The position numbers and the translations under genes were made by a program. Below, one piece after another: positions 1 through 64,000 of a stretch of DNA of 64,000 nt (positions are counted from its first letter, which is position 1; every line of letters begins with the position of its first letter). The stretch spans positions 22,904 through 86,903 of the IMG/VR virus record IMGVR_UViG_3300025697_000013; one strand, written 5' to 3'. The notes beneath the pieces were generated by a model. The model made no database searches, was not told where the DNA came from, and was given only the letters and a program-made list of their open reading frames with translations. Origin of the DNA: a virus.

Positions 1-36
1 CCTCCCACCTCACGAGACGCATCGGGATATAGCCGA

Positions 37-234
37 TCACTCCTCCCCCCGCGTCCGCCACAGCGTTACAAGGTTGCGCTCGAACAGCCGCTCCTCTTTC
101 AACGCGGCCTCCAGTTCATCGCGACGACTGAACACGTCCTCAAGCACCGACTCAAGGCTCCTCTCGGGAGGGGACCATGAGACCTTGCCGTGATCGATCT
201 TGACGGTCAGCTCTCCGTTTACGTCCAGGTGCAT
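37..234 (-). CDS. Hypothetical protein, 65 aa
   Basis: Unrecognised small hydrophilic protein. The second half (residues about 27-55) is rich in Glu, Arg and Leu and could form one amphipathic helix. Its ATG overlaps the TAA of the preceding small gene (TAATG), so the two are probably translationally coupled. No membrane segment or metal motif is visible. It is the last complete gene of the leftward XRE/SSB block. Confidence 0.6.
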   Translation of the reverse strand: MHLDVNGELTVKIDHGKVSWSPPERSLESVLEDVFSRRDELEAALKEERLFERNLVTLWRTRGEE

Positions 235-398
235 TAGTCCCCCTCCCCGGCCTCAAGCCGCTCCTCGCAGGCAACCCACTTAGCCATCCACCACGCCAGT
301 GCCCGCGCACTCATCACCACGCACGCCCCTTCGCCCGTCACCCGGTGGCACTCGGCAAGCGGGTCAGGCTCTCCGGGCGCGTCCGTCCAGACCTCCAT
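234..398 (-). CDS. Small ORF, 54 aa, possible second half of a lipoprotein
   Basis: Open frame ending in a TAATG overlap with the next gene. It reads as an acidic, Trp-rich peptide (AWWMAKWVACEE near the C-terminus) that looks more natural than the other frame over the same DNA. It lies in the +1 frame relative to the lipoprotein-like ORF at 364-558; deleting one base from the six-base G run at 422-427 would join them. It could be a separate small gene, a frameshift extension or a gene broken by an indel. No clear ribosome site precedes its ATG. Confidence 0.35.
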   Translation of the reverse strand: MEVWTDAPGEPDPLAECHRVTGEGACVVMSARALAWWMAKWVACEERLEAGEGD

Positions 399-558
399 GG
401 ATACGGGGTCTGGGATGTACTGGGGGGTGGGCGCAGGAGGTTAGGGTCACCAGCATCAAGCCAGCGCCAACGACCCAGGCAGCGACGGTGAGGCCCCTGA
501 CTACGCCTGCCTTCCAGCCCTTTCGGTAGGCATCGATCATCAATTCGCTCTGGTCCAT
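364..558 (-). CDS. Membrane/lipoprotein-like protein, 64 aa
   Basis: A hydrophobic segment (residues about 23-41) ends in LTSC, which fits a lipobox with Cys42 as acylation site. The N-terminal 22 residues are hydrophilic, longer than usual for a lipoprotein signal, so a simple inner-membrane anchor is the alternative. ATG 558 is chosen because GGAGG stands 11 nt upstream; a GTG two codons earlier is possible. Beyond the lipobox the frame becomes Pro/Arg-rich and stops, while the +1 frame continues as a more credible protein. Small lipoproteins near lysis genes are often outer spanins; here that is only a guess. Confidence 0.45.
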   Translation of the reverse strand: MDQSELMIDAYRKGWKAGVVRGLTVAAWVVGAGLMLVTLTSCAHPPVHPRPRIHGGLDGRARRA

Positions 559-617
559 ATTCACCCCTCACCTCCCCTTCCCGTCAATCTCGGCAGCCAC
601 GGCCACCACAGGCTCCT

Positions 618-806
618 TCACCTCACGACTGGACTGGGTCGCCGCGCCCATGCTCCGATTGCCAGCATATGAATGCGGCATTCTAGGGTGTGCCCAGTGG
701 ACCGCTCGGGGTCCCACTTGTCGAAATCGCACCCGCACGGCACCCTACCCTCCAGTCTCTTCGCTATGGCGCGCAATTCGTTGTCTATCTGTGATCTGTC
801 TTTCAC
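618..806 (-). CDS. Hypothetical protein, 62 aa
   Basis: Unrecognised. It begins with GTG, chosen because GGGAGGTG lies about 7 nt upstream and the preceding gene stops at 810. The N-terminal third is charged and likely helical; Cys residues (PCGCDFDKW) occur in the middle, too few for a sure metal site. It is packed tightly behind the HTH-like protein in the same leftward operon. Confidence 0.5.
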   Translation of the reverse strand: MKDRSQIDNELRAIAKRLEGRVPCGCDFDKWDPERSTGHTLECRIHMLAIGAWARRPSPVVR

Positions 807-809
807 TTT

Positions 810-1349
810 TCACCTCCCCTTCTCCGCGTAGTTCACCTCGTAGACACCGTGCCTGACCACCACAAGCCGCCCATCCTTCACGTACCGCAACAGGACCTCC
901 TCGACCCGGGCAACGATGTCCAGGCCGATGTCGCCCCCCTTCGGAATATCGAACGCGTGCCGGTGCCACTCCTCCACCCGGAGGTGCGGCAGGAGCGTCG
1001 CCGCGGTGAACGGTTCCCCGCGCCCAGGACGGACCCTCCGTAGAACCCCAGCGATGGCTGCTGACCGTAGCTTCGCCTTCCGAAACTCCCGCCTCCCTGA
1101 ATCGTCCGACAGGCCCCACTGCGTCATGAAGTGGCCGAGGTTGGAGACGTTCCATACCCGCCCCCGGACAGTGGACAAGCCAGCCCGGTTGAGTCGGTCC
1201 ACGATCTGATGCGAGGTGTAGCCAGTGTCCTGACTGTTTCGGATGATAGACCGGACCCGACGATCCTCCGGATGGGGCTGCCGCCGCAGGCGCTTCCAAC
1301 GACGATCCATCCGCAGGATCCGCACGGGTTTTTTTCGATACTCACCCAT
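810..1349 (-). CDS. Putative DNA-binding protein with recombinase-like HTH
   Basis: 179 aa. Residues about 30-75 carry SIIRNSQDTGYTSHQIVDRL and then a GLSTVRGRVWNVSNLGHFM segment, a layout like the HTH part of large serine recombinases in which a degenerate helix-turn-helix is followed by the 'G..t..G..W....v' signature. No serine-recombinase catalytic domain is present, so it is probably a stand-alone DNA binder. The ATG is placed at MGEYRKK because the upstream gene ends at 1357; upstream in-frame codons would overlap that gene. The N-terminus is strongly basic. It could be a regulator of phage promoters. Confidence 0.5.
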   Translation of the reverse strand: MGEYRKKPVRILRMDRRWKRLRRQPHPEDRRVRSIIRNSQDTGYTSHQIVDRLNRAGLSTVRGRVWNVSNLGHFMTQWGLSDDSGRREFRKAKLRSAAIAGVLRRVRPGRGEPFTAATLLPHLRVEEWHRHAFDIPKGGDIGLDIVARVEEVLLRYVKDGRLVVVRHGVYEVNYAEKGR

Positions 1350-1356
1350 GGGGGGT

Positions 1357-1848
1357 CTACTCTGCGCCTGCATCGTCGCCCTTGCCGTCGTCGCCTTTGC
1401 CGTCATTGAAGAGGTCGCCAGTGCGCATCTCCTGGAAGTCGATGCTCACGGTCATCCCGTGGTGGCAGAGCAGATCCCAGAGGGGGGCCCTGTGCTTCTC
1501 CTCATCGAGGGCCGTCGTGACCTCGAAGGAGAAGAAGTAGTTCACGTTGACATCGCTGTCGTCCTCGGTCGCTCCGGTCACCTCGATCTTCGGCTTCGCC
1601 AGAGGGCTGGAGAACTTGAACGTCCACTCCTTCATCGCCTCCCCGATGGAGAGCCAGTGGGTGGCCAAGGCCTTCGGGCCTGTGACCTTCTGGCCGAACG
1701 CCCCCAGGGACTCACCATTCATCCCGAGGTCCTCCAGCTCGTCCTCGGTGATGTGGGTTCGCAGCTTGATCGTCAGGACTGGCTTCTCGTGCAGCCTCCC
1801 CAGCGCAAACCCCTTGATCCCGCACGTCTTCGTGTCTCTGTGGAACAT
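1357..1848 (-). CDS. Hypothetical protein, 163 aa
   Basis: Unrecognised soluble protein preceded by GGAGGGTGAA. The core shows alternating hydrophobic beta-strand-like stretches (WTFKFSSPLAKPKIEVTG, VNVNYFFSFEVTTA). The C-terminus is acidic and contains a short tandem repeat, DGKGDDGKGDD, encoded by a DNA repeat. It lies directly downstream of SSB, and an acidic tail is common in proteins that work around ssDNA-binding proteins, but the function is unknown. Confidence 0.6.
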   Translation of the reverse strand: MFHRDTKTCGIKGFALGRLHEKPVLTIKLRTHITEDELEDLGMNGESLGAFGQKVTGPKALATHWLSIGEAMKEWTFKFSSPLAKPKIEVTGATEDDSDVNVNYFFSFEVTTALDEEKHRAPLWDLLCHHGMTVSIDFQEMRTGDLFNDGKGDDGKGDDAGAE

Positions 1849-1866
1849 TTCACCCTCCTCCGTTGG

Positions 1867-2175
1867 TTAATCCAGGAGACGTAATACCTCAACCATTACC
1901 TCATAGCCGCGGAAAAACCCGCGCTCGTTCTCATACTCCATGGGCCGCAGCCGACCAGTGACGAATATACGCATCCCCTTCTTGCCCCGCTCGAATAGGA
2001 TCTGACCGATGGGCCCCCATGCCGAAATGCGGAACCAGGTCGCCTCGTCGGTACCAGTTTTTTTCACCTTGTAGTTCGACACCACGCTCCCTACGCAGTA
2101 GGGGGTGCCCTTGGGGGTCTCTCTGGTCTCGGGGTCCTTGCCCAGGCGCCCCAGGATCTCGACTCGGTTGTGCAC
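1867..2175 (-). CDS. ssb: Single-stranded DNA-binding protein (SSB)
   Basis: 102 aa OB-fold protein. It starts MHNRVEILGRLGKDPETRET, the typical SSB beginning, and keeps the aromatic positions in WFRISAWGPIGQ and a IFVTGRLRPMEY segment. It coats ssDNA during phage replication and recombination. At 102 aa it is the OB core only: the usual disordered Gly/Pro linker and acidic C-terminal tip (DDDIPF-like) are absent, and the protein ends EVLRLLD. It may therefore not recruit host SSB partners in the normal way. Co-transcribed with small unknown genes. Confidence 0.9.
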   Translation of the reverse strand: MHNRVEILGRLGKDPETRETPKGTPYCVGSVVSNYKVKKTGTDEATWFRISAWGPIGQILFERGKKGMRIFVTGRLRPMEYENERGFFRGYEVMVEVLRLLD

Positions 2176-2185
2176 TGAATGCTCC

Positions 2186-2746
2186 TTATCGTTTGCGGTA
2201 CGTCAACTCGCCGAACCGCTCCACCAACTCGTGCCTGTCGGCGAGGCCCTGCAGGATGCTATCGATGGCCAGCGGCTCCCCCCCAACGATCCGGACCACG
2301 TGCTCCACGGAGATCACCTCGCATGGCTCGAACTCCCGCAGTCGTGTCCGGATGCGCTCGAGGAGCTTGTCGTCCACCGCGTCGGCCCCAGTGCCTGACT
2401 CGGCATCCCTCGGGGCCAACCGATCATGGATCCCCTTGGCGACCCTCTCGATCAACTCCCCCTGCCCGTTCCGGATCGCCTCTATTGCTGCCAGGAAGAT
2501 CCGCAGCGCCAGGCGGGCCCCCCGGACGTAGGGGTCGTTCTTGCGACCCTGCTCCCCGAGGACAATCCCGCTCTTGTGTGTCTCCTGGAGAATCTTGCGC
2601 AGCTCTCGGGCCAGGGAGGGTTCGCAGATCGATGCGTAGACCCGCGCAGCCACCCACGCGGCCTGGTCCCTCGACGGGATCAGAACCCAGGCATCGTCTG
2701 CCTTGCGCCCGGACACGCGGTGAATGACATCAAATTTCCGTTCCAT
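2186..2746 (-). CDS. Hypothetical protein, 186 aa
   Basis: Unrecognised, mainly helical by composition, with Arg/Glu-rich helices and no Cys cluster or membrane segment. Its start overlaps the end of the preceding gene by 17 nt and it is 10 nt upstream of ssb, so it belongs to the same transcript. A DNA-metabolism accessory role is possible from context only. Confidence 0.55.
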   Translation of the reverse strand: MERKFDVIHRVSGRKADDAWVLIPSRDQAAWVAARVYASICEPSLARELRKILQETHKSGIVLGEQGRKNDPYVRGARLALRIFLAAIEAIRNGQGELIERVAKGIHDRLAPRDAESGTGADAVDDKLLERIRTRLREFEPCEVISVEHVVRIVGGEPLAIDSILQGLADRHELVERFGELTYRKR

Positions 2747-3104
2747 GGTCCTTCTGCGACTTCGCGTTCGCTACGGTATCGGTCGGGAACGCAGGCCCAA
2801 GCTTCTCCCGCCATGGGATCATGCGCTCAAGGGGGAAATGCTCCAGTGCTTCCTCGTTCCCGGTGATCAAGATGTGCATGAGCCACCACGCGTCTTCGAC
2901 GTACTCCCGCACCGCTTCTCCATGCACCTCGACGAGGACATCCTTGTAGACCTCCAAGGCGATGTTCTCTGCACGCATGGTGTCTTCGGGGTTCTCCTGC
3001 AGCGCCGCGCCGAGCACGACATTCCAGGTGACCCACATCGGCAGCTCCCCGGCTGTCTCCAGGTGGGTACGCCCGATCGCTAGGAGCCTCTCGCGTACCA
3101 TCAT
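2730..3104 (-). CDS. Hypothetical protein, 124 aa
   Basis: Unrecognised. Helix-rich protein with an acidic central part. The ATG ATG start overlaps the TGA of the XRE gene (translational coupling). The last 20 residues overlap the next gene, which is usual for tightly packed phage operons. Confidence 0.55.
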   Translation of the reverse strand: MMVRERLLAIGRTHLETAGELPMWVTWNVVLGAALQENPEDTMRAENIALEVYKDVLVEVHGEAVREYVEDAWWLMHILITGNEEALEHFPLERMIPWREKLGPAFPTDTVANAKSQKDHGTEI

Positions 3105-3382
3105 CGCCGTCTCCCCATCGCCTTCGCCACGGCAGCGGGCCTCTCTCCCTTCGCCGTCTCCAGGAGGATGTCCAACCCAACGCGCTGAAGGTTCCGCACC
3201 GACAGCTTCTCCTTAGACTGGATCAGCAGGCGCACGAGCGTCTCCACCTCCCCTGGGACTTCGTGGATCCCCCTGCACCATCTGCTCACCGTATTGATGT
3301 TCCGTCCGATGAACCTTGCGAACTCCGTCATGGATACACCGAGGTCCTGCCGCAGCGCAGCTTTGAATTCCTGACCCGTCAT
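3101..3382 (-). CDS. XRE-family transcriptional regulator
   Basis: 93 aa. Residues about 13-45 form a Cro/CI-type helix-turn-helix: SMTEFARFIGRNINTVSRW, with the conserved Ala-Arg in helix 2 and Asn-Thr-Val-Ser in the recognition helix. The C-terminal half is helical and may dimerise. It is the first gene after a well-formed promoter (3448-3477) flanked by two degenerate copies of the phage's 11-bp repeat, so it may bind there and control itself. GAGGTAGACG gives the ribosome site. Candidate reader of the repeat arrays at 19.6 and 61.3 kb; that link is inference. Confidence 0.75.
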   Translation of the reverse strand: MTGQEFKAALRQDLGVSMTEFARFIGRNINTVSRWCRGIHEVPGEVETLVRLLIQSKEKLSVRNLQRVGLDILLETAKGERPAAVAKAMGRRR

Positions 3383-3447
3383 CGTCTACCTCTCGTGTGC
3401 GGGGTAATTGGTCATGCCGCCTCGGTGATCTCAGTCAACCTGTGGGC

Positions 3448-3477
3448 ACTCTACGCTACGGCGAAAGATGAAGTCAA
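3448..3477 (-). promoter_or_regulatory. Promoter of the XRE/SSB block
   Basis: On the minus strand: -35 TTGACT (3472-3477), 18-bp spacer, -10 TAGAGT (3448-3453), followed by GCCC. The same TTGACT-18-TA(C/G)AGTGCCC arrangement occurs at 19.6 kb. Two degenerate 11-mers, TCGATTAATCC (3478-3488) and TCAACGAACCG (3489-3499), abut the -35. The distance from the -10 to the XRE start codon is about 65 nt. Confidence 0.7.
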
Positions 3478-3508
3478 GGATTAATCGACGGTTCGTTGAG
3501 TCGCGGTG

Positions 3509-3931
3509 CTACTTCTTCCGCTTCTTGGGGGGAGACCGACGCCGCGCTGGCGTCCGCTTCGGAGCTGCTGCCGGCGCTGGGGCGGGAGCACTCGCTGCGG
3601 GGAACGTCCCGAATCGCTCTGCCGCCGCTCGGATCCGAACCCCTGTCTTTTCGGTCCCGGGATCGCGGACGAATGCAGCGCTGATCTTCTGCAGGGATCG
3701 GTCGCCCATCTGCTTGTCTGCCCACTCCAACGCCCGCGTCATGGCGTCGATGTTTCGACCCGCCTTGACTGTGGTCCTTGCTACCACGGCGGACTTCCCT
3801 GCCCCGGTCACCCTGTCGTGCGCTGGGCGCCGCGTCACCAGCGGCACCTTCCCTTCGTCGTCTCGGAACTCCACGGTCTGAACATGGACCAGCCGCACCT
3901 CGTACTCTCGCTCACGAATCGTCGTCGTCAT
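3509..3931 (-). CDS. Hypothetical protein with Ala/Pro/Lys-rich tail, 140 aa
   Basis: Unrecognised. A folded N-terminal part (residues 1-105) is followed by a Pro-Ala linker and a highly basic end (KRTPARRRSPPKKRKK), as in histone-like or nucleic-acid-binding proteins. It ends the long replication operon and lies just before the XRE promoter. A DNA- or RNA-binding role is likely from the tail alone. Confidence 0.6.
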   Translation of the reverse strand: MTTTIREREYEVRLVHVQTVEFRDDEGKVPLVTRRPAHDRVTGAGKSAVVARTTVKAGRNIDAMTRALEWADKQMGDRSLQKISAAFVRDPGTEKTGVRIRAAAERFGTFPAASAPAPAPAAAPKRTPARRRSPPKKRKK

Positions 3932-4256
3932 CCCCGGTACCTCCCTTCTTCTCCCTGAAGAATTCGCACTGCCTGGGGGTCGCCACCAGATTGCAGTTCG
4001 TATCCCCGCGGTCCTTGAAAAACCTGTTTCGACCCTTGAACAAACATCCGCCGTCGTCCTCGAGGTAGTGGCACAGGATCGGCTTACGCACCCGCTTCAA
4101 CGTCGCATTCAGCCAGTCCATCTGGCCCAGACCCAGGGTTATATTCTGCCTCATCTGCTCATGGAGCACAAGAGCACGCCTGCGGGCCCGGTCGTCCAGG
4201 CGCTCCGAAGCCAGGATCTCGTCCAGGATCTCCCGATAACTCATCTCTTCCGACAT
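3912..4256 (-). CDS. Hypothetical Cys-containing protein, 114 aa
   Basis: Unrecognised. Helical N-terminal half (SYREILDEILASERLDDRAR), then four cysteines spaced C-x8-C-x18-C-x8-C in residues about 66-103, which could bind zinc. The tail is acidic (TGDDDDDS). ATG 4256 is chosen because GGAGGGGAC precedes it at proper distance; earlier in-frame codons lie inside the lytic transglycosylase gene. It overlaps the following gene by 20 nt. Confidence 0.55.
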   Translation of the reverse strand: MSEEMSYREILDEILASERLDDRARRRALVLHEQMRQNITLGLGQMDWLNATLKRVRKPILCHYLEDDGGCLFKGRNRFFKDRGDTNCNLVATPRQCEFFREKKGGTGDDDDDS

Positions 4257-4702
4257 CGCGTCCCCTCCCATGGTCTCTGTCTTGCCAGCCGCTTCATCCG
4301 GCGCATGTAGTAACACCCGTCCACGCGGCATCCTGAATTGCCCTCATGATAGCCACAGGCCCAAGCACGAGCGCAGCGGCCCCTCCAGTACGAGATTGAC
4401 GATACGCCCGCCCACGCACCCACCCAGAGCCAAGAGACCATCAGAGCGCAAGCAGGGCGCCCGTACCGCCCCCCCGTGACTTGGTACGCCCCGCAAATCC
4501 GCCATGGATGATCGGGGCTCCATGGATCGGGACGGTGGGAGCTCGTGGGATTGCGCCTGTGCTTGCCTTCGATCCAAGCAACAGCAAGGGCCTCGTCGCA
4601 ATCGACGTCGTAGGCCGCTGCGAATGCGCAGGTGTAGATTTCCAGGGCCGTAGCGTCAGGAACCCACGTCCAAAGAATCAGCGCTGTCAGGATTGGAAAC
4701 AC
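4241..4702 (-). CDS. Exported lytic transglycosylase-like protein
   Basis: 153 aa. Residues 1-19 form a signal peptide (hydrophobic, ending ATA). The mature part resembles SLT-type transglycosylases: catalytic Glu candidate E45 in VAWIEGKH, then GAYQVTGGRYG (the 'GlmQi' segment) and GYHEGNSGC (the 'aYN.G' segment). It would cleave glycan strands in the periplasm. About ten cysteines suggest disulfide stabilisation, odd for this family. It lies next to the peptidoglycan endopeptidase gene, making a lysis pair inside the replication operon. Alternative: a virion-independent exported lysozyme of another fold. Confidence 0.65.
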   Translation of the reverse strand: MFPILTALILWTWVPDATALEIYTCAFAAAYDVDCDEALAVAWIEGKHRRNPTSSHRPDPWSPDHPWRICGAYQVTGGRYGRPACALMVSWLWVGAWAGVSSISYWRGRCARAWACGYHEGNSGCRVDGCYYMRRMKRLARQRPWEGTRCRKR

Positions 4703-4709
4703 TGGCAGG

Positions 4710-5525
4710 CTATTTCTGCTGGCTGGAGTTGCCGAGGTAGTACTCGAAGTGCATGTCGTCCTTGCCCGCGCCGAACCCGCTCCGGCGGTTCAGGAGTTGG
4801 TTGGCCGTGAGCCCGAAAGCCCTCCGGTCCTTCGAGGAGATGCCCCAGCGCCCGCCCCAGTGGAACCCGAGGGCCTCCGCGATGATACGGATCCGTGGGT
4901 TGATCAGCCCGCGCTTGCCCATGCGGTTCTCGCTGGAGTCGACGTCGAAGGCGATCCCCCAGGAGTGGATCGAGAGCCGCCGCTTCGGGTTCCGGCCGAT
5001 GTGGCGACAGGCGTAGGTCCCGATGTCCCGCAGGTCGTCGGCCAGGGACTCCTCCTCGATCACCTCGAGGAAGCGGACCAGGACTGGAACGATCTTCTCG
5101 TGGACCCACTTCTGCCCGACGATGGGGAGCGCGGCCTTCACGATCCGGTAGTCCTTGCTCTTGTTCGTGGGCTTGACCCAGCCCTTCTCCCCCGGCTTCG
5201 GGGTCGGATCGAAGGTCCCGAAGACCTCCCCGATCTCGGAATAGGTCCTGGGGATCCGAGGGAACGAGCCGCGTGCGCGTCTGCTTGCCGCCTCCTGCTC
5301 CAGCATCCGCTTCAGCCGCACCAGATTCTCCATGATCACTAGCTCGGGATCGTAGAGCCGGGTCTCGCGGACCAGGTCCTCCCGGGTGAGCAGAAGCGCC
5401 CGCCGGGTCGCCGGACCGAAGTCGTCGTCCACATTGATCTCCGGCGCCAGGCCCAGGTTGTTCATGCAGCGCTGCAGGCGCCCTACCACCTCGTCCTTCT
5501 CGCCGTACTTCGTAAAACCCTTCAT
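4710..5525 (-). CDS. Endolysin: peptidoglycan-binding domain plus M15 peptidase
   Basis: 271 aa. Residues about 8-48 match a PG-binding-1 repeat (KDEVVGRLQRCM, then DDDFGPATRRALL). The C-terminal half is a VanY/M15 D,L- or D,D-peptidase: SIHSWGIAFDVDSSEN holds the zinc His and Asp, and DDMHFEYY the second His. It would cut peptide cross-links at the end of infection. No signal peptide is seen, so it needs a holin or another export route; candidate membrane proteins are at 19.7-21.6 kb. It overlaps the RuvC-like gene by 4 nt. Confidence 0.85.
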   Translation of the reverse strand: MKGFTKYGEKDEVVGRLQRCMNNLGLAPEINVDDDFGPATRRALLLTREDLVRETRLYDPELVIMENLVRLKRMLEQEAASRRARGSFPRIPRTYSEIGEVFGTFDPTPKPGEKGWVKPTNKSKDYRIVKAALPIVGQKWVHEKIVPVLVRFLEVIEEESLADDLRDIGTYACRHIGRNPKRRLSIHSWGIAFDVDSSENRMGKRGLINPRIRIIAEALGFHWGGRWGISSKDRRAFGLTANQLLNRRSGFGAGKDDMHFEYYLGNSSQQK

Positions 5526-6100
5526 CGTAGTCTTCCTCCTCGTCGAAGCCTTTCCAACAGCTCGTCAGGGACACCGGCACGCGCCAGAAGTCCCTCCAGG
5601 TTCTGGAGCGTCACCCCGTCGCACCCGAGGTAGATCGCCTCCGCTTCATCGTCCGTTACCTTGAGCCCGAACTCTGCCTGCGCCATCTGCTTTGCCAGGC
5701 GCTTGAGATCCTTCCGCTTCATCCCGACCGTCTGCCGCCCGAGCTGCAAGACCCGCCACTGCGCCGGTTGCCGCCTGACGACGCTCCACCCACGACGCGC
5801 GGCCAGGACCTCCCACGTGGTCGCCGCGGCCACCACCGGGATCACAGCGCTCATGTGCTCGCCGACGTACTGATCCTCGCGGACCAGCAGCCGCTGGTGG
5901 ACCTCCGGATCCCATTCGGGCCAGTCCACCACCTTGACCCACTTCCCACGCCAGAGGATCACTCCCTCCGCAAGGAACCGCTCAACGGCATACCAGTCGG
6001 TCTTGAGGATCCTCCCGCTCCAGATCGGCTTGCGGGCTCTGCGATGTACAGAGATCCCGCTCTTCGTCGCAGGATCAACTCCGAGTACCCATCGCTCCAT
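5522..6100 (-). CDS. RuvC-like Holliday junction resolvase
   Basis: 192 aa RNase H-fold nuclease. Motifs fit phage RuvC: VLGVDPATKSGISV with catalytic Asp9, YVGEHMSAV in the middle carrying the conserved Glu, and TDDEAEAIYLG near the C-terminus with the paired acidic residues. It would resolve branched recombination intermediates before packaging. ATG 6100 is chosen because GGAGG lies 8 nt upstream; a preceding in-frame ATG lies in that ribosome site. Gap of about 58 nt from the C5 methyltransferase gene. Confidence 0.75.
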   Translation of the reverse strand: MERWVLGVDPATKSGISVHRRARKPIWSGRILKTDWYAVERFLAEGVILWRGKWVKVVDWPEWDPEVHQRLLVREDQYVGEHMSAVIPVVAAATTWEVLAARRGWSVVRRQPAQWRVLQLGRQTVGMKRKDLKRLAKQMAQAEFGLKVTDDEAEAIYLGCDGVTLQNLEGLLARAGVPDELLERLRRGGRLR

Positions 6101-6158
6101 TAGGGGTGCCTCCATGGGTCAGAGTGTAACAGGGGGAAGATTGGGTGACAAGACGGGG

Positions 6159-7724
6159 TCACAGGTCTACCGCCATGGCCACCGCTACCGGGCGCACCCA
6201 GATCGGGGTGTCAGAGATCAGTTGGCGCTGCCCGGTCCATGCAAGCAGCAGGGTCTGCCCGATCACCGAGGCGATGGCCTGGGCAGCCGGGGCCGGGACG
6301 GCGTTGCCGATCCGCGCCCGCCACGCGCTGTGCGCTTTGCCGTCCAGGTCGAAGTGCTCGTTGGGCTCCACGAGGCCCTGGAGCGCGGCCAGCTCCAGGG
6401 TGGTGAACGGTCGGTGCCAGGTCCCGTCAAGGGCCCTGATGATCCAGGCGCCGTTCTGTGTCGGGCTCGGGAGCTCCGTTGCATCGGGCACGCGGGGATC
6501 AGATGTCCGGTCGGACTTGATCCTGACGCGTGGGTCGGCGAGGGCGAACGCTCCCTGGCCCGTGGTGCTCGCCGAGATCACCGTGCCTGTGGACTCGTCC
6601 CAGTCCGTCACTCTGTACTTGGCATGATCCCAGTTTTTCGATCGGGGATCGGCGATGGAGAACTTTCCGCTGGTGGGCTGGCCGCGGGAGCAGATCGCTC
6701 CAGATGTCTCCTCCCAATCCATGACCCCGAGGCAACTCTCGAAGCCGCTCTGGTGGCGCGGGTCTGCGATGGCCTGGCCTCCGGCAGAGGGACCTCCTCC
6801 GCTTGTGACGGCGCCGGATGGCCCGTCCCACTCGACGACCCGATAGATGTTACGGACGGGGACGATCCCGTAGTCCTTGAGATTCCCCGCCTCCACCTCG
6901 AGCCGTTCCAAGGAGCGCCAGTCCGCGCCGGCCTGGACGAACGCGAGACGCACCCAGGTCCTCCATTGGAGGCGGGGGCTGTGGTGCATCGGGCCAGCGC
7001 GGGGATCGTCCGGGAGCGGGAACCGGCCGAGCACGTCCCCGACCGTGAGCAGTTTCTTCTTCGGCGGCTCGTAGAGGAAGGGCGGCACCTTCTCGCGGTG
7101 GCGAGCCACCAGGAGGAAGCGCTTGCGTTTCTGCCCCAGTCCCCCGAGCTCGCCGCAGTCGTGGGTCGTCTCGGCGACCGCGTACCCGTACTGCTGTAGG
7201 ACCCCAATGATCTGATCCAGGAAGTGCCTGCCGCGGGTGAGGATCCTGGGGACGTTCTCCATGATGAAGAACGCGGGCGGGTCGTCCTTCCACGCCTCGA
7301 GCGCAAGCCAGAAGCCCCGGATGGTGAGCCGATTCAGCGCCTGATACTTGTCGCTCCCGCTCTTGGCCGCGCTCAGGAGGCCCGAGTAGCCCTTGCACGG
7401 CGGGCTCGTGAAGACGACGTCCGGACGTCTGCCGCCGGCAGCGCGCTGGAGATCCTCGGGCGAGGCCTCCCGCCAGTCGTCGGGTGGCTCGTGGCCGTGC
7501 CAGTCGATGTACTGATCCCGGTCGAAGAGATCCAGATACGTGCCCGGGACCCCGGCCAGGACCCGGAAGTCGGCAAGAGCAGCTCGGTCGGTGTCCACCC
7601 CGCCGATGCAGCGGAACTTGGCCGTCACCCGTCCCACCCGGGCCTGGCCTGCGTTGAACCCCTTGGCCCCTCCACCCAGTCCACAGAACAGGTGGAAGTG
7701 CTTGATCTCCCTCCTGTCGATCAC
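6159..7724 (-). CDS. C5-cytosine DNA methyltransferase
   Basis: 521 aa. Motif I FHLFCGLGGGAKG (residues 10-22), motif IV SPPC with catalytic Cys110, motif VI ENVP (156-159), motif VIII QKRKR (198-202), motif X RIGNAVPAPAAQAI at the C-terminus. Residues about 295-400 contain three tandem units ending in IADPR or LADPR, in the target-recognition area. It would protect phage DNA from restriction. GTG 7724 is the start, overlapping the RecD TGA by 4 nt; an in-frame extension upstream reads through the recD gene and is not used. Confidence 0.9.
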   Translation of the reverse strand: MIDRREIKHFHLFCGLGGGAKGFNAGQARVGRVTAKFRCIGGVDTDRAALADFRVLAGVPGTYLDLFDRDQYIDWHGHEPPDDWREASPEDLQRAAGGRRPDVVFTSPPCKGYSGLLSAAKSGSDKYQALNRLTIRGFWLALEAWKDDPPAFFIMENVPRILTRGRHFLDQIIGVLQQYGYAVAETTHDCGELGGLGQKRKRFLLVARHREKVPPFLYEPPKKKLLTVGDVLGRFPLPDDPRAGPMHHSPRLQWRTWVRLAFVQAGADWRSLERLEVEAGNLKDYGIVPVRNIYRVVEWDGPSGAVTSGGGPSAGGQAIADPRHQSGFESCLGVMDWEETSGAICSRGQPTSGKFSIADPRSKNWDHAKYRVTDWDESTGTVISASTTGQGAFALADPRVRIKSDRTSDPRVPDATELPSPTQNGAWIIRALDGTWHRPFTTLELAALQGLVEPNEHFDLDGKAHSAWRARIGNAVPAPAAQAIASVIGQTLLLAWTGQRQLISDTPIWVRPVAVAMAVDL

Positions 7725-9928
7725 AGCGCCACTCCATCGGCCGCGTCGAACAACCCCTGGGGCTTCGGGCTCTGGAGCCGGGTCACGAGATTGGTGTTTC
7801 GCTCGACCGGCCGGTTGTTGCTGCATGCGCGACCCAGCGCCTTCCGCATCCCGACCACCACCACCCGCCGGCGCCCGCGCGTGATCGCTGTGTAGAAGAG
7901 GTTCCGGGCCAGCATAATGTAGTGGCTCCAGTGGACCACCACGATCACCGCGGGATACTCCGACCCCTGGCTCTTGTGAATCGTAGCGGCGTAGGCCAAC
8001 TGCAAGCTCCATGCCTGGTCCCGCCTGTACTCAACCACCCGCCCGTCGATCTCGACGTCCATCCGGAACGGCTTCTCCTGGAACCCCACCACGGTCCCGA
8101 CGTCCCCGTTGTAGATGTCCAGGTCGTAGTTGTTCCGGATCTGCATCACCTTGTCGCCGACCCGGAAGATGGTCCCGTCCTTGAACTTCATCGCCGCCCG
8201 GCCGCCCTTGTTTAGCCGTCCCTGCAGGAGGGCATTGAGGCCCTGTGTTCCGATGTCCCCCCTCCGCATCGGGGTCAGGATCTGCACGTCACGGATCGGG
8301 TCGAAGCCCTCATCCTTGAGTTGGCGTAACGCGGTGAGGATCTGTACCTGCGCAGCAGACTGGTTTTCGTCCGTCTCGAGGAAGCTCATGTCCCACCGCT
8401 GTCCGTCCTCGGGCTCCCAGGCGAGCTTCTCCTCCGCCTGCACCCGGTGGGCGTTCGCGATGATCATGCTCCCCGCCGCCTGCCGGTAGATCACGTCGAG
8501 CCGAATCACCGGGACGACCCCCGAGTCGATCGTGTCTCGCAGCACAGCGCCGGGCCCGACGCTGGGGAGCTGGTCCACGTCACCCACCAGGACCAGCCGG
8601 TTCTCCGTGGTGAGAGCGTCCACCAGCCGATAGGCGAGGTTGATATCCATCATCGAAACCTCGTCGACGATGACCATGCCGCTCGGGAGGGGGGAATCCC
8701 TGTTGACCCGCCAGCCCTCGTCGGGGTGGTACTCGAGCAGCCGGTGGATCGTCCTGGTATCCCACCCGGTCGACTCCTGCATCCGCTTCGCTGCGCGGCC
8801 CGTCGGCGCGGCCATGAGGACCCCAACACGCTGCGCCTGGAGCACGTAGAGGATCGCCTTGACTAGAGTGGTCTTCCCTGTCCCGGGCCCGCCGGTCACC
8901 ACGACGACCCGCTTCATCGACGCCTGCACCACCGCCGACCATTGGGTATCCGAGAGTTCAAACCCGAGGTGCCCCTCGACCTCCTGCCTGTTCGGACCGC
9001 GGACACCTTCGATCGGGAGCCTCGCCATCGCAGCCAGGGTCGAACCCACCTTGCTCTCCGCGTGGTAGAGCGTGGTCAGGTAGACGCCGGTGGTTCCCGT
9101 GTCGAGGTCGCCCTCCACCTTGATCTTCGCGGTCCGGGCCATCGACCGCAGCGCCTCATCCACGTTCTCGACCGGCACCCCCAGGAGCCTGCATGCGTCC
9201 TGGTGGAGCTTGCTGACCGTCAGGAAGCAATGCCCGTTCTTCGTGGCCTCGCCAAGGACGAACTCGACCCCTGCCTGCACCCGGAACGGGGATGTCGTCG
9301 GGATCCCCATCCGCCTGGCCACCGCGTCCGCTCGCTTGAATCCGATCCCGTCGATCATCGTCAGCAGGTATGGATTCGTCTTCACCAGGTCGACGGTGGT
9401 GTCGCCGTAGCGCATGAAGACCCGCGCTGCGTATGCAGCCGAGATCCCGACCTTGAAGAGAAACACCATCACGTCCTTGATCCGGCGCTGCTTCTTCCAA
9501 GCCTCGGAGATCGCTGCCGCCCTCTTCGGGCCGATCCCTTCGACCGTCCGGAGGCGCTCTGGATGCTCCTCGATCACGTCGAGAGTCTGCAGCCCGAAGG
9601 CATTGACGATCCGCCCGGCCATCACGGGGCCGATCTCTGCGACCATCCCCGAGGACAGGTACTTGGTGATCGCCTGGATACCCTGGGGCTCTGTGACCTC
9701 GAAGTCGGTGACCTGGAGGTCTCGACCGCCGAAGCGTTCGTTGTCTTTCCACGTCCCCTGCGCGCTGATCCGCTCACCGGGTAGGACCCCCGGCAGCTTG
9801 CCCACGATCTTCTCCTCGCGCCCACCGCCCACGTCCACGCGGGCCACGGTGAAGTGGCTCTCCTCGTCCCTGTAAATAAAATCGAGGATCGTTCCTTCGA
9901 CCTCGCCCTTCTCGCCCCGCTCAACCAT
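7721..9928 (-). CDS. RecD2-like ATP-dependent DNA helicase
   Basis: 735 aa, the usual RecD2 size. N-terminal OB-like domain (1-75), helix-hairpin-helix region (about 85-205, VEGIGPKRAAAISEAW and IDGIGFKRADAVA), Walker A GGPGTGKT (346-353), Walker B VDEVSM (421-426), and a C-terminal helicase motif VI region with HKSQGSEYPAVIV. A 5'-3' SF1B helicase for replication and repair; like other RecD2 proteins it is not tied to RecBC. Well-placed near primase-helicase and SbcCD. Confidence 0.92.
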   Translation of the reverse strand: MVERGEKGEVEGTILDFIYRDEESHFTVARVDVGGGREEKIVGKLPGVLPGERISAQGTWKDNERFGGRDLQVTDFEVTEPQGIQAITKYLSSGMVAEIGPVMAGRIVNAFGLQTLDVIEEHPERLRTVEGIGPKRAAAISEAWKKQRRIKDVMVFLFKVGISAAYAARVFMRYGDTTVDLVKTNPYLLTMIDGIGFKRADAVARRMGIPTTSPFRVQAGVEFVLGEATKNGHCFLTVSKLHQDACRLLGVPVENVDEALRSMARTAKIKVEGDLDTGTTGVYLTTLYHAESKVGSTLAAMARLPIEGVRGPNRQEVEGHLGFELSDTQWSAVVQASMKRVVVVTGGPGTGKTTLVKAILYVLQAQRVGVLMAAPTGRAAKRMQESTGWDTRTIHRLLEYHPDEGWRVNRDSPLPSGMVIVDEVSMMDINLAYRLVDALTTENRLVLVGDVDQLPSVGPGAVLRDTIDSGVVPVIRLDVIYRQAAGSMIIANAHRVQAEEKLAWEPEDGQRWDMSFLETDENQSAAQVQILTALRQLKDEGFDPIRDVQILTPMRRGDIGTQGLNALLQGRLNKGGRAAMKFKDGTIFRVGDKVMQIRNNYDLDIYNGDVGTVVGFQEKPFRMDVEIDGRVVEYRRDQAWSLQLAYAATIHKSQGSEYPAVIVVVHWSHYIMLARNLFYTAITRGRRRVVVVGMRKALGRACSNNRPVERNTNLVTRLQSPKPQGLFDAADGVAL

Positions 9929-9942
9929 TGTAGCCTCCTGCT

Positions 9943-11793
9943 TTATTCCAGCCCCGCGAAGTGGTCCTTTTCGGTGGGGAGCTCGCTTCCCTTCCCGCCA
10001 CTACTGAGAGGGAGTTGATCCGTACCATCTCCCTTCTTCTTCTTCCGCTTTGCCCGCGCTGCCTCGATTGAAGCCGCCTTCATCTCGTCCTCGGTCAGCA
10101 CCCGATAGGTCGTGGTCCTGGTATCGAAGTCCCAGAAGATCCGACCCTCCTGCCCGGCGTCGCTCCGAACCTTCCAGACCACACCGAGCACCACTGTCTT
10201 CGGGACACCTGCCGGCATGCCCATGGAACGAGTGCTGGCCTTCGTGTCGGTCACGCGCGGCCGCCAGATTGTGATCCCGTTGTCGATCAGCTTCTCAATA
10301 TCGGAGCTTCCCTTCAGGTCGTTCATTGAGACAATCGGATTCGATTCCTTGAGCGCGTGGGGGTGATGGATCAGGACGATATGTACCCCCGTCATCTGCG
10401 TAATCTCTTTCAGATCCTGGCACACCCGCTCGATCTCATATCGCTCGTGCTCCGGCCTCGCCGTCTTCACGAACCACCCAAGATTGTCGAGCACGATCAT
10501 GTATGGACCGAAGCGATTGATCGCCAGGTAGATCAGGTCCTTCAAAACGTCCCACTCGATGCGGCCATGGACATCGAAGAATTTCAGCGGCAGACGTTCG
10601 ATCTGCGCCACCCCGTTCCGGATGTCCTCCTCAGTCCACTCGTCGAGATTCCGCTCGGTGACCTCCATCACCATCTTGTCCATGATGCTCTCGGGACCAT
10701 TCTCGAAGGATCCAATCACCACAGGGAATCCAGCCCGGGCAAGGTTCAGCGGGACACTTTTCATCCACGTCGTCTTCCCACCGCCGGTGCCGCCAGTAAC
10801 GATGGTAAACTCGTGCCGGCGCCATCCACCGAAAACGAGATCCAGGTTCGCCCAGCCGGTCGACACCCCGCGGCGACCCTCTGGGCGCTTGAGCCGCTCG
10901 AGCATCCGTGGCAGGTATTCCTCTGGGCTGGCGATCCGGTGGTCCAGGAGGCCGCGGGCGGCGCGGACAGCGTCGATTATTCCACTGCCAGGCACCCCGG
11001 CAGCCATGGTCATCAGGGGGCTGGTTTCGCTGTCGACAATGCGACACCGGTGTGCCCCAAGACGCTCCGCCAACTCCCGGGCCCGGTCGTATTGGAACCC
11101 CAGGATCGCGATGTCTTTGCACACGGCGAGCAGCTCCATCGCCTTCGCCTTCGGGGTTGAATTCGAAAGCGCCACCCCGACACCCACCCGCTGGATGTGG
11201 AGCGCTATGGCGTCTAGCTCGGTCGGCACCAGGATCACCTTCTCGAGGCTGCCACCGCCGGGGACGTAGAGGTAGTCCCCCTTCACCGCAGCACCACGCT
11301 TCGCCAGATCCTCGATGAGCAAGAAGCAGATATTGATCAGCTCCTGGCCTCGGTTCACCGGGATAGCCACAGACAGCTTTCCGCCCTTCTCCATTGCCCC
11401 GAGCCCGAACCTACTCCAGTCATCCTGCTCGATCCCATGCCCAGCAAGGAACACCCGCACGTCCTCGAACCGCTCGCCGATCAGCAGGGCCTGCTGGTAG
11501 GTCGCCAGCATTTGTCCACTGGGACGACTGGTCTTCGTCTGCTGACCGCCATCGGAAAGCAGGGCAGAGAGATCACCCATGATGTGGAAGAGTCTCGCAA
11601 TCGACGAACGATCCCCCTCCTCGCCATCGCCGCAGCCATTGCAGCGATAAGTCGAGCTGTGGAAATCGACCACAAGGGGACCGGGACCATCGCAGAGAGG
11701 GCAGGGAGAAATCACGACCTTCGACGGCTCATCGGAATCCTGGACCTTCCACGACTTCCGCTTCGCGTACTGCAAGAATTTGGTCTTGTCCAC
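9943..11793 (-). CDS. Primase-helicase (T7 gp4/Twinkle-type)
   Basis: 616 aa. A zinc-ribbon of four Cys (C31, C34, C51, C54) opens the protein, followed by a TOPRIM-like region (VPTELDAIALH at about 189-199, with E192 and D194, then an acidic D236). A linker leads to a DnaB-type RecA fold with Walker A GGTGGGKT (334-341) and an ADPGAAK-distant region with VLDNLGWF and VLIHHPHA. It would unwind DNA and prime lagging strands. The TOPRIM motif is degenerate (no EGE), so primase activity is less sure than helicase activity. Confidence 0.88.
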   Translation of the reverse strand: MDKTKFLQYAKRKSWKVQDSDEPSKVVISPCPLCDGPGPLVVDFHSSTYRCNGCGDGEEGDRSSIARLFHIMGDLSALLSDGGQQTKTSRPSGQMLATYQQALLIGERFEDVRVFLAGHGIEQDDWSRFGLGAMEKGGKLSVAIPVNRGQELINICFLLIEDLAKRGAAVKGDYLYVPGGGSLEKVILVPTELDAIALHIQRVGVGVALSNSTPKAKAMELLAVCKDIAILGFQYDRARELAERLGAHRCRIVDSETSPLMTMAAGVPGSGIIDAVRAARGLLDHRIASPEEYLPRMLERLKRPEGRRGVSTGWANLDLVFGGWRRHEFTIVTGGTGGGKTTWMKSVPLNLARAGFPVVIGSFENGPESIMDKMVMEVTERNLDEWTEEDIRNGVAQIERLPLKFFDVHGRIEWDVLKDLIYLAINRFGPYMIVLDNLGWFVKTARPEHERYEIERVCQDLKEITQMTGVHIVLIHHPHALKESNPIVSMNDLKGSSDIEKLIDNGITIWRPRVTDTKASTRSMGMPAGVPKTVVLGVVWKVRSDAGQEGRIFWDFDTRTTTYRVLTEDEMKAASIEAARAKRKKKKGDGTDQLPLSSGGKGSELPTEKDHFAGLE

Positions 11794-11796
11794 GTG

Positions 11797-12666
11797 CTAC
11801 TCGTCCCCGTCTTGGAAAATTCCAGCCAGGATACCCTCGCCGCTCTGGTGGTCGGACTCATCGGTGTCAGCACCGGGCATGGGCGCCCCAGCGTCGTGGG
11901 CCTTCTTCGCCCTGACGAATTTATCCAGGAAGTCGTCCACCCTCGAGGCGTCCTTGAAGATGAAAACCAAATCATTGTACGCGGTCTTCCGGTCGTTGGC
12001 TCCCTGGTGCCATGCCGAATGCAGATTCCCAATGATGGCCCGCTTGCACGCCTTCACATCGTAGCCATCTCGGAGTTGCTGCCGGATCGCATTGCGCCTT
12101 GCGGCAGAGAATACATACTGCCCCGTCTTCTGGAATGCCTGGCAGTAGAAGCCGTAGACCTCCTGGAGGGCCGCCTCCTCTGCCTCCTGCGCCTGGGTCT
12201 TCCGCTCTGCCGCCTTCCGGTCTCCACTCGGCACAGACGGCTCTGCGCCCAGGAGGTCTTTCTTTGCAGCAGCCTGTGGCGGAGGACCCTCCGCCCTCAA
12301 GCGCGAGCGTCGCTGCGAGCGGGCCTCCTGGATCGCCTCGGGGGGATCGGGGCACTTCGGCGGACCAGGGCGGTCAACGCTCTGCTCGGTGCTCCAGTGG
12401 ATGAAGACCGCGTAGATCGCTACGCCGTGCTCGTAGGTGAGCACCTGACCCGCAGCCACGAGGCTGGCCATCATCCCATCGACCTCGCTCACCGCCACCC
12501 CGGGGAAACTCAGGCAGGTACTGATATACATCGGATTCCAGAGGATCCTGCCATCGTCGTCCGCATAACACTGCAGAGTCCAGTAGGCATGCCTGGTCTC
12601 AATGGGGAGCCCGCCGAACAGCGGATCCCGCTGGGCCTTGCCGGCCCATATCGTTCGCTTCCTCAC
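11797..12666 (-). CDS. Replication initiator / helicase-loader-like protein
   Basis: 289 aa. Residues 1-100 resemble the winged-helix domain of phage replisome organisers (IETRHAYWTLQCYADDDGRI, later YISTCLSF and HGVAIYAV). A charged Pro/Ala/Glu linker follows, and the C-terminal half has a helical domain like DnaD/phage initiator C-termini (YGFYCQAFQKTGQYVFSAAR). Position between SbcC and the primase-helicase supports a role in origin recognition or loading. Start overlaps upstream... the SbcC-side stop by 4 nt (ATGA). Confidence 0.65.
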   Translation of the reverse strand: MRKRTIWAGKAQRDPLFGGLPIETRHAYWTLQCYADDDGRILWNPMYISTCLSFPGVAVSEVDGMMASLVAAGQVLTYEHGVAIYAVFIHWSTEQSVDRPGPPKCPDPPEAIQEARSQRRSRLRAEGPPPQAAAKKDLLGAEPSVPSGDRKAAERKTQAQEAEEAALQEVYGFYCQAFQKTGQYVFSAARRNAIRQQLRDGYDVKACKRAIIGNLHSAWHQGANDRKTAYNDLVFIFKDASRVDDFLDKFVRAKKAHDAGAPMPGADTDESDHQSGEGILAGIFQDGDE

Positions 12667-15290
12667 GCCACCCTCCTCTTGATTGCTTCGGCTGTCGGCA
12701 TGGAATCGATCGCTCCGTCATCGTCGAAGGCAATGATCCAGTCGGCATGCTCCCAGATCTCCCGCTGGTGTGAGACCATCACCATGTGACGGATCCCGCC
12801 GATGCGCATAGCCGCCCGCTTTCGCTCAACATATCTGGCCGCGTTGTCCCTGTGGAGAGCACCGGTCGGCTCATCCCCCCACAGGGTGAGGATCGGATCA
12901 GTGCGGCGTTCGTTGGCTACGATGGTCAGGGCCTCCCGCAGCGCGTCGGCGATGAACACCTCCTCGCCGCCGCTGGTGTTTCGGATGTCCTGCCGGATCC
13001 CGAGCTTCCCGTCGAGGACATCGATGGAGAAAACGTCCTTGTATGGGTCCTCGCCCGCCTTCGTCGACCGGCGTAGTTTGGCGGTAATGATCTCGATCCG
13101 GAATCTGGTGCCGAGTGTTTCTGCCAGGAGCTGGTTCGCCACCTCGGCCACCCGCGGACCCGCAGCGTCGATCTCCAGAATCTGAATGCCGTTACGGCCG
13201 AGGGCCTGTGCCAGCGTTGCCCACACCCCGATCTCGGTCGACAGCCGTTGGCTTCTATCTTGAAGGCCCGCACGCTTCGCATCGAGGTCCCCGAAGGTGG
13301 CAAGCACAGCCTCCTTCCGGTCGATGGTGGTCTGGTAGTCCCGCGCCTCCCCGTCTGCCGTGTCAACGGCTCCCTGGGCCTCCACGCTGGCATGCTCTGC
13401 CATGGATAGGTCGTCCGCGATATCCGTGCCGGGGTCGGGGGCCTCGGCCAACTCCGTGCGAAGCCCATCGATCTCGGCACGCAGCTCCGCGGTGCGGGAC
13501 TCCTTCTCCTCCTTGCGCACCTCGAGGCCACCGAGTTTATCGGCCCCGGTGGCGCGTTTCTTCGCTTCCTCCAGGTCGGCGGCGATGCCCTGTCCGCTGG
13601 TCAGGATCCCGGCCAGCTTGTCATCCTGCCCGGGAACCGCTGCCTCTACCTCGACCCGGGCCTCCTCTACCTCTGCGAGCTTGGCCTGAGCCTCGGTCAG
13701 CGCATCGCTCTTCTCTGCCGCCTGGTCGACCTTCCGTTGCAGATCGTCGATCTGCCGTTGCTTCCCGTTGCGGTCTTCGAGGCTGGCACGCTTCTCTGTG
13801 AGGATCCGCTTTGCCTCTGTCCGACTCGACACCGAATCCCGGTGGACATCGTCGGCAGCACCGAACGCCTCCAGTTCTGCCTTGAGCCGATCCACCTCCA
13901 CTTCAATGGCCGGCAATGATTCGGCTGCCTCGCCGGCGCGCACCAGGAACTGGCAGGAAGCGAAGTCGTCCTTCCCTTCGCATGGCACCTCGCCGAGGGT
14001 CTTGGAATCCAACTCCGCAGCCTCGAGCCGGCCAACCGCGGCCTCGAGGTCCCGCTGGGTCTCGGCAGCCGCGTGCTTCGCTGTGAGCGCCGCTTCCTCT
14101 GCCTCTTGCTTCGAAACGAGGAAGACCTCTGCCTCCTGCACTGCCGCCTTCAGGACCTCCAACTCGGGGAGGTCTCCGAACTCGTCTGCGAGCCGCTTTG
14201 CAGCGGCCACCCCCGCTGCAGCGGTGGTCTTCGACTCCCGGACCCGTTCGGTCTGGATGTTGACCTGCGACCGCGCCGCCGTGCGCTGATCCTTCAAGCG
14301 CTCGAGGACGCCATTCTCCCGCTGGTACTCCACCCGCAGGTCTGCCCGTCGTGCATCGAGAGCCTTGACCTCCTTTGCCGCTGCCCGCAAATCATCAGCG
14401 CTCTCAAGAGCCGTCCCGATTTGGACGAGGTCGTTCTCGACAGCTTCGAGATCCACCTCGCGCCCGGCCAAGCGATCACGCTTCTCCCTGACCGCAGCGG
14501 CCCGCGCCGACTCCGCCGCGTTCTGCTCGCGCAGAGCATCCCGCTGCTGGATCGCATCGGAGAGCGTGGCCTTCGCATCCCGCAGCCTGGCAGTGGCATC
14601 CTCAAGCCCCATACGTGCCCCGCTCAACTCGTCGGTGAGCCGGCCAGCCTCCTCCATCCTTGCCTGGCTGGAATCGAGCGCTTCGGAAAAGCGGTTCACC
14701 AGAGGGGCCAGCAATGCCACTCCATCCCCGGCGGTCTTCGCCATCGCTTGCAGGTGACCGATCCCCAGCATCTCCGTGAAGAGTGCCGAGCGGTCAGCCT
14801 TGCCGAGGGTCTGGAACTGGCCCACCCCGTTCAGCATCCCGGGCTTCTGGACAGCGAACCAATTGGAGTAGAACATCGCTCGGGACACTATGTTTTCGCG
14901 GATCCATGCGTCGTAGGGGCCGGTCTTTCCACCCTCGGTGTCACCGACCAGGACCCCGTTCTTGTGGACGTAGCACTCCTGCTTCCCCTTCCCTTTGGCC
15001 GTTCCCTTGTCGCCGCGGAGGGTCAACCGCACCTGGTCCCCGGCGCCAGTCTCGAACTCCACCTCGAGGACCGCATCCCGGCTGTTGACGAGGTCGAGGA
15101 ATCCCCCCGGGAGCCTGGTGGGGAACTCCCGGAAGAGGGCAGCAGGCGCAGTCGCCTCCAGGAGGGTGGTCTTGCCTGCGCCGTTCGGTCCCACGAAGCA
15201 GACCAGACCGTCCGGGATCGCCGAGAAGTCGATGGTGCGCTCTCCCCGGAACCGTCCGAGGTCCTTCAAGTGGACTCGTAGCAATCTCAT
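12663..15290 (-). CDS. SbcC/Rad50-like SMC ATPase (T4 gp46 type)
   Basis: 875 aa. Walker A GPNGAGKT (34-41) at the N-terminus, about 600 residues of coiled coil, ABC signature NTSGGEEVFIADAL and Walker B LWGDEPTGAL near the C-terminus. In the middle, PCEGKDDFASC may be a stretched zinc hook (two Cys eight residues apart rather than CxxC). With the adjacent Mre11-like nuclease it would process DNA ends and feed recombination-dependent replication. ATGA overlap with the nuclease gene shows tight coupling. Confidence 0.92.
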   Translation of the reverse strand: MRLLRVHLKDLGRFRGERTIDFSAIPDGLVCFVGPNGAGKTTLLEATAPAALFREFPTRLPGGFLDLVNSRDAVLEVEFETGAGDQVRLTLRGDKGTAKGKGKQECYVHKNGVLVGDTEGGKTGPYDAWIRENIVSRAMFYSNWFAVQKPGMLNGVGQFQTLGKADRSALFTEMLGIGHLQAMAKTAGDGVALLAPLVNRFSEALDSSQARMEEAGRLTDELSGARMGLEDATARLRDAKATLSDAIQQRDALREQNAAESARAAAVREKRDRLAGREVDLEAVENDLVQIGTALESADDLRAAAKEVKALDARRADLRVEYQRENGVLERLKDQRTAARSQVNIQTERVRESKTTAAAGVAAAKRLADEFGDLPELEVLKAAVQEAEVFLVSKQEAEEAALTAKHAAAETQRDLEAAVGRLEAAELDSKTLGEVPCEGKDDFASCQFLVRAGEAAESLPAIEVEVDRLKAELEAFGAADDVHRDSVSSRTEAKRILTEKRASLEDRNGKQRQIDDLQRKVDQAAEKSDALTEAQAKLAEVEEARVEVEAAVPGQDDKLAGILTSGQGIAADLEEAKKRATGADKLGGLEVRKEEKESRTAELRAEIDGLRTELAEAPDPGTDIADDLSMAEHASVEAQGAVDTADGEARDYQTTIDRKEAVLATFGDLDAKRAGLQDRSQRLSTEIGVWATLAQALGRNGIQILEIDAAGPRVAEVANQLLAETLGTRFRIEIITAKLRRSTKAGEDPYKDVFSIDVLDGKLGIRQDIRNTSGGEEVFIADALREALTIVANERRTDPILTLWGDEPTGALHRDNAARYVERKRAAMRIGGIRHMVMVSHQREIWEHADWIIAFDDDGAIDSMPTAEAIKRRVA

Positions 15291-16555
15291 ATCAGCCCCT
15301 CCTCCAACTCGGCGATCCTCCCCGAGATGTATTCGAGAACCTCAGAGGGCTCCCTGGTCTCCAGCATGTCCAGAGCCGCGGCCAGCAGCTCGGCGGCCTC
15401 GCCCTCCATCACCTTGCCCTTCTCTTCAAGGTAGACCCGGACCTTGTCAACCAGGCTCGTCACCTCCACGATCTGCGGGGCGCGGACCTTCACCTCCGAG
15501 AGCGGGGTTGGTTCGAGCTTCACCGCGAGAGCACCAAGCGCCAGGACCCGGTCCCGAATCGCACGCCGGTCGAAGGCCTCGGCCAGCGCCTCCTGGTAGT
15601 AGACTCGGATCCGGACCTCAGCGCCCGACACCACCTCGGCCACGTCGTCCTCCCCGATGTTCCCGGTGACCCAGAGAGCGTCGTCTGTGGCGGTCTCGTC
15701 GAGGTAGTAGCCAGGGCCGCTCTCGCTGTCCAGGAACCAGAGATCCACCGTCCGGAGTGGCCGGTACGGGGTGTCCACCGTCACTGTCTTGATGGGGTCG
15801 CCAGTCTCCCGGTCCACCTCGTGGATGCAGATCACCCTGGGCGCGACCGCCCCGTGCTTGTGCTGCATCGGGGCCCCGGCGAACACCATCTTGGATCCAG
15901 TCGCATCCAGGATCTGGTGCTTGTGGATGTGCCCCAGGCACCAGAGTGGTGCGATGGGTGCGAGGTCCTCCACGCCCAGCTCGAAGTCGTCGCCGATGAG
16001 GGGCTGCCCGTTGTCGATGGTCGTACCGACGAGGTTGCAGTGAGCGAGCCCCACCCGGAGCTTCCCGCGGCTCTCCATCTCCAGGCCCTGCAGGATCCCG
16101 CGGACGGCGCGCCGCATCACCTCGCTGATGTCGTCCCGCCCCCCCTCGACCTGGTCTGCCAGGGCCCCGCGGTCTGGCCACGGTACGGCGAGGACATGGA
16201 TCTCGACACCGGAACGCGTCATCACGCGGACGGCTTGGGCGCGCTCAATGTAGTGAATGCCCTGATCGCACTCGATGTCGTTCAAAAACTCCCAGTCCAG
16301 ATGGTAATCGTGGTTCCCGCGGACCACCACCACCGGGCACAATTCTGCCAGCCGCTGGAAGTGCATCCGCACGACCTCGCGCTCCCGCGGGGTCGCCCGG
16401 CGCGGGATCTGGTTGGAGAGGTCACCGGCCACCAGGACGAGGTCCACGTCCTCGTGCTTCGCTGTCGCCTCGATGAATTTGAGGACGTGCTCCTGGTCCT
16501 CGAGGCGTGGCCCCTCTGTGATGTGGAGGTCCGCGTAGTGCAGGTACTTCAACAT
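15287..16555 (-). CDS. SbcD/Mre11-like nuclease (T4 gp47 type)
   Basis: 422 aa metallophosphoesterase. Motifs in order: LHYADLHI, VLVAGDLSN, VVRGNHDYH, GLAHCNLVG, LGHIHKHQ, all metal-binding phosphoesterase positions. The C-terminal part is helical and would clamp the SbcC coiled coils. Exonuclease/endonuclease on double-strand ends and hairpins. Sits directly upstream of the sbcC-like gene. Confidence 0.92.
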   Translation of the reverse strand: MLKYLHYADLHITEGPRLEDQEHVLKFIEATAKHEDVDLVLVAGDLSNQIPRRATPREREVVRMHFQRLAELCPVVVVRGNHDYHLDWEFLNDIECDQGIHYIERAQAVRVMTRSGVEIHVLAVPWPDRGALADQVEGGRDDISEVMRRAVRGILQGLEMESRGKLRVGLAHCNLVGTTIDNGQPLIGDDFELGVEDLAPIAPLWCLGHIHKHQILDATGSKMVFAGAPMQHKHGAVAPRVICIHEVDRETGDPIKTVTVDTPYRPLRTVDLWFLDSESGPGYYLDETATDDALWVTGNIGEDDVAEVVSGAEVRIRVYYQEALAEAFDRRAIRDRVLALGALAVKLEPTPLSEVKVRAPQIVEVTSLVDKVRVYLEEKGKVMEGEAAELLAAALDMLETREPSEVLEYISGRIAELEEGLI

Positions 16556-16558
16556 GCC

Positions 16559-17773
16559 CTATCCCTCCGTCCCTTGGTGCCGCTCATAGTCGTAGTTGGG
16601 CGAGTCGGGATAGCACTTGCCGCAAAGCCGCACGCCGACCTTGCCCGCCGTCCATCTGGCCTGCTTCTCCGTGACCTCCTCGGTGCATCCGCACGCACAC
16701 TCGCACCGGAGGACGCTGGCCTTCGGGGCGGCCGTGGCAGTGTCACCCGCTGCGTGGGGGGGCGCGGGGCGGCCGTCACCAGCGTCCGGGAAGTCCTGCT
16801 CCCTGGGTGGCGTGGCATCGATGACCCGCCCGGGGGGACCGTCGTCGTCCGGCGCGCTAACGAGGTCCGCATCCTCGTTGGGAGGCGCTTCCGCCTCGTC
16901 GGGAAAAGCCACCGAGTCGACCCCCTGGCGTACCGCTGGGTCCGACGCCCCATGCAGTGCGGGGCGAGCGGGCTGCTCTCCTGTTGCGCGTCCGCCGTCG
17001 TAGAGGAGGTCCGTCATCCCTAGCGCCTTCGCCGCGATCATCCGGTTGATCTCCGGGTCGTCCGGCGGGGAGAAGACCATCTTCATCACCAGGAACGGCT
17101 TCTTCAACTCGGCGGCTCCGTACGAAGTCTTCACCCCGAGGAGGGCACGGATCAGCCGCAGCATCGCCTTCGTCTCAGCCATGGATTCGATGTGCTCCCG
17201 CGTCGCCCACACCCGCTCCCAGGCGTCGACCTTCTTGGATTGGCGTTTGTCCTGCTTCGCGTAGTAGTCCTCCGTCTTCTGCGCGGCCCTATGCATGTTC
17301 CGCACCAGCGGCGACTCGTCTCGCAGGTCTATCTCCTTCGTCCCCATCATCTCTATGGGGGTACCGTCGAACGTCGTCATCTGTCCGACCACTCGGTACC
17401 GGCAGTAGTGTGGATTCAGCCAATCATCCAGGCGCCCGCTCTTCTCCGGGATGAATGTCACACCGGAGGCCGCCGACAGCTTCAGGAGCATGGGCTTCGA
17501 CAGGCCCAGCTCGCCGCCCCCTGGGATCTTGTAAACCCAATTGTCCCGGGGGTCGGTGGACGGCACCGAGACAGCGGTCACCGCGGGGGTGAACATCGCT
17601 GGACACCGTTGCAGCATCGCCGGGGTCACGAGGACGTTGTGTCCCCCCTCCATCCCCTGCTTCACGAGGCTCATGGCCTCGACCACCTCCGCAGGCACCA
17701 CTGCCGTCCGGGTCTGACCAGCGGGCACCATCTCGCGCCCGGGATCCTGGGTTGTCTTCTTGTCGTCGGCCAT
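16559..17773 (-). CDS. Unknown recombination-module protein with C-terminal Cys cluster
   Basis: 404 aa. Not confidently recognised. Residues about 75-250 contain ELGLSKPMLLKLSAASGVTF, YRVVGQMTTFDG, then EHIESMAETKAMLRLIRALL, reminiscent of single-strand annealing proteins (Rad52/Erf/Sak type) in which an 'AeTrAl.RAlr' helix follows a beta-hairpin core. The last 50 residues carry six Cys (357, 359, 361, 363, 384, 387) of zinc-ribbon type. Neighbours (SbcCD, Cas4-like nuclease) support recombination. Nuclease or ATPase motifs are absent. Confidence 0.5.
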   Translation of the reverse strand: MADDKKTTQDPGREMVPAGQTRTAVVPAEVVEAMSLVKQGMEGGHNVLVTPAMLQRCPAMFTPAVTAVSVPSTDPRDNWVYKIPGGGELGLSKPMLLKLSAASGVTFIPEKSGRLDDWLNPHYCRYRVVGQMTTFDGTPIEMMGTKEIDLRDESPLVRNMHRAAQKTEDYYAKQDKRQSKKVDAWERVWATREHIESMAETKAMLRLIRALLGVKTSYGAAELKKPFLVMKMVFSPPDDPEINRMIAAKALGMTDLLYDGGRATGEQPARPALHGASDPAVRQGVDSVAFPDEAEAPPNEDADLVSAPDDDGPPGRVIDATPPREQDFPDAGDGRPAPPHAAGDTATAAPKASVLRCECACGCTEEVTEKQARWTAGKVGVRLCGKCYPDSPNYDYERHQGTEG

Positions 17774-17776
17774 GGC

Positions 17777-18622
17777 TCAGTCCTCCTTGATGGTGATAAT
17801 TTTGGGGGCACCGTCCACGCAGCTCTCGACCCCGCGACAGATCCCCTGGTACTCACACTTCCCGAACGCTGTCTGGCACCGGAAGCTCCGGACTTGTCGC
17901 ATGATGGCGCCCTGGAACCAACCAGCCGATCCTCTCGCACTCACCTGCTCTTCTAGCGACACCGTCCGATCGACCTCCGCTGCACCGTCCTCGAGCGTAC
18001 GCAGGATCCCGATCCCGTGAATGCTCTGGCAGTCGAAGAAGCCCGCCTCGAGGACGGCACCGAAGCCCTCGACTATCATCGCCTCGTTACCGCGCCGACC
18101 GATGGGCTCGAAGAGGTAGAGGTCCCTCGTGTCCTCTGCCACCGCGTGTACGATCCCTTCGTACCAGCACCCAGTCCCCATGGTCGTGGCCTGGAACTCG
18201 AAAGGCCCACCGAACTTCACTTTCCCAGGGTGGCGCTTGGCGATCCCCATCACCTGCAAGACAAGGTTCTCGAGCATTTGACGAAGGACCCCGTGGACAG
18301 TCCCGACGTCCCGCTCGACACCGCGGCCAGAGAGGTTCCGGATCGATCCCCCGGGCCGCGGGCGCATCCCGTCTCCGTCGAAGAACGTCCGCAGTTCCAC
18401 ATTCAGGCGGTGGTCCATCTCGTCACCGAATGCCACCCAGACCGGAGGACCCTCATTCAGGATCTCCTGGGCCGCGTCCAGGAGCACGTCACGCACCTCC
18501 CGGAAGACATGGTTCATCCACTCCGCTGCCGTCTCCTCGGTGCGGACCTTTCCTTCTGCCAGGAACGCGGCAGCCCGGGGGCACTCAGCCGCGCGGGCCA
18601 GGATCTCCTTCGTCAGTCTCAT
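17777..18622 (-). CDS. Cas4/RecB-like PD-(D/E)XK nuclease with Fe-S Cys set
   Basis: 281 aa. An N-terminal Cys (C14 in AAECPRAAAF) and a C-terminal cluster C249, C256, C262, C268 match the split Cys arrangement that holds a 4Fe-4S cluster in Cas4 and AddB-like nucleases. The middle (KFGGPFEFQATTM through DLYLFEPI) would carry the PD-(D/E)XK core, though the catalytic Lys is not obvious by eye. It probably resects 5' or 3' ends to make ssDNA for the annealing protein. Start ATG 18622 overlaps the methyltransferase stop (ATGA). Confidence 0.6.
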   Translation of the reverse strand: MRLTKEILARAAECPRAAAFLAEGKVRTEETAAEWMNHVFREVRDVLLDAAQEILNEGPPVWVAFGDEMDHRLNVELRTFFDGDGMRPRPGGSIRNLSGRGVERDVGTVHGVLRQMLENLVLQVMGIAKRHPGKVKFGGPFEFQATTMGTGCWYEGIVHAVAEDTRDLYLFEPIGRRGNEAMIVEGFGAVLEAGFFDCQSIHGIGILRTLEDGAAEVDRTVSLEEQVSARGSAGWFQGAIMRQVRSFRCQTAFGKCEYQGICRGVESCVDGAPKIITIKED

Positions 18623-19452
18623 TTGTCCTCCTCTACGATCATCGCCGGGGAGAAAAGCGGCGCCTCGCCGTTGATCCGATCCCGGCCCATCTCTGCGTAC
18701 TTTGGATTCAGTTCGATCCCGATACAATCGCGACCCAGCTTGTCTGCAACAAGGCCCGTGGTCCCGGCTCCGAAGAATGGGTCAAGGACGGTGCCGCCAG
18801 GAGGACAACCCAACTCAATGCACCGTCGCGCCAGCTCGGCTGGCATCATCGCCGGATGCAGAGCAGTCCCATCGGGGCATATCTGCCAGCATGATTTGTA
18901 TCGCCACGATTCCTTGACCTCTTCGGGCCAATAGTATTTCTTCGATTTGACCAGGTGGGCGACGTACTCATGGGACTGGCTCACCCTGTCGGGCCTGGCT
19001 GGTTCAGCGCTCCGCTTCTTGTCCCATGCAATCACGATCCGCAGATACCATCCAGCCTGACGCAGAGCATCGAAGACCTTGGACGGGAGCAGCGTCACGT
19101 CCTTGTCCTTGTAGCCGTCAGGGGCTTTGCGCCACCCGAGATTGTCTACAATGCCGCCCCATGCCTTCCGGCCTTTGAGCTTGCCTCCACCACCGCAGCC
19201 GCCAGAAGACCACTTTTCGCCTATGTTGAGCCACAGGGATCCGTCGTCGGCAAGTACCCGATGCACATAATCGAACACCTCAACCATCTTGGCGATGTAG
19301 GCATCAGGGTCATTCTCTGCGCCACACTGGCCCTCTACCCCGTAGTCTCTGCATCTCCAATAAGGCGGGCTCGTCACGCAGCAATGGACGGACTTGGAAG
19401 GTAGCTCGCGCAGCCGTTCGATGCAATCCCCCACCAGAATCCGAACCGTCAC
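18619..19452 (-). CDS. N4-cytosine/N6-adenine DNA methyltransferase
   Basis: 277 aa, beta-class order: motif IV TSPPYW (27-32) comes first and the SAM motif DPFFGAGTT (224-232) is near the C-terminus. TSPPYW is commonest in N4-cytosine enzymes but also occurs in N6-adenine ones. First gene after the 19.6-kb promoter and therefore early in the replication operon. No paired restriction enzyme is present, so it is probably a protective orphan enzyme. Confidence 0.88.
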   Translation of the reverse strand: MTVRILVGDCIERLRELPSKSVHCCVTSPPYWRCRDYGVEGQCGAENDPDAYIAKMVEVFDYVHRVLADDGSLWLNIGEKWSSGGCGGGGKLKGRKAWGGIVDNLGWRKAPDGYKDKDVTLLPSKVFDALRQAGWYLRIVIAWDKKRSAEPARPDRVSQSHEYVAHLVKSKKYYWPEEVKESWRYKSCWQICPDGTALHPAMMPAELARRCIELGCPPGGTVLDPFFGAGTTGLVADKLGRDCIGIELNPKYAEMGRDRINGEAPLFSPAMIVEEDK

Positions 19453-19592
19453 GACCGGCCTCTATTGACAGCGATGTGCGAATTGAGATACAAGATGGTC
19501 ATCGAAGACGATCCCCTTCGTCTACGAGGCCCGGCGCCCTGGAAGGTCCCTCACCATCCGGGGCGTCATCGCGCTGGCCTCCAACCACGGGC

Positions 19593-19622
19593 ACTGTAGA
19601 TTCGCCACCGAGGAAGAGTCAA
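19593..19622 (-). promoter_or_regulatory. Promoter of the replication/modification operon
   Basis: On the minus strand: -35 TTGACT (19617-19622), 18-bp spacer, -10 TACAGT (19593-19598) followed by GCCC. It lies 141 nt upstream of the methyltransferase ATG. Three perfect-period 11-bp repeats end 2 bp upstream of the -35, a normal position for an activator or repressor site. Closely matches the promoter at 3.45 kb. Confidence 0.75.
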
Positions 19623-19624
19623 GA

Positions 19625-19657
19625 CAATTCGTCGAGCGCTCGTCGATTGATCGTCGA
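19625..19657 (-). repeat. Three 11-bp iterons upstream of a promoter
   Basis: Minus-strand units TCGACGATCAA, TCGACGAGCGC and TCGACGAATTG, head to tail with no gap, all sharing TCGACGA. The same unit recurs five times at 61334-61388. One turn of B-DNA per unit puts each copy on the same helix face. Likely operator for a phage regulator. Confidence 0.75.
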
Positions 19658-19694
19658 ATTCAGGATTCAATCGAGGAAGAAAGAGAGGGGAAAG

Positions 19695-20396
19695 CTACTT
19701 GGTACCCGCCTGAACAGCGAAGATGACGCCAACGGTCAGGGCCGCACCGGCAGCGACACCCACCGCAGTCTCCAGCCACCCCCACCGGAACCCCACGATC
19801 GGGTTCGGCGGGGGCTCAATGTCCAGGCATTCGTCCAGGTTCTTCCGGCAGGACTTCAGGCGTTCCTGCCCTGCGTAGATTTTCTCCACGTCGTAACGGT
19901 GGAACCCGAAGACCTCCGCTGGATCTACCGTCTCCCCGCCCCGCAACAGGTACGGGGGGAAGTAATCAACAGGGGTCTCCACTTCGTCAGGGACCACCGG
20001 GGCCGTGGCTGCCTCCGTAACGGCTTCCGGGTCCACCGGGGACGGGAGGGCAGCCCAGGCTGGAACGGCGCTCAGTGCCACCAGCGCTGCAACCGTGGCA
20101 CCCAAAACGAATGCGATCGCACCGGCGGGTCCGTTCAGGTTGTCACTCACCGCGTCCAACAGATCCTCGGCTGGCATCTTCGCCGCGTCGGCTTCCGCCC
20201 TCGCGCCGGCCGCCTTGTCCTCCGCGGCAACCCGCCCCTTCCTGGCCAGGTACTCCTGGTAGGCTGCCCGGCGTGCCCGCACAGCCATCACGATCACCAG
20301 GACCACAAGCCCCAGCACGAACAGGGACAGGATCACGATCGCAACCGTGGTCCCCACTTGCCCGGCAGACGCGGCCAGGTGAAACTGCTCACGCAT
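19695..20396 (-). CDS. Membrane protein, 233 aa, three TM segments
   Basis: Hydrophobic segments at about residues 15-40, 92-115 and 208-228. Between the first two lies an Ala/Glu/Lys-rich helix (RAAYQEYLARKGRVAAEDKA) that may be coiled. Unrecognised family. It is the last gene of the late operon and overlaps the preceding membrane-protein gene, so a lysis or superinfection-exclusion role is plausible, but unproven. Confidence 0.6.
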   Translation of the reverse strand: MREQFHLAASAGQVGTTVAIVILSLFVLGLVVLVIVMAVRARRAAYQEYLARKGRVAAEDKAAGARAEADAAKMPAEDLLDAVSDNLNGPAGAIAFVLGATVAALVALSAVPAWAALPSPVDPEAVTEAATAPVVPDEVETPVDYFPPYLLRGGETVDPAEVFGFHRYDVEKIYAGQERLKSCRKNLDECLDIEPPPNPIVGFRWGWLETAVGVAAGAALTVGVIFAVQAGTK

Positions 20397-21390
20397 CGCT
20401 GGCAGCCTTCTTCTTTGACGCGGCCACGATCGCCGCGTAGATCACCGCGATCCCACCACCACCAGCCAGGCCCTTCACCACGGACCCCAGGGGATCGCCT
20501 CCGGCCGCAATCGCCACCAGGATCCCCAGGACCACAGCCAGCCCGATCGGAATCACCCGGTACCACTTCTCCGGGATCCACTGGCCCAGACTGTCACGCA
20601 CAGGACGCAGACGGAACACAGCAAACAGAATCAGGAAGATCCCCAGCGTAATCGCCAGTGCGTCCTTGTCCTTGATGGCTTGGATCAGCACGCCAGTAGC
20701 GTCCATGACCTCCTTCATGTCAGCATCCGAATCGGGGTCTACCTCGGCAGCGGGGAGCTCCTCCTCCATTGTCGCTGTAGGCTGTTCGGATATCGGTGGG
20801 ATTGAGTCGTCGGGGATGTCCTCATTCAAGGCGGTCTCACCGATCGGCATGGCCTCGTCCGGCACATCGTCAGGCGGGTCATCTTCCAGAGTTACAACCC
20901 CAGCCGTCTCTTCCAGGCTTGCGTCAATCAGAGTACCAGCAGGAACTCCCGGCGGGCAGGCTTCCGGAACTTCGGCCCCTGCACTGATCGCCCAGCAATC
21001 GCCAGGCACCTCCAACTCCCGCTCCGCAGCCGCCGCATCGCCGGACAGCAGATTCGCCAGGCCACGGATCTCCGCCGCCTCTTCCGGGGACTCCGTCACC
21101 GCCGCAGTGGTCACGTCCTCGCCGCGCACAGGCGGCACCACGAACGCGTGCCACAGCACCAGGCCCACCAGGATCACCATCGTCATTCCTAATCGTCGCA
21201 TGATCTCCCTCCGTTGTTCTCTACCGCTACCAATGGGCACCGACGTCGGCACCCACGCCTCTATCTCCATTGACTCAGCTCGCCCCAGCATGTCAGCCAG
21301 ATCATCCCAGGTGGACCGCATCCTGGTATGCCTGAATTCCACCACGAACACCAGTGCCCCGAAGAGGACGAAATACAAGATCGTTCCCAT
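20389..21390 (-). CDS. Membrane protein with two possible in-frame starts (333/270 aa)
   Basis: The long form has an N-terminal TM (residues 1-19); an internal ATG at 21201 has its own GGAGGGAG site and begins a signal-like segment MRRLGMTMVILVGLVLW. The middle is strongly acidic and Pro-rich (about 90-225). The end holds three hydrophobic segments (about 240-260, 272-292, 298-322). The start at 21390 has AAGGAGG at 8 nt and shares one base with the upstream stop (TGATG). Possibly holin-like, with long and short products of differing topology. Family not recognised. Confidence 0.6.
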   Translation of the reverse strand: MGTILYFVLFGALVFVVEFRHTRMRSTWDDLADMLGRAESMEIEAWVPTSVPIGSGREQRREIMRRLGMTMVILVGLVLWHAFVVPPVRGEDVTTAAVTESPEEAAEIRGLANLLSGDAAAAERELEVPGDCWAISAGAEVPEACPPGVPAGTLIDASLEETAGVVTLEDDPPDDVPDEAMPIGETALNEDIPDDSIPPISEQPTATMEEELPAAEVDPDSDADMKEVMDATGVLIQAIKDKDALAITLGIFLILFAVFRLRPVRDSLGQWIPEKWYRVIPIGLAVVLGILVAIAAGGDPLGSVVKGLAGGGGIAVIYAAIVAASKKKAASDA

Positions 21391-21617
21391 CAGGGCCCCT
21401 CCTTCTCACCAGCGGCAATCCGCCGGATCCGTTCCAGTGCCACCGGATCGTCCTTCGCGCACTTCAGCGTGGCCATGATCTCCACCACTGCCAAGGTGCG
21501 CTGGCTCACGTCGATCAATTTCTGGAGCAGGGGCTGCACTCGCCACAGCAGGTAGATCGCCACCGCTGCCGGGAACCCCACCGTCTGAAAGAATTGCCTG
21601 ATCTCCTGAAGGTCCAC
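21390..21617 (-). CDS. Small holin-like membrane protein, 75 aa
   Basis: One TM (GFPAAVAIYLLWRVQPLL) followed by an amphipathic charged tail, the layout of small BhlA/UviB-like holins and YvrJ-like proteins. Start uncertain: GTG 21617 (VDLQEIRQFF) has GGGAGA upstream and is preferred; a GTG at 21674 would add 19 residues. Stop overlaps the next start (TGATG). Sits just after the tail fibre, a common place for holins. Confidence 0.55.
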   Translation of the reverse strand: MDLQEIRQFFQTVGFPAAVAIYLLWRVQPLLQKLIDVSQRTLAVVEIMATLKCAKDDPVALERIRRIAAGEKEGP

Positions 21618-21687
21618 GTCCGCTTCTCCCGCTGCTGCTGCGTTGCTGTCCCATCCGTGATCGCATGGGCGCACCTTCCTGGTCAGA

Positions 21688-24102
21688 CTATCGGTCCTGG
21701 AACACGGTAAAAGTGAAATCCTCGTTGATCAGCGCCACCGCGCAGCTTCCACCACCAGAATCAAGCACGCTCTGAATTTTGACCACGATCGGACTCGCAA
21801 GCGGGTTCACCACCGAAGCGGAGAACATTTCAGTCGCGGTACCGCGGGTGCTAGTAGTCACCTGGACGGATCGCCCCGTGGGTGTCCCGTCGATGTCCAG
21901 GAGAATCTCGTACACGCCCACCGCCGTCCTGGTCACACTTAGCACATTGAAGTGCCCGCCAACCAGCGCCCCGGTATCTGCGACCTGAGCCCAGGCAGTG
22001 GCTATCCGACGCTTCGTCACGTGGTTGCGCTGCAAGACAGACGCCGGAATCTCCAGATCCTTTGCCAATTTCACGTAGTCGCATGCAATCCCAGTAGGAG
22101 CTCCGGTCAGCAAGGCATTCCAATACTGGTCATCCCACGTCGCTGCGTCATGGGCGCCCCAAGTAAACACGTCGGTGTCGATAGGGGACTGCATCGCATA
22201 CGCGCCTTTCTCCGCGTAGAACGCGTACCCCGCATGCGTGCGACAGACCCCCCAGAACGGCACCGGATCGTTGGTCGTAGCCAGCGTATAATCGACCTTG
22301 ATCCCGGCCTTCGCTGAATCTCCAACAACGGCACTGCTCGTCAACTCGATCGAATCCTGCGCCGGATCCATCAGGCCGGACAGGAGCAACCCGGTCGCAG
22401 TCTGCGCCATCCGCAGCAGGGCAGTGAAGGTGTCCAGGGGATCGTCTGGATAAAGATTGAGGCCATACGTGGTACCGTCCACAGTAATGATCGACAGTCC
22501 ACCGACCGGGCCGGTGCCAGCCACCAACCCACCGAGGGCCCCTGCGCCGTCAATCGCCACGTCGAAGAAATAGCCACCGTCCTGCCGGGAATAGATCCCC
22601 AGGCCGTCCTTTGGCAGCAAATGCAGGGTCTGGTACCCGTTCGCTCCCGCGTCGTTGTTCTCCAACCACGCGCCGTAGGACGCAGTACCGTACTGGGCAC
22701 TCCTCGTGAAGGCGTGAAAACCGTGGCCCTTGGCCGGATTCTCAGCGAACCCGGACTCATCCGAAACGGACACCCCCCAACTGGAGCTGGCCGAATCCGC
22801 CCCCCGGTTTTGCACCTTGACACCGAATGGATCGCTGGCGTTCAGCCCGCCAAAGAACGCGTTGATCGCCAGCCCTTTTGCCGTCTCCGCATATAGGGCC
22901 ACGGAAAGATCCACGGGGGTACCCACGTAGCAAGACAGGCCAGACGGGGTACCACCGTCGTCGAATAGATTGTGGACCAATCCAGCATACGCGTCCGAAT
23001 TCGCCTGGACATCGAAGAAGATTCCGTTGTTCGCCGCGTTGTCCGCCTGCGTCAAAAGCAGCCCACCGTCCGCCAAAGGCGAGAATAGCAGGGTGGAGTA
23101 GTCCGTGGCCGCAGCGCCGTCGTCCCCTCGCAAGTACAACTGCCCAGCCGTATCCCACAACTGGATCTCCCCATTCACCGGGGCCTGGTTTGTGCTGGGG
23201 TCCACCATCAGGCCGGAGAACCGCACGTCGGTATCCCACATTGCGGCACCGGACACCAGCCCATCCACCGTATTGTCGATCTCGTCCAGGGCGCCCTTCA
23301 CATCCGTCGCCGCCAGCCCGGAGACCACGTTGTCGAAGTCGATGTCGTCCGAATCGTGGTGGGGGCCGGTCCCGTCCAGGTGCCCAGTCATCCAGCCATC
23401 GATCTCGTCCAAAGCATTGCCGACCGTTGGGCCAGATGCAGCGCTGAATCCCGTCGTTGGGAAATTGGTGTACACCCCGTTATTCGCCAGCGTCGTACTT
23501 TGGTCGTAGTTCTTCCGCACGATCTGCAAGCGATCCGTATCGATATCCGCGTTGGCAATCGTGAGATCGTTCCAGTTCAGCATGACGTCGCAGAGGATAA
23601 CGCGATCAGCAGGAATGGCAGGCGCAACCGCCGCACCGATAAGTGCTTCCGCCCCCTGGTACACCTCATAGACCACAGACGGGTCCTTCTGGAAATAGAC
23701 CGTGTCGCCGTTGCCGTCTACCCTGGGATCCGAAAGAACCCAGTCGAACGCAACGCAAATCGTCACCAGCTTCTCGTTCACGTCCAGGAGGACCGCTGTG
23801 GGTAGCCCCTGGTAATCCGCGCTGCAATCGACATTGATCGCAATCGTCGGATCGAACAGAAGATTCCCGAGGGAGTCCCACGCGCGCAGGGGGCCCGGGA
23901 TGTCCACGGTCATATTTTGCGGAGCATGCTCCTGCGGAACCTGCGGAGCACCCTGGGGAGGGTCACCCCACAATGCACCCATCCAGACACCCTCGATCTG
24001 CGTGGTCCGCATGGCCAAGAGCGCAGTGTTGACCGCGCCGAATCCTGCGTCCATCTCGCCCTCGGTGACCCGCTGCCGATAGAACCAATCATAAAGTCGC
24101 AT
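21688..24102 (-). CDS. Tail fibre / receptor-binding protein
   Basis: 804 aa. N-terminal part (MRLYDWFYRQRVTEGEMDAGF) resembles the baseplate-attachment region of phage fibres; two copies of a ALDEID-type helix-turn segment near residues 240-300 (NALDEIDGWM, GALDEIDNTV) are typical of trimeric fibre shafts. The rest is beta-rich with Gly/Asp/Asn. ATG 24102 has GGGAGGGAAGC upstream. Follows gpI in the standard baseplate order. It should determine host range. Confidence 0.75.
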   Translation of the reverse strand: MRLYDWFYRQRVTEGEMDAGFGAVNTALLAMRTTQIEGVWMGALWGDPPQGAPQVPQEHAPQNMTVDIPGPLRAWDSLGNLLFDPTIAINVDCSADYQGLPTAVLLDVNEKLVTICVAFDWVLSDPRVDGNGDTVYFQKDPSVVYEVYQGAEALIGAAVAPAIPADRVILCDVMLNWNDLTIANADIDTDRLQIVRKNYDQSTTLANNGVYTNFPTTGFSAASGPTVGNALDEIDGWMTGHLDGTGPHHDSDDIDFDNVVSGLAATDVKGALDEIDNTVDGLVSGAAMWDTDVRFSGLMVDPSTNQAPVNGEIQLWDTAGQLYLRGDDGAAATDYSTLLFSPLADGGLLLTQADNAANNGIFFDVQANSDAYAGLVHNLFDDGGTPSGLSCYVGTPVDLSVALYAETAKGLAINAFFGGLNASDPFGVKVQNRGADSASSSWGVSVSDESGFAENPAKGHGFHAFTRSAQYGTASYGAWLENNDAGANGYQTLHLLPKDGLGIYSRQDGGYFFDVAIDGAGALGGLVAGTGPVGGLSIITVDGTTYGLNLYPDDPLDTFTALLRMAQTATGLLLSGLMDPAQDSIELTSSAVVGDSAKAGIKVDYTLATTNDPVPFWGVCRTHAGYAFYAEKGAYAMQSPIDTDVFTWGAHDAATWDDQYWNALLTGAPTGIACDYVKLAKDLEIPASVLQRNHVTKRRIATAWAQVADTGALVGGHFNVLSVTRTAVGVYEILLDIDGTPTGRSVQVTTSTRGTATEMFSASVVNPLASPIVVKIQSVLDSGGGSCAVALINEDFTFTVFQDR

Positions 24103-24123
24103 GCTTCCCTCCCGCCTCAAATT

Positions 24124-25947
24124 CTAGTGGAGATCAGTTTCCACGTCTAGCTCTGACATTCCAATTTCCCAGTGGTCCACATCCTCGGGAACCGCTGGCT
24201 CAATGAAGTTCTCGAAATGTTCCTCGGCGCGCTTCATCCATTCCACCACCATGCGCACCTTCGATTTCGTCTCAGCGTCCAGGACGACAGGGACCTCGAG
24301 GTCGAAGGAGAACTTCCCATAGAGAGCGCTCGGCCCCAGGATCCACTCCTCCGTTCCCAACTCCGACCCGTCGCCGACACCTGCGTCCCCACCGAACTCC
24401 CCGAGGGTCAACGTCGTCAGCAGCGCCGGGACCACCGTCACGGGGGTCAGGTCGAAGAGGAACCGGACCGCTGCCTCGATCCCTTCCGCCGTCCCCTTGA
24501 GGGAGAAGAAGAACCAAAGGTTCACTGCCAGCACGCGCTTCTTGCCCACGTCCAGGTCGAGCCAATGGAACGGATTCCCCATATCGGCGAGGATCAGATC
24601 CAGCCACTCCTCGGGAGCCGTGTCCGGATTCTCGAGGACCTCCGGAAACGAATCGGCGAGCATCAGCCCAAGATCCAGGGTGTCCTGCTGCACCCCGAGG
24701 ATCCGTCGCAGGTCCCCGGATAGGTCCTGCCGGCGGTCATCCGCTGTGGCAGCCCGCATGAACAGGTTGTAGCGCGGACGCCTCCCGGCCGCGGTGAACT
24801 GCACCTGCCCATCCTGGAGGCCAATCAGAACCGGGTCCTCGCTCACCAACTCATCGGGCACTGCAGCGGGATCGCCCGGGATAACCACGTTGGGAATCGG
24901 ATACGCAAGGTCCACTACGTTCTCAAGGTGCAACACGTAGAGCCCGTCCGGCGAGAGGTAGTCGTCCAGGGCGAGCACGAAGACCGTACTGCTGATCTTG
25001 GTCACCCCGACGATGTCTAAAACCCGAGCTGGCACATATCGGTCCGACCGGAGTTGCGGCACCCCGGTAATGATCCAGTTCGTAGGGTTGAGAGCGTCGG
25101 TTGCGCCGATCGGGTCCTCGGAGAGCACCGCCTCAGACATCGTCACGCGTACCGATCGGAGATCATCGGCAGAAGCCGACAGCGGGATCGGCGCGGTCTC
25201 CTCAGCGATCTGGAACTTCCAGGAGGTGTTGGTAGCGCCACCAACGCCGGTCGGAAGGATCTCGACGACCACCTCCACGACCTCGGCGGGATCGAACTCC
25301 ACCAGCCGATGAAAGTTGAACCGAACACCTGGCCCGGGGAGGGTGTCGAGATAGCCTTCCCATCCCGCCTGCCATGCGGAGCCTGTGAAAGCAATGGAGC
25401 CGTTCGCCGTGATCACTGCACCCGGGAGAGAGATCCCGGTCAGGTGGAAGGCCTCGAAGGAGATCCATCCGTCCTTGTCCGCAAACGGTGAGTTCTCCTC
25501 CGGGACCTCGTTGAGGATCACCGGTGAAGCCGCACCTGGGTTCGAGTTGGTCAGCCGCCCAAGATACAGGGACGGCAGGTAGTGGTCCTCCGCAGCGTCG
25601 AGAACCACCCCGAGGAAGTTCTCCGTATCAGTTACCCCCCCGTTGACGGGGTCGCCGGCGTCGCTCCAGATCGATCCGCTCGCCTCAGCGGTGTACCCCA
25701 CCGTCGCAGCGAGAGAGCCAACGAACGAGATCCGGAAGTGCATCCCATCGCCGAAAGCTGGGTCTTCCCCTACGCCGATAATCGTCAGCCCAGACACCGG
25801 CAGCCCAGTCGCCTGTACAAGGAGACGCCACATCGACGGGATGAGGACCGAGTGGTCCCCCTGCATCTCCATCACCTGGTCGAAGACAACCGCTACTGTG
25901 TCGGTAGCTGCCTCGTGAGACGCTGAGGTGAGAAGAGGGTTCGCCAT
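24124..25947 (-). CDS. Baseplate protein gpI-like with large N-terminal extension
   Basis: 607 aa against about 180-220 for P2 gpI. The C-terminal 200 residues carry the gpI pattern (WLDLILADMGNPF, then LWFFFSLKGTAEGIEAAVRF). The N-terminal 400 residues are beta-rich with at least two Ig/fibronectin-like stretches (VAVVFDQVMEM, LRSVRVTMSEAVL). It links baseplate wedge to fibre. The fused extension probably decorates the baseplate or binds the cell surface. Confidence 0.7.
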   Translation of the reverse strand: MANPLLTSASHEAATDTVAVVFDQVMEMQGDHSVLIPSMWRLLVQATGLPVSGLTIIGVGEDPAFGDGMHFRISFVGSLAATVGYTAEASGSIWSDAGDPVNGGVTDTENFLGVVLDAAEDHYLPSLYLGRLTNSNPGAASPVILNEVPEENSPFADKDGWISFEAFHLTGISLPGAVITANGSIAFTGSAWQAGWEGYLDTLPGPGVRFNFHRLVEFDPAEVVEVVVEILPTGVGGATNTSWKFQIAEETAPIPLSASADDLRSVRVTMSEAVLSEDPIGATDALNPTNWIITGVPQLRSDRYVPARVLDIVGVTKISSTVFVLALDDYLSPDGLYVLHLENVVDLAYPIPNVVIPGDPAAVPDELVSEDPVLIGLQDGQVQFTAAGRRPRYNLFMRAATADDRRQDLSGDLRRILGVQQDTLDLGLMLADSFPEVLENPDTAPEEWLDLILADMGNPFHWLDLDVGKKRVLAVNLWFFFSLKGTAEGIEAAVRFLFDLTPVTVVPALLTTLTLGEFGGDAGVGDGSELGTEEWILGPSALYGKFSFDLEVPVVLDAETKSKVRMVVEWMKRAEEHFENFIEPAVPEDVDHWEIGMSELDVETDLH

Positions 25948-25953
25948 TGGATC

Positions 25954-26394
25954 TTATCCTTCGAGTTGCAGGCGCATGGTGATATCGTGGTCGCCGGCCA
26001 GGTCCTCGACGTAGATCTGCCGGCGGGTGAAGAACGCCTCCGTCCCGGGCGCTGGCTGGTGCCGATACCGCTCCACCGAATCCAGAAGGACAACCAGGGT
26101 CCAGTAGAGCCCGTCCGCGTTCACAGGCGCCTGCTGAAAATGGTACCCGAAGGTGATGACCTCGGTATCGGACAGGTCCGCTGTCTGCTCAACCTGAACG
26201 ACCTCCCCAGCGAATGCGGCCACAACGTCCACCGCTACCCGACGGCTCCCAAGCACCATCACGAACTCGCTCCCCGCCTGGCTCACGAACGCACCGTCTG
26301 GCCCCGTACCAGAGCGCACAGGCCATCCTGCCGAAGCAGCGGCAATACGCCCCTGGAGGATGCCCTTGGCTGCGAGGGGGCCTGGCTGCGCCAC
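25954..26394 (-). CDS. Hypothetical tail/baseplate protein, 146 aa
   Basis: Unrecognised, beta-rich protein (EFVMVLGSRRVAVDVV; EVITFGYHFQQ; LYWTLVVLLDSVERY). Lies inside the baseplate-fibre block between a 230-aa structural protein and gpI-like gene, with short gaps, so it is likely structural. Confidence 0.55.
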   Translation of the reverse strand: MAQPGPLAAKGILQGRIAAASAGWPVRSGTGPDGAFVSQAGSEFVMVLGSRRVAVDVVAAFAGEVVQVEQTADLSDTEVITFGYHFQQAPVNADGLYWTLVVLLDSVERYRHQPAPGTEAFFTRRQIYVEDLAGDHDITMRLQLEG

Positions 26395-26403
26395 TGGGTC
26401 CTC

Positions 26404-27096
26404 CTAGAGCTGGCGGTAGAGTTGCACGTGGTCCACGGCGCCACGACGGGTCACGTCGGTCGCGGCGAATCCGTAGCCAGATCGACCAGAGGTGAACGGC
26501 GCGCTGCCGGTGGCAATGCCGAGATTGTCGTCGATGAAATCTGCCATGCCCGGGATGACCTCCCACACCGGAACACCGACGTCGTTGACCGTCAGATCGT
26601 TCTTCCACATCTTCAGGAGCACGTCGTCGTTTGGCTGCCGGATAATGTCGATACGCAGGTGAGCCCAGGTGGCTATCGCCACAGACTCGTCGCTGACCCG
26701 CATGACCTTCGGATCGGCGGGCTCCGGAACCCCTGTGATGATGGCCCCTTTGGCCAAGATGATCTTCGCCGGATTGCTGTCGCTGAGGCCAAAGAGATAC
26801 GCGTTGTCCGCTATGTCCGGGCCCTGCGCACAGGCAATCAAGAACGTCGAAAATCCGATCGTCCCGCCAGAGGTGTGCCGCAGGAGCGCCCCGTTGAGGC
26901 GACACCCGTTTATGTGCGGCGCGAAGTTCACCAGGTTGGTGAAGAGCGCGGACGCTCCCGAGACAATCTGGAGGCTGTTGAACCCGTAGACGTAGCTCCC
27001 GCCACCAGCCGGAGGAGTGAAGCCCGCTGTGGCCCCGCGATCCAAGACCGCCGGATCCAAACTGTTCGTGAAGACTGTCCAATCTGCTGCACCCAT
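26404..27096 (-). CDS. Putative structural protein, lectin-like, 230 aa
   Basis: Unrecognised. Beta-strand-rich, with aromatic/Gly patches (GGGSYVYGFNSLQIVSG; GTIGFSTFLIACAQ; WAHLRIDIIRQ) resembling jelly-roll or concanavalin-like folds found in phage adhesins. Between baseplate J/repeat protein and the gpI gene; may be an adhesin or carbohydrate binder. Confidence 0.5.
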   Translation of the reverse strand: MGAADWTVFTNSLDPAVLDRGATAGFTPPAGGGSYVYGFNSLQIVSGASALFTNLVNFAPHINGCRLNGALLRHTSGGTIGFSTFLIACAQGPDIADNAYLFGLSDSNPAKIILAKGAIITGVPEPADPKVMRVSDESVAIATWAHLRIDIIRQPNDDVLLKMWKNDLTVNDVGVPVWEVIPGMADFIDDNLGIATGSAPFTSGRSGYGFAATDVTRRGAVDHVQLYRQL

Positions 27097-27105
27097 GGCG
27101 TCCCC

Positions 27106-27678
27106 CTACATCGTTGTCATCTGATCTTCCGGATCGGTCCAGAAGGTCAGGATATTGAAGCTCTCCCACAGGGAGGGTCCTTCGTAGATCGCACTGGTCG
27201 CGGGGAATATGCTGCCGTCAGCAATTCGCTCGAAGTCCTCGTAGATCTGCGTGCCACCGAAGACGTCGTCCGCGTAGAGAGCACCGGCAATAGCGAACCC
27301 ACTCGGTACCAGTTCGAAGTCCTCCACGGGCTGCGTCCCGCCGAGAACCTCATCCACGTACTCCGCTCCCTCGATCCCCACCAGGTTATCATAGAACCAC
27401 GCGCCGGCCGGCCACTCGGCCTCGAAGTCCTCGACTCGGTCGTCCGGATCATCGTGATCGTTTTGAGTGTACTCAGCCAATTCAGACAGCATCGGATCAG
27501 CCACTGCCTCAACTGAGAATGTGTCCCGGCAAGTCACGACAAGATCCCCGGCGACCGGCGGGTCCGTCTCGGTGTACTCAGCGCAGTACTCGCCTTTGGG
27601 AATCCCCGAGAGCACCCACGCGTCGGCGTCCCCGGGACCGGGCCCGCCCACGCTCCAGTCGCCGTTGAGGACAGCCAT
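27106..27678 (-). CDS. Acidic repeat protein, 190 aa
   Basis: Residues about 78-175 contain three to four units with the core VEDFE or YEDFE, the middle two nearly matching: AEYVDEVLGGTQPVEDFE and ALYADDVFGGTQIYEDFE. Very acidic. The start shares one base with the baseplate J stop (TGATG). Probably a structural spacer or adhesin of the baseplate; no family recognised. Confidence 0.6.
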   Translation of the reverse strand: MAVLNGDWSVGGPGPGDADAWVLSGIPKGEYCAEYTETDPPVAGDLVVTCRDTFSVEAVADPMLSELAEYTQNDHDDPDDRVEDFEAEWPAGAWFYDNLVGIEGAEYVDEVLGGTQPVEDFELVPSGFAIAGALYADDVFGGTQIYEDFERIADGSIFPATSAIYEGPSLWESFNILTFWTDPEDQMTTM

Positions 27679-29195
27679 CAAATCGCCAGCCCTGTGTCGC
27701 CATCGATGAGCGTCAGCGTTCCGAGCTTCGGGAACTCGCGCAGTGTCAGGACCACGTCGTCGATGGGAATGAAGTCGTCCTCCTCGACCTTGCGGACCCC
27801 AGAGGCGAGCTTCACCGTGGTGTAGATGTCTCCCCATGTGAGAGCAGGATCGGGATCTCCATCCACGTCGAGGTAGTAGTACCCGAAGTTGATCGCGTCG
27901 TTCACCGTCCCGTCCGAGTCGTTCGGCCGGAAGAGCGCCTGCAGCGCAGCCAGAATATTGGCCCGCGCCACAGAGGGAGTGGTGCCCTGGTGCAACCACA
28001 CCCGGGCAGTGATGTCCACCGTCTTGAAAATCGCAGCCTGCACCTGGAAATCGAAGGTGGCGGGCCATGGATAGTTGTCTTCGAGGTAGGTGTAGGCCTG
28101 CAAAATCAGCACAGCAGAAGCTGTCTCTGCCTCTGTCGAGTTGGGCATGATGTAGAGGATCCCGGAGTTCTCGTCAACCGTCGAATCGATGTCCGAGACA
28201 GCCATGAAGACCCGGCCCACCGTCGGCATCCGAAGCGCGTTCACCTCGTAGTCCTCGCGCCCCACGCAGCGGGTCAGCGCCGTGGCGTAGAGCGGAATCA
28301 GTGCCTTGCCCATCTCTTTGGACATCATGTTCCCGCCGCCGTCGGCGTCCGTGGTGTTGGTGACAGCGAGCCGCACCGGCGTCGAATCCACGTCAGCGAT
28401 GGAGTCCACCAGCCTCGTGAGCATCCCGGCGACCACCTGGTTCCCGTCGCTCCCGCCACCGGTGCGGTAGGAGACGGCGATGTTCCCGGTGGGAATCGCT
28501 CCGGTGATGTCGTTCCCGAAGAGCATCCTCGCCTTGCCGTTCGCGTCCACCTTCCGGGTGAAGTAGAGGTCCGAGCTGATCGCCAGTGCCAGGGCCGAGG
28601 TCCTCGTGAATGCCCCGTTCCCGGCGATGACCGTTTCGGAGTCATCGAGGTAGGGAGTGTTGGGAAGCTCGATCTGCTGCCAGGCCCGGCCCGTGGACGT
28701 GTAGTTCGCCGTGTGCAAGACGCTGTGGGACGCTGCCACATCAACGGTCGAATTCCCGGCGATCAAGGTGGCGTCTGCGGTCGTCGAGAATGTCAACGGA
28801 TCGGTCAGGCCCGCGGTCCGGACTTTCGTCCCTGCGGGAATCAGGATGTCCTTCGCGTGCGTCCCCCCGCCCTTGATGGAAAATTGCAGCGTGGTAATGG
28901 CCGCCGACGCCCCGGGGAGAGCGAAGCCGATCGCCCCTGCCTTCGCCACGATGGACCTCCGCAGACGCGCCGTCGCGTACTTCGACTCCAGGCTTTCGTT
29001 GTCCGTCCGGCAGACGACGATCTCGCCCGCGTGGAACATCGCCTCAAGGATCAGGGTCTCGATCCCGGGGATCAGAGCCAGATTCGGAAACGCCTGCTGG
29101 ACGAGCGCCATAATCCTGGCCCGCATGGAGTCGTAGTCCAGGCTCGTGAAGTCCGGAAACGGATCAGGGACATAGAGCGGGGTTGGCTGTGGCAT
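27678..29195 (-). CDS. Baseplate J-like protein
   Basis: 505 aa, usual size. Typical Baseplate_J pattern: N-terminal FTSLDYDSMRARIMALVQ, RRSIVAKAGAIGFALPGA, central SYRTGGGSDGNQVVAG, C-terminal region with the YLDVDGDPDPALTWGDIY loop. Forms the baseplate wedge rim together with gpI and gp25-like. Gene order gp25-J-(repeat)-I agrees. Confidence 0.9.
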   Translation of the reverse strand: MPQPTPLYVPDPFPDFTSLDYDSMRARIMALVQQAFPNLALIPGIETLILEAMFHAGEIVVCRTDNESLESKYATARLRRSIVAKAGAIGFALPGASAAITTLQFSIKGGGTHAKDILIPAGTKVRTAGLTDPLTFSTTADATLIAGNSTVDVAASHSVLHTANYTSTGRAWQQIELPNTPYLDDSETVIAGNGAFTRTSALALAISSDLYFTRKVDANGKARMLFGNDITGAIPTGNIAVSYRTGGGSDGNQVVAGMLTRLVDSIADVDSTPVRLAVTNTTDADGGGNMMSKEMGKALIPLYATALTRCVGREDYEVNALRMPTVGRVFMAVSDIDSTVDENSGILYIMPNSTEAETASAVLILQAYTYLEDNYPWPATFDFQVQAAIFKTVDITARVWLHQGTTPSVARANILAALQALFRPNDSDGTVNDAINFGYYYLDVDGDPDPALTWGDIYTTVKLASGVRKVEEDDFIPIDDVVLTLREFPKLGTLTLIDGDTGLAI

Positions 29196-29198
29196 CGG

Positions 29199-29615
29199 TC
29201 AAACCTCCAACTCGAACTCGCCGTTTAGGGTGCGCTCCACGGGGGCCCCGGTCATCACTCGCGCCAGCGCCGCGCCGACCGCCCACCGGATGGTGATGAA
29301 AAAGGACGGCCCGGTGGTGCGATACGACGATCGGATCCGAACCCCTGGAAGGTCGCGATCGAGGGCGTCCAGGATGTAGTGCTGTGCGAGTTCCGCGGTG
29401 GCGATGGAACGACCCCGCCGGTGCTTCAGAAGATGCGTCTTCGTCCCGCGTGTCGGATCCCAGGGGGTCTCTCCGACGCTGCGAGGTGTACTGCAACGCG
29501 TGTTCGTCACCCGACGGATTGCCTGCTGAATGATGGTTGTGGCAGTCCTGGTCTGAGCCCATCCCTTCCCGTGAGCCCGAAACGGCATCCTCAGTACTAC
29601 GAGTTGACCAGCCAT
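29199..29615 (-). CDS. Baseplate wedge protein, gp25/gpW-like
   Basis: 138 aa. The GPW/gp25 core is seen in TPWDPTRGTKTHLLKHRRGR and ATAELAQHYILDAL. An N-terminal 35-residue extension is basic. ATG 29615 is used because GAGGTG lies 7 nt upstream; upstream in-frame codons lack a ribosome site. Connects the sheath to the wedge. Confidence 0.75.
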   Translation of the reverse strand: MAGQLVVLRMPFRAHGKGWAQTRTATTIIQQAIRRVTNTRCSTPRSVGETPWDPTRGTKTHLLKHRRGRSIATAELAQHYILDALDRDLPGVRIRSSYRTTGPSFFITIRWAVGAALARVMTGAPVERTLNGEFELEV

Positions 29616-29667
29616 TCTTATCACCTCAGACGCAATCCTACAGGAACACACGGCCCTCGCACAACCC

Positions 29668-30207
29668 CTAGATGGGGTCGGTCCCGGCGGCGACCGGGCG
29701 TCCCCGGATTGTCACGAGCGGAGCGTCGATGTCAATCTGCCCCACAGAATCCAGGAGCAACTTCGTGATCCCAGAGAGCCTCACGGTGCCTGCCTTCCCG
29801 TCCATGTCCAGGATCTCAGTTCCGTCGGTGGACCGAAGCGTTGCCCGCGGGGAGTCGGTCCTCTCGTCCACGATCAGGACGAACGAGTCCCATTTGAAAA
29901 CCTGCACCTCCGGGTACCCATCCATGGCCTCGTCCGGGAGATCGTCGTCGCCGAATCCAGCAGGCATGTACCAAGGGTAGTCAGGGTTGTTTCCGGCGAA
30001 CCAGACTGCAACTACGTCCCCCTCTTTCAGGTTCCACGCCTGCCCACGCTTCCGCCCACCGAACCCGAGTGGCCGCGCCCAGCCAGTTGGCTCGGCGATC
30101 CCGGGGAGGAACACCTGCACCCGCTTCTGCTTATCGGGATCGTCGACGCTCCAGACCTCGCCGACCTTCATCCCCGCCAAGTGCTCGTTGTGCATTCCGC
30201 CTGCCAT
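29668..30207 (-). CDS. Baseplate spike assembly protein gpV-like
   Basis: 179 aa. OB-fold N-terminal half (MKVGEVWSVDDPDKQKRVQVFLPG; GDVVAVWFAGNNPDYPWYMP) and a C-terminal beta-helix-like end (ILDMDGKAGTVRLSG; IDIDAPLVTIRG), the gpV/gp5 spike plan. It tips the tail tube and pierces the envelope. Starts within a TGATG overlap with the gpD-like gene. Confidence 0.85.
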   Translation of the reverse strand: MAGGMHNEHLAGMKVGEVWSVDDPDKQKRVQVFLPGIAEPTGWARPLGFGGRKRGQAWNLKEGDVVAVWFAGNNPDYPWYMPAGFGDDDLPDEAMDGYPEVQVFKWDSFVLIVDERTDSPRATLRSTDGTEILDMDGKAGTVRLSGITKLLLDSVGQIDIDAPLVTIRGRPVAAGTDPI

Positions 30208-31676
30208 CACTTTTGCCTATACTCCGTCACGGTCTGGCCGCTCTCGAAATCAACAGCCTCGAACTCCTCGACACCTGGGTTCGCTGACTGCCCGGTCTGC
30301 TCGCCAATATTGTACGCAGTCCCCTCCGGAGTCGGCGGCCCCATAAATTCGTCGCCGGTGCTAGACTCCTTCCCGGCGGTCTTCACCTTCGCTGGTCCGG
30401 CCGCCCGCTTGAGGCCGTCGGAATTGAGCTTCAGGATTGTCTTGTATCCGCCTCCGCCCTTCCGGTGATGGACGCAATTCTCCACATAATACTTCCCGGA
30501 AAACATCGGCACGCCAGGGACATGGAGTCCGATCACCTGCCGGGCCTCCCGCTCCGGTTCGCCGATGATCGTGAGCGTGGCCTTCACCACCTGCCGGCGG
30601 GCCTCCTGGTACGCTGCCCTGGCGATCCTGCGGGCCTCGGTCCTGGACCCCATGGGCAAGGCAATCACGCGTTCCTGGGTAGCTCGGTCGACCTCCTCTG
30701 TGAGTTTTGCACCGCCCTTGAGGGTAGTGGTCGTCTCACCGGTCTCGAGATCGACCTCCTCAAGCAGCGTTGGTGTCGGTGCCGCCGAGGTGGACGGAGC
30801 AAGGGTCACTCCGTACGCGTCGTGCAGGACATCGATGATCGCCTCCGGGAGCTCCCGCAGCGCGAGTTGATTCTCGGTGACGAACTCGCTGTCGTCGACG
30901 TCCCCGTCGTAGCCCACGGGAGAGTAGCCCCCGGTGGTAGGGAGGTCCGTCACTGTTTCGTTGTCAGCGACCTCCTCGATCACCTCCCTGGTCCGCGGGT
31001 CGTAGGTCCGCACCCGGACCCGGGCCGGGATGGTGGACACGTCGGACTCGGGAGCAAAACTCAGCACCCGCGCATTGCTCCCACCGATGTGGTAGACGTA
31101 CACATCGACGGGATCCTTGTCTGCCGGGCGCGGCTTCCAGTGGATACCATCGGGGTCCATCCAGAACTCGAACCCCTCCCGCCTGGCCAACCAAGTCAAA
31201 AACTGGGCGTCGGTCATCCGGGCCTGCACGACGTGATCGAAGACCTCGTCTGTCTTCTGGATATCCTGCATCGAGAATGAGTACCCAAGCTCGTCGGCGA
31301 TCTGGGCCACCACGTCGGAGCGCCGGATGCCCTCCCAGGTGCGCGTCTTCGTATCAGCGTGGGCCAGGATCTTCCTGCCGAGCAGCTCCAGACTCAAGCG
31401 CTTGAACCCAGTGACCTTCTTCAACTCGAAGTGCCACTCCCGACTGAGCCGCCCGGGGTAGCCCCACCGGCAACCGAGGATCATCCCCTGCACCAACCAC
31501 TTAGAGAGAGGCGGAGCGAAGCAACGGAGGTCCCCGTTGTCGATGACGAACTTGGCAGTGTCCACCTTGCGCTCGTCGTCCTCGACTCGGAAGTCTAGTA
31601 GCGGCAACGGGAACGCCTCCGTCTCGCCGGAACGGCGGACGGCCCGGATCACGAGGATGGGGGCGTCAGGGTTCAC
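30207..31676 (-). CDS. Baseplate hub protein gpD-like (late control D)
   Basis: 489 aa. Phage_GPD pattern: KVDTAKFVIDNGD, GMILGCRWGYPG, TWEGIRRSDVVAQIADELGYS, then a WLARREGFEFWMDPDGIHW lysozyme-like tail-hub segment and a C-terminal IGLHVPGVPMFSGKYYVENC. Forms the trimeric hub under the tube and holds the gpV spike. Confidence 0.85.
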   Translation of the reverse strand: MNPDAPILVIRAVRRSGETEAFPLPLLDFRVEDDERKVDTAKFVIDNGDLRCFAPPLSKWLVQGMILGCRWGYPGRLSREWHFELKKVTGFKRLSLELLGRKILAHADTKTRTWEGIRRSDVVAQIADELGYSFSMQDIQKTDEVFDHVVQARMTDAQFLTWLARREGFEFWMDPDGIHWKPRPADKDPVDVYVYHIGGSNARVLSFAPESDVSTIPARVRVRTYDPRTREVIEEVADNETVTDLPTTGGYSPVGYDGDVDDSEFVTENQLALRELPEAIIDVLHDAYGVTLAPSTSAAPTPTLLEEVDLETGETTTTLKGGAKLTEEVDRATQERVIALPMGSRTEARRIARAAYQEARRQVVKATLTIIGEPEREARQVIGLHVPGVPMFSGKYYVENCVHHRKGGGGYKTILKLNSDGLKRAAGPAKVKTAGKESSTGDEFMGPPTPEGTAYNIGEQTGQSANPGVEEFEAVDFESGQTVTEYRQK

Positions 31677-32035
31677 TAGATCCCAGCGATGCTCACGGTC
31701 TGCCGGCTCCGCATCAGGTCGGGGACAGCATCCTCAGCGGGGGCGTAGACCACTCGGCTTGCCTCGATCAGTTCGACCGGATCCACCGCGGGCGTCGGCT
31801 GAAAATCCATCAGCAACCAGACGAGGACCGTTCCCCCCCGAGGATAGTCGGGGAACGATCGAGCGGCGAGCTGGTACCATGTCTCCCCACCTCTGACCGG
31901 GATCACACGGGTGCCTGGCAGGTCCCGGTACCCAACAGGATCAGGGAGATCAAGGTATCTGATGTCCCCGCGCTTCGGATCTGTGATGATGCGAGCGCGG
32001 TACCCGATGTAGCGGCTCCATGCTCGAGGTCCCAT
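31676..32035 (-). CDS. LysM-like tail protein (gpX type)
   Basis: 119 aa. The segment VIPVRGGETWYQLAARSFPDYPRG resembles a LysM/gpX motif, followed by a hydrophobic strand LVWLLMDFQ. ATG 32035 shares bases with the preceding stop (TGATG), which fixes the start. In contractile phages this protein joins the hub to the tube-initiator. Confidence 0.65.
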   Translation of the reverse strand: MGPRAWSRYIGYRARIITDPKRGDIRYLDLPDPVGYRDLPGTRVIPVRGGETWYQLAARSFPDYPRGGTVLVWLLMDFQPTPAVDPVELIEASRVVYAPAEDAVPDLMRSRQTVSIAGI

Positions 32036-32640
32036 CAGAACGCAACCTCCCCCGGCCACAGCAGACCCGTCTCGCGGACCTCCTCAGAAGAGACCCGGCT
32101 GCCACGGATCCCGGTGACCTGCATCTGAGCCCTTGAGACCATCGATCGAAGGTCTGTGTTTCGGAACTGGATCCGCCTGATCACCACCCGCTCGACCCGC
32201 ACGACCATGCTGACCTCGTTCGGCCAGATCACCAGCACCCGCGGGGGGGCGCTCGAGTGGACCGTCGACGCCATCTCGGCTGGGTACACCAGGCTCAACA
32301 GGAATCGCTGGATCTCCTGGATATCTCGCAAGAATCCGCTACCAGGTTCGTTCTCGACAGCCTTCAGCCAGAGCAGCAAATCGATGGGGAAGGACGGACT
32401 CTCGGTCCCCTCGTAGTGCATCCGGCTTGTGGTGTGTCCGATGGGCAGGAGCTTCGCCCACTTCGCTACCACCGTCGTCACCAACTCGGTCGGGTTGAAC
32501 GGCACCTCGAACTCGTCCCCACTGGCCATGTCCACCAGCAGGAGCTTCGGCTTCACGTTGGCCGTCGTTTTGAACGTCATCCCCATCGCCTCGAGGACTG
32601 CCTGCTGGATGACGGATTCCTGCTCCTCAATCGTAGGCAT
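32035..32640 (-). CDS. LysM-associated tube initiator / gp53-like protein
   Basis: 201 aa. Contains KLLLVDMASGDEFEVPFNPTE and PRVLVIWPNEVSMVVRVERV, typical of the CIS-tube/gp53 family that caps the tube base. Sits between tape measure and gpX/gpD genes, its standard place. Confidence 0.75.
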   Translation of the reverse strand: MPTIEEQESVIQQAVLEAMGMTFKTTANVKPKLLLVDMASGDEFEVPFNPTELVTTVVAKWAKLLPIGHTTSRMHYEGTESPSFPIDLLLWLKAVENEPGSGFLRDIQEIQRFLLSLVYPAEMASTVHSSAPPRVLVIWPNEVSMVVRVERVVIRRIQFRNTDLRSMVSRAQMQVTGIRGSRVSSEEVRETGLLWPGEVAF

Positions 32641-32645
32641 CGCTG

Positions 32646-35396
32646 CTACTCCGCACCGAGGGGTTCTTGCTCAAGGTTCCGCATGCGACCACTCCTGTCG
32701 ATGGATGCACTGACCCTGGCCAGCTCTTCCTCGCCCACCTTGATGACGATCTCTGATTTGCCAATCTCCAGCCCCTTGGCTTCAGCCTGCGCATCGAGAA
32801 GTTCGACCAGGCGCGCCATCGCAGGATCGGCTCTCATCGCAGTTACGGTGCTCGCGAATTCGGCCCCCTGTTCCTTGGTGGTTTTTATCGAACCCTCGGG
32901 GCCATACTTCCCCATATATACGTCCTTCCACCAGTTGTACTCGGGCGTGCTCTCGATCGCCCGGTTGGCCTTCGCCCACTCCACCAGTTCGTCGGGGAGG
33001 TAACTGGCGGGCATCTTCATGATGATCCCGGCCACGACCTTGGAAATCTTGTCGATGGCAGCCTTGAAGACCCTGGCCACCTCCTGGCCGAAGCTGACGA
33101 TCGGCTCGATCACCCACTCCTGCAACCACTCGTACATCTTCTTGAACGCCGCGGGCAGGGTCTCGTCGAAGAATTTTGCGACCCCTGGGAAGTCCTTCCA
33201 GATGGCGTCCTTCAACTTCTTGAAGTAGTTGATCACGCCCTTGACGAACCCGATGACGCCCTCGATCCCAGCGGCCACCGTGTCGAAGGCAATGGCGATG
33301 CCCTTCACAGCGACCCCCACGACCTTCCCAAGGAAGCTTGCCAGGCCGCTGAGGGTTTCCTTGAGGCTTCCTGTCCCACCAAGCAGGCTGTCAAAGATCC
33401 CGACCACGCCCTCCACCGCACCCCAGATATGTCCGAACCCACTCACCAGATCATCGATCGGGCTCCCCATGCCCTCAAAGACAGAGGCCATCCCATTGAA
33501 AATCTGCTCGACCAGGCCCCACATGAACGCAGCGGAATCGGCGATGAAGTTGAACGCCTTCCCCACCGTCTCCATGATCGTCTTGCCGAAGCTCTTCCAG
33601 GACGCGCTACTGCTGGTGACGGCGCCGCGCCCACCCACCAGGGCAGTGAACACCCGCTCGACGGCATCCAGCACTCCACCGAAAGCATTCCCGAAAGCGA
33701 CCAGCGAAGGCCTTGCCGCTTCCCACGCCGAGGCCATCCCCTCCATCGCCCCATCCCACATAGCACGGAAGCGAGTGGCCAGCATCCCCACGCCGATCAC
33801 AAACTGCTTGATCCCGGCATTCTCTGCCTTGCCCAGCTCCTCCCGAATGGCCCCAGAGAACCCTCCCTGTGTGAAGAGCTGCACCAGCCCGTCCCAGGCC
33901 AGGCGCACCCGGCCCACAACGCCGTCGATCCAATCGGCGAAGCCACCGAGGTTTTCCTCGTACGCTTTCTTGATCAGGAGTGCAGCCCCGACCACGACGG
34001 CGATCGGAGCAGCGATCCGCAGGAGGGAACCCGCAGTCACGAGAGCCACTGCACGGAGCGCACCAAGCCCACGCAGGAGCAGCGGGATCGCGCCGGAGAG
34101 GAAGATCATGGCGCCCCCAGCAACCATGGTCACACCGGCGATCCGGATGAAGTTGGCGATGCCTGCCTTGGTCGAATCAGGCAACGCCTGCCAGCTCTCG
34201 ATCATCCGGTTGATCACTTTGATGAAGCCCTCGACAGCGGGCCGGAGCGCCAGAGCCATGTCCTGGCCCACCACCGTGGTGAAGGTCTGCACCGACCCCC
34301 TGGCCAGGGTCATCTGCCCCTCGAAGGTGTCCAGGAGACGGTCCTTGAATTCGGCCGCTGTGTCCCCGGCATTCGTCAACTCCTCGCGCAAGAACTTGAT
34401 GGCCTCAACTCCCTTGAGGATCTGCTTCGTTCCATCGGGAAGGACCTTCGTCGCTGTCGCACGGGCAATCGCGCTGAAAGCCATGAGGCCACGAGCACCG
34501 AAGGCGCGGGCCACGACAGCGTTCCGTTCCTCATCCGTCGAGGCAGCCAGCTTCACATTCAGATCCTGCATCACGTCCACGAGGCTCCGGATCTTCTTCG
34601 TCTGCTTGTCGTAGATGTCAACGCCCTTTCCCGTCACCGCGTTCTGCGCATTCTGGTCCGAGGCCAGCCGTCGAGTCGCCTCCCGGTACGCGGTCGAGGC
34701 AGAGGATGCGTCGATGTTCATGTTCCGGAGTTGGCCCACGACCAGGAGGGTGTCCTCGATGCTCTGCCCGAACAGACCACCCGCAGCCGCTGCCTTCGCC
34801 AACCCGACGGAGAAGTCCCTGGCCTGGAAGTTGGTGAGTTGAGTCACGCGCAACAACTTGTCGGTGACGATCGCCGCGTCCCCGGCTGCCAGGCCATACG
34901 CATTCAGGGTACCGACCACGGCCTCCGCTGCCTGCGCCACCCCGAGCTGGCCGAGAGAACCGGCAGCCAGATCCAGGACGGGGATCAAGGTCTCCGTCGC
35001 CTGGGCTGCCGACTGCCCGGCGGTCGCCAGGGAGGTGAGTCCCTCCACCGCCTCCTTCGGCGAGAACTGCGTGGCGATACCCGCTTTGATCGCAGTGTCC
35101 TCGAGCGACTTCAACTCCAAGGTAGTAGCGCGGGTCACGGCCCCGACCGCGGCGAGCCCCTGCTCGAACTCACCTGCAGCCTTGGCCAGCTTGAACTGCG
35201 CCCCGAGGAGCAGGCCCCCCGCTGCCATACCAGCGAGGCCAGTTCCCATCGCAGTCATATTTCGAGTGAAGGATGCTCGGGTCTTGTCGACGTCTGTCCG
35301 GAGGCCAGTGAAGTCGTTCCGGAGGCCCTTGACATGGCCGCTGGCGAGGTTCTTGGCGGTAAACAGGAAGCCGAGTCCCATGTTGTTTAGCGCCAC
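32646..35396 (-). CDS. Tape measure protein
   Basis: 916 aa. N-terminal coiled region, then the PhageMin_Tail domain (about residues 75-330: [37 protein letters not shown]), and several hydrophobic stretches (about 410-480) suited to membrane passage. Sets the tail length; at about 0.15 nm per residue it implies a tail near 135 nm (inference). Downstream of the frameshift chaperone as expected. Confidence 0.93.
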
Positions 35397-35412
35397 GTTG
35401 ACCTCCTACTTC

Positions 35413-35619
35413 CTACTCCAACTCCTTCTTCTCCGCCTGGCGCTGCGTCTCGATCAGACCGATGTAGACATCAGCCTCGTCCGCGGCCAGATCCATGGCC
35501 CACTCCGGCGTGGCTGATAGGCCCTGCCCGCCGTAGCAAATCCACAGGAGTCTAAAGAGCTTCCACCGGACACCCTGCCCGGTGATCGGGAAGAGGCGCT
35601 CTACGGGGTACTGAGCGGC
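35413..35619 (-). CDS. -1 frameshift extension of tail assembly chaperone
   Basis: 68-residue extension read after a -1 slip on the seven-G run (minus strand; 35619-35625). It runs from [13 protein letters not shown] to KKELE and ends 17 nt before the tape measure ATG. No good start codon of its own opens the frame. Together with the first 295 codons of the upstream gene it would give a 363-aa long form. This position and design are standard for lambda G/GT-like and T4-like chaperone pairs. Confidence 0.8.
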
Positions 35620-36503
35620 CCCCCCTCCGTCTCCGTCTTCGGTTCTGGCACCTGGGCCTCCTCGGCCGGAGGGGCCTCCTGGATCTGTGACTCCCCCTCG
35701 TCGAGGTCGTCTACGACCTTCCTCCTCCCTGAGCGCGGAGAGAAGAAAGTCCGATCGAAAGGGAGTTCACGCTCAATGATGTTCCGGCATTTCGCGCAGA
35801 CCACTTCGATGGTCGTCTCCACGCCGCAGTCGTGCTCCTCCATCTCGGCCCGGAGCCAGTCCGCCTCGTCGCTGTCCAAGTCCTGGATCCAGCTCACGAT
35901 CTGCGACGGCTTCTTCCCCTCCACCTCGACGATCCGCATCATCAGGTTCAGGGTCGCCTGCCGGGTCGAGAACCTCGTTTGCTTCTCCAGCATGTCCCGC
36001 TCGATCTGACCGATCGGGAGGCTGTAGACCACCTTGGTTTCCGTCGATGGCAGGACGCACTCAAAGCGGTTACCTGCCTCGAACTTCGCACGGTCCTCCG
36101 CAGCCAAGGCCCGGACAGGCCGCGCCAGGAGGTCGATAGTCCACGGGATCTGCGTTCGGCATGTGGCGCTGGTGCACCGCACATCGAAGTCGTAGCTCTC
36201 GCCATCGGTGAAGCTCGTGACCCGCAGCATCAGCAGAGCGTAGTACCGATCGCCCTGGAGGATCTTCGTCCAGTCGACCACGACACCACTGCCACGCTCG
36301 AGGTGCCGGTACGGGCCCGGGTCGACCACCTGGACCGTGCAAGCCCCAAGGACCTCGTCCAGGGCCACACCGAGACGATGCGCCTCAACGTCGGCTAGGA
36401 TGTCCTCCTCGCGGACCTTCATCTTGCGCAGCACGACCACCATCCCGGAGGGGCAATCGATCTGCCTGGTCTTTGGTTTGATGACGGGTTTGGCTGCTGA
36501 CAT
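35601..36503 (-). CDS. Tail assembly chaperone (T4_baseplate family), short form
   Basis: 300 aa. Recognised by IDCPSGMVVVLRKMKVREEDIL, a zinc-like Cys set (RCTSATCRTQIPW; CGVETTIEVVCAKC) and the ELPFDRTFF ending of T4 baseplate-type chaperones. The acidic tail reads into a G7 slippery run at 35619-35625, where a -1 slip would add 68 residues. ATG 36503 has GGAGG 6 nt upstream. It binds the tape measure during tail assembly. Confidence 0.8.
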   Translation of the reverse strand: MSAAKPVIKPKTRQIDCPSGMVVVLRKMKVREEDILADVEAHRLGVALDEVLGACTVQVVDPGPYRHLERGSGVVVDWTKILQGDRYYALLMLRVTSFTDGESYDFDVRCTSATCRTQIPWTIDLLARPVRALAAEDRAKFEAGNRFECVLPSTETKVVYSLPIGQIERDMLEKQTRFSTRQATLNLMMRIVEVEGKKPSQIVSWIQDLDSDEADWLRAEMEEHDCGVETTIEVVCAKCRNIIERELPFDRTFFSPRSGRRKVVDDLDEGESQIQEAPPAEEAQVPEPKTETEGGPLSTP

Positions 36504-36596
36504 CTCTACCTCCACACGCTTTGGTGTTCTCTACCTGGACTCCACCGCGCCAATGCACGGGGTATCTCTACCTGGGGGGCCCGAAGGCCAAGGGCT

Positions 36597-37046
36597 CTAA
36601 TCGAGCCATTCGGGATAGCGGAACTTCAGGGTCAGAGCTTCCATGCGGACTTCGCTGGACTTGTTGTCCCACTTGCCGCTGGACCAGTCCGCCACCTGGC
36701 ACTCCTTGAGCACGAACTCTTCCTCGCGCTCATCGTCGTAGCCGAGCTGGACGATGGTGGCGGTGAAGGTGTCGGTGGAGCCCTTCCGGGACGCGGAGTT
36801 TGCGGACCGCTTGAACAGGTTCCACATATCCCTGTTCTCGGACGCACCTTTCGTCAGGGTGACGTCAGCGAACTTCACGCCCGCCGGGACATCCTCGGGG
36901 GTAAGCTCCCCACCCTCGAGGTACTCGGCGAACTCCTTGGTCCCCTTGATCTCGCCGCAGTCGGTGAAGCGAGATGACTCGACTCCGTCGATCTCGACGA
37001 GGAACTTCATCTCGAGGTAGCGATTGCGCGGCTTGCCAGTTGCCAT
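36597..37046 (-). CDS. Tail tube protein (T4 gp19-like)
   Basis: 149 aa. Pattern of the T4 gp19/tube family: NRYLEMKFLVEIDGVESSRFTDC, then GVKFADVTLTKGASENRDMWNLF and a C-terminal EVRMEALTLKFRYPEW. Forms the rigid inner tube on which the sheath assembles. It lies between sheath and chaperone, the normal order. Confidence 0.92.
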   Translation of the reverse strand: MATGKPRNRYLEMKFLVEIDGVESSRFTDCGEIKGTKEFAEYLEGGELTPEDVPAGVKFADVTLTKGASENRDMWNLFKRSANSASRKGSTDTFTATIVQLGYDDEREEEFVLKECQVADWSSGKWDNKSSEVRMEALTLKFRYPEWLD

Positions 37047-37070
37047 GTCGTTCCTCCTCGCTCGCAGGCG

Positions 37071-39341
37071 TTAGCCGACGAGCATCTGCTCGTACTCCTG
37101 GATGACCCAGTCGATGGCGCTCGCCGAGTTGAAGCCCGTGCGTCCCCGGAGCTTCCCGGCCTTCTTGACAGCCGTGGTATTGAGCGCCGTCCCGAAGTCG
37201 ACGTAGAACGCCTGCTCCGGATCGTCCGAATCGAACGCTCCGAGGCCCGTCTGCGTCTCGAGGTACTTCTCGACCAGGTTCCGTGCATCCGAACGAGTCC
37301 GGTCCGATGGCCGCTTGTGCCGGAAGACGTCGAGGCCAGCGTCGATGATCTTCTCCATCCGAGCGGTCCCACGCCGCTGCGCGATGGTGACCCAGTTCCC
37401 GTCCCCCTTCAGGTTCCGGTGGCCGTCCAGGAAGATCTGCCCACCCTCCTTCTGCCAGATCGGATTGACCCGGCGCGGGTAGACGATGTCCCGAGCGGTT
37501 TCCTTGAGGCTCTCGGCGGTCTCACGGTTCGCCAGGATCTCCAGCCCGGTGGCTCCCTTGAAGTAGGCCAGCTCTTCGCCAGCGGGCTCATCGTAGATCC
37601 CGCCCTCGCGGTGCGCGTCCACCCGGGCCATGATCCCGGCGACGGAGGAGGCCGGGTCCACCAGGATGTTGTCGGTGTCCCCGTAGATCGCCTTGTCTGG
37701 GTTGGCGATCTGGATCCGGGGCCAGGTGATGGCTCCCTCCTCCCGGTAGTTCTCAAGGGCTGCGGATACCATGAACGCCGACATCGCCGCTGCGTTGAGA
37801 CCCAGCGGGGTTCCCAGGACCGGGAAGACCTTCCAGCTACGGGCGTCGTGGCAGTAGTCCACCAGGCCCTTCTCCAGGGCAGCGGAGGTCTCGTCCGGGA
37901 TCACCAGGAGGTCGAAGTCGGTGACGGTGTTGAGGGCATGCAGCCCCACCTCGGAGACCACCGAGCCGAGGAAGTCGTTGTCGTCGATCGCGGCGATGGC
38001 GTCGGCGCCACCGGTAAAGTTCGCCGAGGTGATGTTCACCGGGCGGTCCAGGAGGGGGGTGCCCAGGCCCGCGGCCAGGTCGGACGCCACCACCAGATCG
38101 GACCCGCTGGTCTCGTGGGCGAGCTTCGTCACGACGTTGTCGTCGTCGCCCGTCAGCACGATGCAGTTGGGGAAGGTCTCCAGGATCACTCCGCTCACGT
38201 AGACCGTGAGGTCGAAGTACGACGTCGAGCCGTTGCTGGCGTCGGAGACGATCATGTTCATGTTTTCGGAGTCTTCTCCGAAATACTTGGCGGTCAGGAG
38301 GGTGGTATCCGACTGCGCCGTGTCGGAGCCCGAGTGGATGATGCTGTCGAATCCGAACCGGGCCAGGGCCGTGCTGGTCGGGTTGAACTTGAAGGACGCC
38401 GCGACACCTGTGTCGATGGTGGAGATCCTGGCGGTGAGGTTCGTGTTCTGCGTCACAGTGACACCGACGGGGACAGCCTCCTCAAAGGTCGCCTCGGCCA
38501 ACGCCTTGAACTCAACGAAGGTCACCGCGCTCAGGTCGAGCACATTTCCGCTGCCGCTGGCGTCTGCGCCAGTGAGGCCCAGGGTCGTAGCCGCGGTCCC
38601 ACCGGTCACGCGGACGCGGGCCCCGGAACCCTGCTGCCCTGTCTCGAGGGTAAGGTCGTCGATGCCACCGGCCCCCTCGAACGCGTAGGCGTCCTGGATT
38701 TGCGTCTGGATCGCGTCGGCCACGTCCACAGCGGTGGTGTAGGTGGTGGCCCCGTTCCCGGGGATGGTCAGGGTCTGGATCTTTGTGAGATCCGCCCCCA
38801 CGACCACCAGGAGGGTCGTGTCCACAGCGGGGGTCCATGGGTACGGGCTCACTCCAGGAGCGGCGACCACCGCTGCCGAGGTGCCAGCAAAGGTCAGGGT
38901 GTTGTCCAGGTCGGCGTCGACCGATGCAACCAGCGTCTCCCCGTTTTGGACGAACCACGGAGCCTGCCACAGACCGTCGATGACCGCCGCCGACGCCGCC
39001 ACCGCTGCGGTCTTCAGGGTCAGGGTACCCTTCGCTGCGCTGTGGGTTCCGGCCAGGAGGTCGTCGTAGTGGACGGTCCGCATGCAGTAGATCTTCGTGC
39101 CCTCCTGGGCCTCCAGATAGAACTGCCGCGCTGCCAGGATCAGACTGTAGTCAGCGCCGAAGCCGCCATACTTGGCGAGCACCTCCGAGAAGCTGTAGCA
39201 CGCGAAGCCCACACCGATCGGGCCGCGCCCTGCGGTTCCAACCAGGGAAGTCACTCCGGTCTGTCCGCGGTTGCCCATCTTCTTTGCCGCCGCCTTCTCA
39301 AACGCGATTACCTTGCTCGAGAGAAGCATGTTATTGCCCAT
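37071..39341 (-). CDS. Tail sheath protein
   Basis: 756 aa. Sheath family hallmarks: GNRGQTGVTSLVGTAGRGPIG at the N-terminus, long insert domains in the middle (beta-rich, residues 80-470), then the conserved C-terminal core SFKWFPVL-like KVFPVLGTPLG, IRRVNPIW-like YPRRVNPIWQKEGGQIFLDG, and an FYVDFGTAL strand. ATG 39341 has GGAGGGCGCT upstream. Long for a sheath (T4 is about 660), due to the inserted domains. Confidence 0.92.
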   Translation of the reverse strand: MGNNMLLSSKVIAFEKAAAKKMGNRGQTGVTSLVGTAGRGPIGVGFACYSFSEVLAKYGGFGADYSLILAARQFYLEAQEGTKIYCMRTVHYDDLLAGTHSAAKGTLTLKTAAVAASAAVIDGLWQAPWFVQNGETLVASVDADLDNTLTFAGTSAAVVAAPGVSPYPWTPAVDTTLLVVVGADLTKIQTLTIPGNGATTYTTAVDVADAIQTQIQDAYAFEGAGGIDDLTLETGQQGSGARVRVTGGTAATTLGLTGADASGSGNVLDLSAVTFVEFKALAEATFEEAVPVGVTVTQNTNLTARISTIDTGVAASFKFNPTSTALARFGFDSIIHSGSDTAQSDTTLLTAKYFGEDSENMNMIVSDASNGSTSYFDLTVYVSGVILETFPNCIVLTGDDDNVVTKLAHETSGSDLVVASDLAAGLGTPLLDRPVNITSANFTGGADAIAAIDDNDFLGSVVSEVGLHALNTVTDFDLLVIPDETSAALEKGLVDYCHDARSWKVFPVLGTPLGLNAAAMSAFMVSAALENYREEGAITWPRIQIANPDKAIYGDTDNILVDPASSVAGIMARVDAHREGGIYDEPAGEELAYFKGATGLEILANRETAESLKETARDIVYPRRVNPIWQKEGGQIFLDGHRNLKGDGNWVTIAQRRGTARMEKIIDAGLDVFRHKRPSDRTRSDARNLVEKYLETQTGLGAFDSDDPEQAFYVDFGTALNTTAVKKAGKLRGRTGFNSASAIDWVIQEYEQMLVG

Positions 39342-39410
39342 AGCGCCCTCCATCGTTCTGGCGATAACGTATCATTCGATCTCACCGTCCACAAGACCAA
39401 TTTGCAAAAT

Positions 39411-40421
39411 CTAGTCCACCACCAACTTCTGCGCATCGAGATCTGCCACCACTCCGTCGTCACCACCGTCAAGGACGCCGCTGATTACCTGTGGCAGGAA
39501 GCTCTCGATGTCGATCTCACTCACCACCCATGTCTGCCTGAAAAACTGGATATTGCTGTTGCCCCTGGCGCGCCCGAACGTCATCTCAGTGTCAGGGAGG
39601 ATCGGATACACCTTGTCCCCGCGGGTCGCATCATCCGGATCCGCCAGAACAGTAATCGTCCGATTCACCCTGAAGAATCTGGTCACGGCAGCCGGAAGGT
39701 TGAGGAGATGCTTGTCGTTGCTCACGACCCCAACTACCTGGAACCGGAGGTCCACCGTCTCCGGGGTTTCGACCTCGACGCTGCCGTACTCATCGTCCCG
39801 GTCCTCAACATCTCGCTCCTGGGTCATCCCCATCCGATCGAACGGGATCCCCTGGATGCTCAAGCTGATGGCGGGAAGCTCCGAGAGTTGGGTCAGCGCA
39901 GACCCATCGACTTCGTTGTCGTAGTCGGTGTGGACCGAGGTGACAACGTTCCGCATCACCTGCTGTCGCATCTTCTGGACGAGGGCACGCACCACCCGGA
40001 GGACCATACAGTCCTGCTTCAGGTCTGGGTACTCGAAGGAGAAGGCCTCCTCGAGCGTCACTGTCTCGCCGGAGATCGGATCACCGTCCTCATCAATATT
40101 CAGGATCGTGACGTCCACCGCGCCCTTCGTCGCCTTGGTCCGCCGGTCGATCACGTAGCTGGCCGGGATCCCGCCTGGGATTCGACACCAGAGGATCCGG
40201 TCTCCGGGGTCGCCATCCTCGTCATCGATGACCCCGGTGAATTTCCAGTTACATTCGACTCCATCGAAGAGCACACGTACATGCTCCTTCAGGTCCCCTG
40301 CGGGGCCAGTGGCGGGGGGCTCGTGCGGGAGCGCGATGTTCGCACCCTTGATCGTGACGAGGTAGTTCCCGTGGCTCAGTCCGACAGCCGGCGTGATCGA
40401 GGTAATCGTCGGCACTCCCAT
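39411..40421 (-). CDS. Tail-end protein with N-terminal IPT/TIG-like domain
   Basis: 336 aa. Residues 1-110 look like an Ig-like IPT/TIG fold (PTITSITPAVGLSHGNYLVTIKG, VRVLFDGVECNW). The C-terminal part (about 150-336) resembles tail terminator-type proteins (RALVQKMRQQVMRNVVTSVHTDYDNEV; TVDLRFQVVGVVSN). Next to the sheath and tail-completion genes it is the likely terminator. The Ig-like fusion is uncommon there. Confidence 0.55.
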   Translation of the reverse strand: MGVPTITSITPAVGLSHGNYLVTIKGANIALPHEPPATGPAGDLKEHVRVLFDGVECNWKFTGVIDDEDGDPGDRILWCRIPGGIPASYVIDRRTKATKGAVDVTILNIDEDGDPISGETVTLEEAFSFEYPDLKQDCMVLRVVRALVQKMRQQVMRNVVTSVHTDYDNEVDGSALTQLSELPAISLSIQGIPFDRMGMTQERDVEDRDDEYGSVEVETPETVDLRFQVVGVVSNDKHLLNLPAAVTRFFRVNRTITVLADPDDATRGDKVYPILPDTEMTFGRARGNSNIQFFRQTWVVSEIDIESFLPQVISGVLDGGDDGVVADLDAQKLVVD

Positions 40422-41039
40422 CTACGGCCTCCCCGCCACGCCGTTCATCAACCCGGCCACCCTCAGAGCATACCGACGCGAAAGCCCTTTCTTCCACTTT
40501 TCGAATGCAGGACGCAAGAACGGCCGCGCCGGGATATGGTAGACGATGGTAGTCGTGCTTGCCTTGAGGGGGGCAGCAATCAAGCCCTGAATGTACAGTG
40601 CCAAGAAGAGGTTCCGGACCATCGGAGTCACTGGAACGACGATAGTCTCGACACCATACTCCTGCAGCTCGCCGATGTTGGTCAGATCCTTGCCTTCCTC
40701 GTTAACCGCTGACCGCTTGATGCCCACGAAGAAGGCAGGCATCCCGCCGATAATTGAGTGCACCACGCTGATATTGTTGCGGAGGTCCCCGCGCCGCACC
40801 AGGGCTTTCGTCCCACGAAACCGTGCGAGCTTCCGCAGCGCCAACGTGAGAGGACTCAGTGCCAGGATCGAGGACCCACCAGGCGCCTGATTTGTGAGGC
40901 CCTGGACGATCTCCTTTCGGAGTGCATGAGCCTCAATGAGGGTCGCCTGGGTCTGAGCCTTGGCGAGTCGCTCAGGAAATGTAGCCATGGTTCGGACAGC
41001 CCGATCCCAGTCCCCGGTGAGCTTGATCTCACTCGCCAT
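40422..41039 (-). CDS. Tail completion / virion morphogenesis protein (HK97 gp10-like)
   Basis: 205 aa. A long N-terminal helix, LVRRGDLRNNISVVHSIIGG and near the end IPARPFLRPAFEKW are the hallmark of HK97 gp10/Mu gpG-like tail completion proteins. It would sit at the head-tail interface. Starts 1 nt from the neighbouring stop. Confidence 0.7.
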   Translation of the reverse strand: MASEIKLTGDWDRAVRTMATFPERLAKAQTQATLIEAHALRKEIVQGLTNQAPGGSSILALSPLTLALRKLARFRGTKALVRRGDLRNNISVVHSIIGGMPAFFVGIKRSAVNEEGKDLTNIGELQEYGVETIVVPVTPMVRNLFLALYIQGLIAAPLKASTTTIVYHIPARPFLRPAFEKWKKGLSRRYALRVAGLMNGVAGRP

Positions 41040-41524
41040 CAGAGTTGCTCTCCCTGCTTTCTGGAATCGAGGTCCACCTGCCAGAAGTTTAGCCCGTGCT
41101 CAAGCACCGCGGGTCGCACCTCCGTGACGAAGATTTCCAGATTGCCGAAAGACACAGCCGGGCGCCGAAATCGGTCGAGGATTCTGCTCACCCGGTCGTT
41201 GACCATGAGCGTCACCACGCCGGTCGCTGCATCCAGGAGGCCAGCGCGGATCAGGTCCCGACGGTGGATGTAGAGCTTCGTATTCGAATCTGGAGCGTTC
41301 CCGGTGGCCACCTGCCGCAGGGACTCGAAGTCCTGGACCTCGATGGTGGCCTTCACCAGGAAGGCGTCTTTCTCGGGGCGCTTGAGGGTACCCACCTTGT
41401 CGTCGTCATCGTCCACAAAGAGGGGTTCATTGAGGTCCTCGTCGTAGATGTCCACCAACGGATCCTCGGTGACGAGCTGGCGCAGCTCGACCCAGAAGAA
41501 ATGCAGTGGACGTCCGGAGGCCAC
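41039..41524 (-). CDS. Neck/head-completion protein, 161 aa
   Basis: Unrecognised, beta-rich with acidic DDDDDK loop near residue 40. Sits between the gp6-like connector and the tail completion protein, where head-closure (stopper) proteins are encoded. Stop overlaps the next start by a base. Confidence 0.5.
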   Translation of the reverse strand: MASGRPLHFFWVELRQLVTEDPLVDIYDEDLNEPLFVDDDDDKVGTLKRPEKDAFLVKATIEVQDFESLRQVATGNAPDSNTKLYIHRRDLIRAGLLDAATGVVTLMVNDRVSRILDRFRRPAVSFGNLEIFVTEVRPAVLEHGLNFWQVDLDSRKQGEQL

Positions 41525-41526
41525 AG

Positions 41527-42549
41527 CTACACCACGGTCCCGCTGATGGGCCGCACGTACTGAAGCAGGATATCGTCGATCTCTGGATCGCCAGTGATGG
41601 CCCCCGCTCGGCCCCTATAGAATGCTGATCCATGGCTACCCATCCGGTCGCTCTGTGTCCGATGCCGGATCTTCCGATCCTCGACCTCATCGAACACGAG
41701 TTGCTGCGGAGTCTCGCGGATGGCCAGCCTGACCGCTGCCTGGCGTAGCGGCATCGGAAGATGCCCGGGCCCGGGCACGCCCAGGTCGGGATCGGTGTAC
41801 CCGAAAACACCAGTCACCCAGTAGAGGCACGCTGCCAGCCATGTCCCGTCAGGCAGGAGAAGCCCGGGCAAATCCCGGTCATCTCGATCCGCAGCGGACT
41901 GGACACGCAGGTGCCGGTTCATCACCTCGATATCGGCCAGGTCGTAGTCCTCGCCGTCCCTGACGCCCTCGGCGATCAGGCCCTCAGTGATAGCGCCCAG
42001 GCCAATGATCGGATCGGGAAGGATCAGGAAATCTGCGCCGCTTCCGCGGGCCTCCACCTCGAGGCCCACCGAACCGAAACGCTGCCGCCCCGTCACCGAT
42101 CTGATGAAGCCGCCGACCCTCGTGAGGATCGCCTGCAGCCGCTTCTCCGGCAGTTCTGTGGTGTCGAAGCCCTCGTCGCGCAACTCGTAGGGAAGGCAGA
42201 GCCATGGAGTGGGATCCGCCCAAAGCACCGTCGTGACCTCGAAATCCCGCCTGGTCTGGTAGATGGTCCCGCCGCTGTCCACGGCCCACTTCCAGCGAAC
42301 CTCCCATCGGCCAACTTCTGCGTCGCCAGCAATGTCCGCCGTCACGCAGTATCTCCCTGTGGAAATCTTCGTGGCGTCGGTCCAGTCTGTGGTGATGTGT
42401 GCGGGGGCGTCGCCAGTGAGATCCCAGAGTTGGAATTGAATCGAGTCGGCGTCGATCAGGCGACCCGTCTCGGGATGGACGATCCAGAAGTCGAGGATGC
42501 TCTCGTCTGTCCCGATCCCGAGACTACTTCCTTTCTCCACTGCCAACAT
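41527..42549 (-). CDS. Head-tail connector protein (gp6-like), with N-terminal extra domain
   Basis: 340 aa. Residues 1-110 are beta-rich (DFWIVHPETGRLIDADSIQF; GRYCVTADIAGDAEVGRWEV), an Ig-like domain; the rest is helical like adaptor proteins (LPEKRLQAILTRVGGFIRSV; MPLRQAAVRLAIRETPQQ). ATG 42549 has GGAGGGTGACG upstream; an earlier start would overlap the upstream gene more. Confidence 0.55.
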   Translation of the reverse strand: MLAVEKGSSLGIGTDESILDFWIVHPETGRLIDADSIQFQLWDLTGDAPAHITTDWTDATKISTGRYCVTADIAGDAEVGRWEVRWKWAVDSGGTIYQTRRDFEVTTVLWADPTPWLCLPYELRDEGFDTTELPEKRLQAILTRVGGFIRSVTGRQRFGSVGLEVEARGSGADFLILPDPIIGLGAITEGLIAEGVRDGEDYDLADIEVMNRHLRVQSAADRDDRDLPGLLLPDGTWLAACLYWVTGVFGYTDPDLGVPGPGHLPMPLRQAAVRLAIRETPQQLVFDEVEDRKIRHRTQSDRMGSHGSAFYRGRAGAITGDPEIDDILLQYVRPISGTVV

Positions 42550-42964
42550 CGTCACCCTCCGAATCTTCGCTAGCATTGGGGTCGGCTTCGTCGGCAGTCT
42601 GCATCGCCTCGAATTGCTTCACGACCCTCGCAGCCTCCTTGGCCTTGCCAATGTTCTCGGCGGCCAAATGGGCCTGAGCGTTGGCCTCTGCAGCCACCTC
42701 CTGTGCCACACTGAAAACCATGTCGTTCATCATGGCTCGGACGGCACCAAGCACATTGCCTTCGGACTTCTCGAGAGTTGCATCCCAGGCTTTCTGGAGT
42801 CCTTCGAGATTTTTGTCTGCCTCGATTCGAGCCTTGTGCTTCGCAGGCAGGATCCGAACGAACTTCGCCAGAACCTCTGAGGCTCCGCTGTGCTGCACGG
42901 ACATCCGCTGGTACCGTCCGATATCTGCCCGCATGCTTTCAATGAATTTGTCAGTCCCTGCCAT
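42524..42964 (-). CDS. Hypothetical protein, 146 aa
   Basis: Unrecognised all-helical protein (ASEVLAKFVRILPAKHKARI; AVRAMMNDMVFSVAQEVAAE) with an acidic tail. Located in the head-completion block; may be an assembly factor. Confidence 0.55.
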   Translation of the reverse strand: MAGTDKFIESMRADIGRYQRMSVQHSGASEVLAKFVRILPAKHKARIEADKNLEGLQKAWDATLEKSEGNVLGAVRAMMNDMVFSVAQEVAAEANAQAHLAAENIGKAKEAARVVKQFEAMQTADEADPNASEDSEGDDVGSGERK

Positions 42965-43208
42965 GTTGATCTCCTCGTCGGTCCACTGGCGTCACCAGCT
43001 TCTTGAGAGACCGCTGGCTGGCGTCGAATCGGGCCGACTCTGAATTGGCAAACTCCACGCGGAGTTGCGCTGCTCTACCTTCCGGATCATCGAAGCTGAA
43101 GCGGTACTGATAGCGACCGATCTTGTGTGCGCTCAGTACCTTCAGGCCACACATGTGCAGCCATGCAGCAACGGCCAGATCCGGGGTCTTGGCGACCCCG
43201 TCGCTCAC
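42951..43208 (-). CDS. Small protein, DUF5659-like
   Basis: 85 aa. The pattern of a helix LAVAAWLHMCGLKVLSAHKI, then YQYRFSFDDPEG and FANSESARFDASQRSLKKL, resembles the small DUF5659 phage family found near capsid genes. Function unknown. Confidence 0.55.
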   Translation of the reverse strand: MSDGVAKTPDLAVAAWLHMCGLKVLSAHKIGRYQYRFSFDDPEGRAAQLRVEFANSESARFDASQRSLKKLVTPVDRRGDQHGRD

Positions 43209-43789
43209 TTCTTCCCACCGCGCTTCTTCGCGGTGCCCCTCTGTTTCGGTGGTGCCTTCTTCTTCGGCGCGGGCTTCGGCGCGGGCTTCGACGCTGCCAG
43301 GTCCACCACCTTCAGCTTCTCCGGCTCGGGAACCAGCTCGGGCCTTGCCTCTGTCACCGCGGCGTCCAGGCGCCCCTGTAGACGAGCCTTCTCGGCGCGC
43401 TCCGCCTTGAGGTCGGCAGCCTGCTTCGCTGACTTCTTCCGAAGTTCATCCAGCGCTCGCTGGACGACGGGATCGCCACCGCGCACCTCGTCGGGGTGCC
43501 GGGTCTCCAGACCCCCACCACCAACGATCTCGATATCGTCGTCGACCTTCCGGCGCTGATCCTGCTCCCACTGACGGGCATCGGACTCATTCATCACCAG
43601 GAACGCCAGGAGGCTGGTCGGATCATTCGGATTCGAGCGGAGTTGGCGAAGCGAAGCGGCCAAGTCATCGCTGACCAAACGCCACTTGTTGTCATTGAGG
43701 AACATGGTCCCACGGAAGTTGTACCGCTTGACCTTGTGGCCAGTCGACCTGCTGAAAGGTACCAGCTTAGCCATGAGTTGCTCGGACAT
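43205..43789 (-). CDS. Basic-tailed head-region protein, 194 aa
   Basis: Unrecognised. Folded N-terminal part (about 1-95) followed by a coiled segment (VQRALDELRKKSAKQAADLK) and a Lys/Pro-rich end (PAPKPAPKKKAPPKQRG). The basic tail could contact DNA or the capsid interior. Starts 20 nt after a strong hairpin that follows the HxH repeat protein gene. Confidence 0.55.
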   Translation of the reverse strand: MSEQLMAKLVPFSRSTGHKVKRYNFRGTMFLNDNKWRLVSDDLAASLRQLRSNPNDPTSLLAFLVMNESDARQWEQDQRRKVDDDIEIVGGGGLETRHPDEVRGGDPVVQRALDELRKKSAKQAADLKAERAEKARLQGRLDAAVTEARPELVPEPEKLKVVDLAASKPAPKPAPKKKAPPKQRGTAKKRGGKK

Positions 43790-43808
43790 TTCGTCCTCCT
43801 CTACCTGT

Positions 43809-43843
43809 GAAGGGGCCCTCGGCTCATCACCGGAGGCCCCTTG
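43809..43843 (-). terminator. Strong hairpin after the HxH repeat protein gene
   Basis: Stem AAGGGGCC / GGCCCCTT (43810-43817 with 43835-43842) extended by further pairs with a 7-nt loop. No U-tract follows on the minus strand, so it is more likely a partial attenuator or RNA-stability element than a full terminator. It separates highly expressed capsid genes from the neck genes. Confidence 0.45.
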
Positions 43844-43851
43844 GTTTCAGT

Positions 43852-45903
43852 CTAGACGCCCACGTCATGCGCGTGGTCACCCGCTGCGGTGATGGAATGG
43901 GTGTGCGTGGCCTCGGCATCCGCAGTCACTCCCGTCGCATCAGCGGCGATCGCGTGGGTGTGCGTGGCCTCGGCATCCGCAGTCACTCCCGTCGCATCAG
44001 CGGCGATCGCGTGGGTGTGATCGGGCAGCGGCAGGAAGCAGGTCGCCTGAATATCGCCAGCAACACCCACAGGAGCAGACGGACGGACCAACCCCTCCAC
44101 AGCGTAGATAGTGGTTGTTCCTAAAATCACATTCTGGCCTCCCGCTAAATCAATGAACTGATGCACGAATGCACAGCCGTGGATCATGGCGAACCCGCTG
44201 TCTGCCCCCGTGTATAGATCGAAGACCTCCGCGTCGGCAGTCGCCACGAACTCGAACGTTATCTCGGCGACGTACACGACAGCCCGCTCGATGGGAATAG
44301 CACACTTCGGCATGTTCGGAGACATCCAGCCTTCCGCTATTTCGTCTGCGACACAGGCATCCTCGATCTCCTCCTGCGTGATCACCCTGGTCTCATCGTT
44401 ACCAAGCAACGTGTTGAGGTTGCGGTAGCTGATGGTACAGTCACCACACTTGAACTCGTACACCAGGAAGTCCACTGTCCCAGCGCTCACGGCCAGGGCA
44501 CCAAACGACCCAGTGCCCACGTCCAGGACCACGGCAGTGGGACTCGTGTATGAAGCGATCCTCCCGTAAAGCCCGTTGTTGCCAGGAACAGTAGCATCGT
44601 TCTGGATGTAGACGTACTTGCCGACCATCGCGGCAGTGAACCCACCCCACATGGCATCGGTGAGTATGATATTCGGGCCGGCACCGTCCAACGTCAGGAC
44701 TCCGTTCACGCCATTGTTGGATTCCGTCCAGTTGATCGCCAAGTCCGGCTCGATAGCGGTGTTGTACTCCATCCAGGCGGCTCCACCGGGATTCGGGGTC
44801 GAAGGTATCACAGCAAAGGGACCGCCTATGAACGGTTGAGACGGCGTAGGCATACTCCCACGGAGAGACATGGGAATCGTGGCCGCTCCGTCGCTGCCCG
44901 TGGCCGCTCCGTGGTCATGGTTGGGATCGGTGATCGCGTGGGTGTGCGTGGCACCGGCAGCCGTCGCCGCACCGTGGTCATGGTTGGGGTCGGTGATCGC
45001 GTGGGTGTGCGTGGCACCAGCACCCGTAGCGGCACCGTGGTCATGCCCCCCGGCGTCCTTCGCCTGGAGGATCCCCCAGGTCGCGCCGTCGTAGGCGTAG
45101 ATCAAGTCCTCGTCCGCTACCCACAGCTTCTGACCCTCAGCCACGACGACCACAATCCAGGCAGCGCCGTTCCAGACGTAACAGTTCCCATCGGTCCAGC
45201 CGTTCGCTGTGGCAGTCGCCAGATACGCATCCCAGTCCGACGGAGCAACGGGGAGCGCGGCGGTCGGATCGAAGCGACCCAGGACCCCGGTCTGCCCCAG
45301 GTAGAACGCCGCGTGCTGCGCCTCGGTCAGGTGGAAGTACTCACTCGTGGTCCCGCCCTGGAGACCCGCCAGGAGCGCGTGGGCAATCTGCTCCTCGAAG
45401 CGGATCCACGCGGCACCGGTGAAGGTGTACCAGACGTTCTCATCCTCGACCTCGACAAGCGCTCCCTCGTCAGGAACGTACTCGTCCCAGGCGCTCGCGC
45501 CGTTCAGGGTGTAGATGTAGTCCTTGGTCCAGGTGTTCGCGGTCGCGGTGGCCAGGTACCGATCCCCTTCGGTGGGGGTCACCGGCAGATTCGGGGTGGG
45601 ATCGTACCGAGACAGGACGGACTCCTGGGGGTCCTTGTCGCCCATCAGCCCCGACTCGATGGACCCGCGGTCCACACCCGCCACCACCAGCTTCGTCGCG
45701 CCGGTCGCTGCCGAGAAGGTGATGTAGGTGGTCTTCGCCGCGCTGAGGTACAGGACGACGTCGCCGGTCGTCGCATCGACGTCGATGGTGAGATTCTGCC
45801 GGGCGATGGACGCGCGCAGGGCAGCCACCGCGTCGGGCGAATGTCGCACCGACAGGTGAGTACCGGGGACGCCTCGCTCGGGAAGGTTATTCAGATCAGC
45901 CAT
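43852..45903 (-). CDS. Structural protein with HxH metal-binding repeats
   Basis: 683 aa. N-terminal half has two repeated beta units (YDPTPNLPVTPTEGDRYLAT and RFDPTAALPVAPSDWDAYLA). Around residues 290-350 come repeated HDHGAAT-GAGATHTHAITDPN units and at the C-terminus four more HxH stretches (DHTHAI, THTHAI, THTHSI, DHAHDV). HxH motifs bind iron or zinc in trimeric tail-fibre tips such as T4 gp37. Here the gene is beside the capsid gene, not the fibre genes, so it may be a head fibre or decoration. Confidence 0.65.
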   Translation of the reverse strand: MADLNNLPERGVPGTHLSVRHSPDAVAALRASIARQNLTIDVDATTGDVVLYLSAAKTTYITFSAATGATKLVVAGVDRGSIESGLMGDKDPQESVLSRYDPTPNLPVTPTEGDRYLATATANTWTKDYIYTLNGASAWDEYVPDEGALVEVEDENVWYTFTGAAWIRFEEQIAHALLAGLQGGTTSEYFHLTEAQHAAFYLGQTGVLGRFDPTAALPVAPSDWDAYLATATANGWTDGNCYVWNGAAWIVVVVAEGQKLWVADEDLIYAYDGATWGILQAKDAGGHDHGAATGAGATHTHAITDPNHDHGAATAAGATHTHAITDPNHDHGAATGSDGAATIPMSLRGSMPTPSQPFIGGPFAVIPSTPNPGGAAWMEYNTAIEPDLAINWTESNNGVNGVLTLDGAGPNIILTDAMWGGFTAAMVGKYVYIQNDATVPGNNGLYGRIASYTSPTAVVLDVGTGSFGALAVSAGTVDFLVYEFKCGDCTISYRNLNTLLGNDETRVITQEEIEDACVADEIAEGWMSPNMPKCAIPIERAVVYVAEITFEFVATADAEVFDLYTGADSGFAMIHGCAFVHQFIDLAGGQNVILGTTTIYAVEGLVRPSAPVGVAGDIQATCFLPLPDHTHAIAADATGVTADAEATHTHAIAADATGVTADAEATHTHSITAAGDHAHDVGV
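43901..44020 (-). repeat. 57-bp tandem repeat in HxH protein (19 aa)
   Basis: Two nearly identical 57-bp units code for HAIAADATGVTADAEATHT. Perfect at DNA level over most of the length, so recently duplicated and likely to vary in copy number. Confidence 0.8.
44905..45040 (-). repeat. 63-bp tandem repeat in HxH protein (21 aa)
   Basis: Two units plus a partial third, coding HDHGAATAAGATHTHAITDPN. Near-identical DNA units with the same start-stop register as the 57-bp repeat at the other end of the gene. Confidence 0.75.
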
Positions 45904-45948
45904 GTGTCTCTCCTCCCGTTATGGGAATCATCTTGAACAGCCCGCAGG

Positions 45949-46893
45949 CTACGCGTAGGTGATCCCGGTTCCCTTGGTGATGCCCTCTTCCTCACCGAAG
46001 GTGCAGTCGGTCCGCACCGAGATCAGGATGTAGACCACCCCGTCCCGCTTGCTGACCTCGTGCTCCACCTCGACCTTCCGCTGGAAGCCGACGATGAAGT
46101 TCTTGGGGTTCCCCATGAGCGCGGTGGTCTCGTCGTGCCCGCTTCCACCGTCCTCGGGCATCACGGGCACGCCCACGATCGGCATCCCCTGCCACTTCGG
46201 GGCCATGCCCTCGATGGCAGCACGATCGCCCGCGGGGGTTCCGCGCTCGCCGATCTGGTCCGCGTACTCGGACTCCGCGTCGGAGCCGACGTAGTTGACC
46301 ATCTGCTTCTTGTTCTTCCGGTGGGCCTTGGGCACGGTTGCCCACATCGCCTTGAAGACGTCCTTGCTCACCAGGTCCCCGCCTGCGGCGTAGACGTTGG
46401 AGGTCGCCTTCGTGATCCAGCCGTCCAGGATCCCGAGGAAGGGATCCCCACCGGAGATGTATCCGTTGAGGAACAACTCGTCAAGGTCCAGGCCAGCCCG
46501 CTCGACCATGAGGGAGGTCACGGTGCTCAGGAACTTCTTGCCCTCGATGTTGTCCTCGAACACCTCCTTCGGGATGTCGCACTCGCCCTTGAGGAGCTTC
46601 GAGGTCAGGGTATCGCGGCTCAGGTCCGGAGCCACCCGGCTGCCCGATCCAACGGCGGAGCCGGAGGTGCCCGCAGCCAGCACTCGGGCGGAGGTGAATC
46701 CTACCTTCTCGACCCGGCGCTCCGGGTTCTTCATTGTGAGGACCCGGGACTTCGGGAGGATGGTGGAGCTGGCGATCAGCTTTTTGAGAAATAACTTGGC
46801 CTGCTCGGGAACCAAAACACCACCGTCCGTGGTGAGGTCCCCAAGGGCCATGTCTGCCTTCTGGATCCAGGTGCGCGCGTCATCCATTTTCAA
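45949..46893 (-). CDS. Major capsid protein (HK97 fold)
   Basis: 314 aa. HK97-like segments: N-terminal TTDGGVLVPEQAKLFLKKLI, E-loop region with GKKFLSTVTSLMVERAGLDLDELFLNGY, P-domain, and the C-terminal VGFQRKVEVEHEVSKRDGVVYI strand. GAGGAGTTGAAA ribosome site. No long N-terminal delta domain remains, consistent with the separate scaffold-like protein upstream. Confidence 0.92.
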   Translation of the reverse strand: MKMDDARTWIQKADMALGDLTTDGGVLVPEQAKLFLKKLIASSTILPKSRVLTMKNPERRVEKVGFTSARVLAAGTSGSAVGSGSRVAPDLSRDTLTSKLLKGECDIPKEVFEDNIEGKKFLSTVTSLMVERAGLDLDELFLNGYISGGDPFLGILDGWITKATSNVYAAGGDLVSKDVFKAMWATVPKAHRKNKKQMVNYVGSDAESEYADQIGERGTPAGDRAAIEGMAPKWQGMPIVGVPVMPEDGGSGHDETTALMGNPKNFIVGFQRKVEVEHEVSKRDGVVYILISVRTDCTFGEEEGITKGTGITYA

Positions 46894-46970
46894 CTCCTCG
46901 TGGGTTCGGTTTTCATTCTCGCGCTCCGAAGATCCCCCTACTACTCAGCCCGTCACACCGGAGTCTACGT

Positions 46971-47861
46971 CTAGGTTCCGGCAGCCATATCCTCGGCCAC
47001 CTCGTCAGCCAGATCGAGACCCCAATCCGTGTTGTCCTCGTCGCCGCCACCACCGCCAGCGTTCTTCCGAACGCCATCCCTGGAGAATTCTTCATCGGGG
47101 TCCAGGGCCCCTCTGCTGAAGGTCCGAGCCTTCAGCGCGCGCACCTGGCGATTTGAGTCTGCGATCTGGTCCGCCAGTCGACCGTTGCGCCCCTCCAGCG
47201 CCTTGCAGACATCCTGATAACCTGCGATCAGGCCCTTGGCCTTCTCGAGGTTTTCGCGGTGATCGGCGCCGCCCACAGCAGCCTTGCCAAGAAGGCCCTG
47301 CAGGAGCGCACGGAGTTCACTCGTTTCCTTCTTCTGGTCATCGGCTGGGGTCGTGGCCGCCTTGCCGTGCACCAGGCCGGGGTGATCCCCCTTGTGGATG
47401 TCCAGGACCAGACCGAACGCCTTCCCGATGGTGGCGATGGACTCCGCCAGATCAGCGGGGAAGACCACGTCGTCCGGGAACATGTTGCGGTCCTTCTGGA
47501 CCTTGCCCAACGCGTCGTCGAGCTTCACGAAAAACTCCCCGATGTGCTTCAGCATCATCTGGAGGTTCTCGACCACGACAGGGTGGCTCTTCATCGTCGA
47601 GAGATCCGGCACCACCAGATCCGACAGTTCCCAGAGCGGCATGAGCGGCAGGGCCTCCCACGCGCTCTTGAGAGTCTTGTCGTCCTTGGCCACGGCGTTC
47701 GAGTAGATCCCGCTCTTCTTGAGTTGGTCCTCCTCGCCCTCGCCAGGGAGATCGGCCTTGATCACCACGAACTTCTCGCCGTTCGCGGCGCGCCCGACGA
47801 TGGAGACCTCTTCGATGTCCATGTCCGAAAGCCGGGTCCGCTTCATCACTTGTCGCAGCAT
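46971..47861 (-). CDS. Scaffold-like protein beginning with the XkdF C-terminal strand
   Basis: 296 aa. Residues 12-35 (LSDMDIEEVSIVGRAANGEK then FVVIKAD) match the conserved 'EvSlVd..AN....vvK' strand that in XkdF-type prohead proteases closes the protease itself. The rest is helical and acidic with a coiled part, like capsid scaffolds, ending in a Gly-rich hinge and an acidic tail. ATG 47861 has GGAGGAG overlapping the upstream stop, so it is translated by re-initiation in the +1 frame. May complement the upstream protease in trans. Confidence 0.65.
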   Translation of the reverse strand: MLRQVMKRTRLSDMDIEEVSIVGRAANGEKFVVIKADLPGEGEEDQLKKSGIYSNAVAKDDKTLKSAWEALPLMPLWELSDLVVPDLSTMKSHPVVVENLQMMLKHIGEFFVKLDDALGKVQKDRNMFPDDVVFPADLAESIATIGKAFGLVLDIHKGDHPGLVHGKAATTPADDQKKETSELRALLQGLLGKAAVGGADHRENLEKAKGLIAGYQDVCKALEGRNGRLADQIADSNRQVRALKARTFSRGALDPDEEFSRDGVRKNAGGGGGDEDNTDWGLDLADEVAEDMAAGT

Positions 47862-47865
47862 ATCT

Positions 47866-50037
47866 CTACTCCTCCGGCGTCCGCTTCGCGCGACCACCGA
47901 TCGAGAACCCCGTCAGCTTCCCGGCCTTCACGTCTGCCCACATCTTGTCGTCGAGGATCTTCCAGCCCTGCAGCCAGTCGCCCTTCTTGATCTTCACAGC
48001 CTTCCCGTCCGCTGCCTCGGGCCCCGGGATCTCGAAGTCGGCCAGGGCCTGGAAGTTCTCGACCAGGACCACGCGGTTTCCCGCTGCCTCGCGGTGGAGG
48101 AAGCCCTCCTTGTGGCCCTTCTCCATCCAGGAGAACATCGCCTCGCGGACCGCGGCTTCGTCGTAAATGTCGCCCTGCTTGTCCTCGATGTTCGCCCGCA
48201 AGACGAAGCCCAGGACGTACCGCTCCTCTTTGGCGGGGTCTGCCTTCTTCAGGAGGGTGCAGTGGTGCTGCTTCTGGGTCGCGTCCCCAGGGGCCCCCTG
48301 CCCGGTCATTGCCGCACCGCACTCGGGGCACTTCATCTCGTTGCATGGCGTACTGCGATCGTGGGCCACCTGTTTTCCGCAGGCGGGACACACGCACTGC
48401 TCTGCACCACCATCTCCCTCTGGCCCCCCGCCCTGCCCCAGCGCCTTCTCCATCTGCGTCCGGAGGTTCTCCGGGAGCAGCATGTCCAGCGCGTCCTTCT
48501 CGTCGAAGCGCGGCTTGATCCCGAGCTTCAACTCGCGCTCCACGATGCGACCGTGGACAATCTTCCGATCCGCATCCTGCGGGTATCCCGCTGCGAACTG
48601 CTTGAACCTGATCCGGGCATTCCGAGCCCGCTCGACGGTGTCGCAGGGATACATGAGATTGCAGGGATCCCCGTAGTCCTCAAGGTCCTTCGACCAGCCG
48701 GCGGGGAACGTCAGCCGCTCCCCATGCCCGTCGAGTGCGGAGATCCCCCACTTCTTCGAACGAAGCGCCTGGGACTCCCGCTTCTCGTCGGGGGTCATCG
48801 ACGGGGCAGGGACCAGGTCCACAGCCTTCCCGATGCTCTCGGCGAGACCATTCAACATCGGTGCGTCGAACCCGACCATCTCGGCCAGGCCACGGATGCC
48901 GTTCTTGAGTCGCACCAGGTCCTCGTCCGGGACATTGCCCTTCAGCACCTGGTGACCGGCGATCGATGCCTGGAGGATGCGTTCGAGGGACACCGCGTCG
49001 TCCGTGATCTCACTCGGCACCAGGCGGCCAAGCCCGGTAGCAAGATCCTTGAGCACAGGGAGCACGTCCGTCAGCATCGGGACACCGGAGGCCAGCACCG
49101 CGGCCTGCGCGGCGGTGATCTCCACCCGCTGGTCCTTGCGCATCATGGAGACGGTCTTCACGTCGAAGTTGGTGATGGTGAACATCACGCCGGTGCTTGC
49201 TCCAACACCCATCGGGAGCGGCTTCGACACCGTATGCTTCTTGACATTCAAACCCTTCCAGATCCCCATGTCCCCCTTGTCGCCGTAAGTGATCAGGAAC
49301 TTGGACTTGAGCGTCTTTATGAACTCTGCGTAGGGCTTCTCGTCCCACTCCTTCTCGCCGACGTTCTGCCCAAATCCATGGTAGGGAGGATCGTGGAACT
49401 GGAAGGTGTCGGGACCGTCGAATTCCTTGCAGACCTTCTGGTAGTCCTCGCACCGGATCACCACACCAGCCAGGCGCTCCTTCGCCTCTTTCATTCTGCC
49501 GATAGCCAACGGTGGACGTTTCGTCGGAGTGCCAACGCGATTGGACGTGCGTGAACTCTCATTGCCTTTACCGAAAAATGAGACCAGTTTCAGCAGCAAG
49601 AATTTATGGAACCGCTCCACGTCCCCTGTCGGCTTGCCGTTGCGGAGAGCATCGAATGCAGGCTTTGAGTCAGCGATCCACCACTTCATGCCCTCAAGTT
49701 TCTTCAACTGCGCGCTGGTCACCCCCTGGACGAACCGGAACCCGAAGGCGATCTCCGGATCCAGGTCGTTCAGGACCTCTTTCTCCACGGGCTCCTTGTT
49801 GAAGAACATCGCCCCGGAACCTGCGAACGGCTCGACGTAGACCTTGTGCTCCGGGAACATCTTCAGGAGCGGCTTGGCGATCGCGCTCTTGCCCACAAGG
49901 GACCTCCACAGCACAGCCATCTTCCGGACGTGGTCGGGTCCGAACATGCGGACCAACTCTCGCTCGTCCTCGATGAGATCCTTGAGCAGGAATTCGACGA
50001 GGCCGCCGCTGCCGGTGTAGTCGTGCTGGGGGTCCAT
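47866..50037 (-). CDS. Dam-like (D12) methyltransferase fused to XkdF prohead protease
   Basis: 723 aa. Residues about 45-290 are a D12-class N6-adenine methyltransferase: VEPFAGSGAMFF (68-79, SAM site) and DPPY (216-219, catalytic). Residues about 290-430 are of unknown type; about 440-545 (WGISALDGHGERLTFPAG, VERARNARIRFKQFA) resemble DUF6582-like capsid-associated regions. Two zinc knuckles CVCPAC/CNEMKCPEC lie at 548-573. The end (606-723) is XkdF-type S78_2 protease: VLGFVLRANIEDKQGDI, His648 in FLHRE, GDWLQGWKI, Ser712 in GFSIGG. Sole prohead protease candidate. Both catalytic domains look intact, so the fusion may put methyltransferase into the capsid. Confidence 0.85.
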   Translation of the reverse strand: MDPQHDYTGSGGLVEFLLKDLIEDERELVRMFGPDHVRKMAVLWRSLVGKSAIAKPLLKMFPEHKVYVEPFAGSGAMFFNKEPVEKEVLNDLDPEIAFGFRFVQGVTSAQLKKLEGMKWWIADSKPAFDALRNGKPTGDVERFHKFLLLKLVSFFGKGNESSRTSNRVGTPTKRPPLAIGRMKEAKERLAGVVIRCEDYQKVCKEFDGPDTFQFHDPPYHGFGQNVGEKEWDEKPYAEFIKTLKSKFLITYGDKGDMGIWKGLNVKKHTVSKPLPMGVGASTGVMFTITNFDVKTVSMMRKDQRVEITAAQAAVLASGVPMLTDVLPVLKDLATGLGRLVPSEITDDAVSLERILQASIAGHQVLKGNVPDEDLVRLKNGIRGLAEMVGFDAPMLNGLAESIGKAVDLVPAPSMTPDEKRESQALRSKKWGISALDGHGERLTFPAGWSKDLEDYGDPCNLMYPCDTVERARNARIRFKQFAAGYPQDADRKIVHGRIVERELKLGIKPRFDEKDALDMLLPENLRTQMEKALGQGGGPEGDGGAEQCVCPACGKQVAHDRSTPCNEMKCPECGAAMTGQGAPGDATQKQHHCTLLKKADPAKEERYVLGFVLRANIEDKQGDIYDEAAVREAMFSWMEKGHKEGFLHREAAGNRVVLVENFQALADFEIPGPEAADGKAVKIKKGDWLQGWKILDDKMWADVKAGKLTGFSIGGRAKRTPEE

Positions 50038-50096
50038 CGAGTGGCGCCTCCGGGTGAAGGGATCAGGCGATCAGGAGACCTGTGACGGGACGCGGA

Positions 50097-50813
50097 CTAC
50101 TTGTCGCTGCCATCGTCGTTCAGGTCGTAGCCCCAGCCTCCGTCGGACTCGCCGCCGAAGCCCTTCGAGATCTCCTCGAGGTCGTCGGCAGCCTTCTTCA
50201 GGTCGTCGTCGTCCTTGCCCTTGGGGGTGCCCCGGAGCTGCGCGAGCCGATCCTTGAGCTTCTTCTTGTCGTCGTCGGAGAGGTCTTCCTTGGCCTTGGC
50301 CTTGGCCACGTCGAGGTCGGCCTGGAAGTCGGTTTTCGCCTTGGCGAACCCCTTCTTCTTCTCCTCGTCCTCACCGCCGGTGGCGACCTTCGCGCCGCAC
50401 TCGGGGCAGGCGCCGTCCTTGAGGTCGTCGCTGGATCCCTTCCAGTTGCACTTGGGGCACACGACATCCTCCTTGGCGACCGTCCCCTGCAGGCCCTTGA
50501 GGATTTCCTCTGCCTTGGTCAGGTTCTCGTCCCCGCCGGCGGCGCCCTCGGCCTTGGCCACCTTGAAGGCAATCTCCTCGTCGGTGCCCTTGCCCGCGTC
50601 GATGGCCTTGAGCACGGCCTCGATCATCGGGGCCTTCTCCTTGGCTACCGCGGCGAGCTTGCCCTTGTCGCCGCCGGTCTTCGCCACCGCGTCGGTGATG
50701 TCGGCGATGGCCTTGCCGACGGTCATCTTGGTCTCGTCGCCAGTCTGGGTGCCCTCGCCCATGGCCAGCAGCCGCTTCAGCAGATCCGCGTTGCTCTTGA
50801 GTTCGTCGCTCAT
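50097..50813 (-). CDS. Head-region protein with zinc ribbon, 238 aa
   Basis: Helical, Lys/Glu/Asp-rich protein with a zinc ribbon in the middle (CPKCNWKGSSDDLKDGACPEC, two CPxC knuckles, about residues 125-148). Composition is scaffold-like. ATG 50813 has GGGAGG upstream. It and the neighbouring fusion protein are the only two head genes with zinc knuckles, which may mean they interact. Confidence 0.55.
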   Translation of the reverse strand: MSDELKSNADLLKRLLAMGEGTQTGDETKMTVGKAIADITDAVAKTGGDKGKLAAVAKEKAPMIEAVLKAIDAGKGTDEEIAFKVAKAEGAAGGDENLTKAEEILKGLQGTVAKEDVVCPKCNWKGSSDDLKDGACPECGAKVATGGEDEEKKKGFAKAKTDFQADLDVAKAKAKEDLSDDDKKKLKDRLAQLRGTPKGKDDDDLKKAADDLEEISKGFGGESDGGWGYDLNDDGSDK

Positions 50814-50839
50814 GCCTTCCTCCCGTGATGGCTTCAAGC

Positions 50840-51214
50840 CTAGTGCAATGGTCTTCCATCCGGCCCGACAAGCTCGTCGTGGCGCGGTCTCAAAACATGT
50901 GGTCCATACGCCTTCCGGCGCAGATCCGGCTCCCAGGGGTTCTCGTCCAGCCACAATAGCAGCCAGTGCAGGAGATGGTCAGCAATCCGATAAGGGCTCA
51001 TCTTGCAGTCGAAGCGGGCGATCTTCACCATCTCTTCGACCTGATTGAAGCGGCTGACGACCTCCGCCCTGGTCATCGTCCCGGCCATTGGGCGCTCGTT
51101 GAAGCTGGTCAAGATCGCTTCCGAAACATACCGATCGAGATAGCGCTGCGCCTTCGGAGATTCGGCCACGTCATCGTTGCCGATACGAACCAGAGATGGG
51201 ACGATTTGCCGCAT
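50840..51214 (-). CDS. Hypothetical protein, 124 aa
   Basis: Unrecognised helical protein (AQRYLDRYVSEAILTSFNER; ADHLLHWLLLWLDENPWEPD). ATG 51214 preferred because GAGGTG stands 9 nt upstream. Lies between MuF-like and the zinc-ribbon gene. Confidence 0.5.
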   Translation of the reverse strand: MRQIVPSLVRIGNDDVAESPKAQRYLDRYVSEAILTSFNERPMAGTMTRAEVVSRFNQVEEMVKIARFDCKMSPYRIADHLLHWLLLWLDENPWEPDLRRKAYGPHVLRPRHDELVGPDGRPLH

Positions 51215-51296
51215 GAGCACCTCGCTCCTATTCTCAGGAACGAAACACACAGATGTCAAGAGGGAATTTCAGATTGTAGTTTTCGTATCACAACGA

Positions 51297-52688
51297 TCAG
51301 ATCACCGGGACGGTAGTCGTGCGGCAGTAGCCATGGAACGGTGGGTAGCCAACCCCGCTGTTTTGCATGGCCTGATCAGAGACCGAAAACTTGAAGACTC
51401 CATCCTCGCCACGACTTCCCAGACTCACACGTTCCCCACCAGGTGGCTTGATAAACATCTCCCCGCCACTCTGCCGAACCCACGGGGCAGCCCGCTTGAT
51501 CTCCTGGGGATCGTCCCACCCCGACCGATCCTCGAACTGGCGCATTGACGTCCCAACGTCGAACTCCTTCCCGTGCAGCTCCTGGCAGATGACAGTCGTC
51601 TGCTCATCGAGCACCGCCTCGATCTGGTACCGCTGGATCCCCGCCTCGCTGTACGACGAGATCTGCCCGTAGCTCCGCGAGTCCTGCATCCATGCCTGGG
51701 CACACAACTCAGCGTAGGCCCGTCCACGTCCGAAGGTCTTGTCCGACAACCAAACCGATTCAAGACGCCGCGCAACCTCTTTCGATCCCAACCCGTCAGC
51801 AAGCGCAGCGGTCACAACACGCTGCCCCTCCCTGGTCATCCGGTCCCGCAGTTGTCTCTTCCGATCGGTCAGGTAGTGCCCCGCCAGATCCTGGACCGAC
51901 CCCACGATCCGCCTGTCAATCAGATTCATCGAGGTCCGCAGATCCATGCCAAGTGCCGTGCCCACGCTCTTCCGCGTCCCGAGCACCACCGACTCGCCAG
52001 TCGTGAACACCGAGCGCTTCACCCCCGCGGACGTCACCGCCGTAGCGCCCACTGCCCCCACGCCGGCGGCCGTCGTGCCCAGCAGCTCCACCCGCTCATC
52101 GGAAGATAGATCCTGCCAATCCACCTCCGCCATGCCGTCCAGCGCGCGGATCATCACCGCCCGCTCCTCCCGCTCCAGCGGATCGTTGATCTCAGCGGTG
52201 AGCTCTCGCACGATCCGCGCAAAGTCCTTCGCGTCATTCGGGTCCAGCGGCTTCTTCGGGGCCTTCTCCACTGGGGCCCCGGCACCGAACGCCTCGAGGA
52301 CCTCGTCGAGTGCGGCCATGCCGGCGTCGAGGAGGTCTGCCTCGGTGCATGGCACCATCCGGCTCGCCACCACACCCACGCCCCCCAGCGGGCTGCAGGC
52401 AAGGACACGGACTCGGTCCACAGGGTTCAATCCGAGTCGGACGATCCGCTCCGCCTTGCGCATCCCCGCGCCAAGGTGCAGGACCGGCCCATCGAGGGTA
52501 TTCTCGACGAGGACGAAGCGCTCTCCCTGGACAGCGACACGTTCGCCCCCGAGCAGAAGCATGCCCTCTGCCGCGGTAGCGACCTTGCGCACGCCCCCTG
52601 GTCCCCACACCCAGTGCCCATCCGCCTTCTCGACGAGGACCGCTCGAGCGCTCGGCCGGATCTCGATGGTTTCATTACAGCATTTCAC
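51297..52688 (-). CDS. Head morphogenesis protein, Mu F / SPP1 gp7-like
   Basis: 463 aa. The MuF signature is near the C-terminus: a helical stretch then RYQIEAVLDEQTTVICQELHGKEF and PPFHGYCRTTTVPV. The N-terminal 130 residues are a separate beta-rich domain (ERFVLVENTLDGPVLHLGAG). Minor capsid protein attached to the portal. ATGA-type overlap with terminase end couples it. Confidence 0.8.
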   Translation of the reverse strand: MKCCNETIEIRPSARAVLVEKADGHWVWGPGGVRKVATAAEGMLLLGGERVAVQGERFVLVENTLDGPVLHLGAGMRKAERIVRLGLNPVDRVRVLACSPLGGVGVVASRMVPCTEADLLDAGMAALDEVLEAFGAGAPVEKAPKKPLDPNDAKDFARIVRELTAEINDPLEREERAVMIRALDGMAEVDWQDLSSDERVELLGTTAAGVGAVGATAVTSAGVKRSVFTTGESVVLGTRKSVGTALGMDLRTSMNLIDRRIVGSVQDLAGHYLTDRKRQLRDRMTREGQRVVTAALADGLGSKEVARRLESVWLSDKTFGRGRAYAELCAQAWMQDSRSYGQISSYSEAGIQRYQIEAVLDEQTTVICQELHGKEFDVGTSMRQFEDRSGWDDPQEIKRAAPWVRQSGGEMFIKPPGGERVSLGSRGEDGVFKFSVSDQAMQNSGVGYPPFHGYCRTTTVPVI

Positions 52689-54247
52689 CAGTCGTCCCCC
52701 CCCGCGATGGCCACCGACACCTCGGCGCCATCATCGTCGTCCCATTCATGCCAGAAGTCGTCCTCCTCGTCGTACTCCCGGAGCACGTCCTCGAGGATCG
52801 ATCCCCCGTAGACGCCGACCACGCAGAGGGCGCCCTCCACGAATGCGTCCATGCAGTCGTCGGTCACGTAGAGCGGGAACTCCGTCAGCTCCGAAACGAG
52901 GTCTCCGCGCTCCTGTGTGACCTTGTCCGCCAGCGGGTCCAGGTGGTCGGCGAAGATCACGTTCCCCGTCTCGACGTATGGCGAGACCTCCAGAAGCCTC
53001 GTCCCCTTGTCCTTCTGCGGCTTGAATCCGAACACCGGGATCATCGTGACCCGCTCCAACTCCTGGGCCAGCGCCTTCTGGTACCCGATCGTCTCGATGA
53101 CCACCCGCCGGGCCCGCCACTTCAACCAGTCCCCGATCACCCGTTTGAACTGCTGGTAGAACGTCAGCCTGGCATGCCCAGCCCCGACCACGAAGATCTT
53201 CTTCTCGCTCGGGCTCCACCCCAGGATGCACCACGCGAAGTAGTCGCTCCTCGTCTTGTCCTCGATGGCCAGATCGTACGCGGTGATCATGTGCAGGTCG
53301 TCGGGGAAGTGCCGATACGGCCGGTACTTGATCCACTCCGGCTGGATAACGATCACGTCCCCGCTCAGAGCAATGTTCCGGAATCCTCGATCGAACTCCA
53401 CCTTCCCGATCTTCTTCCGCTGCCTCACCAGTGCAAGGTGCGACCAGACCTCGGGCCAGATTGGATCGAGGGCCTCGTTGATCGCGTACTCCCGGATGGC
53501 GTAGATCCCGCGCTTGTTGCGGAGGAGCTCGTGGGTCAGGTCGTCCTTGTGCCACTTCGTGGCGATGTACCAGGTCCGGCCACCAGGGAGCAGGAGGTTC
53601 GAGAAGTCGCCCTTGTAGGCCATCTTCACATTTTCGCGCTGCTTCGGCTGCAGGATCGCGTTCCGCCGGTCCACCACGTCGTCGTAGACGTTGAGGTCCG
53701 ACCGCCCGCCGGTCGCGGTGCTCAGGACCCCTAGCGCGTGCACCGACGCATCTCGAGCGACGATCGTCCGCCGGATGAAGAGCTTGTGCTTCGACCACTC
53801 CCCCTTCACCGCAGCCATCAGCCCGGGGAAGACGAACTTCACCCTCACATTACCCTCGATGTGCTGCTGGATCTCAACGAGGCGCTCCTTCGCCTTGTTG
53901 TCCGACTGGCAGACGATCTTCACCCGCAAGTTCGGGTCCTTCCCCAACTCCCAGATAATCCGTCCAATTATCTGGCTCGTTTTCCCATGTCCACGAGGGC
54001 CAATGATTATGCAGTCCTCGTTGTGGGTCAGGAGGTCCTGCCACTCCAGGTGGAACCACGCCTGCTTCATCGGCTCGCCCTTCTCGGTCTCGAAGGCGTA
54101 CTCGATGAATGCGTTGGGGTCAGTTCGCAGCCGCCGGCGGAACAACTCCCGCTGCGCCAGGAAGCGGAGCATCGCCAGCTTGACTAGCTTCTGTCGCTTG
54201 GTCAGGGGCTCGAAGTGGCCGGGGATGGTGGGGGATCGCTGTGGCAT
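52685..54247 (-). CDS. terL: Terminase large subunit
   Basis: 520 aa. Walker A GPRGHGKT (83-90), Walker B LNVYDD (185-190), then the RNase H-like nuclease (ITAYDLAIEDKTRSDYFA with catalytic Asp; ETIGYQ; a DDCMDAFVEG motif). Pumps DNA into the procapsid. The ATG shares one base with the portal stop (TGATG); a GTG just upstream is possible. Portal-terL order is reversed from the usual. Confidence 0.95.
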   Translation of the reverse strand: MPQRSPTIPGHFEPLTKRQKLVKLAMLRFLAQRELFRRRLRTDPNAFIEYAFETEKGEPMKQAWFHLEWQDLLTHNEDCIIIGPRGHGKTSQIIGRIIWELGKDPNLRVKIVCQSDNKAKERLVEIQQHIEGNVRVKFVFPGLMAAVKGEWSKHKLFIRRTIVARDASVHALGVLSTATGGRSDLNVYDDVVDRRNAILQPKQRENVKMAYKGDFSNLLLPGGRTWYIATKWHKDDLTHELLRNKRGIYAIREYAINEALDPIWPEVWSHLALVRQRKKIGKVEFDRGFRNIALSGDVIVIQPEWIKYRPYRHFPDDLHMITAYDLAIEDKTRSDYFAWCILGWSPSEKKIFVVGAGHARLTFYQQFKRVIGDWLKWRARRVVIETIGYQKALAQELERVTMIPVFGFKPQKDKGTRLLEVSPYVETGNVIFADHLDPLADKVTQERGDLVSELTEFPLYVTDDCMDAFVEGALCVVGVYGGSILEDVLREYDEEDDFWHEWDDDDGAEVSVAIAGGDDW

Positions 54248-56226
54248 CACAGCTCAGTGTCGGGGGGGGCTTCCGGATCGGGCTGCACGATGCGCTGCAT
54301 CTCTGCCCACGGGATCTCCATCCGGAGGACCTGGTCGTCTCCGTCCCCGCCGCCGCCGCGGAGTTGGACACCGCCCTTCTGCGCATCGGCGATCGCCTGC
54401 TGAAAGGCCACCAGCCGATTCACGGCCTCGTTGATCCGGCTCGGGTCGGTCCCCTCGGTGACACCAGGACCTGCAATGCCTTCGCCGCCCTCGCCGGCAC
54501 CTGCGCCGCCGGGCTGGATCCCCGCCAGGGTCATCAGCATCGGTTGCTTCGTCCAGGGCTCGTCGATCTCGGGCAGTTCCGCGTTCAGGATGTCCGCTGC
54601 CTGGTCCCGGACCTCCCCGGGGACAAGCCCACCCGCCTTCGACAGGATCTCCACGATCTTCGCCTGGGTCTCTGGATCCCTGGTGATGGGGCTCCGGCTC
54701 CGCATCCGCACCAGCCGGTACTCCCTATCACGGAGGAACCCGTCGAACTCGTCGTCCCACTCCGCCCTCGTCGGACCCGCCACCATGTTCTCGAACATCG
54801 TCAGGGCGGCTGAAGCTGTCGCCCTATTGTAGTCCCCGGCGGCGCCACGAAGGATCCTCGGCACTCGCAGGGTCTCCGCTGCCTTGTCCCGGTTCGTCTC
54901 GTCGTACTCGAGGAACGTCGCCTCGCTCTGCTGGTAGAGCCGCTCGAACACGATCTCCACCTTCCCGGTACTCCCCGCGTTGACCGCGCCCTTCGACTTC
55001 GGAGGGAGGGCCTCGAGGATCAGCACCTTGTGACGATTCTTTCGCCCACGCAGCTTCTTGAAGTGCTCGGCAATGACGGTGTCAGCCCCGCTCTTCAGCT
55101 TCCCGCCGTTCACCAGGATTGCGTAGGGAGGGATCGCAGACCCGTCGAAGAACACCAGGTTGACCTCTTCAGCGGCGATGCTCCCCGCCACTGACCGGAT
55201 CGCCCCGTACCACATCGGCATGCCCCACACGCTCCGGCTGTCCGGGACGAGGAAGTGGTAGATCTCCGTCGCCTCCTGGTCGGCTGCCGCATCCGCATCG
55301 TCCGACTGGTTGTCGGCAAGATGCTTCTCCCATGCCTGCTCGTCCCTGAAGTACTCCCCCGTCCGCCGACTCATGATCCGAGGGTCACCGTACTCCTTGA
55401 ACCAGACCTCCTTCCCGCTCTCCAGCACCTGCGCCCACTTCCGGAACCGACGCCAAACCTTCCGGGTCAGGATGTTCAATCCCACCCGAAGCTTCTCCGC
55501 CACCTCGATCGGCTCCTCGTCCTGCTTCGTCGGCGCCAGGCGCAACATCGACACCCAGGCGAACCGGGAGGGCTTGTCGTTCAGGTCACGCATCACTTCG
55601 ATCGCAGCGTTCCCCAACCCCACCCACTCGTCACGAATCCGGCTCCGCAGGTACACCAGGCTACGGCCATCGTCCACCACGGTCTTCGCCCACACCCGAC
55701 AGCCAGCCATCTCCTGCCGCAGCCGGGCCATGTACTCGCTCTTCTGCTTCTCGAGGTCGGCACCCTCGGGCCACACGGGATCTTTCTTCGACTTCCCCTG
55801 CTCGAACAGGTACACCCGCTCCTCGAACACCAGCGCAGCCAGCTTCGCTTCGAAGTCCTCGGCCTCCGGATTCAAGATCGGCTCCACCACCGCGCCGAAC
55901 GCATCCACCGTAGCGAAGTAAGCCCGCGCACACTGCCGCAGCACATTCGAGTTGATGTACGTGATCCACAGCCCGTCCATCGGCATCGGAGGACGAACGA
56001 ATCCCTTCGTGCTCCAGCCGTCCTCGCCCAGGGCCCCAGCCCCCCACATCTGTGAGTCCTCGAGGGAAACACCGGCGCTCGTCGCCTTCATCACCTGCAG
56101 CGCAGTCCCGCCGTCAAGCCACTCGTCGCCAGTCAGATCCGGGGCGTCGGTAGTCCGGGCGTCGACCTCCGTCTTCACGGCACGACCATGTCTACCAGGC
56201 CTCTTCTTCACGCCGGCTCCGCTCAT
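54247..56226 (-). CDS. Portal protein
   Basis: 659 aa. PBSX/SPP1-like portal features: DSRSVWGMPMWYGAIRSVAG, ILVNGGKLKSGAD, LRVPRILRGAAGDYNRATAS, LTMFENMVAGPTRAEWDDEF. C-terminal Gly/Glu-rich tail with a possible crown helix. Forms the dodecameric ring through which DNA passes. No fused protease or MuF segment. Confidence 0.9.
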   Translation of the reverse strand: MSGAGVKKRPGRHGRAVKTEVDARTTDAPDLTGDEWLDGGTALQVMKATSAGVSLEDSQMWGAGALGEDGWSTKGFVRPPMPMDGLWITYINSNVLRQCARAYFATVDAFGAVVEPILNPEAEDFEAKLAALVFEERVYLFEQGKSKKDPVWPEGADLEKQKSEYMARLRQEMAGCRVWAKTVVDDGRSLVYLRSRIRDEWVGLGNAAIEVMRDLNDKPSRFAWVSMLRLAPTKQDEEPIEVAEKLRVGLNILTRKVWRRFRKWAQVLESGKEVWFKEYGDPRIMSRRTGEYFRDEQAWEKHLADNQSDDADAAADQEATEIYHFLVPDSRSVWGMPMWYGAIRSVAGSIAAEEVNLVFFDGSAIPPYAILVNGGKLKSGADTVIAEHFKKLRGRKNRHKVLILEALPPKSKGAVNAGSTGKVEIVFERLYQQSEATFLEYDETNRDKAAETLRVPRILRGAAGDYNRATASAALTMFENMVAGPTRAEWDDEFDGFLRDREYRLVRMRSRSPITRDPETQAKIVEILSKAGGLVPGEVRDQAADILNAELPEIDEPWTKQPMLMTLAGIQPGGAGAGEGGEGIAGPGVTEGTDPSRINEAVNRLVAFQQAIADAQKGGVQLRGGGGDGDDQVLRMEIPWAEMQRIVQPDPEAPPDTEL

Positions 56227-56227
56227 C

Positions 56228-56341
56228 TCAGCCCTCGCTCCGCTCGTCGTCCGAGCACCGGCCGCTCACAGCCAGCCCGCACCACACCAACACAAAAACT
56301 GCAGCGCTGGCCACGATGGCCATGGCACACTCAGCTCCCAT
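56228..56341 (-). CDS. Small membrane peptide, 37 aa
   Basis: MGAECAMAIVASAAVFVLVW... single TM helix with a short acidic tail (SDDERSEG). Begins at the TGATG overlap with the previous gene and ends 1 nt from the portal start. Too short for most annotators. Confidence 0.5.
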   Translation of the reverse strand: MGAECAMAIVASAAVFVLVWCGLAVSGRCSDDERSEG

Positions 56342-56778
56342 CAGCCCGTCCTCCGGAACCGAAGCACACGCCAGCCCAGGACAACCGGTTCCGCCAGGGC
56401 CTTGCAGCACATGGGGCAATGCTCATCCCCGGGCTTCCAGCCACCGGCAGCGAGTTCATCCCTCCCCATGCCACAGTGCGGACAAACAGGATCCACGTCA
56501 GCACACAGCGGACCCCACCCGTCGAACCGACCGCCTTCCAAGGTCCCGAACAAACCGTTCAGCACGCCGAGCAGACCGACATCGCACAGCCCGTCATCCT
56601 TCGTCGTCCCAGGCTGCAGCCCAACCTGCACCGTCGGATGATTAGCCAGCGCATCCCCACACGGCACCCGGGCGTTGCACATCAGCGCACTCACCGCGTC
56701 AACGTCCAACGCCAGCAGCTCGTTCAGAAATCCGATCGTCTCATCCAGGGTTCTTAGGGTTCTTGTCTCATTGATCAT
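56341..56778 (-). CDS. Zinc-ribbon protein, 145 aa
   Basis: N-terminal helical part (LDETIGFLNELLALDVDAVS) and a C-terminal CPHC / CPMC pair spaced for zinc (about residues 98-127). ATG 56778 follows GAGAGG. First genes of the head operon; may be a regulator or assembly factor. Family not recognised. Confidence 0.6.
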   Translation of the reverse strand: MINETRTLRTLDETIGFLNELLALDVDAVSALMCNARVPCGDALANHPTVQVGLQPGTTKDDGLCDVGLLGVLNGLFGTLEGGRFDGWGPLCADVDPVCPHCGMGRDELAAGGWKPGDEHCPMCCKALAEPVVLGWRVLRFRRTG

Positions 56779-56870
56779 CGCCAACCTCTCAACGACTCAG
56801 GAGGGGGCAGGGACAGGGGGCTCGGCCCCGCGCCAGGCCGCAGCCAGCACCGGGGCACAACAGCCCACGT

Positions 56871-57203
56871 CTACCCCAGATCCCGGTACCCCCACAACAT
56901 CGCCACGCACGGCTCCGCCACCGGATCACCCGGCACGCCGCCGGCATTCGTCACCACTCGAACGTGCGTCGCCAGCAACGGCCACCCGTTCCCGTCCACC
57001 AGCGACACCTCGGTGCTCGCTGTCACGTTCGAAGCCAAGTCCACGAACGAATCTCCACCGTCGTACGACACCTGCAGGTCAACATCCCAGGCAGTGCCGG
57101 TGATCCGAAACACCACCTGCTTCTCACGCAGATGCTTCACCGACCGGGGATCACCAGACACCGGAGCCGTCGTCGGAACGTTCACCAAGAAATCCTGCAG
57201 CAT
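56871..57203 (-). CDS. Beta-rich hypothetical protein, 110 aa
   Basis: Unrecognised. Beta strands (VVFRITGTAWDVDLQVSYDG; ATHVRVVTNAGGV) suggest a decoration or head-fibre-like fold. First gene after the promoter at 57256-57285 and preceded by CAGGAGGGG. Possibly a capsid decoration protein. Confidence 0.55.
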   Translation of the reverse strand: MLQDFLVNVPTTAPVSGDPRSVKHLREKQVVFRITGTAWDVDLQVSYDGGDSFVDLASNVTASTEVSLVDGNGWPLLATHVRVVTNAGGVPGDPVAEPCVAMLWGYRDLG

Positions 57204-57255
57204 CTTCCCCTCCTGGACTCAACCACTCCGCCTCGCTCACCTCTCCACGACGCAC

Positions 57256-57285
57256 ACTCTACCACCAGCGTGGATCGCTGCGCAA
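57256..57285 (-). promoter_or_regulatory. Promoter of head operon
   Basis: Minus strand: -35 TTGCGC (57280-57285), 18-bp spacer, -10 TAGAGT (57256-57261). The -10 is identical to that of the XRE promoter; the -35 is weak, as for a late promoter needing an activator. Lies between the tRNA block and the first head gene. Confidence 0.5.
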
Positions 57286-57320
57286 GAGGGTCATGAGATG
57301 GGAGACTGCGGAGGTGGTAG

Positions 57321-57394
57321 TCGGGGTGGCCGGATTCGAACCGACGACGTCCTGGTCCCAAACCAGGCGCGCTACCAGGCTGCGCTACACCCCG
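57321..57394 (-). tRNA. tRNA-Pro (anticodon TGG)
   Basis: Cloverleaf: acceptor CGGGGTG/CACCCCG, anticodon stem CCTGG/CCAGG with loop TTTGGGA, T-arm with GTTCGAATC. Discriminator A; no encoded CCA. Reads CCA/CCN proline codons. Confidence 0.93.
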
Positions 57395-57397
57395 AAG

Positions 57398-57468
57398 CAA
57401 GCCGACCGGGAATCGAACCCGGGTCTGCGGTTTTGGAGACCGCTGTTCTGCCGCTGAACTATCGGCCC
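57398..57468 (-). tRNA. tRNA-Trp (anticodon CCA)
   Basis: Acceptor GGGCCGA/TCGGCTT (two G-U pairs), anticodon stem GCGGT/ACCGC, loop CTCCAAA, T-loop TTCGATT. Discriminator G as usual for Trp. The genes for head proteins are Trp-rich in places. Confidence 0.9.
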
Positions 57469-57485
57469 ATGCTGTCAGAACTCCA

Positions 57486-57560
57486 GAGCCCCGGAAGGGA
57501 TTCGAACCCCCCACCCGCTGATTACAAAACAGCCGCTCTACCGAATGAGCTACCGAGGCC
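57486..57560 (-). tRNA. tRNA-Thr (anticodon TGT)
   Basis: Acceptor GGCCTCG/CGGGGCT with G-U pairs, anticodon arm GCTGT-TTTGTAA-TCAGC where the last pair is a T-T mismatch, T-loop TTCGAAT. First of the three in transcription order. The mismatch may weaken it but the fold is complete. Confidence 0.85.
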
Positions 57561-57687
57561 TAATTGTCTGAGTGAATCGAGATCAGGTTGTCACAGAACA
57601 GACCAACGCTCGCCAGGCCAACTGCCTGGCACCATCGGTGTCGTGTGACCGGGGAGGAGAATGTGGTTCGTGACCTTCATGGCCAGC

Positions 57688-57717
57688 AATGTAGACCAAG
57701 GCGAGAAGCGTTGTCAA
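57688..57717 (-). promoter_or_regulatory. Promoter of the tRNA block
   Basis: Minus strand: -35 TTGACA (57712-57717), 18-bp spacer, -10 TACATT (57688-57693), about 128 nt upstream of tRNA-Thr. No 11-bp repeats upstream, unlike the replication promoter. Confidence 0.6.
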
Positions 57718-57737
57718 GAGAGAAGACGACGGGGGGA

Positions 57738-58274
57738 CTACGGGAGCCTCGCAAGCGGACCACGGTAGAGCACCAGCCGCTTCTCAGTGTCGCCCCACAC
57801 CCGGGGACCACGAGAGTGCCCTGCCGGACGACGCGCCCCGCGCCCAGTCGTCCACCCCAGACTGCGGTACCCAGCCCGCTTGAAGCACGCACCGAGATTC
57901 TTCGCATCGCCCTGCGACACCATCGTCTCCCAGTGCACAGGCTCCCAGCCGTAACGACGAGACCAATCGGCAGCAGCAGGCCCATGCCACAGACGGAGTA
58001 GATCTCCACTCGACAACACACGCTGCGAGCGGGGGACCACGACTCGGTAAATGAAGCAGCACACAGTCTGAGGCAACGGACGGATGTCAGCGATCCCAAG
58101 ACGACGCCGAGGAGACAAAGCGTAGGCTGGCTCGCCGAGACCAATCCACCCGACCACGATGCCGTCCTCGTGGATCCTCCACGCCTGCTTCTTCCCGGGA
58201 GGAGCACCAGCGCTCTCTGTGTAGTGCTCTCGAATCGCCTTCACGAACCATGGATCCCATGTCGAAATCGGCAT
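57738..58274 (-). CDS. DUF4338/DruA-core or Mom-like protein
   Basis: 178 aa. N-terminal HYTESAGAPPGKKQAW and IVVGWIGLGEPAYALSPR recall the Mom/GNAT start; the C-terminal core DWSRRYGWEPVHWETMV, GACFKRAGYRSLGWTTGRG and the last PLARL recall DUF4338 (DruA) where 'ETFVd...GtcYrAaNW..vG.T.GRG' is conserved. Both families share this acyltransferase-like plan. A role in adenine hypermodification (Mom) or in defence/anti-defence (DruA) is possible. ATG 58274 has GAGG at 8 nt. In the accessory stretch between tRNAs and HNH gene. Confidence 0.5.
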   Translation of the reverse strand: MPISTWDPWFVKAIREHYTESAGAPPGKKQAWRIHEDGIVVGWIGLGEPAYALSPRRRLGIADIRPLPQTVCCFIYRVVVPRSQRVLSSGDLLRLWHGPAAADWSRRYGWEPVHWETMVSQGDAKNLGACFKRAGYRSLGWTTGRGARRPAGHSRGPRVWGDTEKRLVLYRGPLARLP

Positions 58275-58936
58275 GAACGCTACCTCGGCCACACAACACC
58301 TCCTCGCTCAATCTGCTCACCAACTACCATCTCAGCCGACCACACGCAACTCCATCTTCCTCCACCACCGGACCAGCACCAACACTCGACCACTGCACGA
58401 GAGGCGCGATGGGGCGCGATGGGTCGGGCGGTTGGGTCGGGGTCGGGTGGGGGGGGCGAGTTCAAAAAGTGGGATTTTTTCGCGGGGGTTGGAGGGGGGT
58501 GGGTTACGGCTAACCGGGGCCATATCGCCCGGTTTTTTGACCCCCGGTGCCCCCCCTCTACTGGACCACTGCTATCATTATTCCGACCTCAGAATCGGCG
58601 GTGCTGGCAGGCCAATTCAGGGGGGGGCCGCGCTGAAATCTTCACAGGCACAGCAGAGGGGTACGGCGGACTGGGGGCGGCGCGGCGGGCCCGGCGGACC
58701 CGGGGCAAGAGACCACCGGGGCCAGGCTCACCCCCTCCCCCCGGGTCAAGTTTCTACGGTGAGTGCGACGAGGACTGCGACGGAGGTTCTGTGGATGGTG
58801 CGCCCCCCATGCGGCCCCGCTCTGCGACGGAGACGACGGGGACTGCGACGGGGACGGGTCAGGGTCGGGGTTCGGTGCCGGAGGTCCCCCCCCCCGGTCA
58901 AAAGTTGGGGACGTTTGCGTTGAGAAGCACACAGCA
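58275..58936. other. Gene-free, G-run-rich region
   Basis: No credible gene in either strand. The plus strand has long G runs: 58421-58457 can fold as a G-quadruplex (GGG-TC-GGG-CG-GTT-GGG ... ending in eight Gs), and a second tract lies at 58483-58503. A perfect plus-strand hairpin with a T-run is at 58514-58538. The GC/G bias is unlike the coding DNA around it. Confidence 0.6.
58514..58538 (+). terminator. Intrinsic terminator on plus strand without an upstream gene
   Basis: Stem CCGGG/CCCGG around loop GCCATATCG followed by six Ts. On the minus strand no T-run follows, so it works rightwards only. No rightward gene precedes it; it may end an antisense or small RNA. Confidence 0.55.
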
Positions 58937-59458
58937 CTACCCCTCCCCCTGGGTGGTATCGCCGTGCATGGCGTCCCACGCCTCAACCAAGAAGTCCTGG
59001 AAGTTCGTAACGCTGCTGTTTAGCCTATGTCCGTGCTTGTCTCCCCAGCAAAGCGGTAGTTGTCGAACCGCCTCACCTCCAAACCGTGCCCCTTTCATTG
59101 TTTTCACGAACTCGTCACGACGTAGCCCTCTAGTCAAGGACCCCTCCTCACTGCTCTTTTCCGGCCATATGACGTGAGCTAGAGCATGGCAATTCGGGCA
59201 AAGCACCGCCACGTTCGAGATGTCGTTAGGTCCGCCCTTGGAGTAATGCCAAATGTGATGAACAGCCATAGGGGGTCGGCTGGTGTTTACCAAAAGCCTC
59301 TCAAGGCACGGGAAGGAGTAACCGCAAACTTCGCACACCTCCCCGTACTGATCTAACGCAGCAATCCTAAGCGCCGACTTCTCTTTGGTTGTGCGCCGCA
59401 GTGCTTTGGTTGGCTTCTCTCTGTCGCCAACGTCAATACAGCGTGTGTCCATCCTCAT
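58937..59458 (-). CDS. HNH endonuclease
   Basis: 173 aa. CEVCGYSFPCLERLL then MAVHHIWHYSKGGPNDISNVAVLCPNCH: zinc-binding CxxC pairs around the HH-N-H catalytic motif. More AT-rich than neighbours, so probably acquired. ATG 59458 is chosen because AGGGGGT precedes it and the start at 59476 would be nearly leaderless from the promoter at 59489-59518. Either a homing-type nuclease or a packaging helper near terS. Confidence 0.8.
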   Translation of the reverse strand: MRMDTRCIDVGDREKPTKALRRTTKEKSALRIAALDQYGEVCEVCGYSFPCLERLLVNTSRPPMAVHHIWHYSKGGPNDISNVAVLCPNCHALAHVIWPEKSSEEGSLTRGLRRDEFVKTMKGARFGGEAVRQLPLCWGDKHGHRLNSSVTNFQDFLVEAWDAMHGDTTQGEG

Positions 59459-59488
59459 CGCTGACCCCCTGTCCATGTCAACATCTGG

Positions 59489-59518
59489 AGGATACCACAA
59501 ACATGGAGCGGCTATCAA
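59489..59518 (-). promoter_or_regulatory. Putative promoter of HNH gene
   Basis: Minus strand: -35 TTGATA (59513-59518), 18-bp spacer, -10 TATCCT (59489-59494). Same 18-bp spacing as the other phage promoters. Local AT-rich DNA supports it. Confidence 0.4.
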
Positions 59519-59631
59519 ACGAGGGGCGACTCCGTTTGTCCGATAAGTGCTACTATGTCAACTCGTTTCGGAATGGTAAAGAAATCAGCTAGTTAGGTGG
59601 TTCCGTTTTGTCCTGGGGGGATATTCATCTA

Positions 59632-60513
59632 TTAGAACCGCTTGTTTTCTTGTGTGGTTGTTGCCTGTCCAGCCCCCTTTTTCCCCTTCGTCGAGTCGCT
59701 CATGATGCGCTCAGAAAGGCTTTCGAGGTCCAGGGCCCCGTCCGTCTTGGTCGGGGCCTCGGTGGGCACACGGGCAGGCTGTGGGGCAGGGGCCGGGGGA
59801 TCCGAGGGGGCTGCCAGGAGATCAGGGATATCTTCGGCGATGGGGGGCGGTTCAATAGCGGGCGGTCCATCGCTGTCGTCCGGGGCGACGAAGAGGTGGC
59901 TGTTGGGGTCTCGCTCCGGAACGTACCCCGGCGCCATGAACGAGACCAACTCCGGGGGGAGCTCCCCACGCATGGCCAGGCCCTCCAGGGCTGCGTCGTC
60001 CAGGGTGGCGATCTGGTCCTCGACTCCACCGCCGCCCTCCATCCCCGCGTCAATGGCCGCCTGGAGCAGGACGTGCTCCCGGGTCAGGACCTTGTCCAGC
60101 GAGTCGGTGATCCGGATCAGATCCCCGCTCTTCACGCCGGTGGCCTTCGCTGCATCCCGGAGCCGGCCCTTGACGGTGCGGATCAGCGCGAGGTTCTCAC
60201 CGATGACCGTCCGAGGATCGTTCTCCTCACGCCGCTGGGCCTCCATGGCAACCCTGGCGAAGCGGTCTCGGATCGCTTCGAAGCCCCGCTCCGGCCAGCC
60301 CTCCTCCACTGCTTTTTTCGCTGTCTGATAGGCGACGCCGCATGTCTCTTGAACCCGCGAGATCGACGGGTCGCGCACGTAGATTTGAAACATCCTCTCA
60401 TACAACTCTCTAGTAACTGCTCCTCTTCTCTGCTGAGTCTTCTCCACTCCTGGTGGTTGCATTCTTCTATTACTACGCACTCTATCGGGGGTAGTTGAAT
60501 CAGTAGGCTTCAT
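59632..60513 (-). CDS. Terminase small subunit-like HTH protein
   Basis: 293 aa. HTH-like residues about 35-80 (ELYERMFQIYVRDPSISRVQ, ETCGVAYQTAKKAVEEGWPE) fit terminase small subunits that read a packaging site, followed by helices and a long Pro/Ala-rich, acidic C-terminal half. ATG 60513 (MKPTDSTT) is uncertain: no strong ribosome site; MQPPGVEK further in is an alternative. It is 5 kb upstream of terL, separated by tRNAs and HNH/Mom-like genes. Confidence 0.55.
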   Translation of the reverse strand: MKPTDSTTPDRVRSNRRMQPPGVEKTQQRRGAVTRELYERMFQIYVRDPSISRVQETCGVAYQTAKKAVEEGWPERGFEAIRDRFARVAMEAQRREENDPRTVIGENLALIRTVKGRLRDAAKATGVKSGDLIRITDSLDKVLTREHVLLQAAIDAGMEGGGGVEDQIATLDDAALEGLAMRGELPPELVSFMAPGYVPERDPNSHLFVAPDDSDGPPAIEPPPIAEDIPDLLAAPSDPPAPAPQPARVPTEAPTKTDGALDLESLSERIMSDSTKGKKGAGQATTTQENKRF

Positions 60514-61419
60514 GGTTATAACTGGAGTGTGTACGTTGTTTCCGGATGGAGGGGAGTTGTGGTTGAGCAGTGGGGTTCGGCGCGTTGCATGTTGTGGCTC
60601 GGTGGTTATCGAGCTGGGAGTTATTGTATGCTGGGCCTGGTGGTAGAGAAGCTGGGAGAGGGGAGGTCCGGTAGTTGTATCCAAGGGTCATGGCAGGATA
60701 ATACAGAGCAGGGTTGCTGGATGTCAAGGGTTCTGTGGTGGTAGTGTTCGATCTGGGGTGGTTGTATTCTAGGAAGGGGTCCTTGGTAGATTCAGAGATA
60801 CTGAGGGGAGTCATAGTTAGAGTGAGGGGAGACGGCGCGCGTGCACGTGGACGCGCGCCGCGTGCGGGGGTCGCGTTTGCCGTGGGATTTAGCTGGCTGA
60901 CAGTGGTGTGGGGTTGTTGTTCCGGTCCCCTGTGGTTCCCCTTTGCTATGTCCGGCTGCGGTGTTTGTAGTTGGGTGTGAGGGTGGTGGTTCGGCAGTGA
61001 GTTGGTGGTTTGATTCTCGCGTCGCGTGTGTGCGTGGGCTCGTGCGTGCGTGCGTGTGCTCGCTCGCGTCCGCGTCATGGGTTTAATTCAGTTTTAAGAC
61101 AGAGCGTAGTATTAGAGATAGCAGTCATAAGTCAGTCATAAGAGAAGTAGAATATAAGATGGGAGACATATATTAGAAACCCTTTAGCATAAGAGTTAGA
61201 TTCTAGGATGCGCGTGTGATGCGCGTGCGTGACGCTCGCGTGATGCGCGAGGGCTTTGGGGGTGCGGCGGTGGTTGGAGGGGGCGTGGTGGCGTGGTGGG
61301 AGTGTTGTGATATCGGGGGGTTGCGTGGGTGGCTCGACGATTGATCGACGAACGTTCGACGAATGATCGTAGAATGATCGACGAATATGGAGAGTGGGTG
61401 TGGCTGAGGGTGGGATCGC
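60514..61419. other. Gene-free region with skewed and AT-rich DNA
   Basis: No credible gene (frames here give only low-complexity Thr/Pro/Asn or Gly-rich peptides). 60530-61070 is strongly G/T-rich on the plus strand, with alternating purine-pyrimidine, Z-DNA-prone stretches near 60835-60870 and 61020-61073. An AT-rich island spans about 61085-61205 with an 11-bp direct repeat (CAGTCATAAG at 61122 and 61133). Five iterons follow at 61334-61388. Together a candidate origin or packaging region. Confidence 0.55.
61334..61388 (+). repeat. Five 11-bp iterons
   Basis: TCGACGATTGA, TCGACGAACGT, TCGACGAATGA, TCGTAGAATGA, TCGACGAATAT, head to tail without gaps. Same unit as the three copies at 19625-19657. 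11-bp period keeps copies on one DNA face. No TTGAC-type promoter follows directly, so it may serve replication initiation or long-range control. Confidence 0.85.
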
Positions 61420-61662
61420 TCATCCAAACAGCTCGCAGCAGTCCCGGCGGTCGACGATCAGCATCCCGAGGAGGTCTATCCAAATGGCGACATCATCGTG
61501 GTTGAGCTGGCAGTGCGGGAACCAGACGACATGCAACTCGGTGTCGTCGAGGTGGTGGAGGCAGCCAGCCTTCTTGAGGCGTCGGAGGACGACTATCCGC
61601 TTGTCGTCGTCCTGGAGCTGTCCATGCCTGACCTTGATCTTGTAGGCGTAGAGTGCAGTCAT
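61420..61662 (-). CDS. Hypothetical protein, 80 aa
   Basis: Unrecognised. Starts MTALYAYKIKVRHGQ with a GGAGGAG site 7 nt upstream; contains HHLDDTELHVVWFPHCQ. Leftward gene facing the iteron array downstream, and divergent from the rightward operon. Ends 32 nt to the right of the iterons. Confidence 0.6.
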   Translation of the reverse strand: MTALYAYKIKVRHGQLQDDDKRIVVLRRLKKAGCLHHLDDTELHVVWFPHCQLNHDDVAIWIDLLGMLIVDRRDCCELFG

Positions 61663-61809
61663 GTGGTCTCCTCCTGTGAAATCTAGTAGTTATGGTTCCT
61701 GTGGTGAAGCGTAGCTACGGTCGGCGGGGGAAGCAAGTCGAGGAGGGAAAGAGGCAGTGAGGTTCGGGGGCTGGTCGCCTGGGCCAGTGCGACGGATCGT
61801 CGAAAGTAG

Positions 61810-61838
61810 TTGACAGGGGGAATCGGGGACGGTAGAGG
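61810..61838 (+). promoter_or_regulatory. Promoter of rightward operon
   Basis: Perfect -35 TTGACA (61810-61815), 17-bp spacer, -10 TAGAGG (61833-61838), 38 nt before the first gene's ATG. Two degenerate 11-bp units (GCGACGGATCG, TCGAAAGTAGT) abut the -35, echoing the promoter at 19.6 kb. Divergent from the 80-aa gene. Confidence 0.55.
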
Positions 61839-61875
61839 TGGAGGAGGTTGACGAGGAAACAGCGAGGAGGAGGCC

Positions 61876-62298
61876 ATGCAGTATCGAGGGAGCCGGGAGG
61901 ACCCTGGCGCCGAAGTTATCACCAAAGCGAGAGCGCAGGACCTGAACCCTCGGTGGGCGCTGTGGGAGGTCTGCACCGGTGGTGGACCGAACCATGAGTT
62001 CATAATCTGGGTCCAGGTGAGGCTTCCCCCATCTCTGACTGTCGACATGTGCTTCCAGGCGACAAAGAAGGCCATCAACGATGCGGAGGAGAAGGTCCTC
62101 CGGGAGTTCGCGGCGGAGCACCCTGGCTATCCAGACGAAGTGGAGATAGCGCTGGTGACTGAGTTTGAGGACGGGAAGGTGATCACGCGTCTCGGTATGC
62201 CTGCAATCGAGGTGAAGCCTGGCAATGTGGTCCAGGTGATCAACATGGGCGCACTGCGGAAGGCGATCGCTATCCATGACGAGACGGGAGGTGGGTGA
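61876..62298 (+). CDS. Hypothetical protein, 140 aa
   Basis: First gene of the rightward operon, preceded by AGGAGG. Mixed alpha/beta composition (HEFIIWVQVRLPPSLTVD; EVEIALVTEFEDGKVITRLG). Unrecognised. Couples to the next gene by a TGATG overlap. Confidence 0.65.
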   Translation: MQYRGSREDPGAEVITKARAQDLNPRWALWEVCTGGGPNHEFIIWVQVRLPPSLTVDMCFQATKKAINDAEEKVLREFAAEHPGYPDEVEIALVTEFEDGKVITRLGMPAIEVKPGNVVQVINMGALRKAIAIHDETGGG

Positions 62299-62663
62299 TG
62301 CGAAGTAAAGCGAAGTTGGTGCTCGCCATCCTGGCCGTCGTGGTGGCCCTGGTGCTTGGGATCGGGATGTGGTTCGTGGTGCCGGTGGAGTATCTGCCGG
62401 TGATGGGCTTGGGGTGCATGGTGTCCGTTGCGGCCACTGGTGTGATGCGCCAATTGCGTCGGAGTACCAGGAACCCGAGAGGCAAGGGGCCCTACTACTT
62501 CGACGGGAAGCGGTGGACGCCGGTGGACGGCATGAGTGCCAGCGTCCCCGGTGTACGCGTCGAGGGCGGATACCAGCCCAGCGGACCAATGTCGTTCGAA
62601 TTCGTGCCGCGGCCTCCGCACAGTGGAAGCGGTGTCACCAAACTATGGCGGGGAGGGGGATGA
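62298..62663 (+). CDS. Membrane protein, 121 aa
   Basis: Two TM helices near the N-terminus (LVLAILAVVVALVLGIGMWFV; LPVMGLGCMVSVAATGV) and a Gly/Pro-rich soluble tail. Unrecognised; candidate superinfection-exclusion or host-takeover factor. Stop overlaps the next ATG. Confidence 0.65.
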   Translation: MRSKAKLVLAILAVVVALVLGIGMWFVVPVEYLPVMGLGCMVSVAATGVMRQLRRSTRNPRGKGPYYFDGKRWTPVDGMSASVPGVRVEGGYQPSGPMSFEFVPRPPHSGSGVTKLWRGGG

Positions 62664-62884
62664 TGGATAAGCCGTTGACGGTCGCCGAGATCCGGAAGCT
62701 GTGGGGCGGAGCGCACGCTGGTATGTTCAAGGTGGCGAAGCACATTGAGGCGGTCCACTTGTTGCTGGGTGAGGTGGATCGGCTGGGTGCGGAGTTGGAG
62801 ACAGCGGAGGAGGCTTGCGGGGACGCGGCAGCGGAGGTGCAGCGACTGCGCACCCTGCACGAGGACGAGGAGGGAGGTGCTTGA
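62660..62884 (+). CDS. Small coiled-coil protein, 74 aa
   Basis: Helical, with a heptad-like end (AVHLLLGEVDRLGAELETAE). Preceded by GGGAGGGGG. Starts at ATGATG overlapping the previous stop and ends overlapping the next ATG. Function unknown. Confidence 0.6.
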   Translation: MMDKPLTVAEIRKLWGGAHAGMFKVAKHIEAVHLLLGEVDRLGAELETAEEACGDAAAEVQRLRTLHEDEEGGA

Positions 62885-63312
62885 TGCACCGGATGACCGA
62901 CGAGGAACTTCTGGCCGCCCGTGAACCTTGCCCGTTCTGCGGGGCACCGCGCGTGAACGTCTACGAAAAGAGCATTGGACAATTGCAGTCCATTCCCGAC
63001 GCCAATTATTTCATGTGCGGCACGTATATGGAACCAGGCAAGAAAGAAGAGGCGCACAGGAGGTGGAGTTGTCGACAGATCGAGATATTGCGACGGGCTG
63101 CGCAGAGGGCGCTGGCGTTCTTCGAGACAATGCGTGTGCCACAGAACATCGAAGAGGCCGGGATGCAAGTGTGGCAGGGCTCGATGGTCATCGACTCGCT
63201 GCGGAGTGCTCTGCATGAGGACGACGCGGGGGACACGACCCTGGCCCAGGAGGGCCTTGCCGAAGTCAATGCCCATGCCCACCCCGAATGGAAGGACGAA
63301 GAGGGAGCATGA
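62884..63312 (+). CDS. Zinc-ribbon protein, Lar-like N-terminus, 142 aa
   Basis: EPCPFCGAPRVNVYEKS, then C in YFMCGTY and C in RRWSCRQIEIL: a Lar/DksA-type four-Cys zinc ribbon (residues about 15-62). Lar proteins relieve host restriction, which fits the phage's modification focus, but only the ribbon is similar. Helical C-terminal half. Last gene of the rightward operon. Confidence 0.6.
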   Translation: MHRMTDEELLAAREPCPFCGAPRVNVYEKSIGQLQSIPDANYFMCGTYMEPGKKEEAHRRWSCRQIEILRRAAQRALAFFETMRVPQNIEEAGMQVWQGSMVIDSLRSALHEDDAGDTTLAQEGLAEVNAHAHPEWKDEEGA

Positions 63313-63553
63313 TCCGCTGCTGAGCGCGGACCTCCTCGGTTATCATCCTTGGAATATTTCACGTTGAATTTGCAGACAGCCGGTGCTACGTGCGCGGGCT
63401 TGCACGTCCCGGGCCAGGGACGCAGATGCGTGAGGGGGTAGGAGGCGCTGTGTGGCCTGGTAGCTTGGGGTGGGAGCATCCGGGGCCGTCGTCGCAGTCA
63501 ACGGCGCTGGTGGGGGGCTACGGGCCACGCGGCCCTGTCGGTGCAGGGGTTGT
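63313..63553. other. Intergenic region between convergent operons with hairpins
   Basis: No gene. Hairpins: ACGTGC/GCACGT (63388-63407), GTCCC/GGGAC (63406-63421), GGGCC/GGCCC (63522-63535). None has a clear T-run, so termination may rely on Rho or on collision of the two transcripts. Confidence 0.45.
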
Positions 63554-63709
63554 CTAGGGTGAGTCCTTGGCGTCGCAGAACACCTCGTGGGCATCCAGGC
63601 ACTCCTCGCAGAACGGTCCAGCGCCACACCACCCACAGTAGAGCGAGTCGTCGTGTCTGCCTGCGCGGCCAGTAGGCTCGCCGCATTCGATGCAGAGCTC
63701 TTCCTTCAT
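63554..63709 (-). CDS. Small zinc-finger protein, 51 aa
   Basis: Four CxxC-type pairs: CIECG, CGWC, CEEC, C in FCDA. Very likely zinc-bound. GAGGAGGATCG ribosome site 7 nt upstream; ATGA overlap with the preceding gene. Function unknown. Confidence 0.65.
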   Translation of the reverse strand: MKEELCIECGEPTGRAGRHDDSLYCGWCGAGPFCEECLDAHEVFCDAKDSP

Positions 63710-64000
63710 CGATCCTCCTCGTCGTCGACCTGGCACAGGGGGACAGCCTCATTGTCGCAGGAGCCGACGTCGGGGCAGCCGCGGCAGTCCTCCGGGTCCT
63801 CGCCGGGGAGGACGAACAGGGACGGGTCTGCTATGGCCGCGGCGACCTCGGGGGGCTCGAAGCCCTCTGCCCAATCGATCCCGACGTGGGTCGGGTCGAG
63901 AGGCCCGTCGTGAGTGAGGTATTCCACGAGCCCAGGTCCGCTGCTCCTCGTGACGGCTCCACAACTTACCTCGATGCCTTCCTTCTGGCTGAACAGCCGC
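63706..64000 (-). CDS. Partial acidic protein with Cys cluster, runs off right edge
   Basis: Open frame to the end of the window; at least 97 residues are visible. Acidic and Pro-rich (GFEPPEVAAAIADPSLFVLP) with CRGCPDVGSC near the C-terminus. A GTG at 63927 is a possible internal start, but the frame stays open to 64000 and looks protein-like, so it is taken as partial. ATGA overlap couples it to the 51-aa zinc-finger gene. Confidence 0.5.
   Translation of the reverse strand, partial: RLFSQKEGIEVSCGAVTRSSGPGLVEYLTHDGPLDPTHVGIDWAEGFEPPEVAAAIADPSLFVLPGEDPEDCRGCPDVGSCDNEAVPLCQVDDEEDR

Follow-up and report, generated by a model that had tools for sequence, protein, structure and literature searches.

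Why would a viral gene join a DNA adenine methyltransferase to a putative prohead protease in one polypeptide? The gene in question lies on the minus strand of a 64,000-nucleotide stretch of the IMG/VR virus record IMGVR_UViG_3300025697_000013, referred to here as the window. Spanning 47866..50037 (ATG at 50037, stop codon at 47866–47868, GGAGG 9 nt upstream of the ATG), it comprises a methyltransferase, a middle part, two zinc knuckles and a protease. The first-pass annotation described it as one uninterrupted gene of 723 codons, which the open frame confirms, and all of the motifs named there (VEPFAGSGAMFF, DPPY, FLHRE and GFSIGG) are present in the protein. In the domain search that it proposed, Pfam finds both MethyltransfD12 and Peptidase_S78_2, each above its cut-off.

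At the start of the chain is a 17-residue peptide (MDPQHDYTGSGGLVEFL; residues 1–17, 49987..50037, minus strand), which is conserved as far as the diverged relative L033 and is a possible capsid-targeting peptide. Beyond it is a D12/Dam-type adenine methyltransferase domain (residues 44–293; 49159..49908, minus strand), delimited by Pfam, a profile search of the PDB and a structure model. Pfam family PF02086 matches residues 49–221 (E = 5e-16, 59.6 bits versus a cut-off of 22), and an NCBIfam Dam match covers residues 49–242, with TIGR00571 under its subfamily cut-off (56 versus 115 bits). In the PDB profile search, residues 44–293 align with a solved adenine methyltransferase (PDB 7m6b), and part of the domain aligns with DpnM and Dam; Foldseek returned Dam, DpnM and T4Dam for the modelled domain (E of 1e-11 to 1e-7). 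The first structure model was useless (pLDDT 36); the second, built with 28 relatives, is of use chiefly in the two enzymes. Within the methyltransferase domain, its confidence is good over most residues and low at 45–49, 156–172, 223–228 and 275–280. SAM motif I (VEPFAGSG, residues 68–75; 49813..49836) and catalytic motif IV (DPPY, residues 216–219; 49381..49392) were placed by alignment. Located between them is a predicted target-recognition hairpin (residues 156–178; 49504..49572), which aligns with the hairpin of DpnM and is the most divergent part of the domain; in Dam enzymes this hairpin reads the base sequence of the target. Family profile, motif I, DPPY and fold all agree with the Dam-like assignment made at first reading. 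No helicase match was found in the fusion with Pfam, PHROGs or NCBIfam, and it is thus not a methylase–helicase of the DarB type.

Following the methyltransferase is a helical middle part (residues 297–420; 48778..49149, minus strand), defined by alignment and the structure model. DUF6582, which the first-pass annotation also suggested searching for, matches the window protein weakly (48538..48678; 13.9 bits, below the cut-off of 27.3), but is significant in the relative L080 (E = 8e-20), where the order methyltransferase, DUF6582, protease is the same as in the window. Two CPxC zinc knuckles (C550–C573; 48319..48390, minus strand) were found in the sequence as claimed, the pairs being C550–C553 and C570–C573. 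Closing the chain is an XkdF-type Peptidase_S78_2 domain (residues 597–719; 47881..48249, minus strand), with a Pfam match (E = 1.7e-18, 67.3 bits versus a cut-off of 24) that spans positions 6–124 of the 126 in the profile, in keeping with the earlier description of the protease as complete. H648 and S712 are conserved. Most of this domain, too, is modelled with confidence in the second structure model, and Foldseek relates it to XkdF-family viral models; no PDB relative was found by sequence. Judged from their sequence motifs, the active sites of both enzymes look intact. Production of a separate protease from an internal start was considered and rejected, as there is no convincing conserved start site: upstream of the protease, the window and L004 share only two SD-preceded internal starts, TTG at codon 503 and GTG at codon 192, the latter within the methyltransferase.

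The full-length frame is also present in three other IMG/VR contigs (100%, 91% and 74% identity), and L033 encodes a diverged 565-residue fusion without the DUF6582 and zinc parts (45% identity to the window protein; the capsid protein of L033 is 48% identical to that of the window phage). A hunt for the same fusion elsewhere, as had been advised, yielded 40 IMG/VR loci with one open frame; the design is widespread among uncultured phages. Although the window is one metagenomic record, the recurrence of the frame in the three contigs, in the diverged L033 and in 40 loci altogether shows that it is not an assembly chimera and already refutes an assembly or gene-calling artefact, to which we attach practically no weight.

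The surroundings of the gene are those of a head operon. On the minus strand, the order is portal protein (54247..56226; Pfam and PHROGs), terminase large subunit (52685..54250; PHROGs), Mu-F minor head protein (51297..52688; Pfam and PHROGs), a 139-residue protein, a zinc-ribbon acidic protein directly upstream of the fusion (50097..50813), the fusion, a scaffold-like protein with EVSIVGRAANG near its N terminus (46971..47861) and the major capsid protein (PHROG 1623; 45949..46887). The capsid-operon location given at first reading is thereby upheld. In capsid-related cultured phages (DLP5, RcZahn, RHph_Y1_11, and Vibrio and Agrobacterium phages), the slot of the fusion is occupied by a standalone protease of about 200 residues. 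A profile search identifies the fusion as the sole S78_2 protease of the window record, in which no S78 protease was found either, so that maturation most likely depends on the fused protease; from its family name and gene position, the XkdF-type domain is most likely the maturation protease. Each of the 10 fusion records examined, that of the window included, has a single S78_2 protease, which is the fused one. The fusions of L069, L076 and L078 also have portal, Mu-F and PHROG 1623 capsid genes as neighbours, as found in a scan that took in part of the genes in each locus. The fusion crosses capsid lineages, as the capsid protein encoded beside it in L114 belongs to another family (PHROG 10/617).

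Related W(P/G)xD tails often end the proteins flanking the fusion, with ..WP(L/M)DLN.. in the scaffold and ..WGxDP.. or WGYDLND in the small upstream protein. In the window they are at 50100–50140 (WGYDLND, zinc-ribbon protein) and 46971–47030 (W..DLAD, scaffold-like protein), and they recur in L004, L033, L061, L062, L067–L079 and L091. The shared tails are possibly a capsid- or portal-binding tag; within the fusions themselves, no such tail was found as a cleavage or targeting mark, nor was a cleavage site found. Outside the capsid operon, the record encodes three further DNA methyltransferases, one C5 and two N6/N4 enzymes, the fusion being the fourth; they are located at about 6258–7700 and 18688–19389 of the window (both minus strand) and at 17095–17661 of the record, outside the window.

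The 40 fusions come from an IMG/VR scan with methyltransferase motifs, in which 80 loci were kept and four earlier loci were added to the count; they include a few near-duplicates (L002 is identical to the window), and, being drawn through the methyltransferase motif, they show the fused share of such methyltransferases rather than of XkdF proteases. Their lengths range from 434 to 1784 residues. The methyltransferase is N-terminal of the protease in all 40, separated from it by a linker of 15–1060 residues, and the protease is C-terminal in 39, with at most 32 residues after it; in the exception, L089, an inorganic pyrophosphatase domain follows the protease. All 40 retain motif I (FAGxx), a DPPY or DPPF motif and the region around the His and Ser of the protease, and E69–G73, D216–Y219, D619, H648 and S712 are invariant in a 28-row alignment. 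Larger members add an ATP-dependent DNA ligase (L064 and L104), a 2'-5' RNA ligase/2H domain (L081) or the type I Thoeris inhibitor Tad3 (L058; E = 1.8e-8, passing its cut-off), and extra D12 stretches occur in L058, L064, L075 and L080. L095 instead has a methyltransferase of this lineage attached to a Mu-F domain, and its S78_2 protease is encoded separately, downstream.

A tree that includes 25 standalone Dam-type phage enzymes places a branch with 100% support between these and the methyltransferases that are fused or otherwise multidomain. Of the 39 fused proteases, 28 group in a single clade of the protease tree (support 88%). Many subclades are common to both trees, a match consistent with a long shared history of the two domains and some gains or losses. 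Other layouts were also seen: in L057 (3487–5998) the protease is a separate 236-residue frame and a DUF6582-like domain lies in the next gene, and in L037 (6706–7959) the protease is N-terminal in a 418-residue frame, which indicates that modules have been shuffled among phages. Large proteins of L088 (4537–8742), L097 (1341–5339) and L102 (4617–8774) combine a D12 methyltransferase with an ATP-dependent DNA ligase and a metallo-beta-lactamase-fold domain, and no S78_2 was detected in them. S78_2 proteases with N-terminal extensions of about 170–210 residues, matching no known family, are encoded in L049 (3488–4435), L051 (1199–2128) and L053 (4545–5618).

Among described proteins, PHROG 13242 (450 columns, function unknown) contains both domains, with the D12 methyltransferase at columns ~23–247 and the S78_2 protease at ~310–430; it is unnamed and undescribed, and the window protein differs in its additional DUF6582-like middle and zinc knuckles. 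The first-pass annotation knew of no described system with this architecture, a statement that is wrong or incomplete in view of this PHROG, the 40 loci and the polyvalent proteins of Iyer et al. In open-access text, we found no literature on a D12–XkdF fusion or on any fusion of a methyltransferase with a maturation protease. In a collection of 50,697 phage records, none reaches 80% coverage of either query protein, and the matches listed include no fusion of this kind; a bacterial genome collection scanned with the family motifs gave nothing, by a pattern method that reaches close kin only.

Several cultured phages carry names that suggest the fusion, and these candidates were rejected. The 'DNA methyltransferase' proteins of Pseudomonas phages PAK_P1 and PAK_P3, encoded by gene 3 in both, are only 156 and 138 residues long, and the 'DNA methyltransferase/prohead protease' of Rhizobium phage RHph_Y1_11 only 212; the two of these three that were translated contain no methyltransferase motifs. 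The product of PAK_P1 gene 3 aligns with PHROG 1530 in the protease part alone. Many related Pseudomonas phages bear the 'DNA methyltransferase' label on their protease match, and the name looks like a misannotation; we suggest correcting the entries for PAK_P1, PAK_P3 and probably many relatives, which carry a protease so labelled. PHROG 1530 and PAK_P1 proteins resemble the window fusion in having, at the corresponding place in the operon, a homologous S78_2 protease, and differ from it in that the PAK_P1 protein consists of the protease alone.

A comparison with the closely related sibling L003 (IMGVR_UViG_3300031601_000062) shows that the methyltransferase domain has been exchanged between the two phages. 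Aligned across 10,957 bp of the head region, they differ at 229 positions, of which 178 fall inside one block (49194..49986, minus strand); outside the block, identity is 99.5%. The rate of difference is 21.8% within 49150–49960 versus 0.5% outside (Fisher p of about 1e-158). Starting after codon 17 and ending at about codon 281, the block corresponds to the methyltransferase domain, and the N-terminal peptide lies outside it. Differences are concentrated in the hairpin: relative to L003, 12 of its 23 residues are changed versus 43 of the domain's other 221 (p = 0.001), and relative to L004 the values are 17 of 23 and 64 of 221. With a dN/dS of about 0.2, the exchanged domain is under purifying selection and not in decay. 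Exchange was rejected as a general rule, as none of the other close fusion pairs compared has such an island; it is seen in one pair only. At the opposite end of the L003 contig (19042–19530) is a second, separate D12 methyltransferase (289-residue frame).

The gene is best explained as a compact phage polyvalent protein. Polyvalent proteins were defined by Iyer et al. 2017, with DNA adenine methylase among their fused domains, and assemblin-like peptidases, when present in them, are always C-terminal and probably process the protein during assembly (PMC5512222). The window protein likewise unites unrelated enzymatic domains in one chain encoded among virion genes, and its larger relatives contain 2H or inorganic pyrophosphatase domains. 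Its own peptidase is C-terminal and may belong to the assemblin-like superfamily. It differs from most polyvalent proteins, which use zincin metallopeptidases and whose methylases usually resemble DarB and come with an SWI2/SNF2 helicase (PMC5512222), in joining a bare D12 enzyme to a serine protease of the XkdF type. DarB of phage P1 is a methylase–helicase located in the head, to which its N terminus targets it, and is believed to reach the cell interior, where it would act against restriction (PMC9024508). Carriage in the head would be the feature shared with the window protein; DarB differs in its size (250 kDa), its helicase and its own N-terminal targeting signal, and in not being fused to a protease.

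Packaging and injection, an option raised in the first-pass annotation, are the most sensible reading of the fusion. The protease domain would enter the growing prohead, as maturation proteases do, and because it must do so, the attached methyltransferase would be carried in with it. During maturation the protease would cut itself free, leaving the methyltransferase inside the head; on infection, the enzyme would exit with the DNA and methylate the incoming genome at host restriction sites, before or during restriction, in the manner proposed for P1 DarB. By swapping only the methyltransferase domain, and chiefly its hairpin, siblings could change the motif and keep the carrier. That the window phage uses its protease to bring an antirestriction methyltransferase of switchable specificity into the prohead, from which it is later injected, is, in our estimate, slightly better than an even prospect; its extension to the lineage as a whole, with the maturation protease loading the enzyme and siblings exchanging the methyltransferase domain alone to change motif, is put forward tentatively, at somewhat short of even. 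Two observations on the relatives support delivery: Tad3, 2H phosphoesterase, inorganic pyrophosphatase and DNA ligase, the companions of the fused enzymes, are conflict or nucleic-acid enzymes, and the Mu-F carrier of the same methyltransferase lineage in L095 points to the virion. The reading also draws on the conserved single frame and domain order, the retained active sites, the fused protease as the sole S78_2 of each record examined, the head-operon setting, the separation of the lineage from standalone enzymes, the domain exchange, the other methyltransferases of the record, and the published precedents of polyvalent proteins and P1 DarB.

The chief rival has the methyltransferase acting late in the producing cell on replicated progeny DNA, the fusion serving only to express the two together or to keep the enzyme near the site of packaging, with its release by autocleavage. 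The gene lies in a late head operon with an ordinary start site, phage Dam-type enzymes are mostly ordinary modification genes, SAM is available in the cell, and a methyltransferase expressed late could equally protect progeny DNA. The record, however, already encodes two N6/N4 enzymes and one C5 enzyme elsewhere, so that progeny methylation does not rely on the fused enzyme alone; the fused lineage is distinct from standalone enzymes; the Tad3, 2H and pyrophosphatase companions fit early infection; and the L095 Mu-F carrier again argues for the virion. We consider late methylation possible but rather unlikely.

It is improbable that the methyltransferase domain is a passenger, or a DNA-binding or structural module with dispensable catalysis: a linker of such variable length requires no tight structural coupling to the protease, but motif I and DPPY/F persist in every fusion, and the low dN/dS of the exchanged domain speaks for selection on it. 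Hardly probable, too, is a head-coupled epigenetic mark, placed on the genome while it is being packaged, at the prohead or within it, although the first-pass annotation had also raised marking at packaging; the physical link to a prohead protease in the head operon favours such a mark, but we know of no SAM supply inside a filling head.

Outside the methyltransferase family, Arthrobacter phage Waltz gp18 (PHROG 14859; L010, 3332–4450) has a 2H/RNA-ligase-type enzyme N-terminal to its S78_2 protease, and differs from the window protein in its enzyme, lacking a methyltransferase. It is annotated as hypothetical, whereas 'aldolase class I' is the name given to its homologues in related phages. 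As the product of a cultured phage, gp18 offers a cultivable model for protease-carried cargo.

If delivery by the protease is correct, the two sibling alleles of the methyltransferase should methylate different motifs, and a capsid-building protease would double as the loader of enzymes that act in the next cell. A sequence rule for virion-carried anti-defence proteins would follow, in which the part that precedes an XkdF protease in a fusion counts as cargo; the cargo list so far would comprise methyltransferases, Tad3, 2H phosphoesterase and DNA ligase, with inorganic pyrophosphatase placed downstream in one member.
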